From the NCBI RefSeq assembly GCF_004364935.1, contig NZ_SOBT01000009.1, positions 1 to 64,000 of the forward strand: a stretch of DNA of 64,000 nt. Reading direction: 5' to 3'. Positions 1 to 64,000 of this stretch are shown piece after piece. The notes beneath the pieces were generated by a model. The model had not been told where the DNA came from, did no database searches, and saw only the letters and a list, made by a program, of their open reading frames with translations. How positions within the stretch are numbered: position 1 is the stretch's first letter; each line of letters begins with the position of its first letter. A program made the position numbers and the translations under genes. Source of the DNA: Panacagrimonas perspica. GTDB taxonomy: Bacteria > Pseudomonadota > Gammaproteobacteria > Nevskiales > Nevskiaceae.

Positions 1-105
1 ATCGTGCGGCGTGGTGAGCGTCTTGGCGCGAAACACCTTGGCACCATAGATCACGCACGCGTCGGTGAGCGTTCCGCCGTTATCGATACTGATCAGCATG
101 GACAT
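1..105 (-). CDS. Hydantoinase A/oxoprolinase-type ATPase subunit, N-terminus only (cut by window edge)
   Basis: Only the first 35 codons lie in the window; the gene continues beyond position 1. The N-terminus has the acetate/sugar-kinase-like phosphate motif IDNGGTLTDA followed by KTLTTPHD, the signature of HyuA-type subunits of hydantoinases and of acetone/acetophenone carboxylases. It resembles the start of the HyuA gene at 47063-49132 ([15 protein letters not shown]). I chose the ATG at 105 because a GAGG lies 8 nt upstream; an in-frame ATG at 99 would be too far from it. Substrate cannot be told from this fragment. This would be a third HyuA paralogue in or next to the window. Confidence 0.8.
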   Translation of the reverse strand, partial: MSMLISIDNGGTLTDACVIYGAKVFRAKTLTTPHD

Positions 106-170
106 GGAGTCCGCCTCGTTGTTTTGGTGGAATTCGTCGCACCGGCCAGAACGGACGGGGACGTGTGGCG

Positions 171-221
171 AATATAATTTCGACCCAAACCTCAGCAATT
201 AGGGTGTCCCCTCGCGAGGGT
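171..221 (-). promoter_or_regulatory. Candidate promoter and upstream operator of the hydantoinase A gene
   Basis: Read on the minus strand, TTGCTG (193-198) and TATATT (171-176) are separated by 16 nt and fit -35/-10 boxes about 66 nt before the ATG at 105. Next to the -35 is a GC-rich element, ACCCTCGCGAGGGG, then CCCTAATT (200-221). A similar element precedes the LLM oxidoreductase gene near 63171-63207, so it may be an activator site. Seen in sequence only; the function is inferred. Confidence 0.4.
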
Positions 222-469
222 TGGTCCTAAGCGGAGGCACACTTTTCACGGCGAAATAACAGTGTTCGGTTGTCCTACAGGCATAGGGGATTGCAGGACA
301 ATTTGTGCATCTGCGCGTTTTATCGCAATCAAAATACATGCGCTTTTTCGCTCGCGATTTCGCTCCCGATGCGAGGCGAAATACGAACGACGACGATGAG
401 CCGCGAAAGCCATATTCGGCTCAAATGCGATCGCAATCGTGATTCTCGACACCAAGCTGTCGATGGAAG

Positions 470-498
470 CGCAGCCGGCGGCGACGGCTGCGTTTTTT
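470..498 (+). terminator. Rho-independent terminator reading rightward, no plus-strand gene upstream
   Basis: Stem CGCAGCC (470-476) pairs with GGCTGCG (486-492) over a 9-nt loop and is followed by six T (493-498). It is oriented for plus-strand transcription although both flanking genes are on minus. Confidence 0.55.
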
Positions 499-506
499 AG
501 CGCAAT

Positions 507-534
507 AAAAAAGCCGGCTCCCTTCGGAGCCGGC
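507..534 (-). terminator. Rho-independent terminator after frmA
   Basis: On the minus strand GAGCCGGC and its complement (513-520/527-534) form a stem with a 6-nt loop, followed by six U (507-512). It lies 20 nt beyond the frmA stop and would end the long fds-to-frmA run. Confidence 0.85.
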
Positions 535-554
535 TCGGTCGTCGCAGACCTCGA

Positions 555-1664
555 TCAGAACACCACGACCCCGCGAATCGACTCGCCGCGCGTCATCAGG
601 TCGAATCCGTCGTTGATCTTCTCGAGCGGCATCACGTGCGTGATCAGCGAGTCGATCTCGATCTTCTTGTCCATGTACCAGTCCACGATCTGCGGCACCT
701 GCGTGCGTCCGCGGGCGCCGCCGAACGCCGTGCCCTGCCAGCGCCGGCCCGTCACCAGCTGGAACGGACGCGTCGAAATCTCCTGCCCCGCCGCAGCGAC
801 GCCGATGATCGTGGAGACGCCCCAGCCGCGATGGCAGCACTCGAGCGCCTGGCGCATCAGCGTGGTGTTGCCGACGCACTCGAAGCTGTAGTCGGCGCCG
901 CCGCCGGTGAGCTCCACAAGATGCGCGACCAAGTCGCCCTGGATCTCCTTCGGGTTGACGAAGTGCGTCATGCCGAACCCGCGCGCCATCTGCTCACGGG
1001 CCGGATTCACGTCGACGCCGACGATCATGTTGGCGCCCACCATCTTCGCGCCCTGGATCACGTTCAGGCCGATGCCGCCCAGGCCGAACACGACGACGTT
1101 CGCACCCGCCTCGACCTTGGCCGTGAACAGCACCGCGCCGATGCCAGTGGTCACGCCGCAGCCGATGTAGCAGATCTTGTCGAACGGGGCGTCCTCGCGA
1201 ACCTTGGCGAGCGCGATCTCCGGCATCACCGTGTAGTTGGCGAACGTCGAGCAGCCCATGTAGTGCATCACCGGCTTGCCCTTGTACGAGAAGCGGCTCG
1301 TCCCATCCGGCATCAGCCCCTTGCCCTGCGTCGCACGGATCGCCGTGCACAGGTTGGTCTTGTGCGAGTTGCAGCTTTTGCACTGCCGGCACTCCGGCGT
1401 GTACAGCGGAATGACGTGATCGCCCTTCTTCAGCGAGGTTACGCCCGGTCCCACGTCGACGACGATGCCGGCGCCCTCGTGCCCGAGGATGCTCGGGAAG
1501 ATGCCCTCGGGGTCGGCGCCGGACAGCGTGTACTTGTCCGTGTGGCACAGCCCGGTGGCCTTGATCTCGACCAGCACTTCGCCGGCCTTGGGCCCGTCGA
1601 GCTGCACGGTGTCCACCACCAGCGGCTTGCCGGCTTCCAGCGCGATCGCGGCGCGTACGTCCAT
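555..1664 (-). CDS. frmA: S-(hydroxymethyl)glutathione dehydrogenase / class III alcohol dehydrogenase
   Basis: This 369-residue zinc-dependent medium-chain dehydrogenase oxidises the spontaneous formaldehyde-glutathione adduct to S-formylglutathione with NAD+. Catalytic zinc ligands are C40 (GLCHTD), H62/E63 (GHEGAG) and C169 (YIGCG); structural zinc uses C92, C95, C98 and C106. The Rossmann motif GLGGIG follows near 194. The ATG at 1664 is preceded by AAGGAGAG. It is last in the minus-strand run that encodes formate dehydrogenase, so formaldehyde and formate oxidation are linked. The S-formylglutathione hydrolase FrmB is not beside it; none of the alpha/beta hydrolases in the window is clearly FrmB. 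Family and function are well supported. Confidence 0.95.
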   Translation of the reverse strand: MDVRAAIALEAGKPLVVDTVQLDGPKAGEVLVEIKATGLCHTDKYTLSGADPEGIFPSILGHEGAGIVVDVGPGVTSLKKGDHVIPLYTPECRQCKSCNSHKTNLCTAIRATQGKGLMPDGTSRFSYKGKPVMHYMGCSTFANYTVMPEIALAKVREDAPFDKICYIGCGVTTGIGAVLFTAKVEAGANVVVFGLGGIGLNVIQGAKMVGANMIVGVDVNPAREQMARGFGMTHFVNPKEIQGDLVAHLVELTGGGADYSFECVGNTTLMRQALECCHRGWGVSTIIGVAAAGQEISTRPFQLVTGRRWQGTAFGGARGRTQVPQIVDWYMDKKIEIDSLITHVMPLEKINDGFDLMTRGESIRGVVVF

Positions 1665-1735
1665 CGTTCTCTCCTTCCTTGTTGCAGTGGGTGTCGCGTT
1701 TGAGGGGTTGCAGCGCCGGGAGCGCTGCCATGTTC

Positions 1736-2626
1736 CTACGTGATGCTGACGCGCTCGACGGCTGCGGTCACCGATCCTTCTGGCCAGTGCCGCAGATTCA
1801 GCACCTGGCCGTCGCGGCGCACCTCTCGCGTCGGCGCGAGGTCGATTCGTGCATAGGTCCAGCCCGGCACATCGAGCTGGCCCTGGGCGATCACGCCGTC
1901 GTCCGGGAAGCCACGATCCGGCGGCCCGTAGACGCCGGCGGTCCCGGTGTTCGTGTCGATGGCGGGCGACCACGGTGCGGCGCCCACCAGCGGCGACATC
2001 ACCACCGGGCACTGGCTCTCCAGCGCGCGGGCGCGAGCCGCGATCCTCACGCGGTGATAGCCGGGAGCCGCGTCCGTGCACGAGGGCACCAGCAGCAGCT
2101 CGGCGCCAGCTTCGACCTGGGCCCGCACCAGCAGCGGAAATTCCGAGTCGTAGCAGATCGCAATGCCGATAACACCGAGCGAGGTTTCGAACACGCGCAG
2201 CGGCTCGCCGGTGGAAATCTTCCAGTGCTCGCGCTCGAAGCGCGTCATCACCTGCTTGTCCTGGAACGCGGCGTCGCCCGACGGCGCGCAGAACCACGCG
2301 CGATTCACAAAGTGGCCGTCTTCCAGCCGCCACGGAAAGCTGCCGGCGAGCAGATAGACGCCGCGCTCGCGCGCCAGGCGCCGATGAAGGTCGACGTAGG
2401 CATCGCGCAGGCCCTGCATGGCGTCGAGCTGCGCGATGAGGTCGGCTTGCACCGCTTCGGCGAACAGCGCCGGCAGCACCATCGATGCGTATTCGGGAAA
2501 CACCAGCAGCTTCGCGTCGCGGTCCGCCGCCTCGTCCACCCAGCGCGTCACGCCCGCCTCGAACGCGGCCCAGGACTCGGGCGCGCTCACCGGGTACTGC
2601 GCCGTGGCGACGAGGAAGGTGCTCAC
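1736..2626 (-). CDS. Carbon-nitrogen hydrolase (nitrilase superfamily)
   Basis: A 296-residue cytoplasmic hydrolase with the superfamily's Glu-Lys-Cys triad visible at E45 (VFPEYA), K124 (FQDKQV) and C158 (AICYDSEFP). Such enzymes cleave non-peptide C-N bonds of amides or nitriles; the substrate here is unknown. The GTG start overlaps the TGA of the upstream acetyltransferase gene (GTGA), so translation is coupled. A GNAT domain next to, or fused with, a nitrilase domain is a recurrent arrangement, here split into two proteins. The spacing to frmA downstream is about 70 bp with no terminator between them. Confidence 0.88.
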   Translation of the reverse strand: MSTFLVATAQYPVSAPESWAAFEAGVTRWVDEAADRDAKLLVFPEYASMVLPALFAEAVQADLIAQLDAMQGLRDAYVDLHRRLARERGVYLLAGSFPWRLEDGHFVNRAWFCAPSGDAAFQDKQVMTRFEREHWKISTGEPLRVFETSLGVIGIAICYDSEFPLLVRAQVEAGAELLLVPSCTDAAPGYHRVRIAARARALESQCPVVMSPLVGAAPWSPAIDTNTGTAGVYGPPDRGFPDDGVIAQGQLDVPGWTYARIDLAPTREVRRDGQVLNLRHWPEGSVTAAVERVSIT

Positions 2627-3213
2627 AGGTCGCGCATCCAGAAGTTCATCGGCTTGGCCGAAGACTGCGCGTCGCCGACGTCGAGCCAGTCGTAGCGGGT
2701 GCGCAGCGCCGGCTCCTTGCGATATCCGCGTCGATTCCAGAACGCATCGTTGGGCGTGTAATCGACGGGGCGCGAAGGATGATCGGACGGACGCTCCACC
2801 GCGCAGAACGCACAGGTCGAAAGTCCTTGCTCGCGTGCGTGCGCCTCGCGCAGCTCGAAGAACTTCACGCCCAGGCCGATGCCGCGCCAGGGCCGCAGGA
2901 TCACCGACTCGCCGAAATAGTCGATCCGGTCGATCGGCAGGCCGGCCGCGAGGAACGGCGCCTGCGCCTGCGGCTCGGCGTCCGCCAGCGGCAGCACGGT
3001 CGAAGCCCCGATGCAGTGTTGGCCGTCCCAGGCGAGGATCGCGAGGCTGCGCGGGCTGCGCAGGTAGGTCCCGAGGTACTTCTTCTCGTACTCGATCGTG
3101 CCCTCGTACAGGTAGGGCCATTCGCGAAACACGGCGATGCGCAGCGCCGCCAGCGCATCGAGCTGCGTCGCGATCTGCGCGCCGCGCAGCAATTCGATCC
3201 GCACCTCTGCCAT
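2623..3213 (-). CDS. GNAT-family N-acetyltransferase
   Basis: A 196-residue protein with GNAT features: a beta-strand/ESVILRPWRGIGLG segment near residues 100-116 acts as the acetyl-CoA pyrophosphate loop (R/Q-x-x-G-x-G/A-like RGIGLG). The acceptor substrate is unknown. The ATG at 3213 overlaps the upstream stop (TGATG), and its own TGA overlaps the GTG of the nitrilase gene. A TTG one codon earlier is possible. The tight coupling with a nitrilase-type hydrolase suggests the two act on the same small molecule; this is inference. Confidence 0.85.
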   Translation of the reverse strand: MAEVRIELLRGAQIATQLDALAALRIAVFREWPYLYEGTIEYEKKYLGTYLRSPRSLAILAWDGQHCIGASTVLPLADAEPQAQAPFLAAGLPIDRIDYFGESVILRPWRGIGLGVKFFELREAHAREQGLSTCAFCAVERPSDHPSRPVDYTPNDAFWNRRGYRKEPALRTRYDWLDVGDAQSSAKPMNFWMRDL

Positions 3214-3725
3214 CAAGCGGCGCCGGGCCGAGCCGTGGGGTTCGCTTGGGATCCAGCGAGGGTCGGCTCGGCCGTGTTCGGCGCCTCCCGCACCCGCTGC
3301 TCCGCAGGCACCGTGTCGGCGCCGACCTGCCGCAACCAGTCCTGCAGGTTGTAGTAGTTGGTGACCCGCGCGACCTTGCCACCGCGGATGTCGAAGAACG
3401 CGCCGCCGGGCAGCTTGTAGGTCTGGCCGGTGGCTTCGGGCAGTCCTTCGTCCGTTTTCAGGTAGGTGCCGAGGACAGTGAATTCCACTGCGGCGCGGGC
3501 GCCGCCCGGAGCCACCATGATCGCGATGTCCGCGATCTGCTCCGAGTAGCAGCGATTCATGCGTTGCATGAACTGGCCGAAGACCTCGCGTCCGACTTCG
3601 CGGCCGCTCTGGTTGACGTCGTGAATCACGTCGTCGGTGAGCATGTCCAGGAACACGCTCCAGTCGCCGCGGTTGAAGGCGGCGTAATAGTTCTCGAGCA
3701 GCTTGCGGGTGTCTTCGTCTTGCAT
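3213..3725 (-). CDS. Steroid delta-isomerase-related (NTF2-like / SnoaL fold) protein
   Basis: A 170-residue protein whose first 130 residues match the small cone-shaped NTF2/ketosteroid-isomerase fold: an N-terminal helix (LLENYYAAFNRGDW), then DMLTDDVIHDVNQ and later FFDIRGGKVARVTNYYN. Members of this branch are annotated as steroid delta-isomerase-related, but the reaction is generally unknown. The C-terminal 35 residues are Ala/Pro-rich and probably disordered. It overlaps the GNAT gene by the TGATG arrangement and starts 28 bp after fdsD, so it belongs to the same transcript. Confidence 0.8.
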   Translation of the reverse strand: MQDEDTRKLLENYYAAFNRGDWSVFLDMLTDDVIHDVNQSGREVGREVFGQFMQRMNRCYSEQIADIAIMVAPGGARAAVEFTVLGTYLKTDEGLPEATGQTYKLPGGAFFDIRGGKVARVTNYYNLQDWLRQVGADTVPAEQRVREAPNTAEPTLAGSQANPTARPGAA

Positions 3726-3753
3726 GTGGCTTCTAGGTGTTGCGTGAAGGAAT

Positions 3754-3978
3754 TCAGGTCTTCGGAGGTACGTCCAACCGCAGCACGGCGGCACGCACAT
3801 GATCCGACAAATCGGCACCGCCTTCGCGGGCATAGGCCACGATCTGGCGCCGCATGCGCGGGTCCCAGAATTTCGCGAGGTGGTTGGAGACGCCGGCGAT
3901 GCGCTCTTCGGCCGTCGGCTCGCCGCCGAAGAAGCCGCCGATGTCGTTGGCCATGATCACGAGCCGTTCCAGGTTCAT
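3754..3978 (-). CDS. fdsD: Formate dehydrogenase delta subunit
   Basis: A 74-residue protein with the start MNLERLVIMANDIGGFF and the segment VSNHLAKFWDPRMRRQI, characteristic of FdsD. In Fds-type enzymes it is a small accessory needed for an active molybdoenzyme. ATG overlaps the fdhD stop (ATGA). The order fdhD-fdsD downstream of fdsA is as expected for fds operons. Confidence 0.93.
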   Translation of the reverse strand: MNLERLVIMANDIGGFFGGEPTAEERIAGVSNHLAKFWDPRMRRQIVAYAREGGADLSDHVRAAVLRLDVPPKT

Positions 3979-4799
3979 GCTTTGGGCGCCTCTGCGCCCG
4001 ATCCGCCTTGCGACAGCCGGCCCGGGCAGGCATAGACGACCTGACGGTCCGCGCGGGCAAACCCGATCAACGTGATGCCGGCTTCCTCGGCGAGGCGCAC
4101 GGCGTACGCGGTGGGCGCCGAGATCGCGACGACCACCGGCATCCCCACGCAGCTCGCCTTCTGGATCATTTCGTAGCTCGCCCGGCTGGTGATGACGACG
4201 AAGCCGCGCGACAGATCCTGGCGCGTGACCAGCAAATGCCCGATCAGCTTGTCCAGCGCGTTGTGGCGGCCGACGTCCTCGCGGGTGGCCACGATCAGTC
4301 CGTCCGGCGTCGCCCACGCGGCCGCGTGCGTGGCGCCGGTCTCCGCGTTCAGCGGCTGCTGGCGGCGCAGCGCTTCCAGCGCCCGGCGAATCGCCGGCAA
4401 GCCCAGTCGCGTACCGGCCGGAACACGCCGCACCGGGCGGATCGCCGCCTCGATGGTCTGCGCGCCACACAGGCCGCAGCCGGTGCGACCCTGCAGATTG
4501 CGCTGGCGTCCGGCGAGCTTCTCCGCACGCGTTTCGGGGATGCGCACGTCGACCTCGTAGCCGCCCTGTTCCGGCAGCTCCGTCACCACGAGTCCTTCGA
4601 TCTCGTCGACGCCCGCGACGATGTCCTCGGTGACCGCAAAGCCCCGCGCGAAATCCTCGAGGTCAGCCGGCGTGCACATCATCACCACGTGGGCCTGCCC
4701 GTTGAACAGCAGCGCGACCGGCACCTCTTCGGCCACGCGATCCGGCTCGAGGCCATCTTCGCGCCAGACCTGGACGGTGGAGTGCTTCGGGACGGTCAT
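3975..4799 (-). CDS. fdhD: Formate dehydrogenase accessory sulfurtransferase FdhD
   Basis: FdhD passes sulfur to the molybdenum-bis-MGD cofactor before insertion into formate dehydrogenase. This 274-residue copy has the active-site pair C108/C111 in RTGCGLCG and the conserved ATREDVGRHNALDKL segment near 173-187. I take the ATG at 4799; a TTG at 4820 is in frame, but the ATG gives the usual family start. It follows fdsA after 180 bp that are filled by an inverted-repeat element, and it overlaps fdsD by 4 bp. Confidence 0.95.
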   Translation of the reverse strand: MTVPKHSTVQVWREDGLEPDRVAEEVPVALLFNGQAHVVMMCTPADLEDFARGFAVTEDIVAGVDEIEGLVVTELPEQGGYEVDVRIPETRAEKLAGRQRNLQGRTGCGLCGAQTIEAAIRPVRRVPAGTRLGLPAIRRALEALRRQQPLNAETGATHAAAWATPDGLIVATREDVGRHNALDKLIGHLLVTRQDLSRGFVVITSRASYEMIQKASCVGMPVVVAISAPTAYAVRLAEEAGITLIGFARADRQVVYACPGRLSQGGSGAEAPKA

Positions 4800-4826
4800 G
4801 GGATCTTCTTCGTGCAACAAGATTCA

Positions 4827-4975
4827 TCACCGCAAAGGCGCAAAGGGAAAAGAAAGGACGCAAAGAAATGCGTGAAGTGAAAACACGCATCCTCGGGGCG
4901 GACGCACCCACTCCTTTCCTGCCTTTGCGACCTTTGCTTCATCTTTTCCTTTGCGACCTTTGCGTCCAAAGCTTT
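4827..4975. repeat. Inverted-repeat element copy A (degenerate) between fdsA and fdhD
   Basis: Left arm CACCGCAAAGGCGCAAAGGG... (about 4828-4866) and an inverted, diverged right arm of CCTTTGCGACCTTTGC blocks (about 4912-4968) frame some 45 bp without a gene. Same family as the copies at 7895, 26895, 28484, 41007, 43305 and 45969. Once transcribed it would fold into an imperfect hairpin between fdsA and fdhD. Confidence 0.85.
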
Positions 4976-4978
4976 TCC

Positions 4979-7873
4979 CTACTTCACCGACACATCCGTG
5001 ACCGCCGCCCGCAGCAGCTCCTGCTGCCGATCGCTGAACTCGCGATAACGCTTCTGCCACTCGGAGGGCTGGCTGACGCGCGTGACCTCGACGGCCGTGA
5101 CCTTGTACTCCGGACAGTTCGTCGCCCAGTCCGAGTTGTCGGTGGTGATGACGTTGGCACCGGAGAAAGGATGATGGAACGTCGTGTAGACGACGCCGGC
5201 CTGCACGCGATCGGTGAGGTGCGCGCGCATCACGGTGTCGCCGGCGCGGCTGGTCACGCCCACCCAGTCGCCTTCGACGACGCCTCGCACCTCGGCGTCG
5301 TGCGGATGGATCTCCATGCGGTCTTCGCTGTGCCAGGCCAGGTTCTCGGTGCGACGCGTCTGCGCGCCGACGTTGTACTGGCTCAGGATGCGGCCGGTGG
5401 TCAGGATCAGCGGGTACTTCGCGTTGACCTTCTCGGTGGTCGGCACGTACTCGGTGACCAGGAAGCGACCCTTGCCGCGCACGAACGCATCGACGTGCAT
5501 CAGCGGCGTGCCTTCCGGCGCGGCGTCGTTGCAGGGCCACTGCACCGAGCCCAGGCGATCGATCTTGTCGAAGCTCACGCCATGGAACGTCGGCGTCAGC
5601 CGCGCGATCTCGTCCATGATCTCGGACGGATGCGTGTAGTTCATCGGATAGCCGAGCGCGTTGGCGAGTTTCTGCGTGGCCTCCCATTCGCCGACGCCGG
5701 ATTTCGGCGACATGACCTTGCGCACGCGCGAGATGCGACGCTCGGCATTCGTGAACGTGCCGTCCTTCTCGAGGAACGAAGAGCCCGGCAGGAACACGTG
5801 CGCGAACTTGGCCGTCTCGTTGAGGAACAGGTCCTGCACGACGATGCACTCCATCGCCGACAGCGAAGCGGTCACGTGCTGCGTGTTCGGGTCCGATTGC
5901 GCGATGTCCTCGCCCTGCACGTAGAGGCCCTTGAACTCACCATCGAGCGCCGCCTCGAACATGTTCGGGATGCGCAGCCCCTGCTCGGGCGACAGCTTCA
6001 CGTTCCATTCCGCCTCGAACGCGCCGCGCGCGACATCGTCCGACACGTGGCGGTAGCCCGGCAGTTCGTGCGGGAACGAACCCATGTCGCAGGAACCCTG
6101 CACGTTGTTCTGGCCGCGCAGCGGGTTCACGCCCACGCCCTCGCGGCCGACGTTGCCGGTGGCCATCGCCAGATTCGCGATGCCCATCACCATCGTCGAG
6201 CCCTGGCTGTGCTCGGTGACGCCCAGGCCGTAGTAGATCGCCGCGTTGGGCACCGACGCGAACAGCCGCGCGGCGGCTCGCACTTCAGCCGCCGGCACGC
6301 CGGTGACGTCCTGCATCGCCTCGGGCGAGTGGCGCTCCTGGGAGACGAAAATGCGCCACTTGTCGAAGGACGCGAGGTCGCAACGCGCGCGCACGAAATC
6401 TTCGTTGACGAAGCCTTCGGTGACGACGACGTGGGCGATCGAATTGATCAGCGCCACGTTGGTACCGGGACGCAGCGACAGGTGATGCGCCGCCTCGATG
6501 TGCGGCGTGCGCACCAGGTCGATCCGGCGCGGATCGGCCACGATCAGCCGGGCGCCCTGGCGCAGCCGGCGCTTCATCTGCGAGGCGAACACCGGATGAC
6601 CGTCGGTGGGATTGGCGCCGATCACCATGATCACGTCGGCCTTCATCACCGAGTCGAAGGTCTGCGTGCCGGCGGATTCGCCCAGCGTCTGCTTGAGTCC
6701 GTAGCCGGTCGGCGAATGGCAGACGCGCGCGCAGGTATCGACGTTGTTGTTGCCGAAGGCCGCGCGCACCAGCTTCTGGACGACGTAGACCTCTTCGTTC
6801 GTGCAGCGGCTCGACGTGATGGCGCCCACCGAGTCGCGTCCGTACTGGCCCTGGATGCGCTTGAACTCGGAGGCCGCGTACGCGATCGCGTCGTCCCAGC
6901 TCACCTCGCGCCACGGGTCGCTGATCTTCGCGCGGATCATCGGCTTCGTGATGCGGTCCTTGTGCGTCGCGTACCCGATCGCGAAGCGGCCCTTGACGCA
7001 GGAATGACCGTGATTCGCATGGCCGTCCTTGTTCGGGACCATGCGGATGATCTCTTCGCCACGCATCTCGGCGCGGAACGAACAGCCGACGCCGCAGTAG
7101 GCGCAGGTCGTGATCTCGCTGTGCTCGGCTTGCCCCTTGGCGATGACCGACTTCTCGGTGAGCGTCGCGGTCGGGCAAGCCTGCACGCAGGCGCCGCAGG
7201 ACACGCACTCGGATTCGAGAAAGGACTCGGCGACGCTGGCCGAGACCTTCGAGTCGAAACCGCGGCCCTGGATCGTCAGCGCCAGCGTTCCCTGCTGCTC
7301 GTCACAGGCGCGCACGCAGCGCGAGCAGACGATGCACTTCGAGGGGTCGAACGTGAAATAGGGGTTGCTCTCGTCCTTGGCGACGAAGCGCGGGTTCGCT
7401 TCGCCCTTGCCCGGCACGTACTTGTGGACGTGGTTGTCGCCCTCGTAGCCGTAACGCACTTCACGCAAACCCACCGCGCCCGCCATGTCCTGCAACTCGC
7501 AGTGGCCGTTCGCCGGGCACGTGAGGCAATCCAGCGGATGATCCGAGATGTACAGCTCCATCACGCCGCGACGCAGCTGCGCGAGCTTGCCGTTCTGCGT
7601 CGTGACCTTCATGCCCTCGGCGACCGGCGTGGTGCACGACGCCGGATAGCCCTTCATGCCCTCGATCTGCACGAGGCACAGGCGGCAGGAACCGAAGGCT
7701 TCGAGCTGGTCGGTCGCGCAGAGCTTCGGAATCTTCAGGTCTGCGAGCGCGGCGGCACGCATCACCGACGTGCCTTCGGGCACGCTGACGGAACGGCCGT
7801 CGATGATCAGCGTCACCTGCTTCGCGGATTCGCGTGCGGGCGTGCCCAGGTCGTTTTCGGCTATCGATCTCAT
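4979..7873 (-). CDS. fdsA: NAD-dependent formate dehydrogenase alpha (catalytic, Mo/W) subunit
   Basis: The 964-residue subunit oxidises formate to CO2 at a molybdopterin site and feeds electrons through Fe-S clusters to FdsB/FdsG. Visible in order: an N-terminal [2Fe-2S] domain (C52, C63, C66, C80), a His-Cys cluster (H112, C116, C119, C125), two 4Fe-4S ferredoxin motifs (C180-C190 and C223-C233), the proximal 4Fe-4S motif C257/C260/C264/C292, and C385-H386 (RVCHSPTG), the metal-ligand cysteine and catalytic histidine typical of formate dehydrogenases. Length and layout match soluble FdsA. The ATG is preceded by GGAG 8-9 nt upstream. It is separated from fdsB by an inverted-repeat element carrying a GxxExxY gene. 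Confidence 0.97.
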   Translation of the reverse strand: MRSIAENDLGTPARESAKQVTLIIDGRSVSVPEGTSVMRAAALADLKIPKLCATDQLEAFGSCRLCLVQIEGMKGYPASCTTPVAEGMKVTTQNGKLAQLRRGVMELYISDHPLDCLTCPANGHCELQDMAGAVGLREVRYGYEGDNHVHKYVPGKGEANPRFVAKDESNPYFTFDPSKCIVCSRCVRACDEQQGTLALTIQGRGFDSKVSASVAESFLESECVSCGACVQACPTATLTEKSVIAKGQAEHSEITTCAYCGVGCSFRAEMRGEEIIRMVPNKDGHANHGHSCVKGRFAIGYATHKDRITKPMIRAKISDPWREVSWDDAIAYAASEFKRIQGQYGRDSVGAITSSRCTNEEVYVVQKLVRAAFGNNNVDTCARVCHSPTGYGLKQTLGESAGTQTFDSVMKADVIMVIGANPTDGHPVFASQMKRRLRQGARLIVADPRRIDLVRTPHIEAAHHLSLRPGTNVALINSIAHVVVTEGFVNEDFVRARCDLASFDKWRIFVSQERHSPEAMQDVTGVPAAEVRAAARLFASVPNAAIYYGLGVTEHSQGSTMVMGIANLAMATGNVGREGVGVNPLRGQNNVQGSCDMGSFPHELPGYRHVSDDVARGAFEAEWNVKLSPEQGLRIPNMFEAALDGEFKGLYVQGEDIAQSDPNTQHVTASLSAMECIVVQDLFLNETAKFAHVFLPGSSFLEKDGTFTNAERRISRVRKVMSPKSGVGEWEATQKLANALGYPMNYTHPSEIMDEIARLTPTFHGVSFDKIDRLGSVQWPCNDAAPEGTPLMHVDAFVRGKGRFLVTEYVPTTEKVNAKYPLILTTGRILSQYNVGAQTRRTENLAWHSEDRMEIHPHDAEVRGVVEGDWVGVTSRAGDTVMRAHLTDRVQAGVVYTTFHHPFSGANVITTDNSDWATNCPEYKVTAVEVTRVSQPSEWQKRYREFSDRQQELLRAAVTDVSVK

Positions 7874-7894
7874 GGCCTAGCTCCGTACTGCCGG

Positions 7895-8362
7895 GATATT
7901 CACCGCAAAGGCGCAAAGGGAAAAGAAAGGACGCAAAGGACTACACATTGTTCGCCACACGCTTGATTCCTGAGCGCATCGATTCCGAATGGAAGTTGAG
8001 TACGAGTCCAAGCTTCTTGTTTGCGAGGCGAAGATAGGTGAGGAGTTGCGCCGTATGGACAGGAGCGAAAGCCGCCACTGCCTTGATCTCAACAATGACG
8101 AGATCCTCGACGAGCAGATCCAGGCGGTACGCCTCATCAAGTTCGACCCCTTTATAAGTGACCGGTAACAGGGTCTGCCTGACCGCCCGGATACCGCGTT
8201 GTTCGAGCTCGACCGCCATTGCCCGTTCATAGGCCGATTCGAGCAAGCCCACGCCAAGGATGCGATGCACCTCCAGCGCAGCGCCGATGACGGAATGCGA
8301 GATCTCATTTTCAGTCACCTTTGCGACCTTTCTTTTCCCTTTGCGCCTTTGCGGTGAAAATC
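7895..8362. mobile_element. Inverted-repeat element copy B, carrying a GxxExxY gene, inside the fds operon
   Basis: Arms of 39 nt at 7901-7939 (CACCGCAAAGGCGC...ACGCAAAGG) and 8318-8356 are inverted and differ at one base; similarity extends outward over GATATT/GATTTT. Between them lies one complete gene whose stop begins 1 bp after the left arm and whose GTG overlaps the first base of the right arm. Six other copies in the window have the same arms without the gene. No target-site duplication is evident. The term mobile element is my inference from dispersal and cargo. Confidence 0.65.
7941..8318 (-). CDS. GxxExxY protein (PD-(D/E)xK nuclease-like), cargo of an inverted-repeat element
   Basis: A 125-residue protein with the family motif GLLESAY (G24, E27, Y30). 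A nuclease-like core D67 (YRLDLLVED) then E77-x-K79 (VIVEIKAV) fits the PD-(D/E)xK fold to which GxxExxY proteins are assigned; no biochemical function is established. The start is GTG at 8318. The ribosome-binding sequence, AAAGG 8 nt upstream, lies inside the right arm of the flanking repeat, so the element supplies the translation signal. The gene splits fdsB from fdsA on the same strand, so it should be expressed with the operon. It has no evident role in formate oxidation. Confidence 0.88.
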   Translation of the reverse strand: MTENEISHSVIGAALEVHRILGVGLLESAYERAMAVELEQRGIRAVRQTLLPVTYKGVELDEAYRLDLLVEDLVIVEIKAVAAFAPVHTAQLLTYLRLANKKLGLVLNFHSESMRSGIKRVANNV

Positions 8363-8363
8363 C

Positions 8364-9905
8364 TCATCGGACGAGGGCTCCTCGGGAGAAGTCGTCCGGA
8401 AAATGATTCAGGGCGCTGAGCACCGGATACGGCGTCAGCCCGCCCAGCGCGCACAGCGATCCGTGCGTCATCGTGTCGCACAGGTCTCGCAGCAGGGCCT
8501 CCTGCGTTTGCACGTCCCGGCCCGCCACCAGCCGGTCGATCACCTCGACACCGCGCGTCGAGCCGATGCGGCAGGGCGTGCATTTGCCGCAGGACTCCAC
8601 GGCGCAGAACTCCATCGCGTAGCGCGCCTGCGCGGCCATGTCGACCGAGTCGTCGAACACGACGATGCCGCCGTGGCCGAGCATCGCGCCGACGGCGGCG
8701 AAGGCTTCGTAGTCGAGCACCGTGTCGAACTGCGACTCCGGCATGTACGCGCCTAGCGGGCCGCCGACCTGCACGGCGCGGATCGGCCGGCCGCTGAGCG
8801 ATCCGCCGCCGAAGTCGTACAGCAGTTCGCGCAACGTGGTTCCGAACGCGAGTTCCACCAGTCCGCCGTGACGGATGTTGCCGGTGAGCTGGATCGGCAA
8901 CGTGCCGCGCGAACGGCCCATGCCGAAGTCGCGGTAGTGCGCGGCACCCTGGTCGAGGATCACCGGCACCGAGGCCAGCGTGATGACGTTGTTGATGACG
9001 GTGGGCTTGCCGAACAACCCCGAGATGGCCGGCAACGGCGGCTTGAAGCGCACCTGCCCGCGCTTGCCCTCGAGCGATTCGAGCAGCGAGGTCTCTTCGC
9101 CGCAGATGTACGCACCTGCGCCAAGTCGCACGTCCACGTCGAAGGCGCGGCCGCTGCCGCGCACATCCGGCCCGAGATAGCCGCCGGCACGCGCCACGTC
9201 GATCGCGGCGAGCAGCGCCCTGTGCGCATGCGGATACTCGGAACGAAGGTAGATGTAGCCCTTCGTCGCGCCCGTCGCGAGGCCCGCGATGGTCATGCCC
9301 TCGACCAGCACGAGCGGATCGCCTTCCATGATCATGCGATCGGAGAACGTGCCGGAATCGCCCTCGTCGGCGTTGCAGACGATGTACTTCTGTTCTGCGG
9401 TCGTGGACAGCACCGTCTTCCACTTGATGCCGGCCGGGAACGCCGCGCCGCCGCGACCGCGCAGGCCGGCGTCGGTCACGGCAGTGACGATATCCGCCGG
9501 CGACATCGACAGCGCGCGCTCGAGTCCCCGATAGCCGCCATGCGCGAGGTAATCGTCGAGGCTCGAGGGATCGGTGATGCCGCAGCGCGCGAACGTCAGG
9601 CGCTGCTGCTTGCTGAAGTAGGGAATCTGTTCGGTCGGCCCAAGGTTCAGCGGGTGCGCGCCGCCCTGCAGAAAGTCGGCGTCGAACAGATCGCGGACGT
9701 CCTCGAGCGAGACCGGCCCGTAGGCGATGCGACCCTGCGCGGTCTGCACTTCGACCAGCGGCTCGAGCCACAACATGCCGCGCGAACCGGTGCGCACGAT
9801 CTCGACTTCGATGCCGCGTGGACCGGCGTGGGCCGCGATCGCATGCGCGATCTCGTCGGCGCCCACCGACAGCGCCGCCGCATCGCACGAAACGTAGATC
9901 TTCAT
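8364..9905 (-). CDS. fdsB: NAD-dependent formate dehydrogenase beta subunit (NAD/FMN)
   Basis: This 513-residue flavoprotein transfers electrons from FdsA to NAD+. An N-terminal thioredoxin-like ferredoxin domain (about 1-110) precedes a NuoF-like region with the FMN/NADH motif GLRGRGGAAFPAG (near 147-160), the CNADEGDSGTF segment, and the N3-type 4Fe-4S site C439, C442, C445 (ESCGKCTPC) with C485. ATG at 9905 overlaps the fdsG stop (ATGA). It could be confused with NuoF of complex I, but the neighbours fdsG, fdsA, fdhD and fdsD settle it. Confidence 0.96.
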   Translation of the reverse strand: MKIYVSCDAAALSVGADEIAHAIAAHAGPRGIEVEIVRTGSRGMLWLEPLVEVQTAQGRIAYGPVSLEDVRDLFDADFLQGGAHPLNLGPTEQIPYFSKQQRLTFARCGITDPSSLDDYLAHGGYRGLERALSMSPADIVTAVTDAGLRGRGGAAFPAGIKWKTVLSTTAEQKYIVCNADEGDSGTFSDRMIMEGDPLVLVEGMTIAGLATGATKGYIYLRSEYPHAHRALLAAIDVARAGGYLGPDVRGSGRAFDVDVRLGAGAYICGEETSLLESLEGKRGQVRFKPPLPAISGLFGKPTVINNVITLASVPVILDQGAAHYRDFGMGRSRGTLPIQLTGNIRHGGLVELAFGTTLRELLYDFGGGSLSGRPIRAVQVGGPLGAYMPESQFDTVLDYEAFAAVGAMLGHGGIVVFDDSVDMAAQARYAMEFCAVESCGKCTPCRIGSTRGVEVIDRLVAGRDVQTQEALLRDLCDTMTHGSLCALGGLTPYPVLSALNHFPDDFSRGALVR

Positions 9906-10420
9906 GCCCGCATGTCCGCGACGAACTGATCGAAACGCGCCGGCGTGACGCGGCCGCAGAGCTTGTCGTCGATCATCAGCGCCGGCCCGAGCGCGCAGTT
10001 ACCCAGGCAGTAGACCGGCTCGAGCGTCACCGCGCCGTCCGCCGTGGTGCCGTGGAAATCCACGCCGAGCGATTTCTTGGCGTGGGCCTCGAGCGCCGCG
10101 GCACCCACCGACTGACAGGCCTCGGCGCGGCACAGATGCAGGACGTGGCGACCGGGCTTCGCGGTGCGGAACGCGTGGTAGAAGCTGACGACGCCGTGCA
10201 CTTCGGCGCGCGACAGGTTCAGCTCGAACGCGATCAGCGCGACGGCATCGGGCGGCACGAAGCCGAGTCGATCCTGTACGGCGTGCAGCACCAGCAACAG
10301 GTTTCCGGGTTGATCGCGGTTCGCCTGCACGGCCGCCTGGACGGCCAGGCGCTGTTCGGGCGGCAGGTTGCCACCGGGCACCGGCTGGATCGGGATGACT
10401 TTTCGGTTGGCCTGCTTCAT
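9902..10420 (-). CDS. fdsG: NAD-dependent formate dehydrogenase gamma subunit
   Basis: A 172-residue NuoE-like protein with a thioredoxin-like [2Fe-2S] domain; ligands C97 and C102 (CRAEAC) and C138 and C142 (CLGNC). In Fds enzymes it forms the diaphorase unit with FdsB. First gene of the minus-strand run, overlapping fdsB by 4 bp. The promoter should lie in the 166-bp divergent region shared with the regulator gene at 10587. Confidence 0.95.
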   Translation of the reverse strand: MKQANRKVIPIQPVPGGNLPPEQRLAVQAAVQANRDQPGNLLLVLHAVQDRLGFVPPDAVALIAFELNLSRAEVHGVVSFYHAFRTAKPGRHVLHLCRAEACQSVGAAALEAHAKKSLGVDFHGTTADGAVTLEPVYCLGNCALGPALMIDDKLCGRVTPARFDQFVADMRA

Positions 10421-10532
10421 ACGCTGGCTCTGGCTGGCGCTATCGGTTGTGGATGAGCCTATATCCTCCTCAGCGATAAAAGCTCATCAAATCATCGATA
10501 CACGGTATTACCTGGCAGCCAAATAACCAACA

Positions 10533-10575
10533 ATCGGCTTGCTCCAGCTACTTCTATCGGCTCTAGACAGCCGAT
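10533..10575. promoter_or_regulatory. Candidate operator between fdsG and its divergent regulator
   Basis: The half-site ATCGGCT occurs twice in the same direction (10533-10539, 10556-10562) and once inverted as AGCCGAT (10569-10575), just before the regulator's ATG at 10587. The last two form a 7-bp palindrome with a 6-bp spacer. The position fits autoregulation and control of fdsG; binding is inferred. Confidence 0.45.
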
Positions 10576-10586
10576 ATTCTGCCGCC

Positions 10587-11660
10587 ATGTTCCGCGTCTC
10601 CATCCGACCCCAGTGGCAGCTCGACCGTGGCGAGGGCGTCGCGGTGCTGCCGCGCCTGGTCGAACTGCTGGTCCACATCGACGAGGCCGGCACGCTGCGC
10701 GAGGCCTGCCGCCGCATGAACCTGTCGTATCGCTACGCCTGGGGCGTGCTGCGCGAGGGGCAGCGCGCGTTCGGCGTGCCGCTGGTGGCCAGCCGTCGCG
10801 GCCGTGGCGCGGTGCTCAGCCCGCTCGGCGAAAAGCTGGTGTGGGCCGACCGCCGGATCAGCGCGCGCCTGAACCCCGTGTTCGATTCGCTGGCCTCGGA
10901 ACTCGAAACCGAGATCGAACGCGCGCTGACCCATGCGCAGGGCATCCTGCGCCTGCACGCCAGCCACGGCTTCGCGGTCGAGGCGCTGCGCAGTCGCTTC
11001 CACGACCAGCAGATTCCGCTCGACCTGAAGTACTGCACCAGCGTCGAGGCCGTCACCGCGCTCGCGCGCGGCGGCTGCGACATGGCCGGCTTCCACGTGC
11101 CGGTGGGCGAGTACGAGAAGCCCACGCTCGCGCACTACCTGCGCGACCTGCGCGCCAGCGACGCGCGCCTGGTGCTGCTGGCCACGCGCCGGCTCGGCCT
11201 GATGACCGCGCGCGGCAATCCCAAGCAGGTGCGCGGCCTGCAGGACCTCGCACGCGAGGATCTGCGCTTCGTGAACCGCCAGCCCGGCGGCGGCACGCGG
11301 CTGCTGATCGACCAGATGCTGAAGCACGAAAAGATCGAGCCGCGTCGTGTCCGCGGCTACGACACGCACGAGTTCACGCACGCAGCGGTGGCGGCCTACA
11401 TCGCCAGCGGCATGGCCGACGCCGGCTTCGGCGTGGAGACACCCGCGCATCGCTTCGCCCTGGATTTCCTGCCGCTGATTTCCGAGCGCTACTTCTTCGC
11501 CTGCCGCGCCGAGTCGATCGACTCGCCGACGATGCAGCCGGTGCTCGCCGAATTGCGCAGTGCCGAGTTCCGCGCCGTCATCAACGCGCTGCCCGGCTAC
11601 GACGCGATGGCCTCGGGGCAGGTGATGACATTGGCCGCCGCGTTCCCAGCGATCCAGTAG
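10587..11660 (+). CDS. ModE-like winged-helix regulator with periplasmic-binding-protein-like domain
   Basis: A 357-residue transcription factor. The N-terminal 110 residues are a LysR/ModE-type winged helix (LLVHIDEAGTLREACRRM, then YRYAWGVLREGQ, the recognition-helix region typical of ModE). The rest is a PBP-like ligand domain with the RQPGGGTRLLID segment of the substrate-binding fold. Such proteins sense molybdate or small anions. Its divergent position next to the molybdenum-dependent fds operon suggests it controls fds in response to formate or molybdate; this is inferred. I chose ATG 10587 because it gives the conserved start MFRVSIRPQW. The stop codon TAG is the second to fourth base of a GTAGCCCGG repeat. 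Confidence 0.82.
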   Translation: MFRVSIRPQWQLDRGEGVAVLPRLVELLVHIDEAGTLREACRRMNLSYRYAWGVLREGQRAFGVPLVASRRGRGAVLSPLGEKLVWADRRISARLNPVFDSLASELETEIERALTHAQGILRLHASHGFAVEALRSRFHDQQIPLDLKYCTSVEAVTALARGGCDMAGFHVPVGEYEKPTLAHYLRDLRASDARLVLLATRRLGLMTARGNPKQVRGLQDLAREDLRFVNRQPGGGTRLLIDQMLKHEKIEPRRVRGYDTHEFTHAAVAAYIASGMADAGFGVETPAHRFALDFLPLISERYFFACRAESIDSPTMQPVLAELRSAEFRAVINALPGYDAMASGQVMTLAAAFPAIQ

Positions 11661-11725
11661 CCCGGGTGAAACCCGGGGGGTTCTTCTGTGGCCAAACGAA
11701 AAGCCCCGGTTGCACCCGGGCTACG
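11657..11725. repeat. GTAGCCCGG double-hairpin repeat, copy 1
   Basis: CCCGGGTGAAACCCGGG and, inverted, CCCGGTTGCACCCGGG are each hairpins; the outer ends GTAGCCC/GGGCTAC are also inverted. The left end supplies the TAG stop of the regulator at 10587-11660. The rest of the gap to 11837 shows nothing else. Confidence 0.9.
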
Positions 11726-11837
11726 CCGCGCACCGGATGCTGCGACGAAGACGTAGCGCCCGCATGCGAAACCCCCGCCCCTCGCCGTATCCTTGCGCTG
11801 ATCAGCCGCGCAGGCGGCGAGCCCAGGGGACCCTTCG

Positions 11838-12830
11838 ATGCATCTTCGCGCCTTCTTCTGCGCGGCTGCCGCCGTGCTGTCCACGTTTTCATCGGGAGCC
11901 GCGTCGGCGGCCGACAAGGTCGGCCGCTACACGGTGGAGATCAAGGTCGACGGCCAGCAGAGCTGGCGTGCCGGCAACGACTGGTCGAAGTCCACGACCA
12001 CCGAGCACTACCGCATCGTCACGCATGTGAAGTCGACCGGCGAACTCGACAGCGTCAACGTCAAGGACCCGGAGTTCGCGCAGAAACAGATGCAGAAGGC
12101 GGCTCGCGTACAGCAAGCGGTGCAGAAGGCGCAGGGTCGTGCGCCCGCTGCGGCACCGCCGACACAGGAAGCCTACGTGGCGCAGCAGAAGAAGCTCGCC
12201 GAGCAGATGCAGAAGGGACAGGCCGCGTGCAAGGCCGACACGAACTGCCTGATGCAGCTCGCGATGCAGTATTCGCAGCAGAGCGCCGCGATCCTGCCGC
12301 CGGGAAGCACGCCGGCGGGCGGTGCAGTGCCCGATGCCGACGAGGAAGCCGAGGACGAAGAGCGGTACCTGAATTACTTCGGCTACGAAGGCTGCCCGAC
12401 CGAGATCGATATCCGTATCGATCAGCGCAGCGAGGGCGCGTACGCCGACGTCTCCGGCATGATCCCGTGGACCACGACGCAGACCGGCAACTCCAAGGGC
12501 ACGGACATCGACCGCAAGATGCAGTGCCTGGCCGCGACCACCGTCTACGACGTCAAGGCCAAGACGATCTATACCGACGGCTTCGGCACGCCGGCCGTGC
12601 GCGGACGCTACGAGTCCAACGACAAGCTGCTGGGCAAGACGGTGAACACCGATGCCGAGATCATCAGCACGTCCGAGGCGCTGGAATGGGTGAGCCAGCA
12701 GATGCGCCAGGGTCCCGCCTCGGGTTCGAAGAGCACGGTGCTCAAGCCGAAGAACGCGGCGAACCTGCCTCCCGGCGCGAAGCTCGATGGGCAGATCAAG
12801 GTCAGCCTGACGTGGCGTTTCGATCCCTGA
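11838..12830 (+). CDS. Exported protein of unknown function
   Basis: A 330-residue protein with a classical signal peptide (charged start, hydrophobic AFFCAAAAVLSTFSSG, cleavage likely after ASA at about residue 25). Residues 75-125 are rich in Gln, Lys and Ala (QKQMQKAARVQQAVQKAQG), probably helical; an acidic DADEEAEDEE stretch follows. The C-terminal half is beta-like with several cysteines (C195-type GCPTE, MQCLA) that could pair in the periplasm. I do not recognise the family. It lies alone between two repeat elements. Confidence 0.75.
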   Translation: MHLRAFFCAAAAVLSTFSSGAASAADKVGRYTVEIKVDGQQSWRAGNDWSKSTTTEHYRIVTHVKSTGELDSVNVKDPEFAQKQMQKAARVQQAVQKAQGRAPAAAPPTQEAYVAQQKKLAEQMQKGQAACKADTNCLMQLAMQYSQQSAAILPPGSTPAGGAVPDADEEAEDEERYLNYFGYEGCPTEIDIRIDQRSEGAYADVSGMIPWTTTQTGNSKGTDIDRKMQCLAATTVYDVKAKTIYTDGFGTPAVRGRYESNDKLLGKTVNTDAEIISTSEALEWVSQQMRQGPASGSKSTVLKPKNAANLPPGAKLDGQIKVSLTWRFDP

Positions 12831-12837
12831 GCGCCTC

Positions 12838-12905
12838 GTAGCCCGGACGAAGTCCGGGGCTTGTCTCACAGGTCGAGGAAAACCCCGGACTTCGTCCGGG
12901 CTACG
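12838..12905. repeat. GTAGCCCGG double-hairpin repeat, copy 2
   Basis: Variant with CCCGGACGAAGTCCGGG arms; the outer GTAGCCC/GGGCTAC ends are inverted. It sits 8 bp after the stop of the exported-protein gene and before the MFS gene at 12979. Confidence 0.9.
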
Positions 12906-12978
12906 GGCACCGCCGGGTATCGCGCCGCGGCCACCTCGGGAACAATCGCCGAACCCGAAGACCCAGGTACGCCACTCC

Positions 12979-14307
12979 ATGTCGACCCCGCCGCAATCGG
13001 AACAGGACCGCGTGAAGGCCTCGCGCCAGGTCCTCGCCGCCAGCTTCATCGGCACGACGTTCGAGTGGTACGACTTCTTCATCTACGCGTCGGCCGCCGC
13101 ACTGGTGTTCGGTCCGCTGTTCTTTCCGCACGTGTCGGAATTCGCCGGACAGCTCGCGGCGTTCTCGACGTTCGCGGTCGGCTTCGTGGCGCGGCCGCTC
13201 GGCGGGATCGTCATCGGACACTTCGGCGATCGCGTGGGACGCAAGAGCATGCTGGTGCTGTGCCTGCTCTGCATGGGCCTGGCCACGATCGGCATCGGAC
13301 TGCTGCCCACCTACGAGCAGATCGGCATCTGGGCGCCGATCCTGCTGGTCCTGCTGCGCGTGTTCCAGGGCATCGGCGTGGGCGGCGAGTGGGGCGGCGC
13401 CGTGCTGATGGCCGTCGAGTACGCACCGCCGAACCGGCGCGGCCTGTACGGCGGCTTCGTGCAGATCGGAACGCCGGCCGGATTGATCCTGGCCAACCTC
13501 GCCTTCCTCGGTGTCGTCGCCTGGGTCCCGGAAGAACACTTCTTCACCTGGGGCTGGCGCATCCCGTTCCTGCTCAGCGCGCTGCTGGTCATCGTCGGCC
13601 TGGTGATCCGGCTGCGACTGGAGGAGACGCCGGTGTTCGCCGAGGCGCGCGCGACGGCGCCGAAGCACGAGTCGGTGCCGTTCATCGAAGTGATGCGTTC
13701 GCACTGGAAGCCGGTCATCGCCGGCGGCATGACGATGTCGAGCACCGCGATGATCGGCTACATCCTGATCGCGTACGTGATGAGCTACGGCGTCAAGCAG
13801 CTCGGCATGCCCAAGCAGACGATGATCACGCTGGTGCTGCTGGCCTCGGCGGTGTGGCTGGTGACCTGCCTGCTGTTCGCGACATGGTCGGACCGCTGGG
13901 GACGGCGTCGCATCTACATCGGCGGCGCCATCGGGGCCCTGCTGGCGGCGTTTCCGATCTTCATGCTGATCGACACGCGCCAGCCGGTGCTGATGGCACT
14001 GGGCCTGTTCATTCTCACGGTACCGCTGGCGGCGATGTACTCGCCGATCGCGGCCATGCTGTCGGAACTGTTCCCGACGCGCCTGCGCTACACCGGCAAC
14101 TCGCTGGCCTATCAGGTGGGCACCCTGGCCGGCGGCGCCTTCGTGCCGGTGATCGCGACCACGCTGTACGAGGTCTACGAGACCTCGAAGGCGATCTCGG
14201 CCTATATCGTCACATGGGTCTCGTTCGGACTGATCGCGGTGCAGTTCGTGCCCGAGACCTCGCGCATCGATCTGAACGAGGTCGGTTCTCCGCCCGCGGG
14301 CCGATGA
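12979..14307 (+). CDS. MFS transporter, metabolite:H+ symporter (MHS) family
   Basis: A 442-residue inner-membrane protein with about 12 membrane segments. The start SFIGTTFEWYDFFIY and the loop GHFGDRVGRKSML are hallmarks of the MHS branch (ShiA, ProP, KgtP, and transporters of aromatic or organic acids). The central loop near 215-235 is hydrophilic, as usual. Substrate is unknown; given the catabolic surroundings a carboxylate is plausible. ATG 12979 is used. The next MFS gene starts 55 bp after its stop. Confidence 0.92.
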   Translation: MSTPPQSEQDRVKASRQVLAASFIGTTFEWYDFFIYASAAALVFGPLFFPHVSEFAGQLAAFSTFAVGFVARPLGGIVIGHFGDRVGRKSMLVLCLLCMGLATIGIGLLPTYEQIGIWAPILLVLLRVFQGIGVGGEWGGAVLMAVEYAPPNRRGLYGGFVQIGTPAGLILANLAFLGVVAWVPEEHFFTWGWRIPFLLSALLVIVGLVIRLRLEETPVFAEARATAPKHESVPFIEVMRSHWKPVIAGGMTMSSTAMIGYILIAYVMSYGVKQLGMPKQTMITLVLLASAVWLVTCLLFATWSDRWGRRRIYIGGAIGALLAAFPIFMLIDTRQPVLMALGLFILTVPLAAMYSPIAAMLSELFPTRLRYTGNSLAYQVGTLAGGAFVPVIATTLYEVYETSKAISAYIVTWVSFGLIAVQFVPETSRIDLNEVGSPPAGR

Positions 14308-14362
14308 TCGTAGAGGTCGGGCTCGTGACGTCCGGGCGCCGCGCGTCCGCAGCAACGCGTTC

Positions 14363-15553
14363 GTGAACGCCGGAACACCACCGCCGGTGCCGCACCGCAT
14401 CCTGCCGGTGCTGGTGCTCGCGCAACTCGCCGGCACCTCGACCTGGTTCGCCGTCAACGCAGTGATGCCCGAGCTGCAGGCCGCGTTCGGCTGGGCCGCA
14501 TCCTCGGTCGGCACGCTGACCTCGGCGGTGCAGCTCGGCTTCATCATCGGCGCGCTGGTGTTCGCCTTGCTGTCGATCGCCGATCGCTTCTCGACACGGC
14601 GCGTGTTCCTGATCTGCTCGCTGGCGCAGGCCGTGTGCACGATCGCCGCGATGGCGACGGCGGAGTCGTTCGCCGCGCTGTGCGTGTGGCGCTTTCTGAC
14701 CGGATTTTTCCTCGCCGGCATCTATCCGGTGGGCATGAAGATCGCGGCGCAATGGTTTCCGAAGGGCCTGGGCAACGCGCTGGGGCTGCTCGTCGGTGCG
14801 CTGGTGATCGGCAGTGCCTTTCCGCATGCGCTGCGCGCGATGTCGGTGGGCTGGCCGTGGCACAGCGTGTTCTACGGCGTCGCCGCGATTGCCACGTCGG
14901 CGGGCCTGCTACTGTATCTGCTGATTCCGGAGCCGCCCGTTCGCGCGGCGCGGGCCAGCGGCCTGCAGCTGCGTGCGCTGTGGGCGGTGTCGGGCGACGT
15001 GAAGGTGCGCGCCTCGGTGCTCGGCTACTTCGGGCACATGTGGGAGCTCTACACCTTCTGGGTGCTGATGCCGATGATCCTGGCCACGCACCTGAGCGAT
15101 CCGACGCAGATCTCCTGGTCGGCCTTCGTGGCGCTGGGCATCGGCGCGCTCGGTTGCGCCGGCGGCGGCTGGGTCGCGACGCGCCTCGGTAGTGCGCCGG
15201 TCGCCGGTGTGCAGCTCGCGATCAGCGGGCTGTGCTGCTTCATCGCACCCTGGGCGCTCGGTGCCCCGACGCTGCTGTTCGCGGCTTGGCTGCTGATCTG
15301 GGGCATCACGATCTCCGGCGACTCGCCGCAGTTCTCCGCGCTGACCGCCAGCAACGCGCCGCCGGCGCTGGTGGGCAGCGTGCTGACGCTGACCAACAGC
15401 ATCGGTTTTGCGATCTCCATCGTCAGCATCCAGCTCTTCGTCTGGCTCGCGCAGCAATTTCCGCTGGCGACGCTGATCCCATGGCTGGGCATCGGGCCTG
15501 CGCTGGGCGTGTGGGCCCTGATGCCGCTGCTGCGAACGAAACGCTCGACGTAG
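14363..15553 (+). CDS. MFS transporter (possible cyanate/nitrate-type or drug:H+ permease)
   Basis: A 396-residue protein with about 12 hydrophobic segments and the N-terminal pattern AGTSTWFAVNAVMPELQ, ending in a short basic tail. The start is GTG at 14363. It is an MFS member of the general kind annotated as CynX/NimT-like or unspecified; I cannot assign a substrate. It follows the MHS transporter by 55 bp on the same strand. Its TAG stop is inside repeat copy 3. Confidence 0.85.
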   Translation: MNAGTPPPVPHRILPVLVLAQLAGTSTWFAVNAVMPELQAAFGWAASSVGTLTSAVQLGFIIGALVFALLSIADRFSTRRVFLICSLAQAVCTIAAMATAESFAALCVWRFLTGFFLAGIYPVGMKIAAQWFPKGLGNALGLLVGALVIGSAFPHALRAMSVGWPWHSVFYGVAAIATSAGLLLYLLIPEPPVRAARASGLQLRALWAVSGDVKVRASVLGYFGHMWELYTFWVLMPMILATHLSDPTQISWSAFVALGIGALGCAGGGWVATRLGSAPVAGVQLAISGLCCFIAPWALGAPTLLFAAWLLIWGITISGDSPQFSALTASNAPPALVGSVLTLTNSIGFAISIVSIQLFVWLAQQFPLATLIPWLGIGPALGVWALMPLLRTKRST

Positions 15554-15620
15554 CCCGGGTGCAACCCGGGGCTTTTCCTATCGGGTCGAGCAACGCATCC
15601 CTGGTTGCACCCGGGCTACG
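15550..15620. repeat. GTAGCCCGG double-hairpin repeat, copy 3
   Basis: Both halves are of the CCCGGGTGCAACCCGGG type. It provides the TAG stop (15551-15553) of the MFS gene and separates it from the convergent quinohaemoprotein gene. Confidence 0.9.
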
Positions 15621-15738
15621 GGGTGGCGGAACTTGCCAACGCCGAACGGACCGTCGTATTCGCCGGCGACGGCGCAGCGCAGCGACGCAATGCGCGGCCT
15701 GGCCCGGACCGATCGCGACGCAGAGCGAAGCCTTCAAC

Positions 15739-15768
15739 GAAAACGCCCGGCAGAAGCCGGGCGTTTTC
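15739..15768. terminator. Bidirectional terminator between MFS gene and PQQ dehydrogenase 1
   Basis: CGCCCGGC (15744-15751) pairs with GCCGGGCG (15756-15763), loop AGAA, with AAAA before and TTTT after, so it can act on both strands for the two convergent genes. Confidence 0.85.
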
Positions 15769-15793
15769 GAACTGCGGGTCGGAACGCGAAACC

Positions 15794-17983
15794 TCAACCC
15801 GCTGCGGGCGCCGCCGGCTTCGCCTCGGCCGGCGCCAGCGCGTCGAGCGACTTCTTCAGCTCGAGCGAATGCTTGATCACGTACTGCCGGATCGACTCGA
15901 TCTCTTCCATGCTCAGACGCCCCGCGAACGAGGGCATGCCGCGATCCGACTTCGCACCGGACACGATTCCCGCGAACATCTGGTGCTTCTCGGGCGTCAG
16001 GTAGCGCAGGTCGGGGATGATGCCGCCACCGACCACGTTCAGGCCGTGGCAGTACGAGCAGTTGTTGCCGTACAGGTTCTCGCCCTTCGCCAGCGTCTTG
16101 GCGTCGGCCTTGAGTTCCTGCATTTCGGGCAGCGGCACCGCCTCGTTCTTGGGCGCCGGCAGCGTGCCGGTGGCGCCGAGCTTGTAGGTGATCACGCGCG
16201 CCTCGGGACGGGTCTTGGCGCCGTTGGACACCACGCCGCCGATCAGCGGGAACACGCCGCCCCAGCCCGCCATCACGGAAACGTACTGCTCCCCGTCGAT
16301 CTCGTACGTCATGCCGCCAGCCAGCACGCCGCTATTGGTCGGGGCCTCCCACAGCTTGGTGCCCTTGTCGGCCGAGTACGCCACGAAGCGACCGTCCGCG
16401 GTGCCCTGAAACACGAGGTTGCCGGCGGTGGTCATCGTGCCGCCGTTCCAGATGTTGGGATATTCCTGCGCCCACACCTTCTTCTGAGCGATGGGATCCC
16501 ACGCCAGCAGGCTGCCCTTGTAGCTGGCCGCAGCTTCGGCCGCCGCCTTGGCATCTTCCGGGTACGGCAGATCCAGCCCGATGTTCCAGACGCCTTCGCG
16601 ATTGTCGAAGGCCACTTCCTTGTGCGGAGAGAGCAGCGAGGCCGCTTCCTGCGCCGGGATGTAGACCAGCCCCGTCTTCGGGTTGAACGACATCGGATGC
16701 CAGTTGTGTCCACCGAACGGACCCGGGATCAGCAGCTTCGGCTCCTTGGTCCAGTCGGCGATCTTCTGGTCGACGACCGGGCGTCCGGTCTTGAGATCGA
16801 TATGCGTTGCCCAGTTGGCGGGCACGTACTTCTCGGCGCTCAGCAGTTCGCCGGTGACGCGATCGAGCACGTAGAAGAAGGCGTTCTTCGGCGCGTGCAG
16901 CAACACCTTGCGCGGCTTGCCGCCGATCTCGAGATCCGCCAGCACGATGTTGCCGGTGGCGTCGTAGTCCCAGTTGTCGCCCGGCGTTTCCTGGTAGTGC
17001 CAGGCGTACTCGCCGGTATCCGGATTGAGCGCGACGATCGACGAGATGTAGAGGTTGTCCGCGTCCTCGGGCTCACCGCGTTCGATGCGATTCCACGACA
17101 CGCCGTTGCCGGTGCCGAAGTACAGCAGGTTCGCCTCGGGGTCGTAGGAGAAGCTGTTCCAGACCGTGCCGCCGCCGCCCTGCTCCGCGAACTTGGTGCC
17201 CTTCCAGGTCTTCACGGCCTTGTCGAGCGCCGCGGTTTCCTGGGGCTTCGACGGATCGCCCGGGACCGTGTACCAGCGCCACAGCAGCTTGCCGTCCGCG
17301 GCACTGAACGCCGACACCGAACCGCGCGCGTTGAACTCGGCGCCGCCGCTGCCGATGATGACCTTGTCCTTGATCGCGATCGGCGCGCCGGTGAGCGCGA
17401 ACGTGCGGCCCGAGCCGTCGGCCGCGTTGGTCTCCCAGATCTTCTTTCCGTCCTTGGCGTCCAGCGCAATCATGCGGCCGTCGAACGCGGCGACGAAGAC
17501 CTTGCCGCCACTGATGGCGACGCCACGATTGACGACGTCGCAGCAGGCGTTGCCCGACTTCGAACGCGGCACCTCGGGGTCGAACTTCCAGACCAGTTCG
17601 CCCGTCTTGGCGTTGAGCGCGTAGAGAATGCTGTACGCGCCGGTCGTGTACATCATGCCGTCGACGACCAGAGGCGTGGCCTCGGCGCCGCGATCGACGT
17701 CGACCTTGTAGGTCCAGGCCATACCGAGCTTGGCGACGTTCTGATCGTTGATCTTGTCCAGCGGGCTGAAGCGCTGGTCACTGTAATTGCGGCCGGTGCT
17801 GAGCCAGACGCCCGGCTCCTTGTCGATCGCCGCGATGCGCGCGGTGTCGACCTGCGCGATCGGCTTGTCGTTCGCAGCCGCGGCTGGCGGTGCGGCGGTT
17901 TCGGCGCCCGGCGCCGGGGACTTTTCCCCACACCCGGCCACGCTGAAGAGGACCACGAGACTGGCGGCAGCAATTCGTTTCAC
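15794..17983 (-). CDS. PQQ-dependent quinohaemoprotein alcohol dehydrogenase, lipoprotein (copy 1)
   Basis: A 729-residue type II quinohaemoprotein: an eight-bladed PQQ propeller followed by a C-terminal cytochrome c domain. Visible are adjacent cysteines (NACCD, about 150) of the PQQ-contacting disulfide, the NWDYDATGN region with the catalytic-type Asp, and haem motif CSYCH (642-646) with a later GMPSF Met ligand. The signal peptide ends in lipobox VAGC, so C18 should be lipidated. I chose GTG 17983, preceded by GGAGAAAC; upstream in-frame codons run into the repeat. It oxidises primary or secondary alcohols in the periplasm, substrate unknown. A close paralogue lies immediately upstream. 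Confidence 0.93.
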   Translation of the reverse strand: MKRIAAASLVVLFSVAGCGEKSPAPGAETAAPPAAAANDKPIAQVDTARIAAIDKEPGVWLSTGRNYSDQRFSPLDKINDQNVAKLGMAWTYKVDVDRGAEATPLVVDGMMYTTGAYSILYALNAKTGELVWKFDPEVPRSKSGNACCDVVNRGVAISGGKVFVAAFDGRMIALDAKDGKKIWETNAADGSGRTFALTGAPIAIKDKVIIGSGGAEFNARGSVSAFSAADGKLLWRWYTVPGDPSKPQETAALDKAVKTWKGTKFAEQGGGGTVWNSFSYDPEANLLYFGTGNGVSWNRIERGEPEDADNLYISSIVALNPDTGEYAWHYQETPGDNWDYDATGNIVLADLEIGGKPRKVLLHAPKNAFFYVLDRVTGELLSAEKYVPANWATHIDLKTGRPVVDQKIADWTKEPKLLIPGPFGGHNWHPMSFNPKTGLVYIPAQEAASLLSPHKEVAFDNREGVWNIGLDLPYPEDAKAAAEAAASYKGSLLAWDPIAQKKVWAQEYPNIWNGGTMTTAGNLVFQGTADGRFVAYSADKGTKLWEAPTNSGVLAGGMTYEIDGEQYVSVMAGWGGVFPLIGGVVSNGAKTRPEARVITYKLGATGTLPAPKNEAVPLPEMQELKADAKTLAKGENLYGNNCSYCHGLNVVGGGIIPDLRYLTPEKHQMFAGIVSGAKSDRGMPSFAGRLSMEEIESIRQYVIKHSLELKKSLDALAPAEAKPAAPAAG

Positions 17984-18103
17984 GCGTTTCTCCTTCGGTA
18001 TCGTCGTTCCGATCGACTGCGCGGTGGCAGGCAGCGTCGGGACTTTTTCCTGAGTCGGCCTGCATCTTACGTCGACGTAGGGGAATCCGGCATCCAGGAC
18101 CGG

Positions 18104-18167
18104 GTAGCCCGGGTGCAACCGGGGCTTCGGCAACGGGAAGGGAACGGTCCCGGGATTTCATCCGGGC
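18104..18167. repeat. GTAGCCCGG double-hairpin repeat, copy 4 (degenerate right half)
   Basis: The left half GTAGCCCGGGTGCAACCGGGG is good; the right half has drifted (CCCGGGATTTCATCCGGGCC) and lost the terminal GGGCTAC. Lies between the two PQQ dehydrogenase genes in a 240-bp gap that must also contain any promoter of copy 1. Confidence 0.8.
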
Positions 18168-18168
18168 C

Positions 18169-18196
18169 AAAAAAAACGCCCGGCATGAGCCGGGCG
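18169..18196 (-). terminator. Terminator after PQQ dehydrogenase 2
   Basis: On minus, CGCCCGGC (18177-18184) and GCCGGGCG (18189-18196) form a stem with a 4-nt loop, followed by eight U. It begins 28 nt past the stop of the gene at 18224-20404, so the two dehydrogenase genes are probably separate transcription units. Confidence 0.88.
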
Positions 18197-18223
18197 CTGG
18201 GTACCACGACGACGAAAGCCGCG

Positions 18224-20404
18224 TCAGGTCTTCGGAACCGCTGCCGCCTCCTTGGCCGAAAGCTCCTTCTTCAGATCGTGCGCGCGCTTGATGACGTACT
18301 GGTGCACGGCCTCCACGTCCTCGGCGGTGAACTTGTCCATGACCGAGGGCATGCCCTTCTGCGCGAACGCGCCGGCGAGGATTCCCGCGAACATCTGGTG
18401 CTTCTCGGGCGTCAGGTAGCGCAGGTCGGGCAGCACGGAGCTGGCGATGGCGTTGGGGCCGTGGCACATGCCGCAGTTGGCGTTGTACAGCTCGCGTCCC
18501 TTGGCGACGGTCTTCTCGTCGGCCTTGAGCTCCGGCGGTTCGGGCTGCGCGATCACGTTGTTCTTCGGCGGCGGCAACGTGTCCGTGCCGCCGATCTTGT
18601 ACGTGAGCACGCGCGCCTCGGCCCGCACCTTGGCCGGTTCGTAGATGCCACCCAGTGCGAGCGGGAACGCACCGCCCCAGCCGGCCGCGACGGTCACGTA
18701 CTGCTCGCCGTCGATCTCATAGGTCATCGGGCCGGCCATCACGCCGGTGTTGGCAGGCGACTCCCACAGCTTCTCGCCCTTGTCGGCCGAGTAGGCGACG
18801 AAGCGCCCGTCCGCCGTGCCCTGGAACACCAGGCCGCCCGCGGTGCTGAGCGTGCCGCCGTTCCAGATCGTCTCGTAGCTCTGCCGCCAGACTTCCTTCT
18901 TCGCCACCGGGTCCCACGCAATCAGGTGGCCCTTGTGCGCGGCGGCCGCACCCGCGAGCTCCTTGGGATCCTCCGGCAACGCGATCGATTCGCCACCGAG
19001 ATGCCAGTTGCCCTTGCCGGTGAACTTCTTCTCGCCTGCCGACGGCGCCATGTAGGCGATCGCCTCCTGCATCGGGATGTACACGTAGCCGGTCTGCGGG
19101 TTGTACGACATCGGCTGCCAGTTGTGCGCACCGATCGGTCCGGGCGAAATCAGCTTGCCTTCCTTCGACCAGTCACCGCCCGCGGTCTCCACCGGCCGGC
19201 CGGTCTTCATGTCGACGTGCGAGGCCCAGTTGGCGGGCGCGAACTTGTCCGCGCTCAGCAGCTCGCCGGTGGCGCGGTCGATCACGTAGAAGAAGCCGTT
19301 CTTCGGTGCCTGCATCAGCACCTTGCGCTTGGTCCCGTTGATCGGGAGCTCGGCCAGCATGATGTGCTGCGTGGCGGTGTAGTCCCAGTCGTCGCCGGGC
19401 GTGGTCTGGTAGTGCCAGACGTATTCGCCGGTCTCGGCCTTGAGCGCGACGATCGAGGACAGGAACAGGTTGTCGCCGCCGCCGGGCGAACGCACGTCGC
19501 GCGCCCACGGCGAGCCGTTGCCCACGCCGATGTAGACGAGATCCAGCTCGGGGTCGTAGACGATCGAATCCCACACCGTGCCGCCGCCACCGAACTTCCA
19601 GTAGACGTCGCCCTTCCACGTCGCCTTGGCCATTTCCATGGCCTTGTTCTCCGCCGGCTTCGAGGGATTCCCCGGAACCGTGAAGAAGCGCCAGAGCTGC
19701 TTGCCCGATTCGGCGTCGTAGGCGGTGACGTAGCCGCGCACGCCCAGTTCCGCGCCACCGTTGCCGATCAGCACCTTGCCGTTGGCCACGCGAGGCGCAC
19801 CGGAGATGGTGTAGCTGCGCTCGTGATCGACGACCGTGTCCACTTCCCAGACCTTGGCTCCGGACCTGGCGTCGAGCGCGATCAGGCGGCCGTCGTAGGC
19901 GCCGAAGTACACGCGGCCCTTCCACACCGCGACGCCGCGATTGGCGACGTCGCAGCAACCGTCACGATCCTTGTCGCGCGCAACCTTGGGGTCGTACTTC
20001 CACAGCTCCTTGCCGGTCACCGGATCGAGCGCGCTGACGATCGAGAACGCACCGGTCACGTACATCACGCCGTCGACGACGATGGGCGTCGCCTCGGTCG
20101 CGCGATCGACGTCGAGCTTGTAATGCCAGGCCAGGCCCAGCTTGGAAACGTTCGCCTTGTCGATCTTCGTCAACGGGCTGAAGCGCTGCTCGTCGTACGT
20201 ACGCCCGTAGCTCATCCAGGAGCCGGGCTCCTGGTCGGCCGCGATGATGCGCGCGCCATCCACCGCGGCGGCCGGCTTGTCGGATGCGGGCGCCGTGACG
20301 GCAGGTTCGGATGTCGCGGCCGTCGATGCCGGGTCGGATGGTTTGCCGCAGGCGCTCAATGCCAGCGTGGCCAGCATCGGCCACAGCAGATTGCGAAGGT
20401 TCAT
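18224..20404 (-). CDS. PQQ-dependent quinohaemoprotein alcohol dehydrogenase, lipoprotein (copy 2)
   Basis: A 726-residue paralogue of the downstream gene with the same plan: lipobox LSAC (C19), Ala/Pro-rich linker, PQQ propeller with adjacent cysteines (DGCCD), DDWDYTATQ region, and C-terminal cytochrome c with CGMCH (644-648) and GMPSV. ATG 20404 has GAGGAG 9 nt upstream. The adjacent-Cys pair and NWDYDA/DWDYTA signature fit alcohol rather than glucose dehydrogenases. Keeping two copies suggests different alcohol substrates or induction; a role in oxidising alkyl-aromatic alcohols to ketones or acids for the nearby pathways is possible but unproven. Confidence 0.93.
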   Translation of the reverse strand: MNLRNLLWPMLATLALSACGKPSDPASTAATSEPAVTAPASDKPAAAVDGARIIAADQEPGSWMSYGRTYDEQRFSPLTKIDKANVSKLGLAWHYKLDVDRATEATPIVVDGVMYVTGAFSIVSALDPVTGKELWKYDPKVARDKDRDGCCDVANRGVAVWKGRVYFGAYDGRLIALDARSGAKVWEVDTVVDHERSYTISGAPRVANGKVLIGNGGAELGVRGYVTAYDAESGKQLWRFFTVPGNPSKPAENKAMEMAKATWKGDVYWKFGGGGTVWDSIVYDPELDLVYIGVGNGSPWARDVRSPGGGDNLFLSSIVALKAETGEYVWHYQTTPGDDWDYTATQHIMLAELPINGTKRKVLMQAPKNGFFYVIDRATGELLSADKFAPANWASHVDMKTGRPVETAGGDWSKEGKLISPGPIGAHNWQPMSYNPQTGYVYIPMQEAIAYMAPSAGEKKFTGKGNWHLGGESIALPEDPKELAGAAAAHKGHLIAWDPVAKKEVWRQSYETIWNGGTLSTAGGLVFQGTADGRFVAYSADKGEKLWESPANTGVMAGPMTYEIDGEQYVTVAAGWGGAFPLALGGIYEPAKVRAEARVLTYKIGGTDTLPPPKNNVIAQPEPPELKADEKTVAKGRELYNANCGMCHGPNAIASSVLPDLRYLTPEKHQMFAGILAGAFAQKGMPSVMDKFTAEDVEAVHQYVIKRAHDLKKELSAKEAAAVPKT

Positions 20405-20555
20405 GCCGCGTACTCCTCGTTGCAGAGTTTTCGTCGAATGCAGCCGTCTGTGCGGCTGACGGGCCCGAGAGGCCCGAACGAAAGTCTAGGGGGCGCGAAC
20501 GCAGCGTCCCTGCAAGCGAACGAAGATCGGGAATTCTTCCCGGCACATCCGACCC

Positions 20556-20623
20556 GTAGCCCGGACGAAGTCCGGGGTTACCCTCGCATACGGAGCGCAA
20601 CCCCGGACTTCGTCCGGGCTGCG
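20556..20623. repeat. GTAGCCCGG double-hairpin repeat, copy 5
   Basis: CCCGGACGAAGTCCGGG arms, with right end GGGCTGCG instead of GGGCTACG. Lies 8 bp beyond the metY stop, upstream of PQQ dehydrogenase 2. Confidence 0.9.
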
Positions 20624-20631
20624 GGTGCGTG

Positions 20632-21918
20632 TCAGGCGGCGGCGATCGCCTGATCGAGATCGGCGATCAGATCATCGGCGTGCTCGATGCCGATGGACAG
20701 GCGCACGGTGTCTTCGCTGACACCGGCCTTCACCAGTTCTTCGGGCGAGAGCTGGCGATGCGTCGTCGAGGCCGGATGCGTGGCCAGCGAGCGCACGTCT
20801 CCGATGTTGACCAGGCGCGTGAACAGCTTCAGCGCATCCTGGAATTTCCCGCCTGCCTCGCGTCCGCCTTCCAGACCGAACGTGATGATTCCCGACGGCC
20901 GGCCGCCGAGATACTTCTTGGCCAGCGCGTGATCGGAATGTTCCGGCAGGCCGGCGTAACCGACCCACTTCACCTTCTTCTGGCCCTTGAGATGCTTGGC
21001 GATGCGCAGCGCGTTCTCGGTGATGCGGTCCATGCGCAGCGCCAGGGTTTCGATGCCCTGCAGGATCTGGAAGGCGTTGAACGGCGACAGCGCAGCGCCC
21101 ATGTTGCGCAGCGGCACGACGCGCGCACGGCCGATGTACGCGGCCGGCCCGAGGGCCTCGGTGTAGACGACGCCGTGGTAGCTCGGGTCCGGTTCATTGA
21201 GGCGCGTGAAGCGCGCCTTGTGCTCGGCCCACGGGAATTTTCCGGAGTCGACGATGGCGCCACCAAGCGTCGTGCCGTGCCCGCCGAGATATTTGGTCAG
21301 CGAGTGCACGACGATGTCGGCGCCGTGTTCGATCGGGCGCAGCAGGTAGGGCGTGGCCACCGTGTTGTCGATGATCAGCGGCACGCCGCCGTCATGCGCG
21401 ATCTTCGCCAGCGCCGCGATGTCGGTGATGTTGCCCAGCGGGTTGCCGATGGACTCGGCGAACACGGCCTTGGTCTTCGAATCGATCAGGCCCTTGAAGC
21501 TCTCCGGCTTGCGCGGGTCGGCGAAACGCACCTCGATGCCGAACTGCGGCAGCGTGTGCGCGAACAGGTTGTAGGTGCCGCCGTAGAGCGTGCTCGACGA
21601 CACGATGTTGTCGCCGGCCGCCGCGATCGTCTGGATCGCGTACGTGACCGCAGCCTGGCCCGATGCGAGCGCCAGCGACGCGATGCCGCCTTCGAGCGCC
21701 GCGAGCCGCTGCTCGAGCACGTCGTTGGTCGGATTCATGATGCGGCTGTAGATGTTGCCGGCGACCTTGAGGTCGAACAGGTCGGCGCCGTGCTGCGTGC
21801 TGTCGAACGCGAAGGCGACCGTCTGGTAGATCGGCACGGCCACGGCATGCGTGGTCGGATCGGGCTTGTATCCCGCGTGGATGGCGAGGGTTTCGAACTT
21901 CAGCGTCGGCTCTGACAT
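20632..21918 (-). CDS. metY: O-acetylhomoserine aminocarboxypropyltransferase (sulfhydrylase)
   Basis: A 428-residue Cys/Met-metabolism PLP enzyme. It forms homocysteine (or methionine) from O-acetylhomoserine and sulfide or methanethiol in the cytosol. PLP lysine K209 lies in [11 protein letters not shown]; the YSRIMNPT region (57-64) and SGQAA near 86-90 are typical. Length and the start [16 protein letters not shown] match MetY rather than the shorter MetB/MetZ. Monocistronic by context. The 110-bp leader on the minus strand has a TATACT box about 40 nt before the start, but I see no convincing SAM or SAH riboswitch fold. Confidence 0.94.
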
Positions 21919-22033
21919 CGTGAGATCCCTGGGGTCGGTGGCGGGTGCGGGGCCGAGTATAGCCAGCCGACCGCAGGCGTCCGTGACCCTTCACGGGGTG
22001 GGCTCAGAAGAAGTTCTTACAAGCTCAGGCCGC

Positions 22034-22103
22034 GCAGCCCGGGTGAAACCCGGGGCTTCTTGCATTCGATCGAGCAACGGCCCCGGGTTTCACCCGGGCT
22101 ACG
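22034..22103. repeat. GTAGCCCGG double-hairpin repeat, copy 6
   Basis: CCCGGGTGAAACCCGGG type; left end reads GCAGCCC. The right end GGGCTACG abuts the TGA stop of the osmC gene directly. Confidence 0.9.
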
Positions 22104-22568
22104 TCAGGCCCGGCTCCAGCGCGCCTTGACCGGCACGCCGGCGCGCGCGAACACCTGCGACATCGGGCAGCGACGTTCAGTCTCGGCCTGCAGCTTCTCC
22201 AGCTCCGCGTCGCTGGCGGTCGTGGCGACCGTGACGTTCATCGACACCGGCTGAAAGTCCGGAAGACCTTTCGCCGGCACGCCCACGAGCACCGACATGT
22301 CGATCTCGGCCTCGAGGTCGAAGCTCATGCGCTCGATCGCAATGCCCATTCCCTTGGCCACGATCTGCGCGGTCGCCTGCGAGCAGGAGGTCAGCGACGC
22401 CAGCGCATAGGCGAGCGGTCCCGGCGCGGCGTCCTGACCGCCGAAGGCAACGACGGCGTCGACTTGGATGACATGCGGCGTGCCGCGCACCTGGATGGTC
22501 TGCGCCATGCCGACACCCTCGGTGTGCAGGGCATAAGCCGACTTGGGTCCGCGTGCGTTCGACGTCAT
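22104..22568 (-). CDS. OsmC/Ohr-family protein
   Basis: A 154-residue protein of the OsmC family, thiol-dependent peroxidases that reduce organic hydroperoxides or related regulators. The two reactive cysteines are C62 (LTSCSQAT) and C134 (ERRCPMSQ). It lies in the general OsmC branch rather than Ohr, judging from the N-terminal layout. Ends flush against repeat copy 6. No obvious partner; oxidative protection during oxygenase-based catabolism would be a reasonable role. Confidence 0.9.
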   Translation of the reverse strand: MTSNARGPKSAYALHTEGVGMAQTIQVRGTPHVIQVDAVVAFGGQDAAPGPLAYALASLTSCSQATAQIVAKGMGIAIERMSFDLEAEIDMSVLVGVPAKGLPDFQPVSMNVTVATTASDAELEKLQAETERRCPMSQVFARAGVPVKARWSRA

Positions 22569-22622
22569 GTTCTGTTCCTTCGATTCCTGTGGGTGCCGGG
22601 GAGCCCTGACGCGAACCCTGGA

Positions 22623-22862
22623 CTAGATACCGTAGATCAGGCGCGACAACGGCGTGCTGGCCTGGAAATCACCGCGGATGTGAGTGCCCAGCAAGGACTC
22701 CGCGCGTCGCACCGAACACTCGTCGTTGAGCATCAGCGCCACCTTCCAGCCCAGGTCGTGCGCCTGCTGGAGGATGCGTTCGCAATGCTCCACGAACGGG
22801 ACGTAGTGCGAGTGCATTCTCCTGGCAGCGGCGACGCGCCGCTCGATCTGATCCAAGGTCAT
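22623..22862 (-). CDS. Small protein of unknown function
   Basis: A 79-residue reading frame with a balanced, protein-like composition (IERRVAAARRMHSHYVPF, then HCERILQQAHDLGWKVALML). It begins at ATG 22862 and lies between the thiolase and osmC genes on the same strand. No strong ribosome-binding site. I do not recognise it; it could be helical and soluble. Reality as a gene is likely but not certain. Confidence 0.5.
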   Translation of the reverse strand: MTLDQIERRVAAARRMHSHYVPFVEHCERILQQAHDLGWKVALMLNDECSVRRAESLLGTHIRGDFQASTPLSRLIYGI

Positions 22863-22964
22863 GTGTGCCGCCTGCTTGCGTGTGGTCTCAAGTATGGCGA
22901 GGAAGCAAGAGGCAGGCCACTGCTTTCATCGCCGCGCGCCCGCATCGGAACTCTCGTTCTGAAT

Positions 22965-24167
22965 TCAGACCTTTTCGATCAGCACGGCAATCCCCTGCCC
23001 GACGCCGATGCACATGCTGCAAAGGGCGAAACGCCCGCCGTTGCGGTGCAGCTGCCGCACCGCGGTCGTCGCCAACCGGGCACCGGACGCCCCGAGCGGA
23101 TGCCCGAGTGCGATGGCGCCGCCGTTCGGATTGACCCGCGCGTCATCGTCGGCCAGACCCAGCAGGCGCGTCACGGCCAGGGCCTGCGCGGCGAAGGCTT
23201 CGTTGAGTTCGATGACATCAATCTGGCCGATCGTCAGGCCGGCGAGGTGCAACACCTTGTCGATCGCGGGCGCGGGGCCGATGCCCATCACGCGCGGTGC
23301 GACACCCGCGCTCGCTGCCGCCACGACGCGCGCCAGCGGCTTGAGGCCGCCGCGCTTCACGGCCTGCTCGCCGGCGACCAGCAGCGCCGCCGCGCCGTCG
23401 TTGATGCCGGACGCATTGCCGGCCGTCACGACACCGTCGGGTCGCGTCACCGGCTTGAGCCTGGCCAGCGCATCGAGCGTGGTGGCGCGTGGATGCTCGT
23501 CGAGCGTCACGACCACCGCGTCGCCCTTCTTCGCCGGCACCGTCACCGGCACGATCTCCACGTCGAAATCGCCGCGCTGCTGCGCCGCGATCGCCTTGGT
23601 CTGGCTGGCGAGCGCGAAGCGGTCCTGATCTTCGCGCGCCACGCCGTACTCCTTCGCCACGTTCTCCGCGGTCTCGGCCATCGAGTCGACGCCGTGGAGA
23701 TCGCGCAGCTTCGCGTTGATGAAACGCCAGCCGAGCGTCGTGTCGTAGAGCTGCTGGTCGCGGCCGAACGCGCCGCTCGCCTTGCCCATCACGAACGGCG
23801 CACGCGACATGCTCTCGACGCCGCCGGCGATCGCCAGCTGCACCTCGCCCGCGCGAATGGCGCGCGCGGCGCTGGCCAGCGCATCGAGTCCCGAGCCGCA
23901 GAGCCGATTCACCGTCGATGCACCGGCCGTCAACGGCAGGCCGGCGAGCAATGCGCCCATGCGCGCGACGTTGCGATTGTCTTCACCGGCCTGGTTGGCG
24001 CAGCCCATGCAGACTTCCTCGAGCGCATCCCAGTCGACGTCCGGGTTGCGCTCGCGCAGCGCGCGCAACGGAATCGCCGCCAGATCGTCGGTGCGGATCG
24101 ACGACAGCGCGCCGCCGTAGCGACCGAAGGGCGTGCGGATGGCGTCGCAGATGTAGGCGTCGGTCAT
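22965..24167 (-). CDS. pcaF: Acetyl-CoA acyltransferase, probably 3-oxoadipyl-CoA thiolase
   Basis: A 400-residue thiolase with the acylated nucleophile C90 (NRLCGSGLDA), H356 (GHPLGASGAR) and C386 (CSMCIGVGQG). The start YICDAIRTPFGRYGG is typical of PcaF/PaaJ, which split 3-oxoadipyl-CoA into succinyl-CoA and acetyl-CoA, the last step of box and phenylacetate catabolism. It sits downstream of the box genes with a MaoC dehydratase and an enoyl-CoA hydratase, consistent with finishing the ring-cleavage products. Specificity is inferred; a general acetyl-CoA acyltransferase cannot be excluded. Confidence 0.85.
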   Translation of the reverse strand: MTDAYICDAIRTPFGRYGGALSSIRTDDLAAIPLRALRERNPDVDWDALEEVCMGCANQAGEDNRNVARMGALLAGLPLTAGASTVNRLCGSGLDALASAARAIRAGEVQLAIAGGVESMSRAPFVMGKASGAFGRDQQLYDTTLGWRFINAKLRDLHGVDSMAETAENVAKEYGVAREDQDRFALASQTKAIAAQQRGDFDVEIVPVTVPAKKGDAVVVTLDEHPRATTLDALARLKPVTRPDGVVTAGNASGINDGAAALLVAGEQAVKRGGLKPLARVVAAASAGVAPRVMGIGPAPAIDKVLHLAGLTIGQIDVIELNEAFAAQALAVTRLLGLADDDARVNPNGGAIALGHPLGASGARLATTAVRQLHRNGGRFALCSMCIGVGQGIAVLIEKV

Positions 24168-24194
24168 CGTGTTCTCGGTAAGAGGATGGGACCC

Positions 24195-24263
24195 GTAGCC
24201 CGGACGAAGTCCGGGGTCGCGCTCGGCTGGACGAGCACCGTCCCGGACTTCGTCCGGGCTACG
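24195..24263. repeat. GTAGCCCGG double-hairpin repeat, copy 7
   Basis: CCCGGACGAAGTCCGGG arms; between the thiolase start and the MaoC stop (3 bp away) within the minus-strand run. Confidence 0.9.
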
Positions 24264-24266
24264 GAT

Positions 24267-24701
24267 TCAGGTTTTGAGCGTGAACAGATTCACCGCTTCG
24301 AGATCCAGCACCAGCACGCCGTCCTGATTGATCAGCTCCCAGCGCCACTTCAGCGAGCCGATCCTTCCGCTGCCGGACACGGTCTTTTCGAGGATCGTCA
24401 CTTTCAACTCGAGGCGATCACCCGGCCGCACCGGCGCCGGCCACTTCAGGTAGTTCATCCCCGGCGAGGCCAGCGACTCCGAATCGCCGAGGACGGCGTC
24501 GACCATCAGCCGCATCGCGATGGAGCAGGTATGCCAGCCGCTGGCGATCAGCCCGTTCCAGCGGCTCGCCTGCGCACGTGCAGGGTCCGTGTGGAACCAC
24601 TGAGGGTCGTGCTGTCTTGCGAACGCGAGGATCTCGTCCTCGGTGACCGTCGCCGGCCCGAGCTGGATCACCTGGCCCTGCTCGAATTCCGCGAATTTCA
24701 T
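24267..24701 (-). CDS. MaoC-like (R)-specific enoyl-CoA hydratase
   Basis: A 144-residue hot-dog-fold protein with the hydratase 2 motif, D32 and H37 in ARQHDPQWFHTDP, and GLIASGWHTCSIAMRL further on. It would add water to an enoyl-CoA. In the box context it could hydrate 2,3-dehydroadipyl-CoA or a similar intermediate, sharing that job with the enoyl-CoA hydratase encoded just upstream; which does what is not clear. Starts 16 bp after the upstream gene. Confidence 0.88.
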   Translation of the reverse strand: MKFAEFEQGQVIQLGPATVTEDEILAFARQHDPQWFHTDPARAQASRWNGLIASGWHTCSIAMRLMVDAVLGDSESLASPGMNYLKWPAPVRPGDRLELKVTILEKTVSGSGRIGSLKWRWELINQDGVLVLDLEAVNLFTLKT

Positions 24702-24717
24702 CTGCGGATCTCCCGGT

Positions 24718-25509
24718 TCATCCGAAGCGCGGCGTGCGCTTCTCGGTGATCGCAGCCAGGCCTTCGCGGGCGTCGGCGCCGCCGAAGCCGTTCATCTCCG
24801 CCGCGACGGAATGCTCGAACGCCGGCAGGCCGAGCCGCAGCCAGTGGTTGAGGCTGCGCTTGGTCCACGAGATCGCCGTGGCGCTGCCGCGCGCGAGGCG
24901 CTGCGCGATCGACTCCGCCGTCGCGGCGAGCTGGTCGGGTTCGACGCACATCGTCACCAGGCCGATGCGCTCGGCCTCTTCGGCGAGGACCGTCTCGCAC
25001 AGCAGCAGGTAGTACTTCGCCTTCGCCATGCCGCAGAGCAGCGGCCACACCAGCGCGGCGTGATCGCCCGCCGCCACGCCGATGCGCGTGTGGCCATCGA
25101 TCAGCTTGGCCCCGCGCGCGGCAACGGTGATGTCAGCCATCAGCGCCACTGCGAGGCCCGCTCCGACGGCGGCTCCGTTGATGGCGGAGACGATCGGCTT
25201 GTCGCAGTTCAGCATGCCCAGCACGATGTCGCGTGCCTCGCGCATCACCTGCAGGCGCACGCTTTCGGTGGCGATCATCTGCTCGATCATCGTGTGCGCG
25301 CCGCCGGCGCAGAACGCCTTGCCGTCGCTGCGCACGAGAATCGCGCGGACGCGGGGATGCTCGTCGAGCTGCGTCCAGATGCGGCTCAGCGCAAGATGCG
25401 TGGGGGCGCTGCAGAGCGGCACGCTGCCGGCAGGGCCGAAGACGACTTCGGCGATGCCATCGTCACGGACGAGGACGCGCAGTTCGGGGGTTTCGCAGAT
25501 CGTTTCCAT
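24718..25509 (-). CDS. Enoyl-CoA hydratase/isomerase (crotonase) family protein
   Basis: A 263-residue crotonase. The oxyanion-hole segments are FCAGGAHTM (about 66-74) and NGAAVGAGLAVALMADI (about 110-126). One of the usual catalytic Glu positions near 120-140 is not obvious, so isomerase or other crotonase chemistry is possible. The ATG at 25509 gives the normal N-terminus; the frame upstream runs through repeat copy 8. By position it should act on dehydroadipyl-CoA after BoxC and the semialdehyde dehydrogenase. Confidence 0.87.
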   Translation of the reverse strand: METICETPELRVLVRDDGIAEVVFGPAGSVPLCSAPTHLALSRIWTQLDEHPRVRAILVRSDGKAFCAGGAHTMIEQMIATESVRLQVMREARDIVLGMLNCDKPIVSAINGAAVGAGLAVALMADITVAARGAKLIDGHTRIGVAAGDHAALVWPLLCGMAKAKYYLLLCETVLAEEAERIGLVTMCVEPDQLAATAESIAQRLARGSATAISWTKRSLNHWLRLGLPAFEHSVAAEMNGFGGADAREGLAAITEKRTPRFG

Positions 25510-25562
25510 GGTCCTTCGGCTCCTGGGGTCAGACCCGAGTGTCGTCTTCCGCAGGACATCCG

Positions 25563-25633
25563 TGTAGCCCGGGTGAAACCCGGGGTGACTTCCCGCAGGA
25601 ACGAACAAGCTCCCGGGTTGCACCCGGGCTACG
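25563..25633. repeat. GTAGCCCGG double-hairpin repeat, copy 8
   Basis: CCCGGGTGAAACCCGGG/CCCGGGTTGCACCCGGG halves. Its right end touches the boxA TGA stop (25634). Confidence 0.9.
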
Positions 25634-26875
25634 TCAATACGTCTCGAGGTGCAGCCTTCCCTCGGCCTTCATCCTCGGATGCAATTCCTTCCACGCGATG
25701 CCGTGCTGGTCGGCGATGAAACGCAGCGCGTCCATCACGCCGTCCTCCATGCCCTTCAGCCCGCAGACATAGATGTGCGTCGCATCGTTGGTGAGCAAGG
25801 CCGCGACGTCGCTGGCCCGCTCGCGCATCAGGTCCTGCACGTAGGTCTTGGCCTGCCCTTCCTTGCGCGAGAACGCGAGATGGATGTCGATGAAGTCCTT
25901 CGGCAGGTTCATCAGCGGGCCGAAATACGGCAGGTCTTCCTTGGTGCGCGCGCCGAAGAACAGCATCAGCTTGCCGTCCCCGTCCTTGCGCAGGCGGCGG
26001 CGGCGTTCGGTCATGGCACGCATCGGCGCCGAGCCGGTACCGGTGCAGATCATCAGCAGGTTGGCCTTCGGATCGTCCGCCATCAGGAAGCTGCTGCCGA
26101 ACGGACCGATGACCTTCACCTGGTCACCCTTCTGCAGGTCGCAGACGTAGTTGGACGCCACGCCACGCACCGGGTTGCCGGCGTGATCGGAGGTCACCCG
26201 CTTCACCGTCAGCGACAGGTTGTTGTACTTGGGCCGCTCGCCATCGCGCGGACTCGCGATCGAATACTGGCGGGCGTGGTGCGGCCGGCCGTGCGCATCG
26301 GTACCCGGCGGAATGATGCCGATCGACTGGCCTTCGAGCACCGGGAACGGCGAGGAGCCAAAGTCCAGCACGATGTGGTGCGTGTCGTAATCGCGACCGA
26401 GCTCGGTGACGCGGAAGTTGCCGGTGACGGTGGCCACCGCGGGCTGCTTGAGCGTATGGCTGTTCACCACCGGCCTGGGCGCGGACTTCGGCGGCACCGT
26501 GGAGCCGCGCGCGGCGTCGACCGGAGGCGGGGTGAACGTAGTCTCGTCGGCGCCACCGCTGCCGCCACCCGTGGGGCTCGTCGTCGCCGTCTCGGCGCCC
26601 TCGATCTCCTGTTCCTGCGGCAGCTCGTCCCAACCCAGCTGCTCGTCGAGCGAGTAGGCCTTCACGCGCACGACATTGCGCCAGTTGTCGATCGAGCCCG
26701 TCGGGCACGGCGAGATGCAGGCGTTGCAGCCGTTGCAGATATCCGGATCGACGACGTAGTTGCGCGAGTCGTGCGTGATCGCATCGACCGGGCAGGTCTC
26801 TTCGCAGGTGTTGCAGCGAATGCAGATGACCGGATCGATCAGGTGCTGCTTGAGGATGTCGGGCGTAGCGCTCAT
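25634..26875 (-). CDS. boxA: Benzoyl-CoA 2,3-epoxidase reductase subunit BoxA
   Basis: A 413-residue NADPH-dependent reductase that passes electrons to BoxB. Two 4Fe-4S motifs at the N-terminus (C18, C21, C24, C28; C47, C50, C53, C57) are followed by a flexible Gly/Thr/Pro linker (about 95-130) and a ferredoxin-NADP reductase module with FAD motif ARQYSIAS and the nucleotide motif [14 protein letters not shown]. This layout is specific to BoxA. Separated from boxB by an inverted-repeat element, but on the same strand and surely in one operon. Confidence 0.96.
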
Positions 26876-26894
26876 CTCGATATCAGACAGACCT

Positions 26895-26995
26895 CACCGC
26901 AAAGGCGCAAAGGGAAAAGAAAGGACGCAGAGGTAAAGAACAAAAAAGGTCATTGCTCCTTTGCGACCTTTCTTTTCCCTTTGCGCCTTTGCGGT
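26895..26995. repeat. Inverted-repeat element copy C between boxB and boxA
   Basis: Arms 26895-26933 and 26958-26995 match those of the GxxExxY element almost base for base, including its one-base asymmetry (GGACGC versus GGTCGC), but only 24 bp lie between them. It looks like that element without its gene. Transcribed, it makes a 38-bp hairpin in the box mRNA. Confidence 0.93.
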
Positions 26996-27016
26996 AAAAA
27001 CACCCGCAATACGATG

Positions 27017-28444
27017 TCAATTAAACCGCACGTACGGAATGTCCAGCGGCTGCTTGTTGATGCCCGACAGCGGCGCCGAAATCCAGTTGGCGTACTGTCC
27101 CGGCTCGACGACGCGGCCCATCAGGGATGCAACATACGCGCGGTCGGCCGCGGTCGGCATCCACTCGCTGGCCTTGGCGTTCCATTCTTCCTGCGACACC
27201 GGACGGCCGTCCGGCGCGATGCGCACGCCCGACAGCGTGCCGATCTGGCGGTTGAACGCCTTGTGCGGCACCGTCAGGCGGAACGGCAGGCCGGCTTTCT
27301 CGATGACCTTGTTCCAGCGGCCGACACCGGCTTCGGAATCCTTGATGAAGTCGTCGCGCAGCACTTCGTTGAGCGCGTTGAGCATCGGCACTTCCTTCTC
27401 GACCAGCTTGCCGTCGACCACGTTGAGGATCTTGTAGCCGCGATCCTTCAGCAGGTGATCGTCGCCGCGCTTGGTCTCCTCGTAACGGCCCTTCAGGCCC
27501 GTGTTGTAGAACGTGGCCGCATTGGAAGACTGGTCGGCGCCGAACAGGTCGAGCGTGACGCTGTAGTGGAAGTTCAGATAGCGCTGGATCGTCTGCAGGT
27601 CGATGGCGCCGAGCGCGCGAACCTGGTCCGGCGCCTCGACGTTGTGCTTCTTCATCAGTTCGCAGGTGCGCGCGATGACGCGCGACACGCCGGACTCGCC
27701 CACGAACATGTGGTGCGCTTCCTCGGTGAGCATGAACTTGGTCGTGCGCGCGAGCGGATCGAAGCTCGACTCGGCCAGTGCACAGAGCTGGAACTTGCCG
27801 TCACGGTCCGTGAAGTACGTGAACATGAAGAACGCCAGCCAGTCCGGCGTCTGCTCGTTGAACGCACCCAGGATGCGGGGGTTGTCCTCCTGGCCTGAAC
27901 GGCGCTGCAGCAGCGCGTCCGCTTCTTCGCGACCGTCGCGGCCGAAGTAGCGGTGAAGGAGATACACCATCGCCCACAGGTGACGGCCTTCCTCGACGTT
28001 GATCTGGAACAGATTGCGCAGGTCGTACAACGAGGGCGCCGTCAGGCCCAGGTGCCGCTGCTGCTCGACCGACGCCGGCTCGGTGTCGCCCTGCGTGACG
28101 ATGATGCGGCGCAGGTTGGCGCGGTGCTCGCCCGGCACTTCCTGCCAGACGTCCTCGCCCATGTGCTCGCCAAAGTGGATCTTGCGGTCCTGAACCTGGG
28201 GCGACAGGAAGATGCCCCAGCGATAGTCCGGCATCTTCACGTAGTCGAAGTGCGCCCAGCCGCTCGGCTCCGCGCTGGTGGCGGTGCGCAGGTAGACGTC
28301 GTGCTGATGCGAGCCCTCGGGCCCCATGTCGCCCCACCACGAAAGAAAGTTGGGCTGCCACTGCTCGAGCGCGCGCTGCAGCACGCGGTCGCTGTTGAGG
28401 TTGACGTTGTTCGGGATCTTCTGGCTGTAGTCGATGGCGCTCAT
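27017..28444 (-). CDS. boxB: Benzoyl-CoA 2,3-epoxidase oxygenase subunit BoxB
   Basis: A 475-residue di-iron enzyme that epoxidises benzoyl-CoA with O2. Metal-binding ExxH motifs are visible at EEGRH (151-155) and EEAHH (241-245), each in a long helix. The start VNLNSDRVLQRALEQWQPNF and the LSWWGDMGPEG segment are typical of BoxB. Length is as in known BoxB proteins. It lies between boxC and boxA with inverted-repeat elements in both gaps. Confidence 0.97.
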   Translation of the reverse strand: MSAIDYSQKIPNNVNLNSDRVLQRALEQWQPNFLSWWGDMGPEGSHQHDVYLRTATSAEPSGWAHFDYVKMPDYRWGIFLSPQVQDRKIHFGEHMGEDVWQEVPGEHRANLRRIIVTQGDTEPASVEQQRHLGLTAPSLYDLRNLFQINVEEGRHLWAMVYLLHRYFGRDGREEADALLQRRSGQEDNPRILGAFNEQTPDWLAFFMFTYFTDRDGKFQLCALAESSFDPLARTTKFMLTEEAHHMFVGESGVSRVIARTCELMKKHNVEAPDQVRALGAIDLQTIQRYLNFHYSVTLDLFGADQSSNAATFYNTGLKGRYEETKRGDDHLLKDRGYKILNVVDGKLVEKEVPMLNALNEVLRDDFIKDSEAGVGRWNKVIEKAGLPFRLTVPHKAFNRQIGTLSGVRIAPDGRPVSQEEWNAKASEWMPTAADRAYVASLMGRVVEPGQYANWISAPLSGINKQPLDIPYVRFN

Positions 28445-28483
28445 CGGAAACTCCGGATAGTTGCTCGCTGCGGAAAGTAATCA

Positions 28484-28579
28484 ACCGCAAAGGCGCAAAG
28501 GGAAAAGAAAGGGCGCAGAGAAAAGAAAGCCAATCGAAAAACTTTGCGTCCTTTCTTTTCCCTTTGCGCCCTTTGCGTC
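28484..28579. repeat. Inverted-repeat element copy D between boxC and boxB
   Basis: Arms 28484-28520 (ACCGCAAAGGCGCAAAGGG...) and 28542-28579 are inverted around about 20 bp. Second member of the family inside the box operon. Confidence 0.92.
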
Positions 28580-28592
28580 AAAAGATTTTCTT

Positions 28593-30245
28593 TCAGACTC
28601 GCTGGAAATCGAACGCCGCCTTCTCGCCCTTGCCGTAGACCTTCAGCGCGCCCTTCTCGCCGACGGCGTTCGGGCGGATGAAGATCCAGTTCTGCCAGGC
28701 GGAGAGACGACCGAAGACACGGGTCTCCATCGTCTCGGTGATGCCGAAGCGCAGGTTGGCTTCCAGACCCGTGAGCGCATCGGGCGACAGCGCCGCGCGC
28801 TCTTCCAGCGCGATGCGGATCTCGTCTTCCCAGTCGATGTCGTCCGGTGCACCGGTGACCAGGCCCAGCTTCTGCGCGTCGGCCGGCGAGATGGCGGAGC
28901 CGAGCGTCTTGCGTACGGCCTCGATCTCGCCCGCGTCGTCGTAGTAGCGATGCGCGACGCGCGACTTGCCGTTGACCATCGGGTAGTGCCCGAAGTTGAG
29001 CGCGGAAACCTGCAGGCTCGGCGCGTTCTCGGGAAGCGCCTGCATGTAGCTGCGATCCGCGGCAAGGCCGATCTCGAGCAGCGTGCCGGCGAAGCACGAG
29101 CCCTGTTCGATCAGCGCGAACAAGGTGCGCGAGGAGACGTCGAGACGGGCCAGGCAGCGGCGCAGGAAGCCCAGCGTCTCGCGCACGAACCAGTGCTTCT
29201 GGTGCGCATCGAGCGCCGCGTCGCAGCCGAGCACATGCGCCGCATCGCCCTGCGTGCGCAGCAGCCAGGTGCCGACTTCGAGTTCATTGGTCCGCAGATG
29301 CAGGATCGCGTCGTCCAGCTCGCGCGCCAGACGCAGCGGCCACCAGTTCACGCCGGCCTTGAGGATGCCGTCGATGTCGGTGGGCTGGGCCGCTTCCGGC
29401 GCCTTCACCGTGAGGTTGGCCAGACGCCGGTTGCGATCGATGCTCACCGACACGTAGCGGTACTCGATGCCGTCCGCGCTGTCGTTGCGCTCCAGTGGCG
29501 TCAGCTGCACGCCCTTGGCAGCGGCCGGTCGGTCGCTCTGCGCCGCCAGTTCGAGCACGCGCTTCTTCACCGTGTCGGCGAACACCGCGGGCTTGGCGAT
29601 CTCGTCCACCAGCTTCCAGTCCTTCGCACGCTGGCCGCGCTGGCCTTCCATGCTCGTGCAGAAGATGTCGGCGAGGTCGTGGCGGACCTTGCGCTTGTCG
29701 GTGACACGGGTCAGGCCGCCGGTGCCCGGCAGCACGCCGAGCAGCGGGACTTCCGGCAGCGAGACGGCGGACGAGCGATCGTCGACCAGGTAGATCTCGT
29801 CGCAGGCCAGCGCCATCTCGTAGCCGCCACCGGCGCAGGCGCCGTTCACGGCCGCGAGGAACTTCAGTCCCGAGTGCCGCGAGGAATCCTCGATGCCGTT
29901 GCGGGTCTCGTTGGTGAACTTGCAGAAGTTCACCTTCCACGCATGCGACGAGGTGCCGAGCATGAAGATGTTGGCGCCCGAGCAGAAGATGCGGTCCTTC
30001 AGGCTGGTGATGACGACGCTGCGCACTTCCGGGTGCTCGAAGCGCACGCGCTGCAGCGCGTCGTGCAGTTCGATGTCCACGCCCAGGTCGTAGGAGTTGA
30101 GCTTGAGCTTGTAGCCGGGGCGCAGGCCGGCGTCCTCGGCCACGTCCATCGCCAGCGTCGCCACCGGGCCGTCGAAACTCAGACGCCAGTGCCGGTACTT
30201 CGCGGGCTCGGTGCGGTAATCGACGTTGGGTACGGACGGCTGCAT
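28593..30245 (-). CDS. boxC: 2,3-epoxybenzoyl-CoA dihydrolase BoxC
   Basis: A 550-residue enzyme with two crotonase-like parts. It opens 2,3-epoxybenzoyl-CoA hydrolytically to 3,4-dehydroadipyl-CoA semialdehyde and formate. Oxyanion-hole regions are DRIFCSGANIFMLG (about 100) and NGACAGGGYEMALACDE (about 150), then PEVPLLGVLPGTGGL. The length is about twice that of a simple crotonase and is diagnostic. ATG 30245 has GGAG 9 nt upstream. First gene of the boxCBA run, just after tandem BoxR-type operators. The formate it releases fits the fds operon in this window. Confidence 0.96.
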   Translation of the reverse strand: MQPSVPNVDYRTEPAKYRHWRLSFDGPVATLAMDVAEDAGLRPGYKLKLNSYDLGVDIELHDALQRVRFEHPEVRSVVITSLKDRIFCSGANIFMLGTSSHAWKVNFCKFTNETRNGIEDSSRHSGLKFLAAVNGACAGGGYEMALACDEIYLVDDRSSAVSLPEVPLLGVLPGTGGLTRVTDKRKVRHDLADIFCTSMEGQRGQRAKDWKLVDEIAKPAVFADTVKKRVLELAAQSDRPAAAKGVQLTPLERNDSADGIEYRYVSVSIDRNRRLANLTVKAPEAAQPTDIDGILKAGVNWWPLRLARELDDAILHLRTNELEVGTWLLRTQGDAAHVLGCDAALDAHQKHWFVRETLGFLRRCLARLDVSSRTLFALIEQGSCFAGTLLEIGLAADRSYMQALPENAPSLQVSALNFGHYPMVNGKSRVAHRYYDDAGEIEAVRKTLGSAISPADAQKLGLVTGAPDDIDWEDEIRIALEERAALSPDALTGLEANLRFGITETMETRVFGRLSAWQNWIFIRPNAVGEKGALKVYGKGEKAAFDFQRV

Positions 30246-30275
30246 GGGGGACTCCTCAGTACGCTGGCGCGTTGA

Positions 30276-30303
30276 TGCATTATTTTGCATGCATTATTGT
30301 GCA
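30276..30303. promoter_or_regulatory. Tandem BoxR-type operators upstream of boxC
   Basis: Two adjoining copies of TGCA-N6-TGCA: TGCATTATTTTGCA (30276-30289) and TGCATTATTGTGCA (30290-30303), 14-bp period. BzdR/BoxR regulators are known to recognise TGCA repeats. They lie between the boxR stop and boxC start, and a third copy lies before boxR (31281-31294). Confidence 0.8.
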
Positions 30304-30319
30304 TGTCAACCCGAAGCTT

Positions 30320-31240
30320 TTACTCGCGCGTCGCGATCGTCCGTTCCAGCGCGGTCGCGACGGCCGACAGGCACTCCGCCGGCGGCTTGCCGCTGGTATC
30401 GAACAGCAGGTCCGCCTTGGCATAGAACGGCGTGCGTTCCTGCAGGATCAGGCGCAGGTCGTCCATCGCCTGCTTGTTGCCGGACATGGGCCGCAGGTCG
30501 CCCTGGGCGATGACGCGGTTCATGTGCTCTTCGGGCGCGGCGGTGAGCCAGATCGTGTAGCACTTCGACAGCAGCAGGTTGAACGTCGCCGCCTCGGTGA
30601 CGATGCCACCCGGCGTGTCGATGACGGCCAGCGGATGCTTCTCCAGCGCGTCCTCGAGCGCCCGGCGCTCGTAGCGCCGGTAGGCCACCGGCCCGTACAA
30701 GGAATGGATCTCGTCCGGACGGCAGCCGGCGACGCGCTCGATCTCGCGATTCAGATCCACAAAGGGCCGGCGCAGACGGTCCGCCAGGCCTCTTCCAAGC
30801 GTCGACTTGCCGGCGCCCCGCAATCCGATCAGCGCGATCCGGTCGAGTCGGTGGTCGCGCGTCTCCGGACTGCCGAACAGCTGGGTGAGCGCGTTGCGCG
30901 CCGCCTCGAGCTGCGCCGGCGTGCGCCCGTGCAGCAGATCGCGGATCAGCAGCCAGTCCGGGGAGTCCGTGGTCTCGTCTCCGAGCAGTTCGGCCAGCGA
31001 GCAATCCAGCGCCTGTGCGATCTGCTGCAGGATCAGGACCGAGGGATTGCCGTCGCCGGCCTCGAGATTCGCCAGGTGTCGTTCCGAGACGTCCGCGATC
31101 TGCGCGAGCACCTTTCGCGTGATGCCGCGACGTGCGCGTAGCCGTCGCACGCGAGACCCCAACGCGACCTGCAACGGATCACGCACGTCCGGCGTCGCGG
31201 CAGGCGCGGTCCGGGCGGCATCGGGAGATTTCGGGGGCAT
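30320..31240 (-). CDS. boxR: Benzoyl-CoA-responsive repressor BoxR (XRE helix-turn-helix fused to shikimate-kinase-like domain)
   Basis: A 306-residue fusion: a helix-turn-helix of the XRE type (about 28-85, RKVLAQIADVSERHLANLEAG), a linker, and a shikimate-kinase-like domain with P-loop GLRGAGKS (139-146) that in BoxR/BzdR binds benzoyl-CoA as inducer. It should repress boxCBA and the ligase operon until benzoyl-CoA accumulates. TGCA-N6-TGCA operators flank the gene on both sides, pointing to autoregulation and control of both divergent units. The ATG at 31240 is not backed by a strong Shine-Dalgarno sequence. Confidence 0.94.
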   Translation of the reverse strand: MPPKSPDAARTAPAATPDVRDPLQVALGSRVRRLRARRGITRKVLAQIADVSERHLANLEAGDGNPSVLILQQIAQALDCSLAELLGDETTDSPDWLLIRDLLHGRTPAQLEAARNALTQLFGSPETRDHRLDRIALIGLRGAGKSTLGRGLADRLRRPFVDLNREIERVAGCRPDEIHSLYGPVAYRRYERRALEDALEKHPLAVIDTPGGIVTEAATFNLLLSKCYTIWLTAAPEEHMNRVIAQGDLRPMSGNKQAMDDLRLILQERTPFYAKADLLFDTSGKPPAECLSAVATALERTIATRE

Positions 31241-31280
31241 TCGGGGTCGGGCGGACCACCCTCCACAGCTTTACTTCTTA

Positions 31281-31294
31281 TGCACTATGATGCA
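31281..31294. promoter_or_regulatory. BoxR-type operator between boxR and the benzoate-CoA ligase operon
   Basis: TGCACTATGATGCA is a TGCA-N6-TGCA site like the pair at 30276-30303. It lies in the 113-bp divergent region, so it could control both boxR and the DUF4863-ligase operon. Confidence 0.75.
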
Positions 31295-31353
31295 TTTTTA
31301 CATCATCAACTCCGGCCTGCGCAAGACGGGCAGGCCCGGCAGAGGACCAACCC

Positions 31354-31854
31354 ATGAGCAGCGACACCTCACAGGCGGCGTTCCGCGATCTGATCGCCGA
31401 AGTCACCCGGCACATCGCGGGCCGACCACTCGACACGGATCTCCAGTCCGATCTGAACCACTGGGCGGCCGCGGACAGTCCGCTATACGCAAAGCTGTTC
31501 GACGCCTGCCGTCAGGGCGTGGCCGAGGGCTGGATGTGCAGCCGCGAGGCCGGCGGCATCCGCTACGGCCGCGTGATCAAGCCCGACCCGGCGATCGACG
31601 GCTTCTCGGTCGACGTCGTCGAGATGGACCGCATCAAGGGGCCTCATCACGTCCATCCCGAAGGCGAGATCGATCTGGTGATGCCGCTCGAGGGCGAGGC
31701 CCGGTTCAACGGCAGCCCGGCGGGATGGAAAGTCTACGAGCCGGGCTCGGCCCACTACCCGACCGTCAGCGACGGCCGTGCGCTGGTGCTCTACCTGTTG
31801 CCGAAGGGCGCGATCCAGTTCACGCCGGGACCGGACGACGCGAAGACGGATTGA
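31354..31854 (+). CDS. DUF4863 (PnbB-like cupin) family protein
   Basis: A 166-residue protein. The C-terminal half is a cupin-like barrel with a metal-binding pattern in GPHHVHPEGEIDLVMP, EPGSAHYPTV and later strands. The family includes the p-hydroxylaminobenzoate lyase PnbB (from memory); members often sit next to benzoate-CoA ligase genes, and their role there is not established. ATG 31354 with GAGGA 8 nt upstream. Starts the plus-strand unit under the third BoxR-type operator; 172 bp with a long hairpin separate it from the ligase. Confidence 0.82.
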   Translation: MSSDTSQAAFRDLIAEVTRHIAGRPLDTDLQSDLNHWAAADSPLYAKLFDACRQGVAEGWMCSREAGGIRYGRVIKPDPAIDGFSVDVVEMDRIKGPHHVHPEGEIDLVMPLEGEARFNGSPAGWKVYEPGSAHYPTVSDGRALVLYLLPKGAIQFTPGPDDAKTD

Positions 31855-31858
31855 AGGA

Positions 31859-31889
31859 CGAGGACCCCGCATTGCTGCGGGGGTCCTCG
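31859..31889 (+). other. Long hairpin between the DUF4863 gene and benzoate-CoA ligase
   Basis: CGAGGACCCCGCA (31859-31871) pairs with TGCGGGGGTCCTCG (31876-31889), 4-nt loop, one bulged G. There is no T run, so it is not a classical terminator; it could be a processing or stabilising structure. The rest of the gap to 32026 shows nothing. Confidence 0.6.
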
Positions 31890-32026
31890 CGCGAAGGTTC
31901 TGCCGCAAGCCTGTCATCCTCGACGGGCCTGATGGTGATCGACGCGGCAACGAAGAATCGACGGCATCTGCTGCAGCGACCGCGTCCACGCGGCGATCAC
32001 ACACGAGATTGAGGAGAGCACAAGGG

Positions 32027-33621
<1,595 letters not shown>

Positions 33622-33625
<4 letters not shown>

Positions 33626-33687
33626 CCCGGACGAAGTCCGGGATTCCGCTCGCCCGTCCTGAAAACCCCGGACTGCGTCCGGGCTAC
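33622..33687. repeat. GTAGCCCGG double-hairpin repeat, copy 9
   Basis: CCCGGACGAAGTCCGGG type; supplies the TAG stop (33623-33625) of the ligase gene. Followed 12 bp later by copy 10, the only tandem pair in the window. Confidence 0.9.
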
Positions 33688-33699
33688 CCGCTGATCCCT

Positions 33700-33768
33700 G
33701 TAGTCCGGGTGAAACCCGGGGGCTTTTGCCAATTGATAGGGGCGATCCCGGGTTTCACCCGGGCTACG
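33700..33768. repeat. GTAGCCCGG double-hairpin repeat, copy 10
   Basis: CCCGGGTGAAACCCGGG type (left end GTAGTCC), in tandem with copy 9, which belongs to the other sequence variant. Confidence 0.9.
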
Positions 33769-33873
33769 GAAGCCGTGCGCTGGCATCCAGACCCGCCCGG
33801 TATCCGTATTCGACGGCACGGCGCAGCGCTCCAGGGAATCCGGCCACGGCCGTGCCTTCGGAGCCGGAGGCCC

Positions 33874-33900
33874 CTTGAGAACGCCAAAGGCGCCGCCATC
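33874..33900 (+). promoter_or_regulatory. Weak candidate heat-shock (sigma-32-like) promoter of groEL
   Basis: CCCTTGAG (33872-33879) resembles the CTTGAA -35 box, and CCGCCATC (33893-33900) vaguely resembles CCCCATNT, in the right spacing. The match is partial. The 250 bp before groEL contain no groES and no CIRCE inverted repeat that I can see. Confidence 0.3.
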
Positions 33901-34019
33901 ACCTCAGCGGAAACCTGAGCACGATCGCCGGGAACCGGCGCGCGCAGCGTATTCTCGCGGTCCGGCTGGCGCTTCCCGCCCGCGGCCGCACACATAAAAC
34001 GACAAACGGAGAGTTTCAG

Positions 34020-35660
34020 ATGGCAGCAAAGAACGTGAATTTCGCCGACAGCGCCCGCACGCGCATGGCCGCCGGCGTCAACATCCTCGCGAACGCGGTG
34101 AAAGCCACCCTCGGGCCCAAGGGCCGCAACGTAGTGCTGGACAAGGGCTCCTTCGGCGGTCCGGTCGTCACCAAGGACGGCGTCACGGTTGCCAAGGAGA
34201 TCGAACTCTCCGACAAGATGGAGAACATGGGCGCGCAGCTGGTCAAGTCGGTCGCGTCCAAGACCGCGGACGACGCTGGCGACGGCACCACCACCGCCAC
34301 CGTGCTGGCCCAGGCCATCTTCAACGAAGGCCTCAAGGCGGTCTCCTCGGGCGTCGACCCGATGGACATCAAGCGCGGCATCGACCAGGCCTGCGAGGCC
34401 GTCGTGGCCCAGCTCAAGAAGCTGTCGACGCCCTGCAGCGAGCGCGAGTCCATCGCGCAGGTCGGCACCGTGTCGGCCAATGCGGACGAGGCCATCGGCA
34501 AGATCATCGCCGACGCCATGGACAAGGTCGGCAAGGAAGGCGTGATCTCGGTCGAGGAAGGCACCGGTCTCGACAACGAGCTGAACGTGGTCGAAGGCAT
34601 GCAGTTCGACCGCGGTTATCTCTCGCCCTACTTCATCACGAACACCGACAACCAGACCGTCGAACTCGAGAATCCGCTGATCCTGATCTCCGAGAAGAAG
34701 ATCGCGAACCTGCACGAGATGCTCGGCATCCTCGAGGAAGCGTCCCAGCAGAGCCGCTCGCTGCTCATCATCTCCGAGGACGTCGAGGGTGAGGCGCTGG
34801 CCACGCTGGTGGTCAACAACGTGCGCGGCGTCCTCAAGTCCGCCGCGGTGAAGGCGCCGGGCTTCGGTGACCGTCGCAAGGAGCAGCTCAAGGACATCGC
34901 GACCCTGATCGGCGGCACCGTGATCTCCGAGGACATCGGGCTGACGCTCGAGAAGGCCACGCTGGCCGACCTCGGCACGGCGCAGCGCGTCGTGATCGAC
35001 AAGGAGAACACCACGATCGTCGGCGGCGCTGGCGACAAGGCGCTGATCGACGCGCGCGTCGGCGAGATCCGCACCCAGATCGCAGCGGCCTCGGCCGACT
35101 ACGACAAGGAGAAGCTGCACGAGCGGCTCGCCAAGCTCTCCGGCGGCGTCGCCGTGATCAAGGTCGGCGCGGCCACCGAGGTCGAGATGAAAGAGAAGAC
35201 GATGCGCGTCGACGACGCCGTGCACGCGGTGCATGCGGCGGTCGAGGAAGGCATCGTGGCCGGCGGTGGCGTTGCGCTGGTGCGCGCGTCCAAGGTGCTC
35301 GACAAGCTCAAGAGCGCCAACGAGGACCAGCAGATCGGCATCAACATCCTCAAGCGCGCGCTGCAGGAACCCCTGCGCGCGATCGTCAAGAACGCGGGCG
35401 GGGAGCCTTCGGTCGTGCTCGACAAGGTGGCCGCCGGCAAGGGCGCGTTCGGTTACAACGCGGCCACCGGCGAGTACGGCGACATGATCAAGCTGGGCAT
35501 CATCGACCCGACCAAGGTGACGCGAATGGCGCTGCAGAACGCGACGTCGGTGGCCGGCCTGCTGCTGACGACCGAGGCGATGGTGGCCGATGTACCGGCG
35601 CCGGCGCCCTCGTTCACCGGCCAGGCCGGCGGCGGCGGCGGCATCCCGGGCATGGGCTGA
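34020..35660 (+). CDS. groEL: Chaperonin GroEL (60 kDa), orphan copy
   Basis: A 546-residue chaperonin subunit that forms the 14-mer folding chamber. ATP-site residues are in [13 protein letters not shown] (29-41) and [14 protein letters not shown] (about 83-96); GGG-rich tail [10 protein letters not shown] replaces the usual longer GGM repeat. GGAGAG lies 7-10 nt before ATG 34020. No groES gene precedes it, so this is probably an additional chaperonin copy and not the housekeeping groESL. A terminator follows at 35722. It is placed between the benzoate ligase and an alpha/beta hydrolase. Confidence 0.97.
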
Positions 35661-35721
35661 GCCAGCGGCATGGAGACGGGCGACGATTTCTGATCGGCCC
35701 GGCTCTCCGCTTGAATGGAAA

Positions 35722-35750
35722 AGGGGCGTCCACTCGGCGCCTCTTTTTTT
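35722..35750 (+). terminator. Rho-independent terminator after groEL
   Basis: AGGGGCG (35722-35728) pairs with CGCCTCT (35738-35744, one G-U pair) and is followed by a run of seven T. Confidence 0.8.
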
Positions 35751-35839
35751 GTGGCCGCGTTGATCACCCGTTCGTTCCGGGCAAGGCGAGGCCGGCTCTC
35801 GGTTACGCTTCGGAAGATCCATCCCGCAACCGTCTCGAC

Positions 35840-36634
35840 ATGACGACGAAACTCGCACTGATCCCCGGCGCCACACGCCCGCTGACGATCGAATACCAGT
35901 GGATCGACGCGCAGGCTCCCGATGCGCCATTGCTCGTGTTCCTGCACGAAGGACTCGGCTCGATCTCGATGTGGCGCGATTTCCCGCACCGGCTGTGCGA
36001 GGCGGGAGGATTTCGCGGGCTGGTCTACTCACGACCGGGTTACGGGCTGTCGACGCCGCGCGCGGCGGACGAGAAATGGTCGACCCGCTTCATGCACCAG
36101 CAGGCGCAGGAGGTGCTGCCCGACCTGTTGTCCGCCCTTTCGATCGATGTGGAGAAACAGAAGCCCTGGCTGTTCGGACACAGCGACGGCGCATCGATCG
36201 CGTTGCTGCACGCGTCGCGCTATCCGGACCGCGTGAGCGGCGCGGTCGTGCTCGCGCCGCACCTGTTCGTCGAGGACCTGAGCGTCGACAGCATCGCCAA
36301 GGTCCGCACGACATACCGGGAGACCGGGCTGCGCGAGAAGCTCGCGCGCTATCACGCCGACGTCGATTCGGCGTTCTGGGGCTGGAACGACATCTGGCTC
36401 GATCCTGCGTTTCGCGACTGGAACATCGAGAAGGAGGTCGCGCGGATACGCTGCCCGGTGCTCGCGATCCAGGGCGTGAACGACGAGTACGGGACGATGC
36501 GGCAGATCGACCGGATCGCGGAGCTCGTGCCCGGTGCCGAACTGCTCAAGCTCGAAGCCTGCGGGCATTCACCGCACCGGGATCAACCGGAGAAGGTGAT
36601 CGAAGCGACGGTGCGGTGGATATCGCAAACGTAG
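35840..36634 (+). CDS. Alpha/beta-fold hydrolase
   Basis: A 264-residue cytosolic alpha/beta hydrolase with nucleophile S115 (FGHSDGAS), acid in IQGVNDEYG (about 215-223) and His in ACGHSPHRD (about 242-250). ATG 35840 gives the usual start; longer in-frame extensions run through the groEL terminator. Hydrolases of this kind often accompany box genes, perhaps as thioesterases that rescue CoA; this is inference. The stop TAG comes from repeat copy 11. Confidence 0.87.
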   Translation: MTTKLALIPGATRPLTIEYQWIDAQAPDAPLLVFLHEGLGSISMWRDFPHRLCEAGGFRGLVYSRPGYGLSTPRAADEKWSTRFMHQQAQEVLPDLLSALSIDVEKQKPWLFGHSDGASIALLHASRYPDRVSGAVVLAPHLFVEDLSVDSIAKVRTTYRETGLREKLARYHADVDSAFWGWNDIWLDPAFRDWNIEKEVARIRCPVLAIQGVNDEYGTMRQIDRIAELVPGAELLKLEACGHSPHRDQPEKVIEATVRWISQT

Positions 36635-36698
36635 CCCGGACGAAGTCCGGGTTGCGCTCCGTATGCGAGGGAAACCCCGGACTTCGTCCGGGCTACGG
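36631..36698. repeat. GTAGCCCGG double-hairpin repeat, copy 11, giving stop codons to two convergent genes
   Basis: The left GTAG supplies the TAG stop of the plus-strand hydrolase (36632-36634). On the minus strand the mirror-image GTAG supplies the TAG stop (36693-36695) of the small gene coming from the right. Confidence 0.92.
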
Positions 36699-36944
36699 CG
36701 GCGTTGGCCGACACACGGGGCCGGGAACGAGCCGCATACCGAGCGCCGCACGCAGCACGACCTGCGCACGCTGGCGTCGTTCCTTGCTCGCCGGATACCG
36801 CTGCACCCAATCGAACAGGTCCGCGATATCCAGCGGGTGCTTGCCCGCCCATTCCCCGGCGCGACGCAAGGCGGCCTCGCCCTCCTCTTCCTCGTCGAGG
36901 TAGAGCGACAGCAGCTCGTCGAGCTCGGCCGGAATGCTGTTCAC
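36693..36944 (-). CDS. Small acidic protein of unknown function
   Basis: An 83-residue protein, acidic at the N-terminus (AELDELLSLYLDEEEEGEA) and basic later (RYPASKERRQRAQVVLRAAL). I take GTG 36944, since the frame upstream overlaps the next gene. It begins 22 bp after the BKACE gene on the same strand and would be the last gene of the ketone-carboxylase run. Not recognised. The C-terminus stops in repeat copy 11. Confidence 0.6.
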   Translation of the reverse strand: MNSIPAELDELLSLYLDEEEEGEAALRRAGEWAGKHPLDIADLFDWVQRYPASKERRQRAQVVLRAALGMRLVPGPVCRPTPP

Positions 36945-36966
36945 GCTGGCGATACCCTGCGGCCCC

Positions 36967-37884
36967 TCAACCCAGCGCGAACTCGGCACGAATCGGCGTC
37001 TTCTTCAGCGGCAGGCCCATCATCTTGCGCGCCTCGGCCGGCGACGCCGGCTCGTAGCCCATGTCACGCACCTGGCGCACGAGACGCTCCATCAGGCGCT
37101 GGTTCGTCGCGAGGTCGCCCCGGGCGTAGTAGAGATTGTCCTCGAGGCCCACGCGCACGTGGCCGCCGAGCAGCAGCGCGTTCATCGCGGCCGGAAGCTG
37201 CGCGTTGCCGATGCCGCTGACGCCGAAGATCGCGCCCTTGGGCAGCAGGTCCACCATCGTCTGCAGATTGCGCGGCGTGTACGGCATCGCGTTCTGGAAC
37301 GCGCTGATGCCCATCACGAGGTTGATGAAGTAAGGCTCCTCGTCGAGGCCCGCTTCGATCAGCGCATTGGTGTCCTGCACGATGTGCGTCGGCGAAAAGA
37401 CTTCCCACTCCGGCTTGATGCCGCGCTTGCGCATTTCCACGGCGAGCATCCGGCATCGCTCCGGACCGGTGTTCATCAGGATTTCCTTACCGTCGAACAT
37501 GCAGTTGATCGTCGTGGCGTCGAGCGTGCACATCTCGGCGCCCGCCTCCATGCCCTTGATCCGCTCTTCGAACAGGATTTCCCAGTAGCCGTTCGGCGCC
37601 TGGCGCACCATGTCGCCGCTGACGCCACCGCCCGTGGAGTTGTTGAGGATGATGTCGCACTTCTGACGGATGCGCGTGTTGAGGTCGTAGTAGATGTCCG
37701 CGTTGCACGTCGCCAGGTCATCCGGCCGACGTGCATGCAGCGCGACCACGCTCGCCCCGAGGTTGTAGCAGTCGTAGACGTCGCGGGCGATCTCGTCCGG
37801 CTGCGTCGGCAGATGCGGACTCATCTTCTTGCTGGCCATGCCGCCGGTGGGGGCAATCGTGATGATGACCTTGTTGCTGCTCAT
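36967..37884 (-). CDS. BKACE / DUF849 family beta-keto acid cleavage enzyme
   Basis: A 305-residue TIM-barrel enzyme of the 3-keto-5-aminohexanoate cleavage family. Members condense a beta-keto acid with acetyl-CoA to give acetoacetate and a new acyl-CoA. Visible: IAPTGGM at the N-terminus, VVALHARRPDD (46-56) with H50, NNSTGGG (near 81-87), and VRVGLEDN with the conserved Glu. The usual HxH zinc pair reads A48-L-H50 here. ATG 37884 is preceded by a perfect AGGAGGAG. As a neighbour of a ketone-carboxylase-like operon it may convert the carboxylation product straight to a CoA ester. Confidence 0.9.
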   Translation of the reverse strand: MSSNKVIITIAPTGGMASKKMSPHLPTQPDEIARDVYDCYNLGASVVALHARRPDDLATCNADIYYDLNTRIRQKCDIILNNSTGGGVSGDMVRQAPNGYWEILFEERIKGMEAGAEMCTLDATTINCMFDGKEILMNTGPERCRMLAVEMRKRGIKPEWEVFSPTHIVQDTNALIEAGLDEEPYFINLVMGISAFQNAMPYTPRNLQTMVDLLPKGAIFGVSGIGNAQLPAAMNALLLGGHVRVGLEDNLYYARGDLATNQRLMERLVRQVRDMGYEPASPAEARKMMGLPLKKTPIRAEFALG

Positions 37885-37940
37885 GGATGTTCTCCTCCTG
37901 CTCCGCTGCGGCTTCTGGTGCGAACGCCGCGTTGATTGAT

Positions 37941-38963
37941 TCAGTGACCCGGTACTGTCGGCGCGGGCGCGCTGGTACTGGCCTGCAACACGGACAGGAT
38001 CCAGTCGCGATCGAGCTCGCGTCCGATCAGCACCAGGCGCGAGACCTTGGGTTCGAACATGCGCCACACCGTCGAGGGGTTGGCCTGGATCAGGCCCTGC
38101 ACGCCTTGCACGATGACGCGGCTGCGCATCCCCTCGATCGCGAGCACGCCCTTGATGCGCCACAGCGCTTCACCGTAGCGATCGTTGATCGCGGCAAGCG
38201 CCTGGTTGAGGCGGATGCCGTCGAGTTCGGCATCGGCCTGGAAACTCACGCTGACGACACCCGGTGTGTGATCCGCACCGCTGCTCGACGCGCCCGCCGG
38301 AGCAAAGATCACGCGGTCGAACTGGTAGCCGCGCAGTTCGAGCAGTTTTTCGAACACCTCGCTCCAGTCGGCGCGCGTCACGTCGAGCGCCGTGATCGCC
38401 GCCACGGTGTTGGCCTCACCAACCGACTTGAGCAGGCGCTCCTCGTCGCCGGGGCGCAACTCGTGCAGCAGATCGATCTTGGTGATCAGCACGCGATCGG
38501 CGTATCCGAGCTGCGCCTGTGCTTCCACCGATTCGGCCAGGTTGCGTTCGCCGTTGATGGCGTCGAACAAGGTGACGACGCCATCGAGGAAATACTTCGC
38601 CAGCACCTCGGTCTCGGCCATGAACGTGCGCACGATCGGTCCGGGATCGGCCAGGCCCGTCGGTTCGATCAGCACGTGGTCGAAAGCGATCTCGCCTTTC
38701 TCGCGTCGCGTGGCCAGATCGTTCAGCGCGTTCGCCAGATCGCCGCGCACGGTGCAGCACACGCAGCCGTTGGTGAGCTGCACGACGGTCTCGCCGCCGT
38801 CCTTCACCAGCAGATCGGAGTCGACGTTGATCTCGCCGTATTCGTTCTCGATGACGGCGAAGCGACGGCCGTGCGCTTCCTTGAGGATGCGGTTGATCAG
38901 CGTGGTCTTTCCGGAACCGAGGAAGCCGGTCAGTACCGTGACGGGGATGGCGACAGGTCTCAC
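37941..38963 (-). CDS. CobW/COG0523 GTP-binding metallochaperone
   Basis: A 340-residue G3E GTPase. P-loop GFLGSGKTT (13-21), metal-binding CxCC (C67, C69, C70 in NGCVCC), Walker [12 protein letters not shown], and NKxD-like ITKIDL. A C-terminal CobW domain follows. Such proteins deliver zinc, cobalt or other metals to partner enzymes. Being 56 bp upstream of the BKACE gene and in the run with the carboxylase suggests that one of those metalloenzymes is the client; inferred. Confidence 0.93.
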
Positions 38964-39035
38964 GGCATGTCCTCGTGACGTGCGCGTGGCGCACGTGGGT
39001 TGGCTTCGAAGAGCGCTTGGTGCGCGGGGCGCACC

Positions 39036-39953
39036 CTACGGCTCCCGTTCCATGTCGAGGGCTTCGGCACAGAAATCGCCGAGTTCCTCGATGGGGGCAT
39101 CTGCTGCGACTTCGCGTGCGGTGAACACGACGCGCGCCGTTCCGGTGTTGCCGACCACATCCGCCCAGTCCGCAGGATTTGCGGAGACGGTGAGGCCGTG
39201 CGCTTTCTCCATCGACGCTTCCTGCTCCGGCGACGGACAGGCCACCGTCGCCGACGGCCACTCGCCGGGCACGACGCCGTCGAACGCGAGCAGCGCCGGG
39301 ATGCGATGGAAGCGGGCGATGTTGGAGATCGTGTTCAGCGCAGCCGACCACGCGCCGATGTCGGCCGGCAGCGTGCGCTCGCACAGCAGGATCGCGGAGG
39401 CGCCGGACTGCGCGAACTGGCGCGACAACGCAGACAGCGCACGTCCGACGAATTCGTAGGCGGCCGCGTCGGGCGTCGCGCCGCTTCCGAGCAGTTCGGC
39501 GAGCAGGCTCGCCGGACCCGTCAGCGCGGCGAGCAGAACCGGTTCGCCCTGTTGCGTCGTCGACAAGCGTTTGCAGGTTTCCAGGCTCGCCGACAGCGCC
39601 TCGGAGCGCGACCACACGTCGTCGAAGTCGGCCAGCTCTATGACGCCTTCACTCGCGGGCGCCATCACTTTAGGCGGCCACACCTCGCGATCCACGCCGG
39701 CACCCAGCGCCTCGGCCTCCATCGCGGTCGGCGCCGCAACGACGAAAGGCGCGACGCCGGTGACACGACGCAGTTCGGACAGGCACTTGCCGAGTCGCGT
39801 CGGATCCGCCGTGACCTCGGCCGGCGGCAGCGCCTCGATCTGCGCGCTGACGCCGTACAGCAGCGGCGAGAACAGCGGCGGATGCGGCTTCCCCACGCCG
39901 CGACCGAGTTCGGAGAGACGCCGACGCCAGGGGCTCGCTTGTCCGGTGCTCAT
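39036..39953 (-). CDS. Possible uroporphyrinogen decarboxylase-fold (URO-D/MtaA-like) protein
   Basis: A 305-residue protein of TIM-barrel character. The start FSPLLYGVSAQIEALPPAEV and the alternating strands/helices (APFVVAAPTAME, LLAALTGPASLLAELL, ASAILLCERTLP, RIPALLAFDGVVPGE) resemble distant members of the URO-D superfamily, which includes methyl- and corrinoid-methyltransferases. I see no clear zinc motif, so the reaction is open. It lies inside the ketone-carboxylase run, between a reductase and CobW. Its size (about 32 kDa) is near that of the uncharacterised ApcE subunit of acetophenone carboxylase, but I cannot show homology. Confidence 0.55.
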   Translation of the reverse strand: MSTGQASPWRRRLSELGRGVGKPHPPLFSPLLYGVSAQIEALPPAEVTADPTRLGKCLSELRRVTGVAPFVVAAPTAMEAEALGAGVDREVWPPKVMAPASEGVIELADFDDVWSRSEALSASLETCKRLSTTQQGEPVLLAALTGPASLLAELLGSGATPDAAAYEFVGRALSALSRQFAQSGASAILLCERTLPADIGAWSAALNTISNIARFHRIPALLAFDGVVPGEWPSATVACPSPEQEASMEKAHGLTVSANPADWADVVGNTGTARVVFTAREVAADAPIEELGDFCAEALDMEREP

Positions 39954-39978
39954 CGTGAGGTTCTGGTCCGTCGCGCGC

Positions 39979-40992
39979 TCAGTCGAGCCGCACGAGCTGC
40001 TTGCCGCGGTTCTGGCCGGCGAACAGGCGCTTGAGCGCGTCGGGCGCGGCATCGAAACCTTCTGCGATGTCGACCGGGTTCTGGATCTTTCCCGCGGCGA
40101 GCCAGGGACTCATCTCGGCCACGGCCTCGTCGGTGCGCGCGAGGTAGTCGAACACCAGGAAGCCCTGCATCGTCGCGCGCTTGAGGATCAGCTGGTGGTA
40201 CTGGCGGATCGGCGGCATGTCGTCGAAGTTGCCGTAGCCCGCGATGGCGCCGCACATCACGACGCGCGCACCGGATGCGAGGTTGGCGAGGCCGGCGTCG
40301 AGAATCTCGCCGCCGATGTTGTCGAAGTAGACGTCGATGCCATCCGGGCAACGCTCGCGCAAGGCGTCGCGCATGTTGCCGGCCTTGTAATCGACGGCGT
40401 CGTCCAGGCCCAGCGACTCGCGCAGCCAGCGGCATTTCGCGTCACCGCCCGCGATGCCGATCGTGCGCAGGCCGCGCGCTTTCGCGATCTGCGCGGCGAT
40501 GACGCCGGTGGCGCCGGCCGCCCCGCTGACGACGACGGTATCGCCGGCGCGCGGCTTGCCGATGTCGAACATGCCGAAGTACGCCGTGAGGCCGGTGATG
40601 CCGAACAGCGAGAGCGCCGCCGGCAGGTCGATGTCCTTCGGCAGCCGGGTCACGGTCCCCAGTTCGTCGCGGCCGTCGCAGACCACGTAATCCTGCCAGC
40701 CGAAGGTGCCGGTCACGGCGTCGCCAGCCTTGAAGCCGGGATGACGCGACTCGACGACCTCGCCCCCGGTGAAGGAGCGCATCGGCTGCCCCAGGGCAAC
40801 CGGCTTCACATAGGTCTCGGTGTCCATCCACGCGCGCTGCGAGGGGTCGCAGGAGAACCAGCGGTTGCGCACCAGGAACTCGCCGTCGCGGATCGTCGGG
40901 ATGGCGGACTCGCGCTTCTCGAAGTGCTCACGCTCGACGGCGGGGCCTTCGGGGCGGGATTTGAGGAGCCACTGGCGGTTGATGGTCGGCAT
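39979..40992 (-). CDS. NADP-dependent medium-chain oxidoreductase (leukotriene B4 dehydrogenase-like / CurA-type)
   Basis: A 337-residue zinc-free MDR-family protein. N-terminal INRQWLLKSRPEG and RNRWFSCDPSQRAWM match the LTB4DH/CurA group. The nucleotide motif is VSGAAGATGVIAAQIAK (about 152-168) and FDNIGGEILDAGL follows. Such enzymes reduce the C=C bond of enones or act on related ketones. ATG 40992 lies against an inverted-repeat arm and has only a weak ribosome-binding site. A role with the ketone substrate of the operon is plausible. Confidence 0.88.
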   Translation of the reverse strand: MPTINRQWLLKSRPEGPAVEREHFEKRESAIPTIRDGEFLVRNRWFSCDPSQRAWMDTETYVKPVALGQPMRSFTGGEVVESRHPGFKAGDAVTGTFGWQDYVVCDGRDELGTVTRLPKDIDLPAALSLFGITGLTAYFGMFDIGKPRAGDTVVVSGAAGATGVIAAQIAKARGLRTIGIAGGDAKCRWLRESLGLDDAVDYKAGNMRDALRERCPDGIDVYFDNIGGEILDAGLANLASGARVVMCGAIAGYGNFDDMPPIRQYHQLILKRATMQGFLVFDYLARTDEAVAEMSPWLAAGKIQNPVDIAEGFDAAPDALKRLFAGQNRGKQLVRLD

Positions 40993-41006
40993 GGGAAGAA
41001 AGGCGA

Positions 41007-41117
41007 TCGCAAAGGCGCAAAGCAAGAAAAGAGAGAACGCAGAGGAAGGATGGGTGAAAACCGGGCTCTATCTCAAATCTTTGCGTCCTTGCTTCAAGCC
41101 CTTTGCGCCTTTGCGTT
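41007..41117. repeat. Inverted-repeat element copy E (diverged)
   Basis: Left arm GCAAAGGCGCAAAGCAAGAAAA... (41008-41045) and right arm CTTTGCGTCC...TTTGCGCCTTTGCG (41079-41115). Lies between the HyuB-type gene and the reductase gene, next to repeat copy 12 of the other family. Confidence 0.85.
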
Positions 41118-41146
41118 AGCCGTTTTGATGTGGTCGATCGGTATGC

Positions 41147-41213
41147 GTAGACCGGACGAAGTCCGGGGTTTTCCCGCGACGGACGAACAGCCCCGGACTT
41201 CGTCCGGGCTACG
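41147..41213. repeat. GTAGCCCGG double-hairpin repeat, copy 12
   Basis: CCCGGACGAAGTCCGGG-type arms with left end GTAGACC. Lies 8 bp beyond the stop of the HyuB-type gene. Confidence 0.9.
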
Positions 41214-41221
41214 GTCAAGGT

Positions 41222-43279
41222 TCACGCCCGCATCCACACCCGGTTCGGTTTCGCATCCGGCCACGTGCCGTAGTACTCGAGGATCTCCTCGGGCGGCTTC
41301 TTCTTCGACCACTCGGCGTCGAACTCGGCATACGGACGGCCGCGCTTCTTGCGCGCCGCGAACTCGGCCTTGCGTGCCTCGGCGGTCGCGGCCTTGTCGA
41401 TGCGACGACCCACCTCGTCCCAGACCACCTTGTAGATGCGCTTGGCGGTCTCGGCCGTGATCGTGCCCTTGTCGAGATCGATCGCCACCGAATCCGGCTC
41501 ACGGTCCAGCGGGTCGCCATAACCGGTGCCGCCCGCCGAAAAGCCGAACGTGATGACCTCGCCGTTGTTGTACGGCCGCACCGAGCGCCCGAGGAACTCG
41601 GTCTTGTAGTCGCCGGTGACGGTCTTGTCCGACAGCATCTGCTGCATGTCGACGGTGAAATCCTTCTGGTTCAGAAGCTGGTCCTTCACCGTGCTGTTCA
41701 TGATCGAGATGCCGGGAACCGTGCAGGGCGCGTAGCCGCCGAACAGCGGCTGCGGCGTCTGCAGCTTGCTGTTGTCCGCGATGCTCATCATGTAGACCTG
41801 CGGCACGTGGTGCGCGATCCACATCTGCACGGTGCCGACACCGCCGCGGTACTTGCCGTGGCCGCAACTGTCGATCCAGTGATTGGACAGCGGGATCAGC
41901 AGCGGGAACTCGTTCTCGACGTTCTCGGTGTTCGGTGCGCGGCCACCGTGCGCCCACGGAAATCCGTACGCATCCATGCCGTCCTCGGTGGGGCGGCCGC
42001 CCTGCCCTTCCGAGTTGATCGAGTACGCGAGCATGTCGGCGAACGGCACGCCCCACTGCGACAGCCCTGCGAGCACCAATGCGTTGCCGGCGTTGGCCAT
42101 CGAGGCGCCTGCCTGCTTCCAGTTGTCCGTCGAGAACATCGTCTTGGCGAAGCAGTTGTGCACCGCCGACATGATGCCGGTGGCGATCATCACGGAGTTC
42201 GATGTCGCTGCGCGCGGATCGGGCGACAGGCAGGTGCCCGGATCGAATGCGAAGTCGATGTTGTTGAACGTACCGTTGGACAGCGGCAGTTCGTGGAACA
42301 GGTACTCGTAGATGTAGTTCGTGAAGTGCGCGATGGCCGCCTGCGGATGCGCGTTGTACGAGGACGGCGTCTCCGGCCCGGTGCCGCGGAAGTCGACGAG
42401 GATGCGGTCGCCGTTCTTGTGCAGCGTCATGTAGCAGTTGCGGATCAGGCCCTGCTTGAGGCCGACGCCGTCGGAGAAGTTCACGCAGCGGAACTTGCCG
42501 TCCGGCCACGCGCGGATCAGTTCCTTGGCGCCCTTGTCGGCGCTCTGGATCATCTTGCAGAACAGGCCCTTCACGAAGTCCACGCCTTCGCGCTCGCACA
42601 GCTCGATGACGCGCGTGCGCACGCGGTCGGCGGTCGTGCAGCGGCCCTTGAGATCCACCGCGATCATCTGCGGCGCGCGGATGCCGAAGGCCTGGAACAT
42701 CGTCTCGATGTCGGGCGACAGCTTGTGGTTCTGGCCGATGCGCATCGGCGGCAGGTTCATGCCTTCCTCGAAGCGCGTCGTCGCCGACACCGGCATGCCG
42801 CCCGGTTCGATCGCACCGGTCTCGGTGGTGTGGACGAGCGCCACGGTCCACGCGACCAGCTCGCCCTTGTAGAACACCGGCGTCATCACGCCTTGGTCGG
42901 GGTTGTGCACACCGCCGTAGACGGCATCGTTGGCGAACCAGTAGTCGCCGTCGTTGATGCCGATGTTCTTGCCGTAGGTGTGGATGATGTACTTGATGAT
43001 CAGCGGCGGAATCACCGCGTGCAGGTAGGTGCCCATCGAGCCGTTGACGATGTCGCCGTCCGCGGTGCAGATGCCGACCAGCGAATCGCCGGCCACACCC
43101 ATCGCACAGCGCACCGAGCGCATGAACACGTCCATGCCCTCGTCGAGGATGTCGTTGGTGCGCTGGAAGCCGATCTCGAAGCGCGCGGCGTCGATGGCGT
43201 CGGCCGCGGCCTGCACCTCCGGCGTCGGCGGGACGGTCTTGAGCCAGTTGAGTTTCTGCTCGAGAGTGGGAATGGACAT
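41222..43279 (-). CDS. Hydantoinase B/acetone-acetophenone carboxylase-type subunit (HyuB/ApcD-like)
   Basis: A 685-residue HyuB-family subunit. In acetone and acetophenone carboxylases this subunit pairs with HyuA-type ATPase subunits to carboxylate a ketone enolate. Visible signatures are FQRTNDILDEGMDVFMRS, DGDIVNGSMGTYLHAVIP, NDAVYGGVHNPDQ, VDFRGTGPETPSSYNAHP and SCGHGKYRGGVGTVQMW. The last gives the metal- and Gly-rich region of the family. Three metabolic subunits upstream on the same strand complete the set. I favour an aromatic-ketone carboxylase over a true hydantoinase because a small Acetone_carb_G subunit is present; the substrate is not proven. Confidence 0.88.
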   Translation of the reverse strand: MSIPTLEQKLNWLKTVPPTPEVQAAADAIDAARFEIGFQRTNDILDEGMDVFMRSVRCAMGVAGDSLVGICTADGDIVNGSMGTYLHAVIPPLIIKYIIHTYGKNIGINDGDYWFANDAVYGGVHNPDQGVMTPVFYKGELVAWTVALVHTTETGAIEPGGMPVSATTRFEEGMNLPPMRIGQNHKLSPDIETMFQAFGIRAPQMIAVDLKGRCTTADRVRTRVIELCEREGVDFVKGLFCKMIQSADKGAKELIRAWPDGKFRCVNFSDGVGLKQGLIRNCYMTLHKNGDRILVDFRGTGPETPSSYNAHPQAAIAHFTNYIYEYLFHELPLSNGTFNNIDFAFDPGTCLSPDPRAATSNSVMIATGIMSAVHNCFAKTMFSTDNWKQAGASMANAGNALVLAGLSQWGVPFADMLAYSINSEGQGGRPTEDGMDAYGFPWAHGGRAPNTENVENEFPLLIPLSNHWIDSCGHGKYRGGVGTVQMWIAHHVPQVYMMSIADNSKLQTPQPLFGGYAPCTVPGISIMNSTVKDQLLNQKDFTVDMQQMLSDKTVTGDYKTEFLGRSVRPYNNGEVITFGFSAGGTGYGDPLDREPDSVAIDLDKGTITAETAKRIYKVVWDEVGRRIDKAATAEARKAEFAARKKRGRPYAEFDAEWSKKKPPEEILEYYGTWPDAKPNRVWMRA

Positions 43280-43304
43280 GTGTTGGTTCCTAAAAGACGG
43301 TTCG

Positions 43305-43382
43305 AACGCAGAGGCGCGGAGGTCGCAGAGAAAAACTAGGCAGACGCTTTCGCCGCTCTTTGCGTCCTTTGCGCCTTTGCGT
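43305..43382. repeat. Inverted-repeat element copy F, overlapping the 3' end of a HyuA gene
   Basis: Left arm AACGCAGAGGCGCGGAGG... (43305-43330) and right arm CTTTGCGTCCTTTGCGCCTTTGCGTT (43357-43382). The right arm is read through by the HyuA gene and encodes NAKAQRTQR near its C-terminus; the stop is in the loop. Confidence 0.85.
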
Positions 43383-45558
43383 TGAGCGCTTTCTGCGCGG
43401 GGTTCTCACCCGGCAGGTACTCCATGATCCCGAGCCGATGCTTGTCGATATGCAAACGGCGCCCCGGGGGCACGACCACCGTCGTCAGTTCAGCCTCGAC
43501 CACTGCGGGCCCCACCAGTTCGTTGCCCGGCTGCAGCTTCTCGAACTGGTAGATCGCCGTGACGGCGGTCTTGCCCAGTTCTCGCCAATAACATTCGCGC
43601 GTTCCGGTCTTGGCGCCCGCCGGATCCTTGCCCTGCAACGGGTACTCCGGGATCGGCGGCTTCTTCACCGGTACCGTCACGCGCAGCACGAAGTTGTCGA
43701 GGTAGACGCCGCCCGGACGATTGACGACCAGCGGGCTGAACGCCGCCGAGAATTCCTTCTCGAACTCGTCGTACGCGGCCTGCGCATCGGCGTCGGATTC
43801 GATCTTCAGCACCGGACAGGCCGTGCGCTTCACGTTGACCTGCCCGCCGTAGAGCATGTCGAGCTCGAGCGAATACTTCGCTTCCTTCGGATCGAGGTTC
43901 TCGGAGACCAGTTCCTGGTTGGCACGCGCGATCATCTCCTCGACCGCGGCATTGAACTGCGCGCGATCGATGACCAGCTTCTCGGTCAGCGGCTCCATGA
44001 ACACAAGGCGCTTGCTCTGCTCGTACAGATGCACGATGTCCATGATCGAGCTGCCCATCGCGCAGAACACCGGCGCCGCAGGGAACACCACGCCCACCGG
44101 CACGTCGGCCTGGAAGCCGCACAGGTGCGTCGGGCCGGCGCCGCCGATCGCGAACAGCACGAACTCCTCGGGGTGGTAGCCGCGCATGTGCACTTCGCGC
44201 TTGATCGCGGACGCCATGTTCTCGTCGATGACGTTGCGGATCATCGCGGCCGCTTCATGCACGCTCACGCCGAGCTTGTCGGCGATCTTGTCCTTGATCG
44301 CCTTCTCGGCCTTGGCCTTGTTCAGCGGCATCTGGCCGCCGAAGTAGCCGTCCGGATTGATGTAGCCGAGCACGACGTCGGCGTCGGTCGTCGTCGGCTC
44401 GGTGCCACCGAGGTCGTAACAGACGGGTCCGGGCATTGATCCCGCGCTCTTCGGGCCCACGCTCAGGCGCCCGTTCTTGTCGACACCCGCGATCGAGCCG
44501 CCGCCGGCGCCGATCGAGATCGTCTGCATCATCGTGACGTTGACCATCCAGCGGTCGATGACGGGCTTGAACTCGTAGTTGCGCACGCCGGACTCGACGA
44601 CCAGCGCCACGTCGAAGCTGGTGCCGCCGACGTCGCCCATGATCACGTTGCGATAGCCGAGCTTCTCGGCGAAGAACGCCGAGCCCATCAGGCCGGAGAC
44701 CGGACCGCCGTTGAACGTGCGCGAGGCCGGCGTCTTGAAGATGTCGGCCGATCCACCGGAGTTGTGGATCATCAGGAACGTGCCGCGATATCCCTTGTCG
44801 CGCAGCTTGTCCCAGGTGGCGCAGATCTCGGTCTGCATCGCGTGCTGCAGGTAGGCGTCGAGCACCGCGGTCATCGCGCGCTCGTATTCGCCGAGCTTGG
44901 CGGTCACGGCGTGGCTCATGACCACCGGCACGAAGCCGACGTGGAATTCCTTGTACTCGTCGCGGATGATCTCGCGGATGCGCTTCTCGTGATCCGGATT
45001 CACGAACGACCACAGCGTGCACACGACGATGGCGCGCGCACCGCGGTCCATCAGCGTGCGCAGCTTGCGGCGCACGTCTTCTTCGTCCAGCGGACGCACG
45101 ACGGCGCCCTTGGAGTCGATGCGCTCCTTGACGCCGACGACGAGGTCGCGCGAGATCAGCGGGTGCGGCTTGTTCTGCATGCAGAGGTTGCGCCGCTCGG
45201 AAATGATCTGGCCGTCGACCCACTGCGCGCCGCGGCCGATGTGGATCATGTCCTCGTGGCCTTCGGTCGTGATGAAACCGATGCGAGGGCCCTGGCGCTG
45301 CAGCAGGCGATTGAGCGCGACCGTCGTCGAGTAGCGCACGATGTCGATGCGCGGCAGCAGCTCCTCGATCGTCAGCCCCACCTTCTCGGCACCGGATTCG
45401 ACGGCGTTGACGAAGCCGACGGAAAGATCGTGCGGCGTGGTCGGCGCCTTGACGATGGTGCGCTCGCCGTCGAGCGTCAGCACGAAATCGGTGAAGGTGC
45501 CACCGACATCGATGTCGATGGAGTTCATCACGGCGGTGGTCTTGGTCTTGTTGTTCAC
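43336..45558 (-). CDS. Hydantoinase A-type carboxylase subunit (HyuA/ApcC-like), with repeat-encoded tail
   Basis: A 740-residue subunit with the actin/hexokinase-like ATP sites of HyuA proteins: DVGGTFTDFVL near residue 17 and GDVGGTSFDVALV near 290-305, plus GAGGGSIAGVD and FAIGGAGPTHLCGF. It should hydrolyse ATP to drive carboxylation with the HyuB-type subunit. I choose GTG 45558: its GTGA overlaps the upstream stop and GGAGGA lies 7 nt before; ATG 45528 is an alternative. The last 15 or so residues (NAKAQRTQR...) come from inverted-repeat copy F, so the native end has been replaced or extended. Confidence 0.9.
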   Translation of the reverse strand: MNNKTKTTAVMNSIDIDVGGTFTDFVLTLDGERTIVKAPTTPHDLSVGFVNAVESGAEKVGLTIEELLPRIDIVRYSTTVALNRLLQRQGPRIGFITTEGHEDMIHIGRGAQWVDGQIISERRNLCMQNKPHPLISRDLVVGVKERIDSKGAVVRPLDEEDVRRKLRTLMDRGARAIVVCTLWSFVNPDHEKRIREIIRDEYKEFHVGFVPVVMSHAVTAKLGEYERAMTAVLDAYLQHAMQTEICATWDKLRDKGYRGTFLMIHNSGGSADIFKTPASRTFNGGPVSGLMGSAFFAEKLGYRNVIMGDVGGTSFDVALVVESGVRNYEFKPVIDRWMVNVTMMQTISIGAGGGSIAGVDKNGRLSVGPKSAGSMPGPVCYDLGGTEPTTTDADVVLGYINPDGYFGGQMPLNKAKAEKAIKDKIADKLGVSVHEAAAMIRNVIDENMASAIKREVHMRGYHPEEFVLFAIGGAGPTHLCGFQADVPVGVVFPAAPVFCAMGSSIMDIVHLYEQSKRLVFMEPLTEKLVIDRAQFNAAVEEMIARANQELVSENLDPKEAKYSLELDMLYGGQVNVKRTACPVLKIESDADAQAAYDEFEKEFSAAFSPLVVNRPGGVYLDNFVLRVTVPVKKPPIPEYPLQGKDPAGAKTGTRECYWRELGKTAVTAIYQFEKLQPGNELVGPAVVEAELTTVVVPPGRRLHIDKHRLGIMEYLPGENPAQKALNAKAQRTQRAAKASA

Positions 45559-45938
45559 GCCACGTCCTCCGCGATCACCAACTTGCCGTCCTTGACGCTC
45601 AGGTCGCCCGATTTCAGGCGCTTCTTCAGGCTGTCCACATCCAGCTCGATGTCGTGCGTGATGGGATGGCCGGGCGGCAGGTACTCGGTCTCGATCTGCC
45701 GACCGCACTCGGGGCAATAGAATTCGACGATGCGCGACCAGTCCGGATCGGGCGAGAAGCTGTAGGCGCCTTCCAGCACCGGGGCATGGATCTCGCGCGG
45801 ATCGCGCTCGGCGACCAGGCAACCCTTCTTGTAGTTCTCGCGCGCCGAGATCAGCGCGTGGTCGCAGGTGTGGCAGAGCCACAGCTCGCGATCGATGTCG
45901 AGGTCGAGGTATTCGGTGAAGCGGATTCTTTCAACCAC
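45555..45938 (-). CDS. Acetone/acetophenone carboxylase small zinc-finger-like subunit (Acetone_carb_G, ApcB-like)
   Basis: A 127-residue protein with two CxxC pairs, C22/C25 (LWLCHTCDH) and C75/C78 (FYCPECGR), and the conserved core YKKGCLVAERDPREIHAPV. It matches the gamma subunit of acetone carboxylase and the 15-kDa ApcB subunit of acetophenone carboxylase, which it matches in size too. This gene is the best evidence that the cluster is a ketone carboxylase and not a hydantoinase or 5-oxoprolinase. GTG 45938 is preceded by GGAGGAG 9-10 nt upstream. Its stop overlaps the start of the HyuA gene. Confidence 0.88.
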   Translation of the reverse strand: MVERIRFTEYLDLDIDRELWLCHTCDHALISARENYKKGCLVAERDPREIHAPVLEGAYSFSPDPDWSRIVEFYCPECGRQIETEYLPPGHPITHDIELDVDSLKKRLKSGDLSVKDGKLVIAEDVA

Positions 45939-45968
45939 GGTGTTTGCTCCTCCAACATCAAACGGCCA

Positions 45969-46072
45969 ACGCAAAGGCGCAAAGAAAAGCGAAGAGGAGG
46001 ACGCAAAGAATCGGAGGAATTGCCGATCGATTCTTTTGCGTCCTTTCTTTTCACCTTTGCGCCTTTGCGCTT
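45969..46072. repeat. Inverted-repeat element copy G
   Basis: Arms 45969-46007 (ACGCAAAGGCGCAAAG...) and 46034-46070 inverted around about 27 bp, between the Acetone_carb_G gene and the alpha/beta hydrolase gene. Confidence 0.9.
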
Positions 46073-46076
46073 GCCT

Positions 46077-46958
46077 TCATCTTTTGAGGTGCTCGGTGAA
46101 GAACTCCGCCGCGACCTTCGCGGACGGGGCCACCCACTCGGGCGTGTAGATCTGGTAATGCGTGATCGGGTACTGCACCCACTTCTTGGGCTCGCCGGCC
46201 TTGTCGAACACGGCCTTGTAGCCGTCGATCTTGCAGAGGTCGTCCTTCTCGGCGCCGATCAGCATCAGCGCGCGCGGCGAGATCTTGTGAGCGACGTCGA
46301 TCGGGCGGTACTCGAGCGTGCCTTCGGCCGACTGCCACGGAATCTCGCAGTAGAAATCCGGCATCACCTTCAGCGCTTCGGCGAAGAATTCCTTGGTCTG
46401 CGGGCTGGCCAGCAGGCTCGCCGTGTCTGCGCCGCTGCCCTTGCCGGTGAGCACGCGCTGCGTGCGGTCCTCGGCGATCTTCGCGAGCAGCGCCTTGCGC
46501 TCCTCGGGCGTGCGGATGTCCATCATCAGGCGCCAGCCGTCACCGAAGCCGACCTGTCCCACCGCGACCTTCACACGCTCGTCGACACCGGCGGTGTAGA
46601 CGACGTGCGCGCCGCCGTTGGACGTGCCCCAGATGCCGATCTGGTCAGGATTGATCTCGTCCTGCGCCTGCAGGAACGTGATGGCGTTGCGGATATCGTC
46701 GATCTGCTCGAGCGCCTGGATGCGCCACTTCGGACCTTCGCTGCCGTTGAAGCCGCGATAGTCGAACGTCAGGCAGGGAAAGCCGGCGGCGACGAAGACC
46801 TTCGCGTAGTCCGGCAGGATCAGCGGACGGATGCCGCTGTAGCCGTGGCACAGCACGATGCCCGGGCGCTTCTCGCCCTTCTTCATGTCGTCCGGCGTGA
46901 AGTAATCGCCGACGATCTTGAAACCCTCGCTGTAGAAATGAACTTCGCGCTGTTTCAT
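46077..46958 (-). CDS. Alpha/beta hydrolase (dienelactone/acyl hydrolase type)
   Basis: A 293-residue hydrolase: LCHGYSG oxyanion region (37-43), nucleophile S113 in IWGTSNGGAH, acid in MLIGAEKDD (about 242) and His in YPITHYQIY (about 269). It is inserted between the two halves of the carboxylase operon, where A. aromaticum apc genes have none. It may hydrolyse an ester or thioester precursor, or a product. ATG 46958. The substrate is unknown. Confidence 0.87.
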   Translation of the reverse strand: MKQREVHFYSEGFKIVGDYFTPDDMKKGEKRPGIVLCHGYSGIRPLILPDYAKVFVAAGFPCLTFDYRGFNGSEGPKWRIQALEQIDDIRNAITFLQAQDEINPDQIGIWGTSNGGAHVVYTAGVDERVKVAVGQVGFGDGWRLMMDIRTPEERKALLAKIAEDRTQRVLTGKGSGADTASLLASPQTKEFFAEALKVMPDFYCEIPWQSAEGTLEYRPIDVAHKISPRALMLIGAEKDDLCKIDGYKAVFDKAGEPKKWVQYPITHYQIYTPEWVAPSAKVAAEFFTEHLKR

Positions 46959-47062
46959 TGAAATGCTCCTCGTTCGTGCCATCCGGAAAGGACCGGCTGG
47001 CCGAGAGGTTGGCAGCAAGGAGAGGACATGACCGCTTGGGGCGAACCCGGATGCGCCGGGGC

Positions 47063-49132
47063 TCAGGCCTGCTTGTTCATCGTGGCGTTGCCGTAGGCGT
47101 CGACCGTCAGCACCCACTTGGGCGGCACCGGGCAGGTCAATGTGGCGCCGTTGATCACCGCGGGGCCGGTGATCGTGTCGCCAACGTTGAGCTGTTCCCA
47201 GACGTACGCCGGCAGCGGCTCGGCGCCGCGGCCGTTGAACTGCATCGGGCGGGTGGCGGGCTTGACGCTCTCGCGTCGCTCGCTGCGTTGCTGGAGCTGG
47301 TTGGCTCCGACTTCGAAGCGCGCGGTCAGGCGGATCAGCAGGAGAGGATCCGAGGTCTTGTCGAGGCCAGCTTGCTCAAGTGCATTTTGAGCAGCCGTCG
47401 TGAAATCGCCGACGGCGTAGCCCGGACGTTGAATTTCGCGAAGCGAAAGAGCGGGGCTTCTCCCTTCCGGGCGAGCGGCATCCCGGACTTCGTCCGGGCT
47501 ACGGGGGGTTATGAGATCGAACCGGCAGTTGCTGCTGACGTTCGCGTCCCGGCCGAATTCGAGCTCGTACCGATACGTCGCGGCGGACGGATCGAAGCCC
47601 TCGCCCTGCAGATCGCGAACCGCCTGCGTGTGCAGACGCTCTGCGGTCTTCAGGATCGCCTCTTGATTGGCGGCCTCCCACTTCAGGCCCACGCCGCGCT
47701 CGTAGACGTGCGCCACGTCGGACACCGACGAGCCGAAGGCGCCGAACACCGGACCGAAGTCGAAGGCGTAGGCCTTCGCGATGCCCAGGCGCTCGGCCAC
47801 CAGGGCCCCGAACATCGGGCCATTGCCGCCGAACGAGAACAGCGCGGTAGCCGCGGCCTGGAGCCCGGCTTCGGCGAGCGTGTTCGCGATCAGTTCCGCC
47901 ATGACGCTGACGGCCTCGTCGCGAATGACCAGCGCGGCCTGCTCGACCGACAGGCCCAGTGGCTTGGCAACGTTCTTCTCGATGACCTTCTTCGCGTGAT
48001 CGACCGACAGTTTGCGACGGCCGCCGAGGAAGCTGCCGGGATCGAGATAGCCGAGGAGCAGGATCGCGTCGGTGAGCGTCGCCTCGCGACCGCCGAGCGC
48101 ATAGCAGGCCGGACCGGGTGCGGCACCCTGGCTCTCGGGACCCAGCCGCAGGCGGCCGTCCTTGACCTTCGCGACCGAGCCGCCGCCGATGGCGGCCGAG
48201 CGCAGCATCGCGAACGAGGTCTGCACCGGGATCTCCATCAGATTCCCGCCGCGCTGATAGACCGGCTCGCCGTTGCGCACGATCGAGCACTTGGTCGTGG
48301 TGCCACCGACGTCGAAGCAGACCACGTCCTTGAGCTGATATTCGCGCGCGACGAACGCGCCGCCGAACGTGCCGAACACGGGTCCGGATTCGATCGTGTC
48401 GACCGCCTTGGTCTTGCCGATGCGCGCCACGCCACCGCTGGTCTGGCCGATCAGCAAGGTGCCGCGCCAGCCGAACTCGTCGCGCAGCACGTCCTCGGCC
48501 TTGAACAGCGACGTGGCGAGGCGCGAGTGCGTGTACGCGTTCATCGCCGAGTAGTGGGCGCGCGTCTGGTCATGACCGATCTGCGCCATCTCGGAGCCGA
48601 GCAGCACCGGTACCGAGCCGATGATGTGGTCGGGATACTGGCTCTCGATGACGCGCTTGATCGCGATCTCGTTGCGGTTGTCCGGGAACGAACCGGCCAG
48701 CGCCACGCAGATGCGCCGCACGCCGGATTCCAGCAGTTGCTTGACCGCCAGCAGGATGTCTCGGGGTTCCGGATTCTCGGGCAGGCCGATGACCGCATCG
48801 GCCGCGACCAGCTCGTCGATGATCGCGGAGCGGCCTTCTCCGTAGAGGTCTTCCTCGTGGCCCTGCGTCACGAGCAGGCCAACCTTGGCGCCGCGACGCT
48901 CGGCCAGCACGTTGGTGGTGATCGTCGACGACCAGCGGATCAGCGAAACCTTCGGCAGGAATTCCTCGAGCGTGTCGATGCCGTAGAGCTTGCCGGCTTC
49001 CTTCAGGCAGGTCTGGAGCGCGACGGTGAAATCGTGAGGCGTCGTGTCGACCTTGATGCAATGGCGCGTGGCGCCATCCGTGATCAGGGCGTCCGTCATC
49101 GTGCCGCCCGTATCGATATCGATCGTGAGCAT
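47063..49132 (-). CDS. Hydantoinase A-type carboxylase subunit (HyuA/ApcA-like), with an in-frame repeat insertion
   Basis: A 689-residue HyuA-family ATPase subunit: [12 protein letters not shown] (6-17), later [13 protein letters not shown] and [12 protein letters not shown] use ATG 49132, preceded by GGAGGA; ATG 49150 is farther from any good site. First gene of the presumed ketone-carboxylase run. Residues 544-572 (PRSPDEVRD...QRPGYA) are encoded by an 87-bp GTAGCCCGG-type repeat (47417-47503), 29 codons without a stop, in the C-terminal region. Whether the protein tolerates this is unknown; both ends of the gene are otherwise intact, so I call it functional. Confidence 0.88.
47417..47503. 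repeat. GTAGCCCGG-type repeat, copy 13, in frame inside a HyuA gene
   Basis: Right half CCCGGACTTCGTCCGGGCTACG is canonical. The left half begins GTAGCCCGGACG but then has a different inner hairpin, TTTCGCGAAGCGAAA. Total 87 bp, a multiple of three, so the host frame stays open. Confidence 0.9.
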
Positions 49133-49228
49133 CGCTCGTCCTCCATCCATTCATGTCGGCCGCGGCAGGGCGGCCTCTCGTTATGCGATGAAGACTAAGC
49201 CCGGCCCATGGCGACCGGCAGGTGGAGC

Positions 49229-49259
49229 GATTCCCTAGGGGCTAAGCAGATTCCCTAGG
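49229..49259. promoter_or_regulatory. Twofold direct repeat upstream of the ketone-carboxylase operon
   Basis: GATTCCCTAGG occurs at 49229-49239 and 49249-49259, exactly 20 bp (two helical turns) apart, about 100 bp before the HyuA start. The CCTAGG core is rare in this sequence; I find one other, near 54709. The phasing fits two activator molecules on one face of DNA. Inferred. Confidence 0.5.
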
Positions 49260-49519
49260 CTTCGATCGGGAGCTTGCGTGTGCAAGGCAGCAGGCATCCT
49301 CGATACAGGCGCGACTTGCTTGTTGATCGTTCCCAAACGGATGACGATCACTGGCTAGCTCCCTCTTCCTTTGGGAGAGGGTGGGGATGAGGGCGGGCGG
49401 AGCGCGGCAGTGGCGATCTGAGGACGCCGCTCGATCGCGCTCCGGCGCGACCCTCACCCGGCGCTCTGCGCCCTGTGTTTTGGAAACCTCAATTGAACAA
49501 CTCGCGACGGGACGCCCAA

Positions 49520-49548
49520 TAAAAAGCCCCGCCAAACGCAGGGCTTTC
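49520..49548 (-). terminator. Terminator after the hendecad-repeat protein gene
   Basis: On minus, AGCCCTGC...GGCGGGGCT forms an imperfect stem followed by UUUUUA. Confidence 0.7.
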
Positions 49549-49587
49549 GTCGGCCACTACATCGGCCCTCACACGGGACGCTCCAGC

Positions 49588-50508
49588 TCAATCGGTACCG
49601 AGCGTGCTCGAGTTGGCGATGCCGAGAAAGCCGTTGTCGTTGCGGTCACGGTTGTTGTCCGTGCCGAGCGTGCTCGAATCGCCGGCACCGAACAGACCGC
49701 CGTCGTTATCCGAATTGTCATCGGTTCCCAAGGTGCTCGAATCCTTGATGCCCAGGAAGCCGTTGTCGTCGTTGTCATTGCCGTTGCGATCGGTGCTGCC
49801 GGTGAACAACGCGTTCAGGCGATCGAGCCGTTCCTGACGGGCGTTCTCGAAGTCCTCGAGACGATCGGCGCGCTGCTGCCGGGCGTCCTCGCGGGCTTGT
49901 TCCAGGCGCTCGAGATTCTCGGCGCGGGCTTCCTTCAGGTTTTCGAGACGATCATTTCGCGCGTCCTGGAAAGCCTCGAGACGCTCGGCGTTGGCCTGCT
50001 TGAGATCCTCGAGGCGTTCCGCGTTGGCCTGCCTCAGATCGTTCAGGCTGTTCTGCAGCCGCTCGAGACCTTCGCCGCGTGCGTCTTCCAGGCGGGCGAG
50101 TCGATCCAGGCGCAGATTTTCGAGGAGCTGCAGGCGGTCCTGCCGACCTTCGCGAAGGTTCTCACGCAGGTTGTCGCCCAGGTTCTCCAGACCCGGCAAC
50201 GCTTCGAGCCGTTCCAGCCGGTTGGCCGCAATTTCCTGTCGCAGGTTGGCGGCGTTCAGCGCGCCGGCCAGACCGAGGCCCACACGACCGGGTCGTGCCG
50301 ACATCGACGCGCCGAGGCGGGCGGTGGAGCTGAAGCTGGCGTTGGAGGAACTACCCGCCAACGCACCCAGCGTGTTGTTCACCGTCCCGGTGACGCCACC
50401 CAGCACGCCGGCGAGGCCGGTATTCGCGCTGCCCGCAGCCTGCGCGGCGCCCGAACAGAGAAGAACGGCCGCGATCAGCGGCTTGAGGATGAATCGCTTC
50501 GTTTTCAT
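49588..50508 (-). CDS. Secreted coiled-coil protein with 11-residue repeats and C-terminal SSTLGTD repeats
   Basis: A 306-residue protein I do not recognise. Signal peptide 1-24 (cleavage near AAQA). Residues 85-235 are a charged helix made of 11-residue units such as NAERLEDLKQA (162-172), NAERLEAFQDA (173-183), RNDRLENLKEA (184-194), with two 7-residue breaks (155-161, 206-212). This is a hendecad coiled coil. The tail has three 14-residue units ending SSTLGTD (250-263, 271-284, 293-306), separated by Asn/Asp-rich spacers. I use ATG 50508 (GGAG 9 nt upstream); ATG 50517 touches the GGAG. Monocistronic, terminator downstream. Likely periplasmic or surface structural role. Confidence 0.78.
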   Translation of the reverse strand: MKTKRFILKPLIAAVLLCSGAAQAAGSANTGLAGVLGGVTGTVNNTLGALAGSSSNASFSSTARLGASMSARPGRVGLGLAGALNAANLRQEIAANRLERLEALPGLENLGDNLRENLREGRQDRLQLLENLRLDRLARLEDARGEGLERLQNSLNDLRQANAERLEDLKQANAERLEAFQDARNDRLENLKEARAENLERLEQAREDARQQRADRLEDFENARQERLDRLNALFTGSTDRNGNDNDDNGFLGIKDSSTLGTDDNSDNDGGLFGAGDSSTLGTDNNRDRNDNGFLGIANSSTLGTD

Positions 50509-50846
50509 TTTGGACATCTCCAGAAGGTCAGGACAGCGGCAACCAATGAGATCAGCGACACGGTGTCCGATCGCTGAGTGCTGGCCGTAGCGCAGATGCC
50601 GTGCCCGGCGATTTCCGGCTCAGAGCGGCGCGAATCGCCGCGAATCGCACGGCTCGGCGCCACGTCCGCGCGTTTTGCATCGCCGGTTGCCCGGACCGGC
50701 GTGCTCGACAACGCCGGACCCGCGCTGGGGCTGAGGCTCGCAGCTCGTCGGCGACGATGGAGGGCGCGTCACCGCCAGCAATGACGCGCAAAAAAAGCGC
50801 CGACGATCTCGCGATCGCCGGCGCACGGGGTTACCTCAGTCGTTTA
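50509..50846. other. Spacer upstream of the coiled-coil protein gene
   Basis: About 340 bp containing the terminator of the DUF1302 gene at 50790-50824 and presumably the promoter of the coiled-coil gene. No coding frame stands out. Confidence 0.5.
50790..50824 (-). terminator. Terminator after the DUF1302 gene
   Basis: On minus, GCGCCGGCGATC and GATCGTCGGCGC (50797-50808/50813-50824, one mismatch) form a 12-bp stem followed by seven U. Confidence 0.88.
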
Positions 50847-52751
50847 TCAGAACTGGAAGCCTGCGCGGATGCCGATTTCGTCCGCGTACTCCAGCGTCTG
50901 CATGATGTTCTCGTTGTCGTCGCCATAGACGTTGCCGTTGATGAAGTTGTAGAACGTCTCGATGCTCCAGGTGGTGCTCGGCTGGTACCGCAGCGCCGGC
51001 TGCACGAGGATGCCGCCACGCGTATCGAGGAGCACGGCGCCGTCGAAGCGCCACGTCAGTGTCGGCGACGGCTGCTGCATCGCAAACACCACGCCGTTCC
51101 ATCCATCGACGCCCTTGGCGATCTTGTCGCGATTGCCGCCCATGCCGCTCAGGTGGCGACCGAACAGGTCGGACTCCGAGCGGTACATGTACTGGAACAC
51201 CAGGTAGGTCGCCGGGAAGCTCTGGCTGAAGCGCTGATACTTCTCCATGACCAGCGCCGCGATCCACTCGTCTTCCTCGATGTAGTTCTTCGAGAGCGTG
51301 ACGTTCGTGAAGTTGCGATCCGGCGTGAACGTCGCTTCGAGGTTCACGATCAACTGGTCGAGCACGGACCCGGGCGCTGCACTGAAGACGTAGCCGATGC
51401 CCGCGCCGAGGTTGGTCTCGCGCTTGTACTCACGCGCGATGTGTCCGCGCAGACCGCCGGAGGCCTGGAAGAACGTGTCGAGCTCGCCGCCCGCCGTGAC
51501 CATGTCCGGCACCGGATTCGCCCCCAGCAGAGCGGCTGCCGGGAACTCGGTGATGCTCGCGTTCAACCCCGTCAACCCGTTGAGGCGCGCGTTGCCGGCG
51601 TAGGTGAACCACTCCTGCGCCGAGACCACGCCGGTCGGATCGACTTCGAACGCCGTGTCCTGCAGCACCGCGCCCGAGCCCGCAGCGCCCGGCAGGTCGC
51701 GATTGATGTTCGATCGCGTCCAGCGATACACGCCGTCCGGGTTGTAGCGACGGGTGGCGACGAACTGTGCGCTCAAGGCGCCCAGATTGCCGCGGATGCG
51801 AAGGCCGCCGTTGAACTTGTCATCGTAGTTCACATTCCACTGGTCGTGGACCGTGAACTGCGACGCGATGGCGTTGTACGGCGTGTTCGCGTTCGGATAG
51901 ATCGTCGGCAGGAAGCGCTGGAAGAAGCCGTCCACTTCCCACTGCTGCGTGGCCTGCCACGTCGTGCGGATACCCAGCGACCCGATACGTTCGTCGGCGT
52001 ACTCTTCCGGCGCGTAGTCGAGGAACAGGTGGCGGCGCAGATCCAGACCATTGGGCAGATCCAGCACGCGGAAGAACAGGGCCTGTCCCCACGCGATCTG
52101 CTGCTGACCCACGCGCACCAGCAGCGAACCCTTCTGGTAGTCGAGGTAGAACGCCGGCAGATCGATCATGTACTTGCGGCCCGCGACTTCGAGCGGGTTG
52201 GTGGCATGACCATCGCGGAACTTCCGGTACTCGAAGTATTCCGGTTTCTGATAATTGAAGCCGATCGGATCCGCCCCCGGCACCTTGTCCGGATCGAACT
52301 CGTCGTACGGCGCGAAATCGAACACGCCACGCGCACGTGCGAAGAGACGGAAGTTCTCACTGAGTGCACCGGTCAGGTCGAATTGGCCCCTGACCTGCAT
52401 CAGGTTCCAATCGTTGTCGGCGGTCTGGCCCGAGCGAACGACCGTGTCGGCTGCGCCACCTGCTCCGGCGTAGGGCCGGCTGTCGCGCGCCACGGTCTTG
52501 CCGTTGAAGGGGTTGCCACGCTGGTTGACGATGTTCTCGTCATTGGTCGTCCGGAAGGCCGACTCGACGCGCATGAATCCGCTCGTCGTCCACATCGAGG
52601 GCCCTGAGTCCTCCATCGCGGGAGTCGCGGCAGGCTCGGGCGCTGGGGCTGCCGCCTCCTGCGCGAACACCGATGTCGTGATCGAAACTGCTCCGAGTGC
52701 CAGTGCCGCTATACAAGACCACAACGCCTTGCCGCCGACCTGATTCGACAT
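50847..52751 (-). CDS. DUF1302-family outer-membrane protein
   Basis: A 634-residue exported protein: signal peptide about 1-30 (ending SVFAQ), then alternating beta-strand pattern and a C-terminal aromatic residue (AGFQF) as in outer-membrane barrels. DUF1302 proteins, often paired with DUF1329, occur in hydrophobic-compound degraders and probably help uptake or export of lipids, steroids or aromatic substrates; no DUF1329 partner is in the window. ATG 52751 has GAGGAG 6-8 nt upstream. It has its own terminator. An acyl-CoA ligase gene follows upstream on the same strand. Confidence 0.85.
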   Translation of the reverse strand: MSNQVGGKALWSCIAALALGAVSITTSVFAQEAAAPAPEPAATPAMEDSGPSMWTTSGFMRVESAFRTTNDENIVNQRGNPFNGKTVARDSRPYAGAGGAADTVVRSGQTADNDWNLMQVRGQFDLTGALSENFRLFARARGVFDFAPYDEFDPDKVPGADPIGFNYQKPEYFEYRKFRDGHATNPLEVAGRKYMIDLPAFYLDYQKGSLLVRVGQQQIAWGQALFFRVLDLPNGLDLRRHLFLDYAPEEYADERIGSLGIRTTWQATQQWEVDGFFQRFLPTIYPNANTPYNAIASQFTVHDQWNVNYDDKFNGGLRIRGNLGALSAQFVATRRYNPDGVYRWTRSNINRDLPGAAGSGAVLQDTAFEVDPTGVVSAQEWFTYAGNARLNGLTGLNASITEFPAAALLGANPVPDMVTAGGELDTFFQASGGLRGHIAREYKRETNLGAGIGYVFSAAPGSVLDQLIVNLEATFTPDRNFTNVTLSKNYIEEDEWIAALVMEKYQRFSQSFPATYLVFQYMYRSESDLFGRHLSGMGGNRDKIAKGVDGWNGVVFAMQQPSPTLTWRFDGAVLLDTRGGILVQPALRYQPSTTWSIETFYNFINGNVYGDDNENIMQTLEYADEIGIRAGFQF

Positions 52752-52968
52752 CGTTTTCTCCTCTCGAATTGGAGGACAGCACGCGGCCGGCATTCGGTCG
52801 ACCGCGCTCGCGCACCGTCCTTGTGAACAGCTCTATATGCCTGTGTATCCCCCATGCTTTCCCGGCTCGCTGGGCGGCCGGATTTCTTTATGCGGACGAG
52901 GAGTCGCTCTCTGGGCCCTTCGTCTGACCACACTGTAGGACAATTTTCGGCAACGCAACAGCAGCCGA

Positions 52969-52990
52969 CTGACCCGTCTATCGGGTCAGG
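52969..52990. other. Hairpin downstream of the acyl-CoA ligase gene
   Basis: CTGACCCG (52971-52977 core) and CGGGTCAG are inverted around TCTAT. No T run follows on minus, so it could be a weak terminator or a protein-binding palindrome. The rest of 52752-53016 shows only likely promoter sequence for the DUF1302 gene. Confidence 0.5.
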
Positions 52991-53016
52991 GCTGTCTCTC
53001 CAGATTTCGGGCGCAG

Positions 53017-54573
53017 CTAGATCGCGCGCTTCTGGTCTTTCCAGAAGGTCTCGCGGATGTCCTTCTTGCGGACCTTCCCGACCGGGCTGCGCGGCAGCGC
53101 GTCCCAGAATTCAGCGCTTTTCGGGCATTTCACGCTGCCGAGCGTGTCCTTGCACAGCTTCAGGATCTCGGCTTCGGTCGCTTTGGCGCCCGGCTTGAGT
53201 TCGATGACGGCTTTCACCGCCTCGCCCCATTTCTCGTCCGGCACGCCGATCACCGCGCAATCCTGGACGGCGGGATGGCCCCAGATCACCTGCTCGATCT
53301 CGCTCGGGTAGACGTTGAAACCGCCCGAAATGATCATGTCCTTCTTGCGATCGACGATGTAGAGAAAACCGTCCTCGTCGAGATAGCCGATATCGCCGGT
53401 GTGGTGCCAGCCGAACGCCGAGGCTTCGGCGGTGGCTTCCGGATTCTTGTAGTAGCGCAGCATCACCAGATTGCCGCGCACGACGATCTCGCCGCGCTCG
53501 CCCGGCGGCATCAGCTTGCCGTCGTCGTCCATGATGCCCACGCTCGTGAACATCGTCGGCCGGCCGCAACTCGCGAGGCGGTGTTCGAGTTTCGGATTGC
53601 CCAGCACGAGGTGATCCTTCGGCGTCAGGCAGGTGCACAGCATAGGCGCCTCGGCCTGGCCGAAGGTCTGCGCCATCACCGGACCGAAGACGTCCAGGCA
53701 CTGCTTGAGTTTCTCCACCGACATCGGCGCCGCGGCGTAGATGAACGCCTCGAGCGACGAGTAGTCGTGCTTGCGCACATCGGGATGCGCCAGCAGCACG
53801 TAGATTGCCGTCGGCGGCAGGAACAGGTGCGTGACGCCTTCTTTCTCGATGGCGTGCATCACGTGCTCCGCATCGAAGTGCGGCAGGATCACGTGCGTGG
53901 CACCCGCGGCCATCAGCATCATCGCCACGCCACCGGCCGCGTGCGTCATCGGCGCGATCACCAGGTGCACCGGCGGCTTGCCGATGGGCAGCGACGAATA
54001 GAAGTTCGCGATCATCGTCTCCCACGTCAGGTGCGACCACTGCGTGCCCTTGGGCCGCCCGGTGGTGCCGCCGGAGCTGAAGATCGAAGCGGTTGCATCC
54101 CGCGTGGCCGGCACGTCGGGGTCGGTCTCCGGAGCGTTCGCGATCCAGTCCTCGACGAAGGGCGTGCCGGCGACGGCGCCTGGCTTGTCGATGCAGACGT
54201 ACTGCCGGATCTTCGGGCACTCCTTGCGGAACAGGGCCACGCTGGCTTCGAATTCCGAGTGGTAGAACAGGACCTCGACGTCGCAGTTGTCGAGGATGTA
54301 CGCGTTCTCCGCCGCCACGTTGCGGGCGTTGACCGGCACCCAGGCACCGCCGGCGCGCAGGATCCCGAGCAGGCATTCGAACGCCACGGCGCAGTTCGGG
54401 CTGTAGACCGCCGCCATGTGCTCGGGCTTCAGACCACCGGCGATCAGCGCATTGCCGATGCGATAGCTGCGCTTCTGCACTTCGCCGTAGCTGTGCGTGA
54501 CGCTGGCGTCCTTGAGGCACGCACGGTCGGGATCGAGGCTGACGCCGCGGTCGAAGAAATCGATGATTCGCAT
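53017..54573 (-). CDS. AMP-forming acyl-CoA ligase (ANL superfamily)
   Basis: A 518-residue ligase: AMP-binding loop FSSGGTTGRPKGT (about 165-177), later TFGQAEAPML, WHHTGDIGYLDEDGF, DRKKDMIISGGFNVYPSEIE and catalytic Lys in RSPVGKVRKKD. It activates a carboxylic acid as CoA ester; the exact acid is unknown, possibly a medium/long-chain, cyclic or aryl-alkyl acid. A benzoylacetate-CoA ligase role for the carboxylase pathway is conceivable but the sequence alone does not show it. ATG 54573. Divergent from the sensor-kinase gene. Confidence 0.9.
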   Translation of the reverse strand: MRIIDFFDRGVSLDPDRACLKDASVTHSYGEVQKRSYRIGNALIAGGLKPEHMAAVYSPNCAVAFECLLGILRAGGAWVPVNARNVAAENAYILDNCDVEVLFYHSEFEASVALFRKECPKIRQYVCIDKPGAVAGTPFVEDWIANAPETDPDVPATRDATASIFSSGGTTGRPKGTQWSHLTWETMIANFYSSLPIGKPPVHLVIAPMTHAAGGVAMMLMAAGATHVILPHFDAEHVMHAIEKEGVTHLFLPPTAIYVLLAHPDVRKHDYSSLEAFIYAAAPMSVEKLKQCLDVFGPVMAQTFGQAEAPMLCTCLTPKDHLVLGNPKLEHRLASCGRPTMFTSVGIMDDDGKLMPPGERGEIVVRGNLVMLRYYKNPEATAEASAFGWHHTGDIGYLDEDGFLYIVDRKKDMIISGGFNVYPSEIEQVIWGHPAVQDCAVIGVPDEKWGEAVKAVIELKPGAKATEAEILKLCKDTLGSVKCPKSAEFWDALPRSPVGKVRKKDIRETFWKDQKRAI

Positions 54574-54776
54574 GGGATGACCTATGTCGGAGACGGTGTT
54601 GCGGATTCGACCCCGATCCTGAAGCCCGGGCGCGCGGCCCACACCACCTGATCGGACGGTTCGTGAAGATGATCCGCACGCGGGCGCACTGCGGACACTT
54701 GGGGCGCGCCCTAGGCCATAACTTCGGCGGCGTTATCATCTCCCTCCACTTTCCGTACGCCCCGAATCGCGTCCCG

Positions 54777-56423
54777 ATGGGCTTGCCCAACGCACCGCTC
54801 GACACCGCCGTCCGATCCGCGGAAACGGACCGGCTGATCTACGAGCAGGTGTTCGACAACGCGCTGGTCGGCATCTGCTTCATGCAGCAGCGCCGCTTCC
54901 TGCGCATCAACGCGCGCATGGAAGAGATGCTGGGCTACGCGCAGGGCGAGTTGCTGGGGCAGTCGGTACGGGCGGTCTACTCCCGGCAGGAAGACTTCGA
55001 CGAGGTCGGCCGCATCATCGAGACCTTTCCGACGAGCAACCGTTACGTGCACGAGCGACCGCTGGTGGCCAAGGACGGCTCGCTGCTGTGGTGCCTGATC
55101 TCGGGCCGCATGATCGATCCGCAGGATCCCGAGACGACGTCGGTCTGGATCGTGCAGGACATGTCGTCGAAGAAGCAGGCCGAGGACCAGCTCGCCCGCT
55201 CCAACCAGCGGCTCGAACAGATCGTGCAGAGCCGCACGCTCAACCTGCAGAAGACCAACGCTGCGCTCAAGCTCGAAGTGGAGCGTCGCCGCGAGTCCGA
55301 GCGCGCGATGATCGAGAGTCGCGAGAAGTACCGCGTGCTGATCCGCAACATCCCGCTCGGCATCGTCATCACCGACGGCGCCGGCGAGATCGTGGAGATC
55401 AATCCCGCGATGCAGGGGTTCTTCGGCGCCAACGATCTCGACGCCTTCAACCGGATGGCGGCGCACACCAGCTGCGCGGTGCTCGGCGACGGCACCACGA
55501 TGAACCTGCGGGACCTGATCCAGGCCTGCTCGCCTCCGGTGACGCGGCGTGTCGAGCACCTGACCGCTCGCTGGGCCGCTCCCGACGGCAAGCCGCGCTG
55601 GTTCGACGTGGCGGGCGTGCGCGTGCCGGTGCGCGATCTTGGCTGCGCGATCGTCTTTCTCGATCGCACCGAACAGCGCCGTGCGCGCGCACGCGAACAT
55701 GCACAGCAGCAACAGCTCGCACACGCCACACGCCTTTCGATGATGGGGCAGTTCGCATCGGCGCTGGCGCACGAACTCGGCCAGCCGCTGAACGCGTGCA
55801 TCAGCTACGCCGCCGGCATCGAGCACCGGCTCGGCCCCGAACTGCAGAAGCGGCCGGACGCGCAGGAGGCGCTGTCGCGCATCCAGCTCCACCTGCATCA
55901 GGCCGGCGATGTCGTGAAGAACGTGCGGGCCTTCGTCGCCAAGCACAGGCCGGAGGACGAAGAGATCGATCTGGCCGCACTGGTGCACGGCACGGTCGAT
56001 CTGCTGCAGCTGCAGCTGCGCGAAGCCGCGGTCGTCGTGAAATTGCGCATCGCCGAGGACCTGCCGCGCCTGCGCGGTACACGCGTCGAGCTGCAGCAGG
56101 TTCTGGTGAACCTGCTGGCCAATGCGATCGACGCGATGCGTGGAGCCGGCACCCGCAAGCCACAGATCGAAGTCCGCGTCTCGCGGCTGCCGCGCCAGCG
56201 CGTCCGCCTCGTCGTCACCGACAACGGACCCGGCGTGCCCGAGGCGATGCGCGAGTCGGTGTTTCAGGCCTATACGACGACCAAGGCCGGTGGCCTGGGA
56301 ATGGGCCTGATGATGTGCCGCACGATCGTCGAGTCGCATGGCGGTGACCTGCTGATCGATCCCAAACGCAAACGCGGTGCGGCTTTTCGCGCCACTCTGC
56401 CGGTGGAGAAGAACGAATCCTGA
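54777..56423 (+). CDS. Cytoplasmic PAS-domain sensor histidine kinase
   Basis: A 548-residue kinase without membrane segments. PAS 1 at about 20-135, a coiled-coil stretch 135-185, PAS 2 at about 185-305, dimerisation/phosphoacceptor H332 (ASALAHELGQPLNA), then HATPase motifs NAIDAM, DNGPGVP and GLGMGL. The arrangement resembles FixL/TodS/StyS-type kinases that sense small molecules or redox state inside the cell. The start is uncertain (ATG 54777 chosen; earlier in-frame ATG 54663 would overlap the divergent promoter). Its stop overlaps the response-regulator ATG (TGATG). Confidence 0.92.
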   Translation: MGLPNAPLDTAVRSAETDRLIYEQVFDNALVGICFMQQRRFLRINARMEEMLGYAQGELLGQSVRAVYSRQEDFDEVGRIIETFPTSNRYVHERPLVAKDGSLLWCLISGRMIDPQDPETTSVWIVQDMSSKKQAEDQLARSNQRLEQIVQSRTLNLQKTNAALKLEVERRRESERAMIESREKYRVLIRNIPLGIVITDGAGEIVEINPAMQGFFGANDLDAFNRMAAHTSCAVLGDGTTMNLRDLIQACSPPVTRRVEHLTARWAAPDGKPRWFDVAGVRVPVRDLGCAIVFLDRTEQRRARAREHAQQQQLAHATRLSMMGQFASALAHELGQPLNACISYAAGIEHRLGPELQKRPDAQEALSRIQLHLHQAGDVVKNVRAFVAKHRPEDEEIDLAALVHGTVDLLQLQLREAAVVVKLRIAEDLPRLRGTRVELQQVLVNLLANAIDAMRGAGTRKPQIEVRVSRLPRQRVRLVVTDNGPGVPEAMRESVFQAYTTTKAGGLGMGLMMCRTIVESHGGDLLIDPKRKRGAAFRATLPVEKNES

Positions 56424-57043
56424 TGTCCGATACCATCCACATTTTCCTGGTCGACGACGAGCCCGACGTCACGCGCGGGCTGTCCTGGCTGCTCGAGTCG
56501 GTCAACCTGCAGGCCGAAGCGCACCAGCAGGCGGGCTCGTTTCTCGAGAGCCTCGAGCGGCACAGCGGACCGGCCTGCGCCGTGCTCGATCTGCGCATGC
56601 CCGGACTGTCGGGCATCGAGGTCATGGAACGCATGGTGGCGCGCCGTCCCGATGTGCCGATCATCTTCCTGTCGGCGCACGGGGATGTGCCGAGCGCGGT
56701 GCGGGCGATGAAGCTCGGCGCCTTCGACTTCCTGCAGAAACCGTTCAACCCCCAGCAATTCCTGGAATGCATCAACCGCGCGCGCCTGGGCGCCGTGGAG
56801 CGGCACGCGGAATGGCTCAAGCGGCGCGACTACGATCAAAGCCTTGCGCGCCTGTCTGGACGCGAGCGCGAAGTGCTGGAACTGATGCTCGACGGCGGCA
56901 GCAGCAAGGAGATCGGACGCAAGCTCGACATCAGCCCGAAGACGGTGGATGTGCACCGCGCGAACATCCTGCGAAAGCTCGAGGTCGCGAATGCCCGCGA
57001 ACTCACCAGTCGTTTTCGCGCCGCGGTGAAGAAGGATTCCTGA
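56423..57043 (+). CDS. FixJ/NarL-type response regulator
   Basis: A 206-residue partner of the kinase above: receiver domain with DDEPD, phosphoacceptor D56 (VLDLRMPG), and QKPF; then a LuxR-type helix-turn-helix at about 142-200 (LSGREREVLELMLDGGSSKEIGRKL). It activates transcription when phosphorylated. Translationally coupled to the kinase by the TGATG overlap. Its targets are unknown; candidate sites are proposed upstream of three operons in this window. Confidence 0.95.
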   Translation: MSDTIHIFLVDDEPDVTRGLSWLLESVNLQAEAHQQAGSFLESLERHSGPACAVLDLRMPGLSGIEVMERMVARRPDVPIIFLSAHGDVPSAVRAMKLGAFDFLQKPFNPQQFLECINRARLGAVERHAEWLKRRDYDQSLARLSGREREVLELMLDGGSSKEIGRKLDISPKTVDVHRANILRKLEVANARELTSRFRAAVKKDS

Positions 57044-57146
57044 GCAGCGCTCCTCGTTCGGGTAGGCGCTACGACGCCCGCGGGGCGGGCATGATTCGAG
57101 ACCGGCGGTACGCGGCAACAATAGAACCGAGAGAGGAGAACGAGCG

Positions 57147-58313
57147 ATGAACCTGAACAAGACGCTGGACCAGCTGCTGACCGACGCCTGCGCGGGCAAC
57201 CGAATTCCGGGCGTCGTCGCCACGGTGGCCGACGACAAGGGCGTGATCTATGAAGGCGCCGCCGGGCTGCGCGCCTGCGACAAGCCCGAGAAGATGACCG
57301 TCGACACGGTGGCCTGGTACGCGTCGATGACCAAGGCGATCACCGGTGCCGCCGCCATGCAGATGGTCGAGCGCGGCAAGCTGTCGCTCGATGCCCCCGC
57401 CGCGAAGGTCCTTCCCTCGCTGGCCAACATCCAGGTGCTGGAGGGCTTCGACGCCGCCGGCAAGCCGAAGTTGCGGCCGGCGAAGGGCACCGTGACCCTG
57501 CGCAATCTGCTGACCCACAGCTCGGGGTTCAGCTACGAAATCTGGAATCCCGTAGCGGCCCGCGAGCTGGAAAGCCGGGGCGCCGGCAACATCCTGAGCG
57601 GCACCCAGGCGACGTTCGACCGTCCGTTGATGCGGGATCCCGATACGAGCTGGGACTACTCCCCCGGCATCGACTTCGCGGGACGCATGGTCGAGGAGGC
57701 CAGCGGCCAGAAGCTCGGCGATTTCATGCGCCAGAACCTGTTCGAGCCGCTGGGAATGAAGTCGGTGACCTTCCGGCTCGGCGCGAAGCATCGCGAGAAC
57801 CTGGCCGGCCTGCATGCGCGCACGCCGGACGGGACGATTGTTCCCTACCCGCTGGAGGTCGGCCAGGAATCTCCGATCGAGATGGGCGGCCACGCGCTCT
57901 ACGGGACGCTGCCGGACTATCTGCGGTTCACTCGAATGGTTCTGGGGGGCGGCGCGCTGGACGGCAATCGCGTGCTCGAGGCCAAGACCGTGGCGGCGAT
58001 GTCGCAGAACCAGATGGGCGCCCTGGACGTCACCAACCTGCCAGAGGCCCAGCCTTATTCGAATGCCGTCAACTGGTGGCCGGGCGTAACCTGCAAGTGG
58101 GGTCTGAGCTTCCTGATCAACACCAAGGCGACCCCCCAGGGACGGTCCGCGGGTAGCCTGATGTGGGCCGGTCTGGCCAACAGCTATTACTGGATCGACC
58201 CCGTCAAAAAAGTAACCGGCGCCGTTTCCACCCAGATTTTGCCGTTCTACGACGGCCCGGTCGTGAAGCTGTTCGAGGATCTCGAAACCGCGGTCTATCA
58301 GTCGCGGAGCTAA
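57147..58313 (+). CDS. Serine hydrolase of the class C beta-lactamase/esterase EstB family
   Basis: A 388-residue protein with the SxxK motif S60-M-T-K63 and catalytic Tyr Y171 (WDYSPG). No signal peptide is visible, so it is cytoplasmic. This points to an esterase or amidase (EstB-like) more than a periplasmic beta-lactamase. ATG 57147 has GAGGAG upstream. It follows the two-component genes by about 100 bp and may share their transcript. Confidence 0.9.
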   Translation: MNLNKTLDQLLTDACAGNRIPGVVATVADDKGVIYEGAAGLRACDKPEKMTVDTVAWYASMTKAITGAAAMQMVERGKLSLDAPAAKVLPSLANIQVLEGFDAAGKPKLRPAKGTVTLRNLLTHSSGFSYEIWNPVAARELESRGAGNILSGTQATFDRPLMRDPDTSWDYSPGIDFAGRMVEEASGQKLGDFMRQNLFEPLGMKSVTFRLGAKHRENLAGLHARTPDGTIVPYPLEVGQESPIEMGGHALYGTLPDYLRFTRMVLGGGALDGNRVLEAKTVAAMSQNQMGALDVTNLPEAQPYSNAVNWWPGVTCKWGLSFLINTKATPQGRSAGSLMWAGLANSYYWIDPVKKVTGAVSTQILPFYDGPVVKLFEDLETAVYQSRS

Positions 58314-58324
58314 ATCGAACGCAC

Positions 58325-58352
58325 AAAAAAAGACGCCACCTTTCGGTGGCGT
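58325..58352 (-). terminator. Terminator-like hairpin in minus orientation after the serine hydrolase
   Basis: ACGCCACC (58333-58340) and GGTGGCGT (58345-58352) pair; the A run 58325-58331 gives seven U on the minus strand. On plus the hairpin is followed only by TT, so it would act weakly for the hydrolase gene. No minus-strand gene lies upstream. Confidence 0.55.
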
Positions 58353-58586
58353 TGAGTGCGGTCCCGCATGAGGCGGGACTGGAGGAGACTTTCCGACTTA
58401 CTGATTCTGTTCGCTTTTGCGGTGACGGAACCGAGTACTTCGAATCTCGAAGGCCAAGTCCGCTGGCGTTGCGGTGAGGAGCCTTTGCTTCCCGTGCCGC
58501 GCTTCGATGGGTGTACTCTACCCATCGTGTTGCATCGCAGCAATTGATTTGTTTTAGCAGGCTCGTTTAGAAAAAATAACCCGGCG
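58353..58586. other. Leader of the LysR-type regulator gene
   Basis: About 230 bp with a lower-GC stretch (58520-58580). It contains the small inverted repeat GGGTGTACTCTACCC (about 58508-58522) and presumably the promoter. No gene seen. Confidence 0.45.
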
Positions 58587-59579
58587 ATGCGTCTTCCCCC
58601 TCTCAACTCCCTGCGTGCCTTCGAGGCCGCTGCCCGCCACCGCAGCCTGCGCAAGGCGGCCGCGGAACTGCACGTCACACCCGCGGCGATCAGCCACCAG
58701 ATCAAGTCCCTTGAACGGTCGCTCGAGACCTTGGTGTTCAAGCGTCTTCCCCAGCACATCGAACTGACCGCCGCCGGGGAAGCGCTGCTGCCGCGCCTGA
58801 CCGAAGCCTTCGAGCAGATGTCCGAAGCCGTCGCCGCGGTACGCCGGCTCAAGCACTCCGGGCAGGTGACGGTCGCCGCCCCGCCAGCGTTGGCGTCCAA
58901 ATGGCTCGCGCCGAGGCTTCATCGCTTCGCAGCGCTCTATCCGGACATCGATCTGCACATCACGGCCGAGAGCACGCTGATCGATACCGTACGCGAGGAC
59001 AGCGGCGAAGGCGGCAATCTGATGGAGAACGCCGACCTCGCCATCCGGTCCGGCCACGGCGAGTACGAGGGTTACGTCGTCGACCCCCTGTTCCGCATCT
59101 ATGCCACGCCGATGTGCAGCCCTCGCCTGCTCGCGGGCGCCAATCCCCTGCGCACGCCGCAGGATCTGCGGCACCACACGCTGCTGCATCACGAAACAGG
59201 CCTGGACCAGACCGATTCGGAACGGCCCAACTGGGCGGCGTGGCTCAAGGCGGCGCGCGTCGAAGGCGTGAACGCACGGCGCGGGCCGACGTTCAACCAG
59301 GTCCAGATGGCGATGGAAGCCGCCGCTGACGGCCTCGGCGTGGTGCTGGGCATTCCGGTGGTGGCGGCAGCGGATCTCGAGTCCGGCCGCCTGGTCATGC
59401 CATTCCAGCTCAGCCTGCCGATCGCGGCTTCGTACTACCTGATCCACGCCGAGAAGGCGGCCCGGGAACCCAGCGTCGCGGCGATGCGCGACTGGTTGCT
59501 GTCCGAGGCCAGCGGCGAACGCTGGGCGGACCCGCCGTCCGAACGTTCGCCCGACCTGCCGGCGCCGCACACCGACTGA
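58587..59579 (+). CDS. LysR-type regulator, GcvA-like
   Basis: A 330-residue LysR regulator. The N-terminal start LPPLNSLRAFEAAARHRSLRKAAAELHVT and AAISHQIKSLE recognition helix are of the GcvA/AmpR type. The substrate domain spans about 90-300; the Pro-rich tail is longer than usual. The ligand and target are unknown. It is convergent with an SDR gene 9 bp from its stop, so it does not sit in the usual divergent position to a target; the target could be its own leader or elsewhere. Confidence 0.9.
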   Translation: MRLPPLNSLRAFEAAARHRSLRKAAAELHVTPAAISHQIKSLERSLETLVFKRLPQHIELTAAGEALLPRLTEAFEQMSEAVAAVRRLKHSGQVTVAAPPALASKWLAPRLHRFAALYPDIDLHITAESTLIDTVREDSGEGGNLMENADLAIRSGHGEYEGYVVDPLFRIYATPMCSPRLLAGANPLRTPQDLRHHTLLHHETGLDQTDSERPNWAAWLKAARVEGVNARRGPTFNQVQMAMEAAADGLGVVLGIPVVAAADLESGRLVMPFQLSLPIAASYYLIHAEKAAREPSVAAMRDWLLSEASGERWADPPSERSPDLPAPHTD

Positions 59580-59588
59580 TGCGAGCGG

Positions 59589-60383
59589 CTACTCCGCGTC
59601 GAAGTCCACCGACTCGAAGCGGAACGCCATCGTGAATCCGCCGTCGATCGCGATGTCCTGCCCGGTGATGTAGGAAGAATCGTCGCTGGCGAGGAACAGC
59701 ACGAGCTTCGCCACTTCCGGGGTCTGTCCGAACCGGCCCAGGGGCGCCATCTGACGGTAACGCCGCGCGAACTGCGGCTCCGGCGACCCTGGCGAGCGCC
59801 AGCGCGGGGTTTCGATCACGCCGGGACAGATCACGTTCGAGCGCACACCGCTCGGGCCGAATCGCTTGGCGAGCTTGCGGCTCAGCCCGATCGTGCCGGC
59901 CTTCGCCGCACTGTAGGCCTCACTTGCGAAGTCGATGCCCAGCCGCGCGCCGGCGATCGACGCGATGCTGACGATCGCGCCGTGCCCCGAACGGGCCAGG
60001 ATCGGTGCGGCTTCGGTCGCCGCCGCCCAGTAAGCGGATAGCCCGCTCTCGAGCATCAGGTCCCAGCGCTGATCCTCGGTGTAGTCCGCGCTCGGATTGG
60101 TCATCGCGTTGTTCATCAGGATGCCCAGTCCGCCAAGCGTGGCCTCGGCGTCATGCACCATCCGGCGCACCGCGGTGCGGTTGGTGACATCGACGTGGCG
60201 GTAGTGCGCCACGCCGCCCGCCTCGCAGATCTCGCGCACGACGCGCTCGCCGTTGGCATCGTCGATGTCCGAGATCATCACGGCGGCGCCTTCGGCCGCG
60301 AGCAGTCGTGCAGAGGCTTCGCCAATGCCCGAAGCACCGCCAGAAACCAGCGCCTTTCGGCCTTCCAGCTTGCGCTGTGTCAT
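59589..60383 (-). CDS. Short-chain dehydrogenase/reductase (1)
   Basis: A 264-residue classical SDR. Cofactor motif GGASGIG (15-21), acidic D39/D41 after beta-2 suggests NAD(H), catalytic Y157-x3-K161 (YSAAK), Ser near 142. The usual NNAG reads NNAM. The last of four closely spaced minus-strand genes (LLM oxidoreductase, SDR, GST-like, this SDR). The substrate is unknown; oxidation of a secondary alcohol to a ketone would fit the neighbourhood. Confidence 0.9.
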   Translation of the reverse strand: MTQRKLEGRKALVSGGASGIGEASARLLAAEGAAVMISDIDDANGERVVREICEAGGVAHYRHVDVTNRTAVRRMVHDAEATLGGLGILMNNAMTNPSADYTEDQRWDLMLESGLSAYWAAATEAAPILARSGHGAIVSIASIAGARLGIDFASEAYSAAKAGTIGLSRKLAKRFGPSGVRSNVICPGVIETPRWRSPGSPEPQFARRYRQMAPLGRFGQTPEVAKLVLFLASDDSSYITGQDIAIDGGFTMAFRFESVDFDAE

Positions 60384-60387
60384 TGAC

Positions 60388-61239
60388 TCAAGACTCCTTG
60401 AACTTCGGCTTGGTGGGATCGAACAGCCCGCGCAGCCGGTGATCCGCTCTTGCGTCGTTGATCCTCGGCTTCTTCAGGTTCGCCTGCAGGTAGGCCTCGG
60501 CCTCCTCTCGATCCTGGCGCAGGTCCGGGTAGTACTTGTCGAAGATCCGCTTCAGGTAGGCCGCGAGATTGGGCTTGGACCGCACGTACTGGCCGATCGG
60601 GCTCGGGAACGGCGTCAGTGCGACATGCGCCAGGCCGGCATACACGTTGGCGTCGAGTGAGCACGGCCGGTCGCCGTAGAGGTACGGCTTGTCGCCGAGC
60701 AGATCTGACATCGCGTCGGTCAGCTTGCGCGCGGTGAACTCGATCTCGGCCTCGGTGTTGCGACCCGCGCCGTGCCACCAGAACTGCGTGAGCAGGTGAT
60801 CACGGAAGGCTTCGACAGGCGCGCGGCGCTGCTCTTCGGGAAGCCAGGACAGGAACTTGACCCAGAGCGGATCGTAGATCGCGAAATCCTCGTCACGCCG
60901 ATAGCGCGTCTGAACGACAATCCAGTACCAGCACTCGCCGATCATGCGATGCATCAGCGTCACGGCGCCGCGCTGCTCCTTGGTCAGCCAGTTGTCGAGA
61001 GGATCGCCGTACTTCTCCTCGAGGTAGTACTGGATGAGCTGCGTGTCGTCGACGCTCGTCCCATCCGTGTCGATGATCCAGGGCAGCTTGCCCTTCGGCG
61101 TCTTGGTCAGATCGCCCTTCTCCAGGATCACCGCCTTGAACGGAATCTTCGCCATTCGCAGGTAGGCGTCGGTGTACGACACGAAGGGGCTCATGTCCGA
61201 ACAGCCCCACGCCGGCAGGTAGCCATACAGGGTCATCAT
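60388..61239 (-). CDS. Glutathione S-transferase-like protein
   Basis: A 283-residue protein with a GST N-terminal thioredoxin-like fold (LYGYLPAWGCSDMSPFVSY, KLPWIIDTDG, DDTQLIQYYLEEKYG) and a C-terminal helical domain with DANVYAGLAHVALTPFPSP. It is longer than typical GSTs, resembling the FAXC/metaxin-type or specialised catabolic GSTs. May open or detoxify an epoxide or other electrophile. Starts at ATG 61239 or the adjacent ATG. Its stop lies 4 bp before the SDR gene. Confidence 0.88.
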   Translation of the reverse strand: MMTLYGYLPAWGCSDMSPFVSYTDAYLRMAKIPFKAVILEKGDLTKTPKGKLPWIIDTDGTSVDDTQLIQYYLEEKYGDPLDNWLTKEQRGAVTLMHRMIGECWYWIVVQTRYRRDEDFAIYDPLWVKFLSWLPEEQRRAPVEAFRDHLLTQFWWHGAGRNTEAEIEFTARKLTDAMSDLLGDKPYLYGDRPCSLDANVYAGLAHVALTPFPSPIGQYVRSKPNLAAYLKRIFDKYYPDLRQDREEAEAYLQANLKKPRINDARADHRLRGLFDPTKPKFKES

Positions 61240-61290
61240 CGCGTCTTCTCCTCATGGTCGCGGCACTGACGGCCGCTGATTGATACGGTG

Positions 61291-61977
61291 TTACCAGGGC
61301 AGTGACTGCCCATTGGCGTGACGGAACGTGCCCGTCGTTTCGATGCTCAATTCGTCGACCCGCGCGATCAGGCCCTTCGCCGAGACTTCCGGCTCCACCA
61401 GCATGCCGACGGTGGCCTGGTCGGTGAGCGCGGCCGTCATCCTGGTTCGCACGCTGCCCGGATGCAGCAGGATCACCGCGATGCCCCGGGGCTTCAGTTC
61501 GTGCGACAGGTTGATGCCGGCCATGTTCGCGGCGGCCTTCGAGATCCGGTAACCGTACAAGCCACCGCTGCCGTTCTCGGACAGCGAGCCGACGCGACTG
61601 GTGACGATGCCGATCTTGCCGCCCGGCCCCATTCTCGGAAGCAGGGCTTCGGTGACTCGAAGCGGTCCGAGCGTGTTGACCGCGAACTCGCGCTGGAATG
61701 CCTGGTAGTCGAACTCGCCGAGCTTGCGCTCGATGACCAGGCCCGCATTGTTGACGACGACGTCCACGCGGCGATCGCCGATCTGCCGCAGCAGCGCGTG
61801 GACGCCGGACTCCGACGTGACGTCGACGCCGCTGACCGCCTCGACACCGGCCTTGCCGCGGACGGCCGACGCATCGTCGAGACAGGCCGCGATGACGGTG
61901 TCGCCCCGAGCACCCACTTGCACGCACATCGCCGCGCCGATACCGCGGTCAGCACCCGTGACAACCCATATCGCCAT
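61291..61977 (-). CDS. Short-chain dehydrogenase/reductase (2), C-factor-like
   Basis: A 228-residue SDR: VTGADRGIG (6-14), NNAGLV, catalytic YGYRISKAA with Tyr-x3-Lys. Short for the family and similar to the C-factor/carbonyl-reductase branch. Between the LLM oxidoreductase and GST-like genes on the same strand. The substrate is unknown. Confidence 0.9.
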   Translation of the reverse strand: MAIWVVTGADRGIGAAMCVQVGARGDTVIAACLDDASAVRGKAGVEAVSGVDVTSESGVHALLRQIGDRRVDVVVNNAGLVIERKLGEFDYQAFQREFAVNTLGPLRVTEALLPRMGPGGKIGIVTSRVGSLSENGSGGLYGYRISKAAANMAGINLSHELKPRGIAVILLHPGSVRTRMTAALTDQATVGMLVEPEVSAKGLIARVDELSIETTGTFRHANGQSLPW

Positions 61978-61999
61978 GTTGTTCGCTACCTTGTTTTCG

Positions 62000-63082
62000 T
62001 CAGGCCGCCTTGGCCTGCGTTCCGAGTGTGCGCAGTTCGGGGATCACCTTCTTCGCGAACAGCGTCATGCTGCGCTCGGCGTCCTCGTACGGCATGCCCG
62101 CATAGCTGAAGACGCCGGTAAATGCGTCGCCGCCGGTCTTCTGGCAGGTGCTCACGATCTTCTCGTAGCACTGCTCCGGCGTTCCCCAGACGTGCAGGTT
62201 GACGAACATCTCGGCCAGGGCGTCCACACCGCCGGCGGTGCTGGCCGCTTCCTGCATCGCCTTGTAGGACTCGTATCCCTTGGTCTTGCCCAGGTGGTCG
62301 CCCACCAGTTCGTAGTGCTCGATCACCGACCGCCAATAGCCGCCAATGTATTTGCGCGCCTTCTCTTCCGCACGATCCGCGTTGTCGTCGCAGAAGGTCC
62401 ATGCCGTGATCCATGGGGCGGGCGCAGGGGCCTTCTGATACTCGCGAAAGGCTGCGGAATACGCTGCGATTTCGGCGGCGTGCTCTTCCCAAGGCTTCAT
62501 CGGGATCACCAGCAGTCCGACGCCCAGGCGCGCCATGATCGGCTGCGACTCCGGCGACATCGCGGCCGCGTAGCTGCGGCCGTGGAAGCCCTTCATCGGA
62601 CGAGGACGGATCTCGCGCCTCACCTGCTTGATGTACTTGCCGTCGTATTCGCACCAGCCGCGCTCGAGACCTTCGAGCACCATCTCGGCCGACTCGATGA
62701 AACGCGGACGGCTTTCGTTCTGGTCGACGCCGAAGCCTTCGAACTCGACGCGGCCCAGGCCGCGACCGATGCCCAGGATCACGCGGCCGTTGCTCTGGTG
62801 CTCGAGCATCGAGACTTTCTCGGCGACCCGCATCGGATCGTTCCACGGCAGCACGACCACCATCGTGCCGAGCTGCACCTTGCGCGTGCGGCCCGCGAAG
62901 TACGCGAGATGCTGGAACACGTCCGGGCACATCGTGTAATCGGTGAAGTGATGCTCGACGCCCCACAGGGAGTCGAAACCCAATGGCTCGATCAGATCGC
63001 CCAGGCGCAGTTCATTGCGATAGATCTCGGCGTCGTCCGTGCGGCCAACGGCCTGGAAGATGGGGCAAGCTCCGACGTGCAT
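62000..63082 (-). CDS. LLM-class flavin-dependent oxidoreductase (bacterial luciferase-like)
   Basis: A 360-residue TIM-barrel flavin enzyme. Signatures: GFDSLWGVEHHFTDY near the N-terminus, VQLGTMVVVLPWNDP and VILGIGRGLGRVEFEGFGVD, typical of FMN monooxygenases or F420-dependent reductases. In a proteobacterium without F420 this is more likely an FMNH2-dependent monooxygenase; no flavin reductase gene is next to it. It leads the four-gene run. The region upstream holds the sequence motif shared with 191-221. Confidence 0.9.
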   Translation of the reverse strand: MHVGACPIFQAVGRTDDAEIYRNELRLGDLIEPLGFDSLWGVEHHFTDYTMCPDVFQHLAYFAGRTRKVQLGTMVVVLPWNDPMRVAEKVSMLEHQSNGRVILGIGRGLGRVEFEGFGVDQNESRPRFIESAEMVLEGLERGWCEYDGKYIKQVRREIRPRPMKGFHGRSYAAAMSPESQPIMARLGVGLLVIPMKPWEEHAAEIAAYSAAFREYQKAPAPAPWITAWTFCDDNADRAEEKARKYIGGYWRSVIEHYELVGDHLGKTKGYESYKAMQEAASTAGGVDALAEMFVNLHVWGTPEQCYEKIVSTCQKTGGDAFTGVFSYAGMPYEDAERSMTLFAKKVIPELRTLGTQAKAA

Positions 63083-63170
63083 GCGCGGTCTCCGTCCGTT
63101 GCGCGGTCTCAGGGGCCGTGCTCGAGGCCAGCCCTCCGGAAGTCGACGGAGTTTGCGCCCGTCATCAGGA

Positions 63171-63207
63171 CCGAGGAACTAGGGGGCTCCCTCACCCCCG
63201 AGGGTAG
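63171..63207 (-). promoter_or_regulatory. Candidate activator site upstream of the LLM oxidoreductase run
   Basis: On minus: CCTACCCTCGGGGGTGAGGG, then GAGCCCCCTAGTTCCTCGG. It shares ACCCTCG and CCCTA(A/G)TT with the element before the gene at 1-105 (spacing 4 bp longer). Located about 90 nt upstream of ATG 63082. Confidence 0.4.
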
Positions 63208-63267
63208 GACGCAGGCACCCTCGATCGGGACGTCGTCGAGCCGCCGTCGGGATGAACTTCCGCCCGG

Positions 63268-63969
63268 TCATCCGGGCAGGTTCGTCGCCAGGAAAGCCAG
63301 GGTGCGCCCACGTGCGAGCGCGGCCGCCGTCTGGTTGTAGTTCGAGCGCGACCAGCAGTTGAAGCCGTGCTCGACGCCCTCGTAGACCTCGATCATCACG
63401 TTGTCGCGACCCGCGAACGCGTCGCGCACCGACTGGACGGAGGGCAGCGGAATGAAGCTGTCGTTCTCCGCGAAGTGCAGCAGGATCGGCGCGCGGATCT
63501 TCGGAACCTCGGACAGCACCGTCGGGATGCCGCCGCCGTAGTAGCACACCGCAGCGTCGACATCCGTTTCCGCGGCCAAGTGATACGACAGGCGTCCGCC
63601 CATGCAGTAGCCCATCGATGCAACAGGGCCTGTGCACTCGGGCAGTCCGCGCAGCAGCTTCAACGCGTCAGCGAGGTCCTGCGTGCACTGCGTGAATTTC
63701 GCGCGCCGGACCAGATCCAATCCCTTCGCGAAGCCGTCCTTGTCGTAGCCGAGCTGGATGCCCGGCTCCTCGCGCCAGAACACGTCGGGCGCCAGCACGG
63801 TGTAGCCATCCATCGCGTATTGATCGGCCACGCCCCGGATGTGTTCGTTGACGCCGAATATTTCCTGGATCAGCAGGATGCCCGGCCCGCGTCCTGTCGG
63901 CGGCAAGGAGAGATAAGCCTTGAACGTTCCGCCGTCGCCTGCCTTCACGTCGATCCACTTCGAATTCAT
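63268..63969 (-). CDS. Dienelactone hydrolase family protein
   Basis: A 233-residue alpha/beta hydrolase with the cysteine nucleophile C122 (MGYCMGGRL), E36 (IQEIFGVN), acid in FAENDSFIP (about 170) and His in VEHGFNCW (about 200). This Cys-His-Asp triad with the auxiliary Glu is the dienelactone hydrolase pattern. It cleaves cyclic ester products of (chloro)catechol pathways, or other esters; no catechol dioxygenase is in the window. ATG 63969 is preceded by GAGGAG. The first gene from the right edge; the last 31 bases contain no further gene start. Confidence 0.9.
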   Translation of the reverse strand: MNSKWIDVKAGDGGTFKAYLSLPPTGRGPGILLIQEIFGVNEHIRGVADQYAMDGYTVLAPDVFWREEPGIQLGYDKDGFAKGLDLVRRAKFTQCTQDLADALKLLRGLPECTGPVASMGYCMGGRLSYHLAAETDVDAAVCYYGGGIPTVLSEVPKIRAPILLHFAENDSFIPLPSVQSVRDAFAGRDNVMIEVYEGVEHGFNCWSRSNYNQTAAALARGRTLAFLATNLPG

Positions 63970-64000
63970 GTTCCCGCTCCTCGTCACGTTTCAATCGCAG

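Follow-up and report, generated by a model that had tools for sequence, protein, structure and literature searches.

A GxxExxY nuclease gene between inverted arms of a dispersed repeat: a probable, non-homologous counterpart of RAYT/REPIN systems

The closest described systems are the RAYT enzymes and their repeats. According to the portion of the primary report available to us, RAYT genes are flanked by two inverted REPs with which they coevolve, and REP abundance is tied to the enzyme; the genes hold fixed positions with preserved arms, and their proteins evolve faster than their neighbors (PMC2817692). REPINs are described, in the accessible part of a second paper, as inverted REP doublets with spacers (PMC3116915). 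Here, we analyzed a 64,000-nt stretch of the Panacagrimonas perspica genome (the window), which contains a gene of the common GxxExxY/PDDEXK_3 family. The open-access literature that we found, in its accessible text, assigns no function to this family and holds no report of repeats flanking its genes, the latter being no proof of novelty. Six 15-mers and six 16–17-mers of the arm words described below were also unmatched in open-access literature, for which a string search is weak evidence.

Set beside those excerpts on RAYTs, the GxxExxY gene likewise lies between two inverted copies of a dispersed repeat, which also occurs as inverted doublets around spacers. The repeat class is matched to the protein clade, with abundance tied to clade for words 1 and 3, and orthologues are fixed in place, keep their arms and evolve faster as proteins than fdsA in five of six pairs. 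However, the enzyme is a predicted PD-(D/E)xK protein rather than an HUH/Y1 enzyme, its arms are made of 2–5 tandem 7–8-nt CRCNRAK words rather than GTAG- or CGTC-headed REP palindromes, and the family is also found in a MAG labeled Methanosarcinales. Since RAYT features are present and both the enzyme family and the repeats are different, we reasoned that the GxxExxY system works like RAYT but is not RAYT. The explanation that we favor, with moderate confidence, is that GxxExxY and its arms are a non-homologous RAYT/REPIN counterpart, in which cognate repeats are acted on, and probably spread, by a nuclease whose gene stays in place.

The GxxExxY ORF (7941–8318, minus strand) runs from a GTG start at 8316–8318 to a TAG stop at 7941–7943 and encodes 125 amino acids (Table 1). 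An earlier reading made from the sequence alone (the sequence-only reading) had described 39-nt arms around this gene, inverted and identical at 38 of 39 positions, and alignment of 7901–7939 with 8318–8356 bore this out; a longer version of the arms (7894–7939 and 8318–8363) is identical at 44 of 46 positions. Also as claimed, both ends of the ORF touch the arms, and the AGAAAGG sequence 8 nt ahead of the GTG is inside the start-side arm.

Table 1. The GxxExxY gene, its arms and gene-less arm copies in the window
Position	Strand	Feature	Basis
7941..8318	-	GxxExxY gene, 125 aa, predicted PD-(D/E)xK fold; E27, D67, E77-x-K79, Q91xxxY95	TIGR04256, PF13366, AlphaFold2, residue conservation
7894..7939	+	Stop-side arm: words CGCAAAGG, CGCAAAGG, 12-nt spacer, CGCAAAGG	Arm alignment
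8318..8363	-	Start-side arm, inverted copy; holds probable ribosome-binding sequence	Arm alignment
26896..26995	.	Gene-less arm pair around 24 nt; absent from matching interval of same-genus genome G001	Window and G001 comparison
28484..28573	.	Gene-less arm pair; absent from matching interval of G001	Window and G001 comparison
4831..4846	+	Arm word without close partner copy; absent from matching interval of G001	Word search and G001 comparison
41008..41115	.	More diverged arm pair; different version at this place in G001	Window and G001 comparison
43367..43381	-	Arm word; diverged partner to its left	Word search
45970..46069	.	Diverged arm pair	Word search

The protein matched TIGR04256 over positions 1–115 of 116 with 145.5 bits (cut-off 35; E = 7.9e-43) and PF13366 (PDDEXK_3) with 143 bits (cut-off 22; E = 6.5e-42). 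PF13366 was the only hit of a Pfam scan at E ≤ 0.001, and the HUH/Y1 domain PF01797 was not among the hits. Across 228 aligned sequences, D67 was conserved in 226, E77, K79 and Q91 in 225 each and Y95 in 223; the window protein has all of them. We take E27, D67, E77, K79 and Q91–Y95 to be a RecB/Cas4-type catalytic site, the QxxxY-type motif presumably being that of Cas4/RecB-like nucleases. The AlphaFold2 model was confident (mean pLDDT 94.3). The best PDB match in Foldseek was Cas4 SSO0001 (E = 8.9e-4, the only one below 0.001; TM-score 0.44), followed by an alkaline exonuclease and lambda exonuclease, with ACE1 and AdnAB lower; the top Cas4 and exonuclease matches, with TM-scores of 0.44–0.52, are distant, which we counted against a RAYT-like role. 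VIA-align returned Z-scores only moderately above common values, 9.3 for Cas4 SSO0001 (rmsd 4.5, 102 residues) and 8.5 for a Spirosoma linguale protein (rmsd 3.2, 99 aligned). A PADLOC Cas4 profile matched weakly (E = 5.3e-4), and the best hit of a sequence search of the PDB had an E of 0.21. As modeled, the protein thus has a Cas4/RecB-like PD-(D/E)xK fold and is not an HUH transposase. It resembles Cas4, RecB-like nucleases and lambda exonuclease in its fold and QxxxY-type motif, a likeness of fold and weak profile alone, and differs from them in being a 125-aa protein with its own pair of arms. Carriage of GxxExxY by phages or plasmids was rejected because of its near-absence from their records: none of 50,697 phage records and no PHROG matched, 7 of 72,556 plasmid records did (all 7 typed non-mobilizable), and a relative is encoded by 1 of the 64 IMG/VR stretches in which one peptide pattern was matched. 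Outside bacteria and archaea, the part available to us of one report lists a GxxExxY protein in the gene table of an algal virus (Chrysochromulina parva virus; PMC12085832), which argues against a purely cellular family.

Gene-less copies of the arms are dispersed in the window and the genome. The window has 13 occurrences of the word CGCAAAGGCGCAAAG (at most 2 mismatches) where 0.34 would be expected, and 0 of 100 shuffles reached 13; it had no Rfam match. At 26895–26995, the sequence-only reading had seen the same arms with the same one-base asymmetry around only 24 bp. The arms, the A/T asymmetry and the 24-nt interior were all there, together with a second base difference, such that the arms of this copy (26896–26995) are identical at 36 of 38 positions. 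The five more diverged copies that it had mentioned agree with our sites near 4831, 28486, 41008–41115, 43367 and 45970–46069. The A/T asymmetry of the gene copy and the 26896 copy is not universal in the genome: among 20 scorable elements, 7 have A/T as their left/right bases, 4 have A/A and 9 have other combinations.

The whole genome (G000; 5.4 Mb in 16 contigs) has exactly one GxxExxY gene. By contrast, the word CGCAAAGGCGCAAAGG (at most 1 mismatch) is present in 122 copies, 67 forward and 55 reverse, versus 0 for the reversed-word control. Among the matches listed, we counted 54 pairs of converging arms, plus 14 arms that stood alone; in this count, the pair starting at 26898 was mis-ended by a chance match at 26951, its true partner being counted as a single arm. 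Apart from the gene copy, the arm pairs are about 47–188 nt long. Across 104 arms, the first 15 positions were 89–100% conserved and the remainder less, in part through ascertainment because these positions are the search word. A comparison of 27 G000 interiors of at least 25 nt gave 0 matches at E ≤ 1e-3, and 49 interiors of gene-less elements from four genomes had only three exact 12–13-nt stretches in common at E ≤ 0.01 and no remnant of the gene (best tblastn E = 0.41). The gene-less units are MITE-like in that they are short with inverted termini; however, their interiors are related neither to one another nor to the gene, and the gene-bearing copy was not seen multiplying. Lacking any notable likeness of this kind, they give no impression of having arisen from the gene-bearing copy by deletion. 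Unrelated interiors are also not what ordinary whole-element copying would predict, and this counts against the explanation that we favor as well.

We then asked whether GxxExxY genes are generally bracketed by such arms, a check proposed by the sequence-only reading. A cross-phylum set of 80 loci was picked by protein alone (the best 80 of 577, motif-limited) and included Bacteroidota, Acidobacteria, cyanobacteria, Planctomycetota, Verrucomicrobia, Chloroflexi and MAGs labeled Methanosarcinales. An ungapped inverted-repeat score of at least 14 was observed in 39 of the 76 loci with full flanks, compared with a maximum of 11 in 60 shuffles. Tandem words, scored by regular expression at 78 genes (the 80 loci minus two with short flanks), pointed inward on both sides of 41 and outward at 2, and were found on one side only of 27 and on neither side of 8; the last two classes count against a RAYT-like role. 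One of the 8 word-less loci, L133, has a 44-nt inverted repeat that escapes the word pattern. At 2,299 control positions on the same contigs, the words were inward at 2, outward at 1 and present on any side at 132, and 0.91 Mb of flank of these contigs held 29 more inverted word pairs versus 0 in the reversed control. In 18 named genomes, 38 of 46 genes reached an inverted-repeat score of at least 13 (47 of 54 listed matches were examined, one was too near an edge, and 18 were already among the 78). The word pattern had been shaped on these first sets, and the only held-out sample came from the phylum of the window (398 genomes, 65 of them with the family). From its listed matches we took 70, namely the 30 that came as loci and 40 selected to spread the sample, and dropped one for a short flank; among the remaining 69 genes, 49 had inward words, 1 had outward words, and 50 scored at least 13. 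Chance or a composition artefact has a negligible probability given the shuffles, these control positions and a reversed-word control that gave no hit in any of the 85 genomes of the order set described below. With 41 of 78, 38 of 46 and 49 of 69 genes against 2 of 2,299 control positions, the bracketing of GxxExxY genes by inverted arms is real and general across bacteria and archaea. In G089, only 8 of 14 paralogues reach a score of 13, which is counted against a RAYT-like role.

While the arms are dispersed, the gene stays in place. The start of fdsA was strongly matched in 25 genomes, and the fdsB-fdsA junction could be read in 24 of them (all but G031). Seven of these, from three genera, have the GxxExxY gene and its arms there (G000, G001, G020, G021, G023, G024 and G033). 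The other 17 junctions are gene-less, consisting of a short spacer in 13 genomes, an arm pair without the gene in G016, and other inverted repeats in G018, G027 and G028 (L199, L194 and L202), where their relatives hold the GxxExxY element. GxxExxY genes of other clades also sit at loci common to relatives. Fixed loci without arms had been named by the sequence-only reading as a case that would speak against it; the loci were indeed mostly fixed, but with arms. G089 has 14 full-length GxxExxY genes and a contig-end fragment; the closest pairs are 42–55% identical, and there are no recent copies among the 14.

These observations bear on what the sequence-only reading had proposed, namely a gene-carrying element with MITE-like descendants, that is, an autonomous transposon with GxxExxY as its cargo or enzyme and internally deleted copies. 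Inverted termini and gene-less copies with the same arms are what such a transposon would have. It is nonetheless improbable, given the same locus in seven genomes of three genera, the divergence of the G089 paralogues, the single gene in G000 versus 54 arm pairs among the matches listed, and 49 interiors without a gene remnant. A classical transposon with MITEs was rejected because the interiors are unrelated and the gene is fixed. The general bracketing and the dispersal of arms without the gene are what stands of the proposal, and its MITE-like descent fell on the fixed place of the gene, the lack of recent copies in G089 and the unrelated interiors.

The protein is under purifying selection, as dN/dS was 0.03–0.15 in five pairs. 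One in-frame TAG is present in the gene copy of G001. The dN of the gene exceeded that of fdsA in five of six pairs, for example 0.245 versus 0.056 (G000–G001) and 0.215 versus 0.016 (G020–G024), the exception being G020–G021 (0.024 versus 0.027). Misframed fdsB comparisons of G000 with G001 or G033 (27% identity) were disregarded. The gene dS was finite in five pairs; in four of them it was 1.7–3.0 versus 0.3–0.5 for fdsA (L001 versus L032, L035 versus L041 and L048, and L036 versus L041), and the relation was reversed in G020–G021 (0.22 versus 0.46). In G000–G033, the gene dS was saturated. Replacement by divergent alleles at the fixed locus is possible, the alternative being codon bias (GC3 0.66 versus 0.90).

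The arm pairs, on the other hand, come and go while the gene stays. One arm pair of G021 is missing in six genus mates. A second site has an element with related interiors common to G021, G023 and G024 and lacking in four mates, and at a third site common to the same three genomes the G023 interior differs. The comparison of occupied and empty sites suggested by the sequence-only reading therefore yielded elements present or absent between genus mates, but not precise, clean insertions: no insertion with clean borders or a target duplication was caught at the compared sites, where the flanks are too diverged to define borders, and we counted this against a RAYT-like role. Such presence and absence, together with 7 word copies in G020 versus 46 in G021, indicate that the repeats turn over; this speaks of movement or loss and not of which enzyme is involved. 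As both of these genomes bear the gene, the difference in copies also counts against the explanation that we favor.

The same data weigh on an alternative in which the arms are host or protein-regulatory sites that GxxExxY binds for self-regulation, DNA organization or hairpin repair, and which spread by, for example, gene conversion. The probable ribosome-binding region of the gene within the arms, the fixed gene position and the unrelated interiors of the elements would all suit it. The presence and absence of whole elements between genus mates and the 7 versus 46 copies in G020 and G021 do not, nor does the dependence of two words' abundance on the gene clade, which it allows in part. We regard regulatory sites as unlikely, though as the most serious competitor to a repeat-dispersing nuclease.

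To relate the repeats to the protein, we used the order set of 85 genomes, of which 28 have the gene (18 with one match, 2 with one split match and 8 with two or three), and assigned protein clades by eye from motifs and shared loci. Of the 13 genomes that have a gene of clade A or B, 11 held word 1 (CGCAAAGGCGCAAAG) at least 5 times, versus 2 of 72 others, and the word was present in 0 of 15 genomes holding only another clade. Similarly, 11 of the 13 genomes with clade D held word 3 (CRCAGATTNCRCAGATT) at least 5 times, versus 2 of 72 others, and this word was seen once, in 1 of 15 genomes holding only another clade (Fisher p = 2.7e-10 for each word, uncorrected for kinship). G003, which has both B and D genes, has both words (18 and 50 copies). 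In contrast, word 2 (CGCAAATGAACGCAAAT) showed no significant tie to clade C in the 85 genomes (1 of 7 versus 1 of 78), and five genomes without the gene have 8–26 words (G008, G030, G042, G050 and G083); both observations count against a RAYT-like role. Arms distributed independently of the gene, the other case that the sequence-only reading had set against itself, were therefore not found for words 1 and 3, two of the three words tested. At two clade D loci (L051 and L052, in G075 and G077), the locus is kept without paired arms, K79 is replaced by R, and the genomes hold 1 and 5 words, which looks like decay of the whole system.

The type of word also follows the protein. In a set of 106 proteins whose genes have arms on both sides, whether the word ends in G (CRCNRAG) or in T (CRCNRAT) goes with the identity of residues 94 and 115–117; the exceptions at residue 115 are T in three proteins and R in L040. 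In the held-out sample, where 46 of 69 genes could be classed, the 39 G-word genes had K/R115 in 36 cases and T/S at residue 94 in all 39, and none of the 7 T-word genes had either; the exceptions were T115 in two and I115 in one, and residue 115 agreed in 34 of 37 after collapse at 80% identity. The most telling case is a Neolewinella genome (L065; G085), in which two LTY-type proteins with Q115 go with ...AT words and a third with R115 goes with ...AG words. On trees of 106 and 152 proteins, however, the word type changes 3 times, against shuffled means of about 20 and 26.9, so that inheritance explains much of the agreement between clade and word, and independent switches number only 1–3. 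Given these few switches, the exceptions, and 6 changes of residue 115 versus 3 of the word on the tree, a code linking residue 115 to the last base is a hypothesis only.

Could another enzyme, such as a RAYT or an IS transposase, mobilize the repeats, with the GxxExxY gene as a passenger? A search of G000 for Y1_Tnp genes did find two. One of them (L211) is flanked by GTAG-REPs, neither has the word CGCAAAGG within 3.3 kb, and across phyla the word tracks the GxxExxY clade; we therefore regard a passenger gene as very improbable, and a RAYT as mobilizer of the arms was rejected on the lack of CGCAAAGG words beside either Y1_Tnp gene. The window also has hairpins of the form GTAGCCCGG...CCGGGCTAC that look like GTAG-type REPs (12837–12905, 20552–20626, 24193–24264 and 36611–36716), with 11 words per strand.

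Returning to a nuclease that tends its own repeats, the sequence-only reading had called the PD-(D/E)xK protein the obvious candidate for movement or maintenance, and general bracketing and clade-dependent words support it as a candidate acting on the arms. We infer binding, cleavage and mobilization of the arms as follows. A nuclease encoded by a usually single-copy gene, kept at a fixed place, would recognize 2–5 tandem 7–8-nt words (CRCNRAG for the clade of the window protein) in two inverted arms, which would surround its own gene and dozens of short gene-less elements. It may bind the word arrays and cut or nick there, acting either on duplex DNA or on hairpins that the arms could form; host repair or replication would then copy the arm pair elsewhere. 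By doing so, the nuclease would maintain the repeat population of the genome.

A broader proposal, about which we are more doubtful, is that GxxExxY nucleases of bacteria and archaea could be a second class of enzymes that maintain repeats, of independent evolutionary origin. A PD-(D/E)xK nuclease acting by itself, helped by no HUH or DDE transposase, would generate palindromic word arrays and spread them, its C-terminal loop reading the last base of the word and so giving many clade-specific repeat families genome-wide. In such a loop, K/R115 and two more residues, the second Gly, would read ...AG, and Gln/Glu/Gly with a shortened loop would read ...AT. If true, there would be a function for GxxExxY/PDDEXK_3 and an owner for a large class of dispersed CRCNRAG/CRCNRAT repeats, and RAYT/REPIN biology would gain an independent replicate with different chemistry and a test of why bacteria keep single-copy nucleases tending palindromic repeat families. 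Clade-specific words make recognition directly testable with protein and arm pairs.

Arms of other kinds were also observed. CAGGAT-word arms surround GxxExxY proteins of another clade (L312, L313 and L053) in named cyanobacterial genomes and in the order of the window. A divergent GxxExxY gene (L352, in G240) lies between 42-nt inverted arms of quite different sequence with a score of 39. Lastly, L379 and L382 combine A-ending words (CACGGAAA and CACAGAAC type) with a C-terminal loop of another form and may represent a third recognition class.
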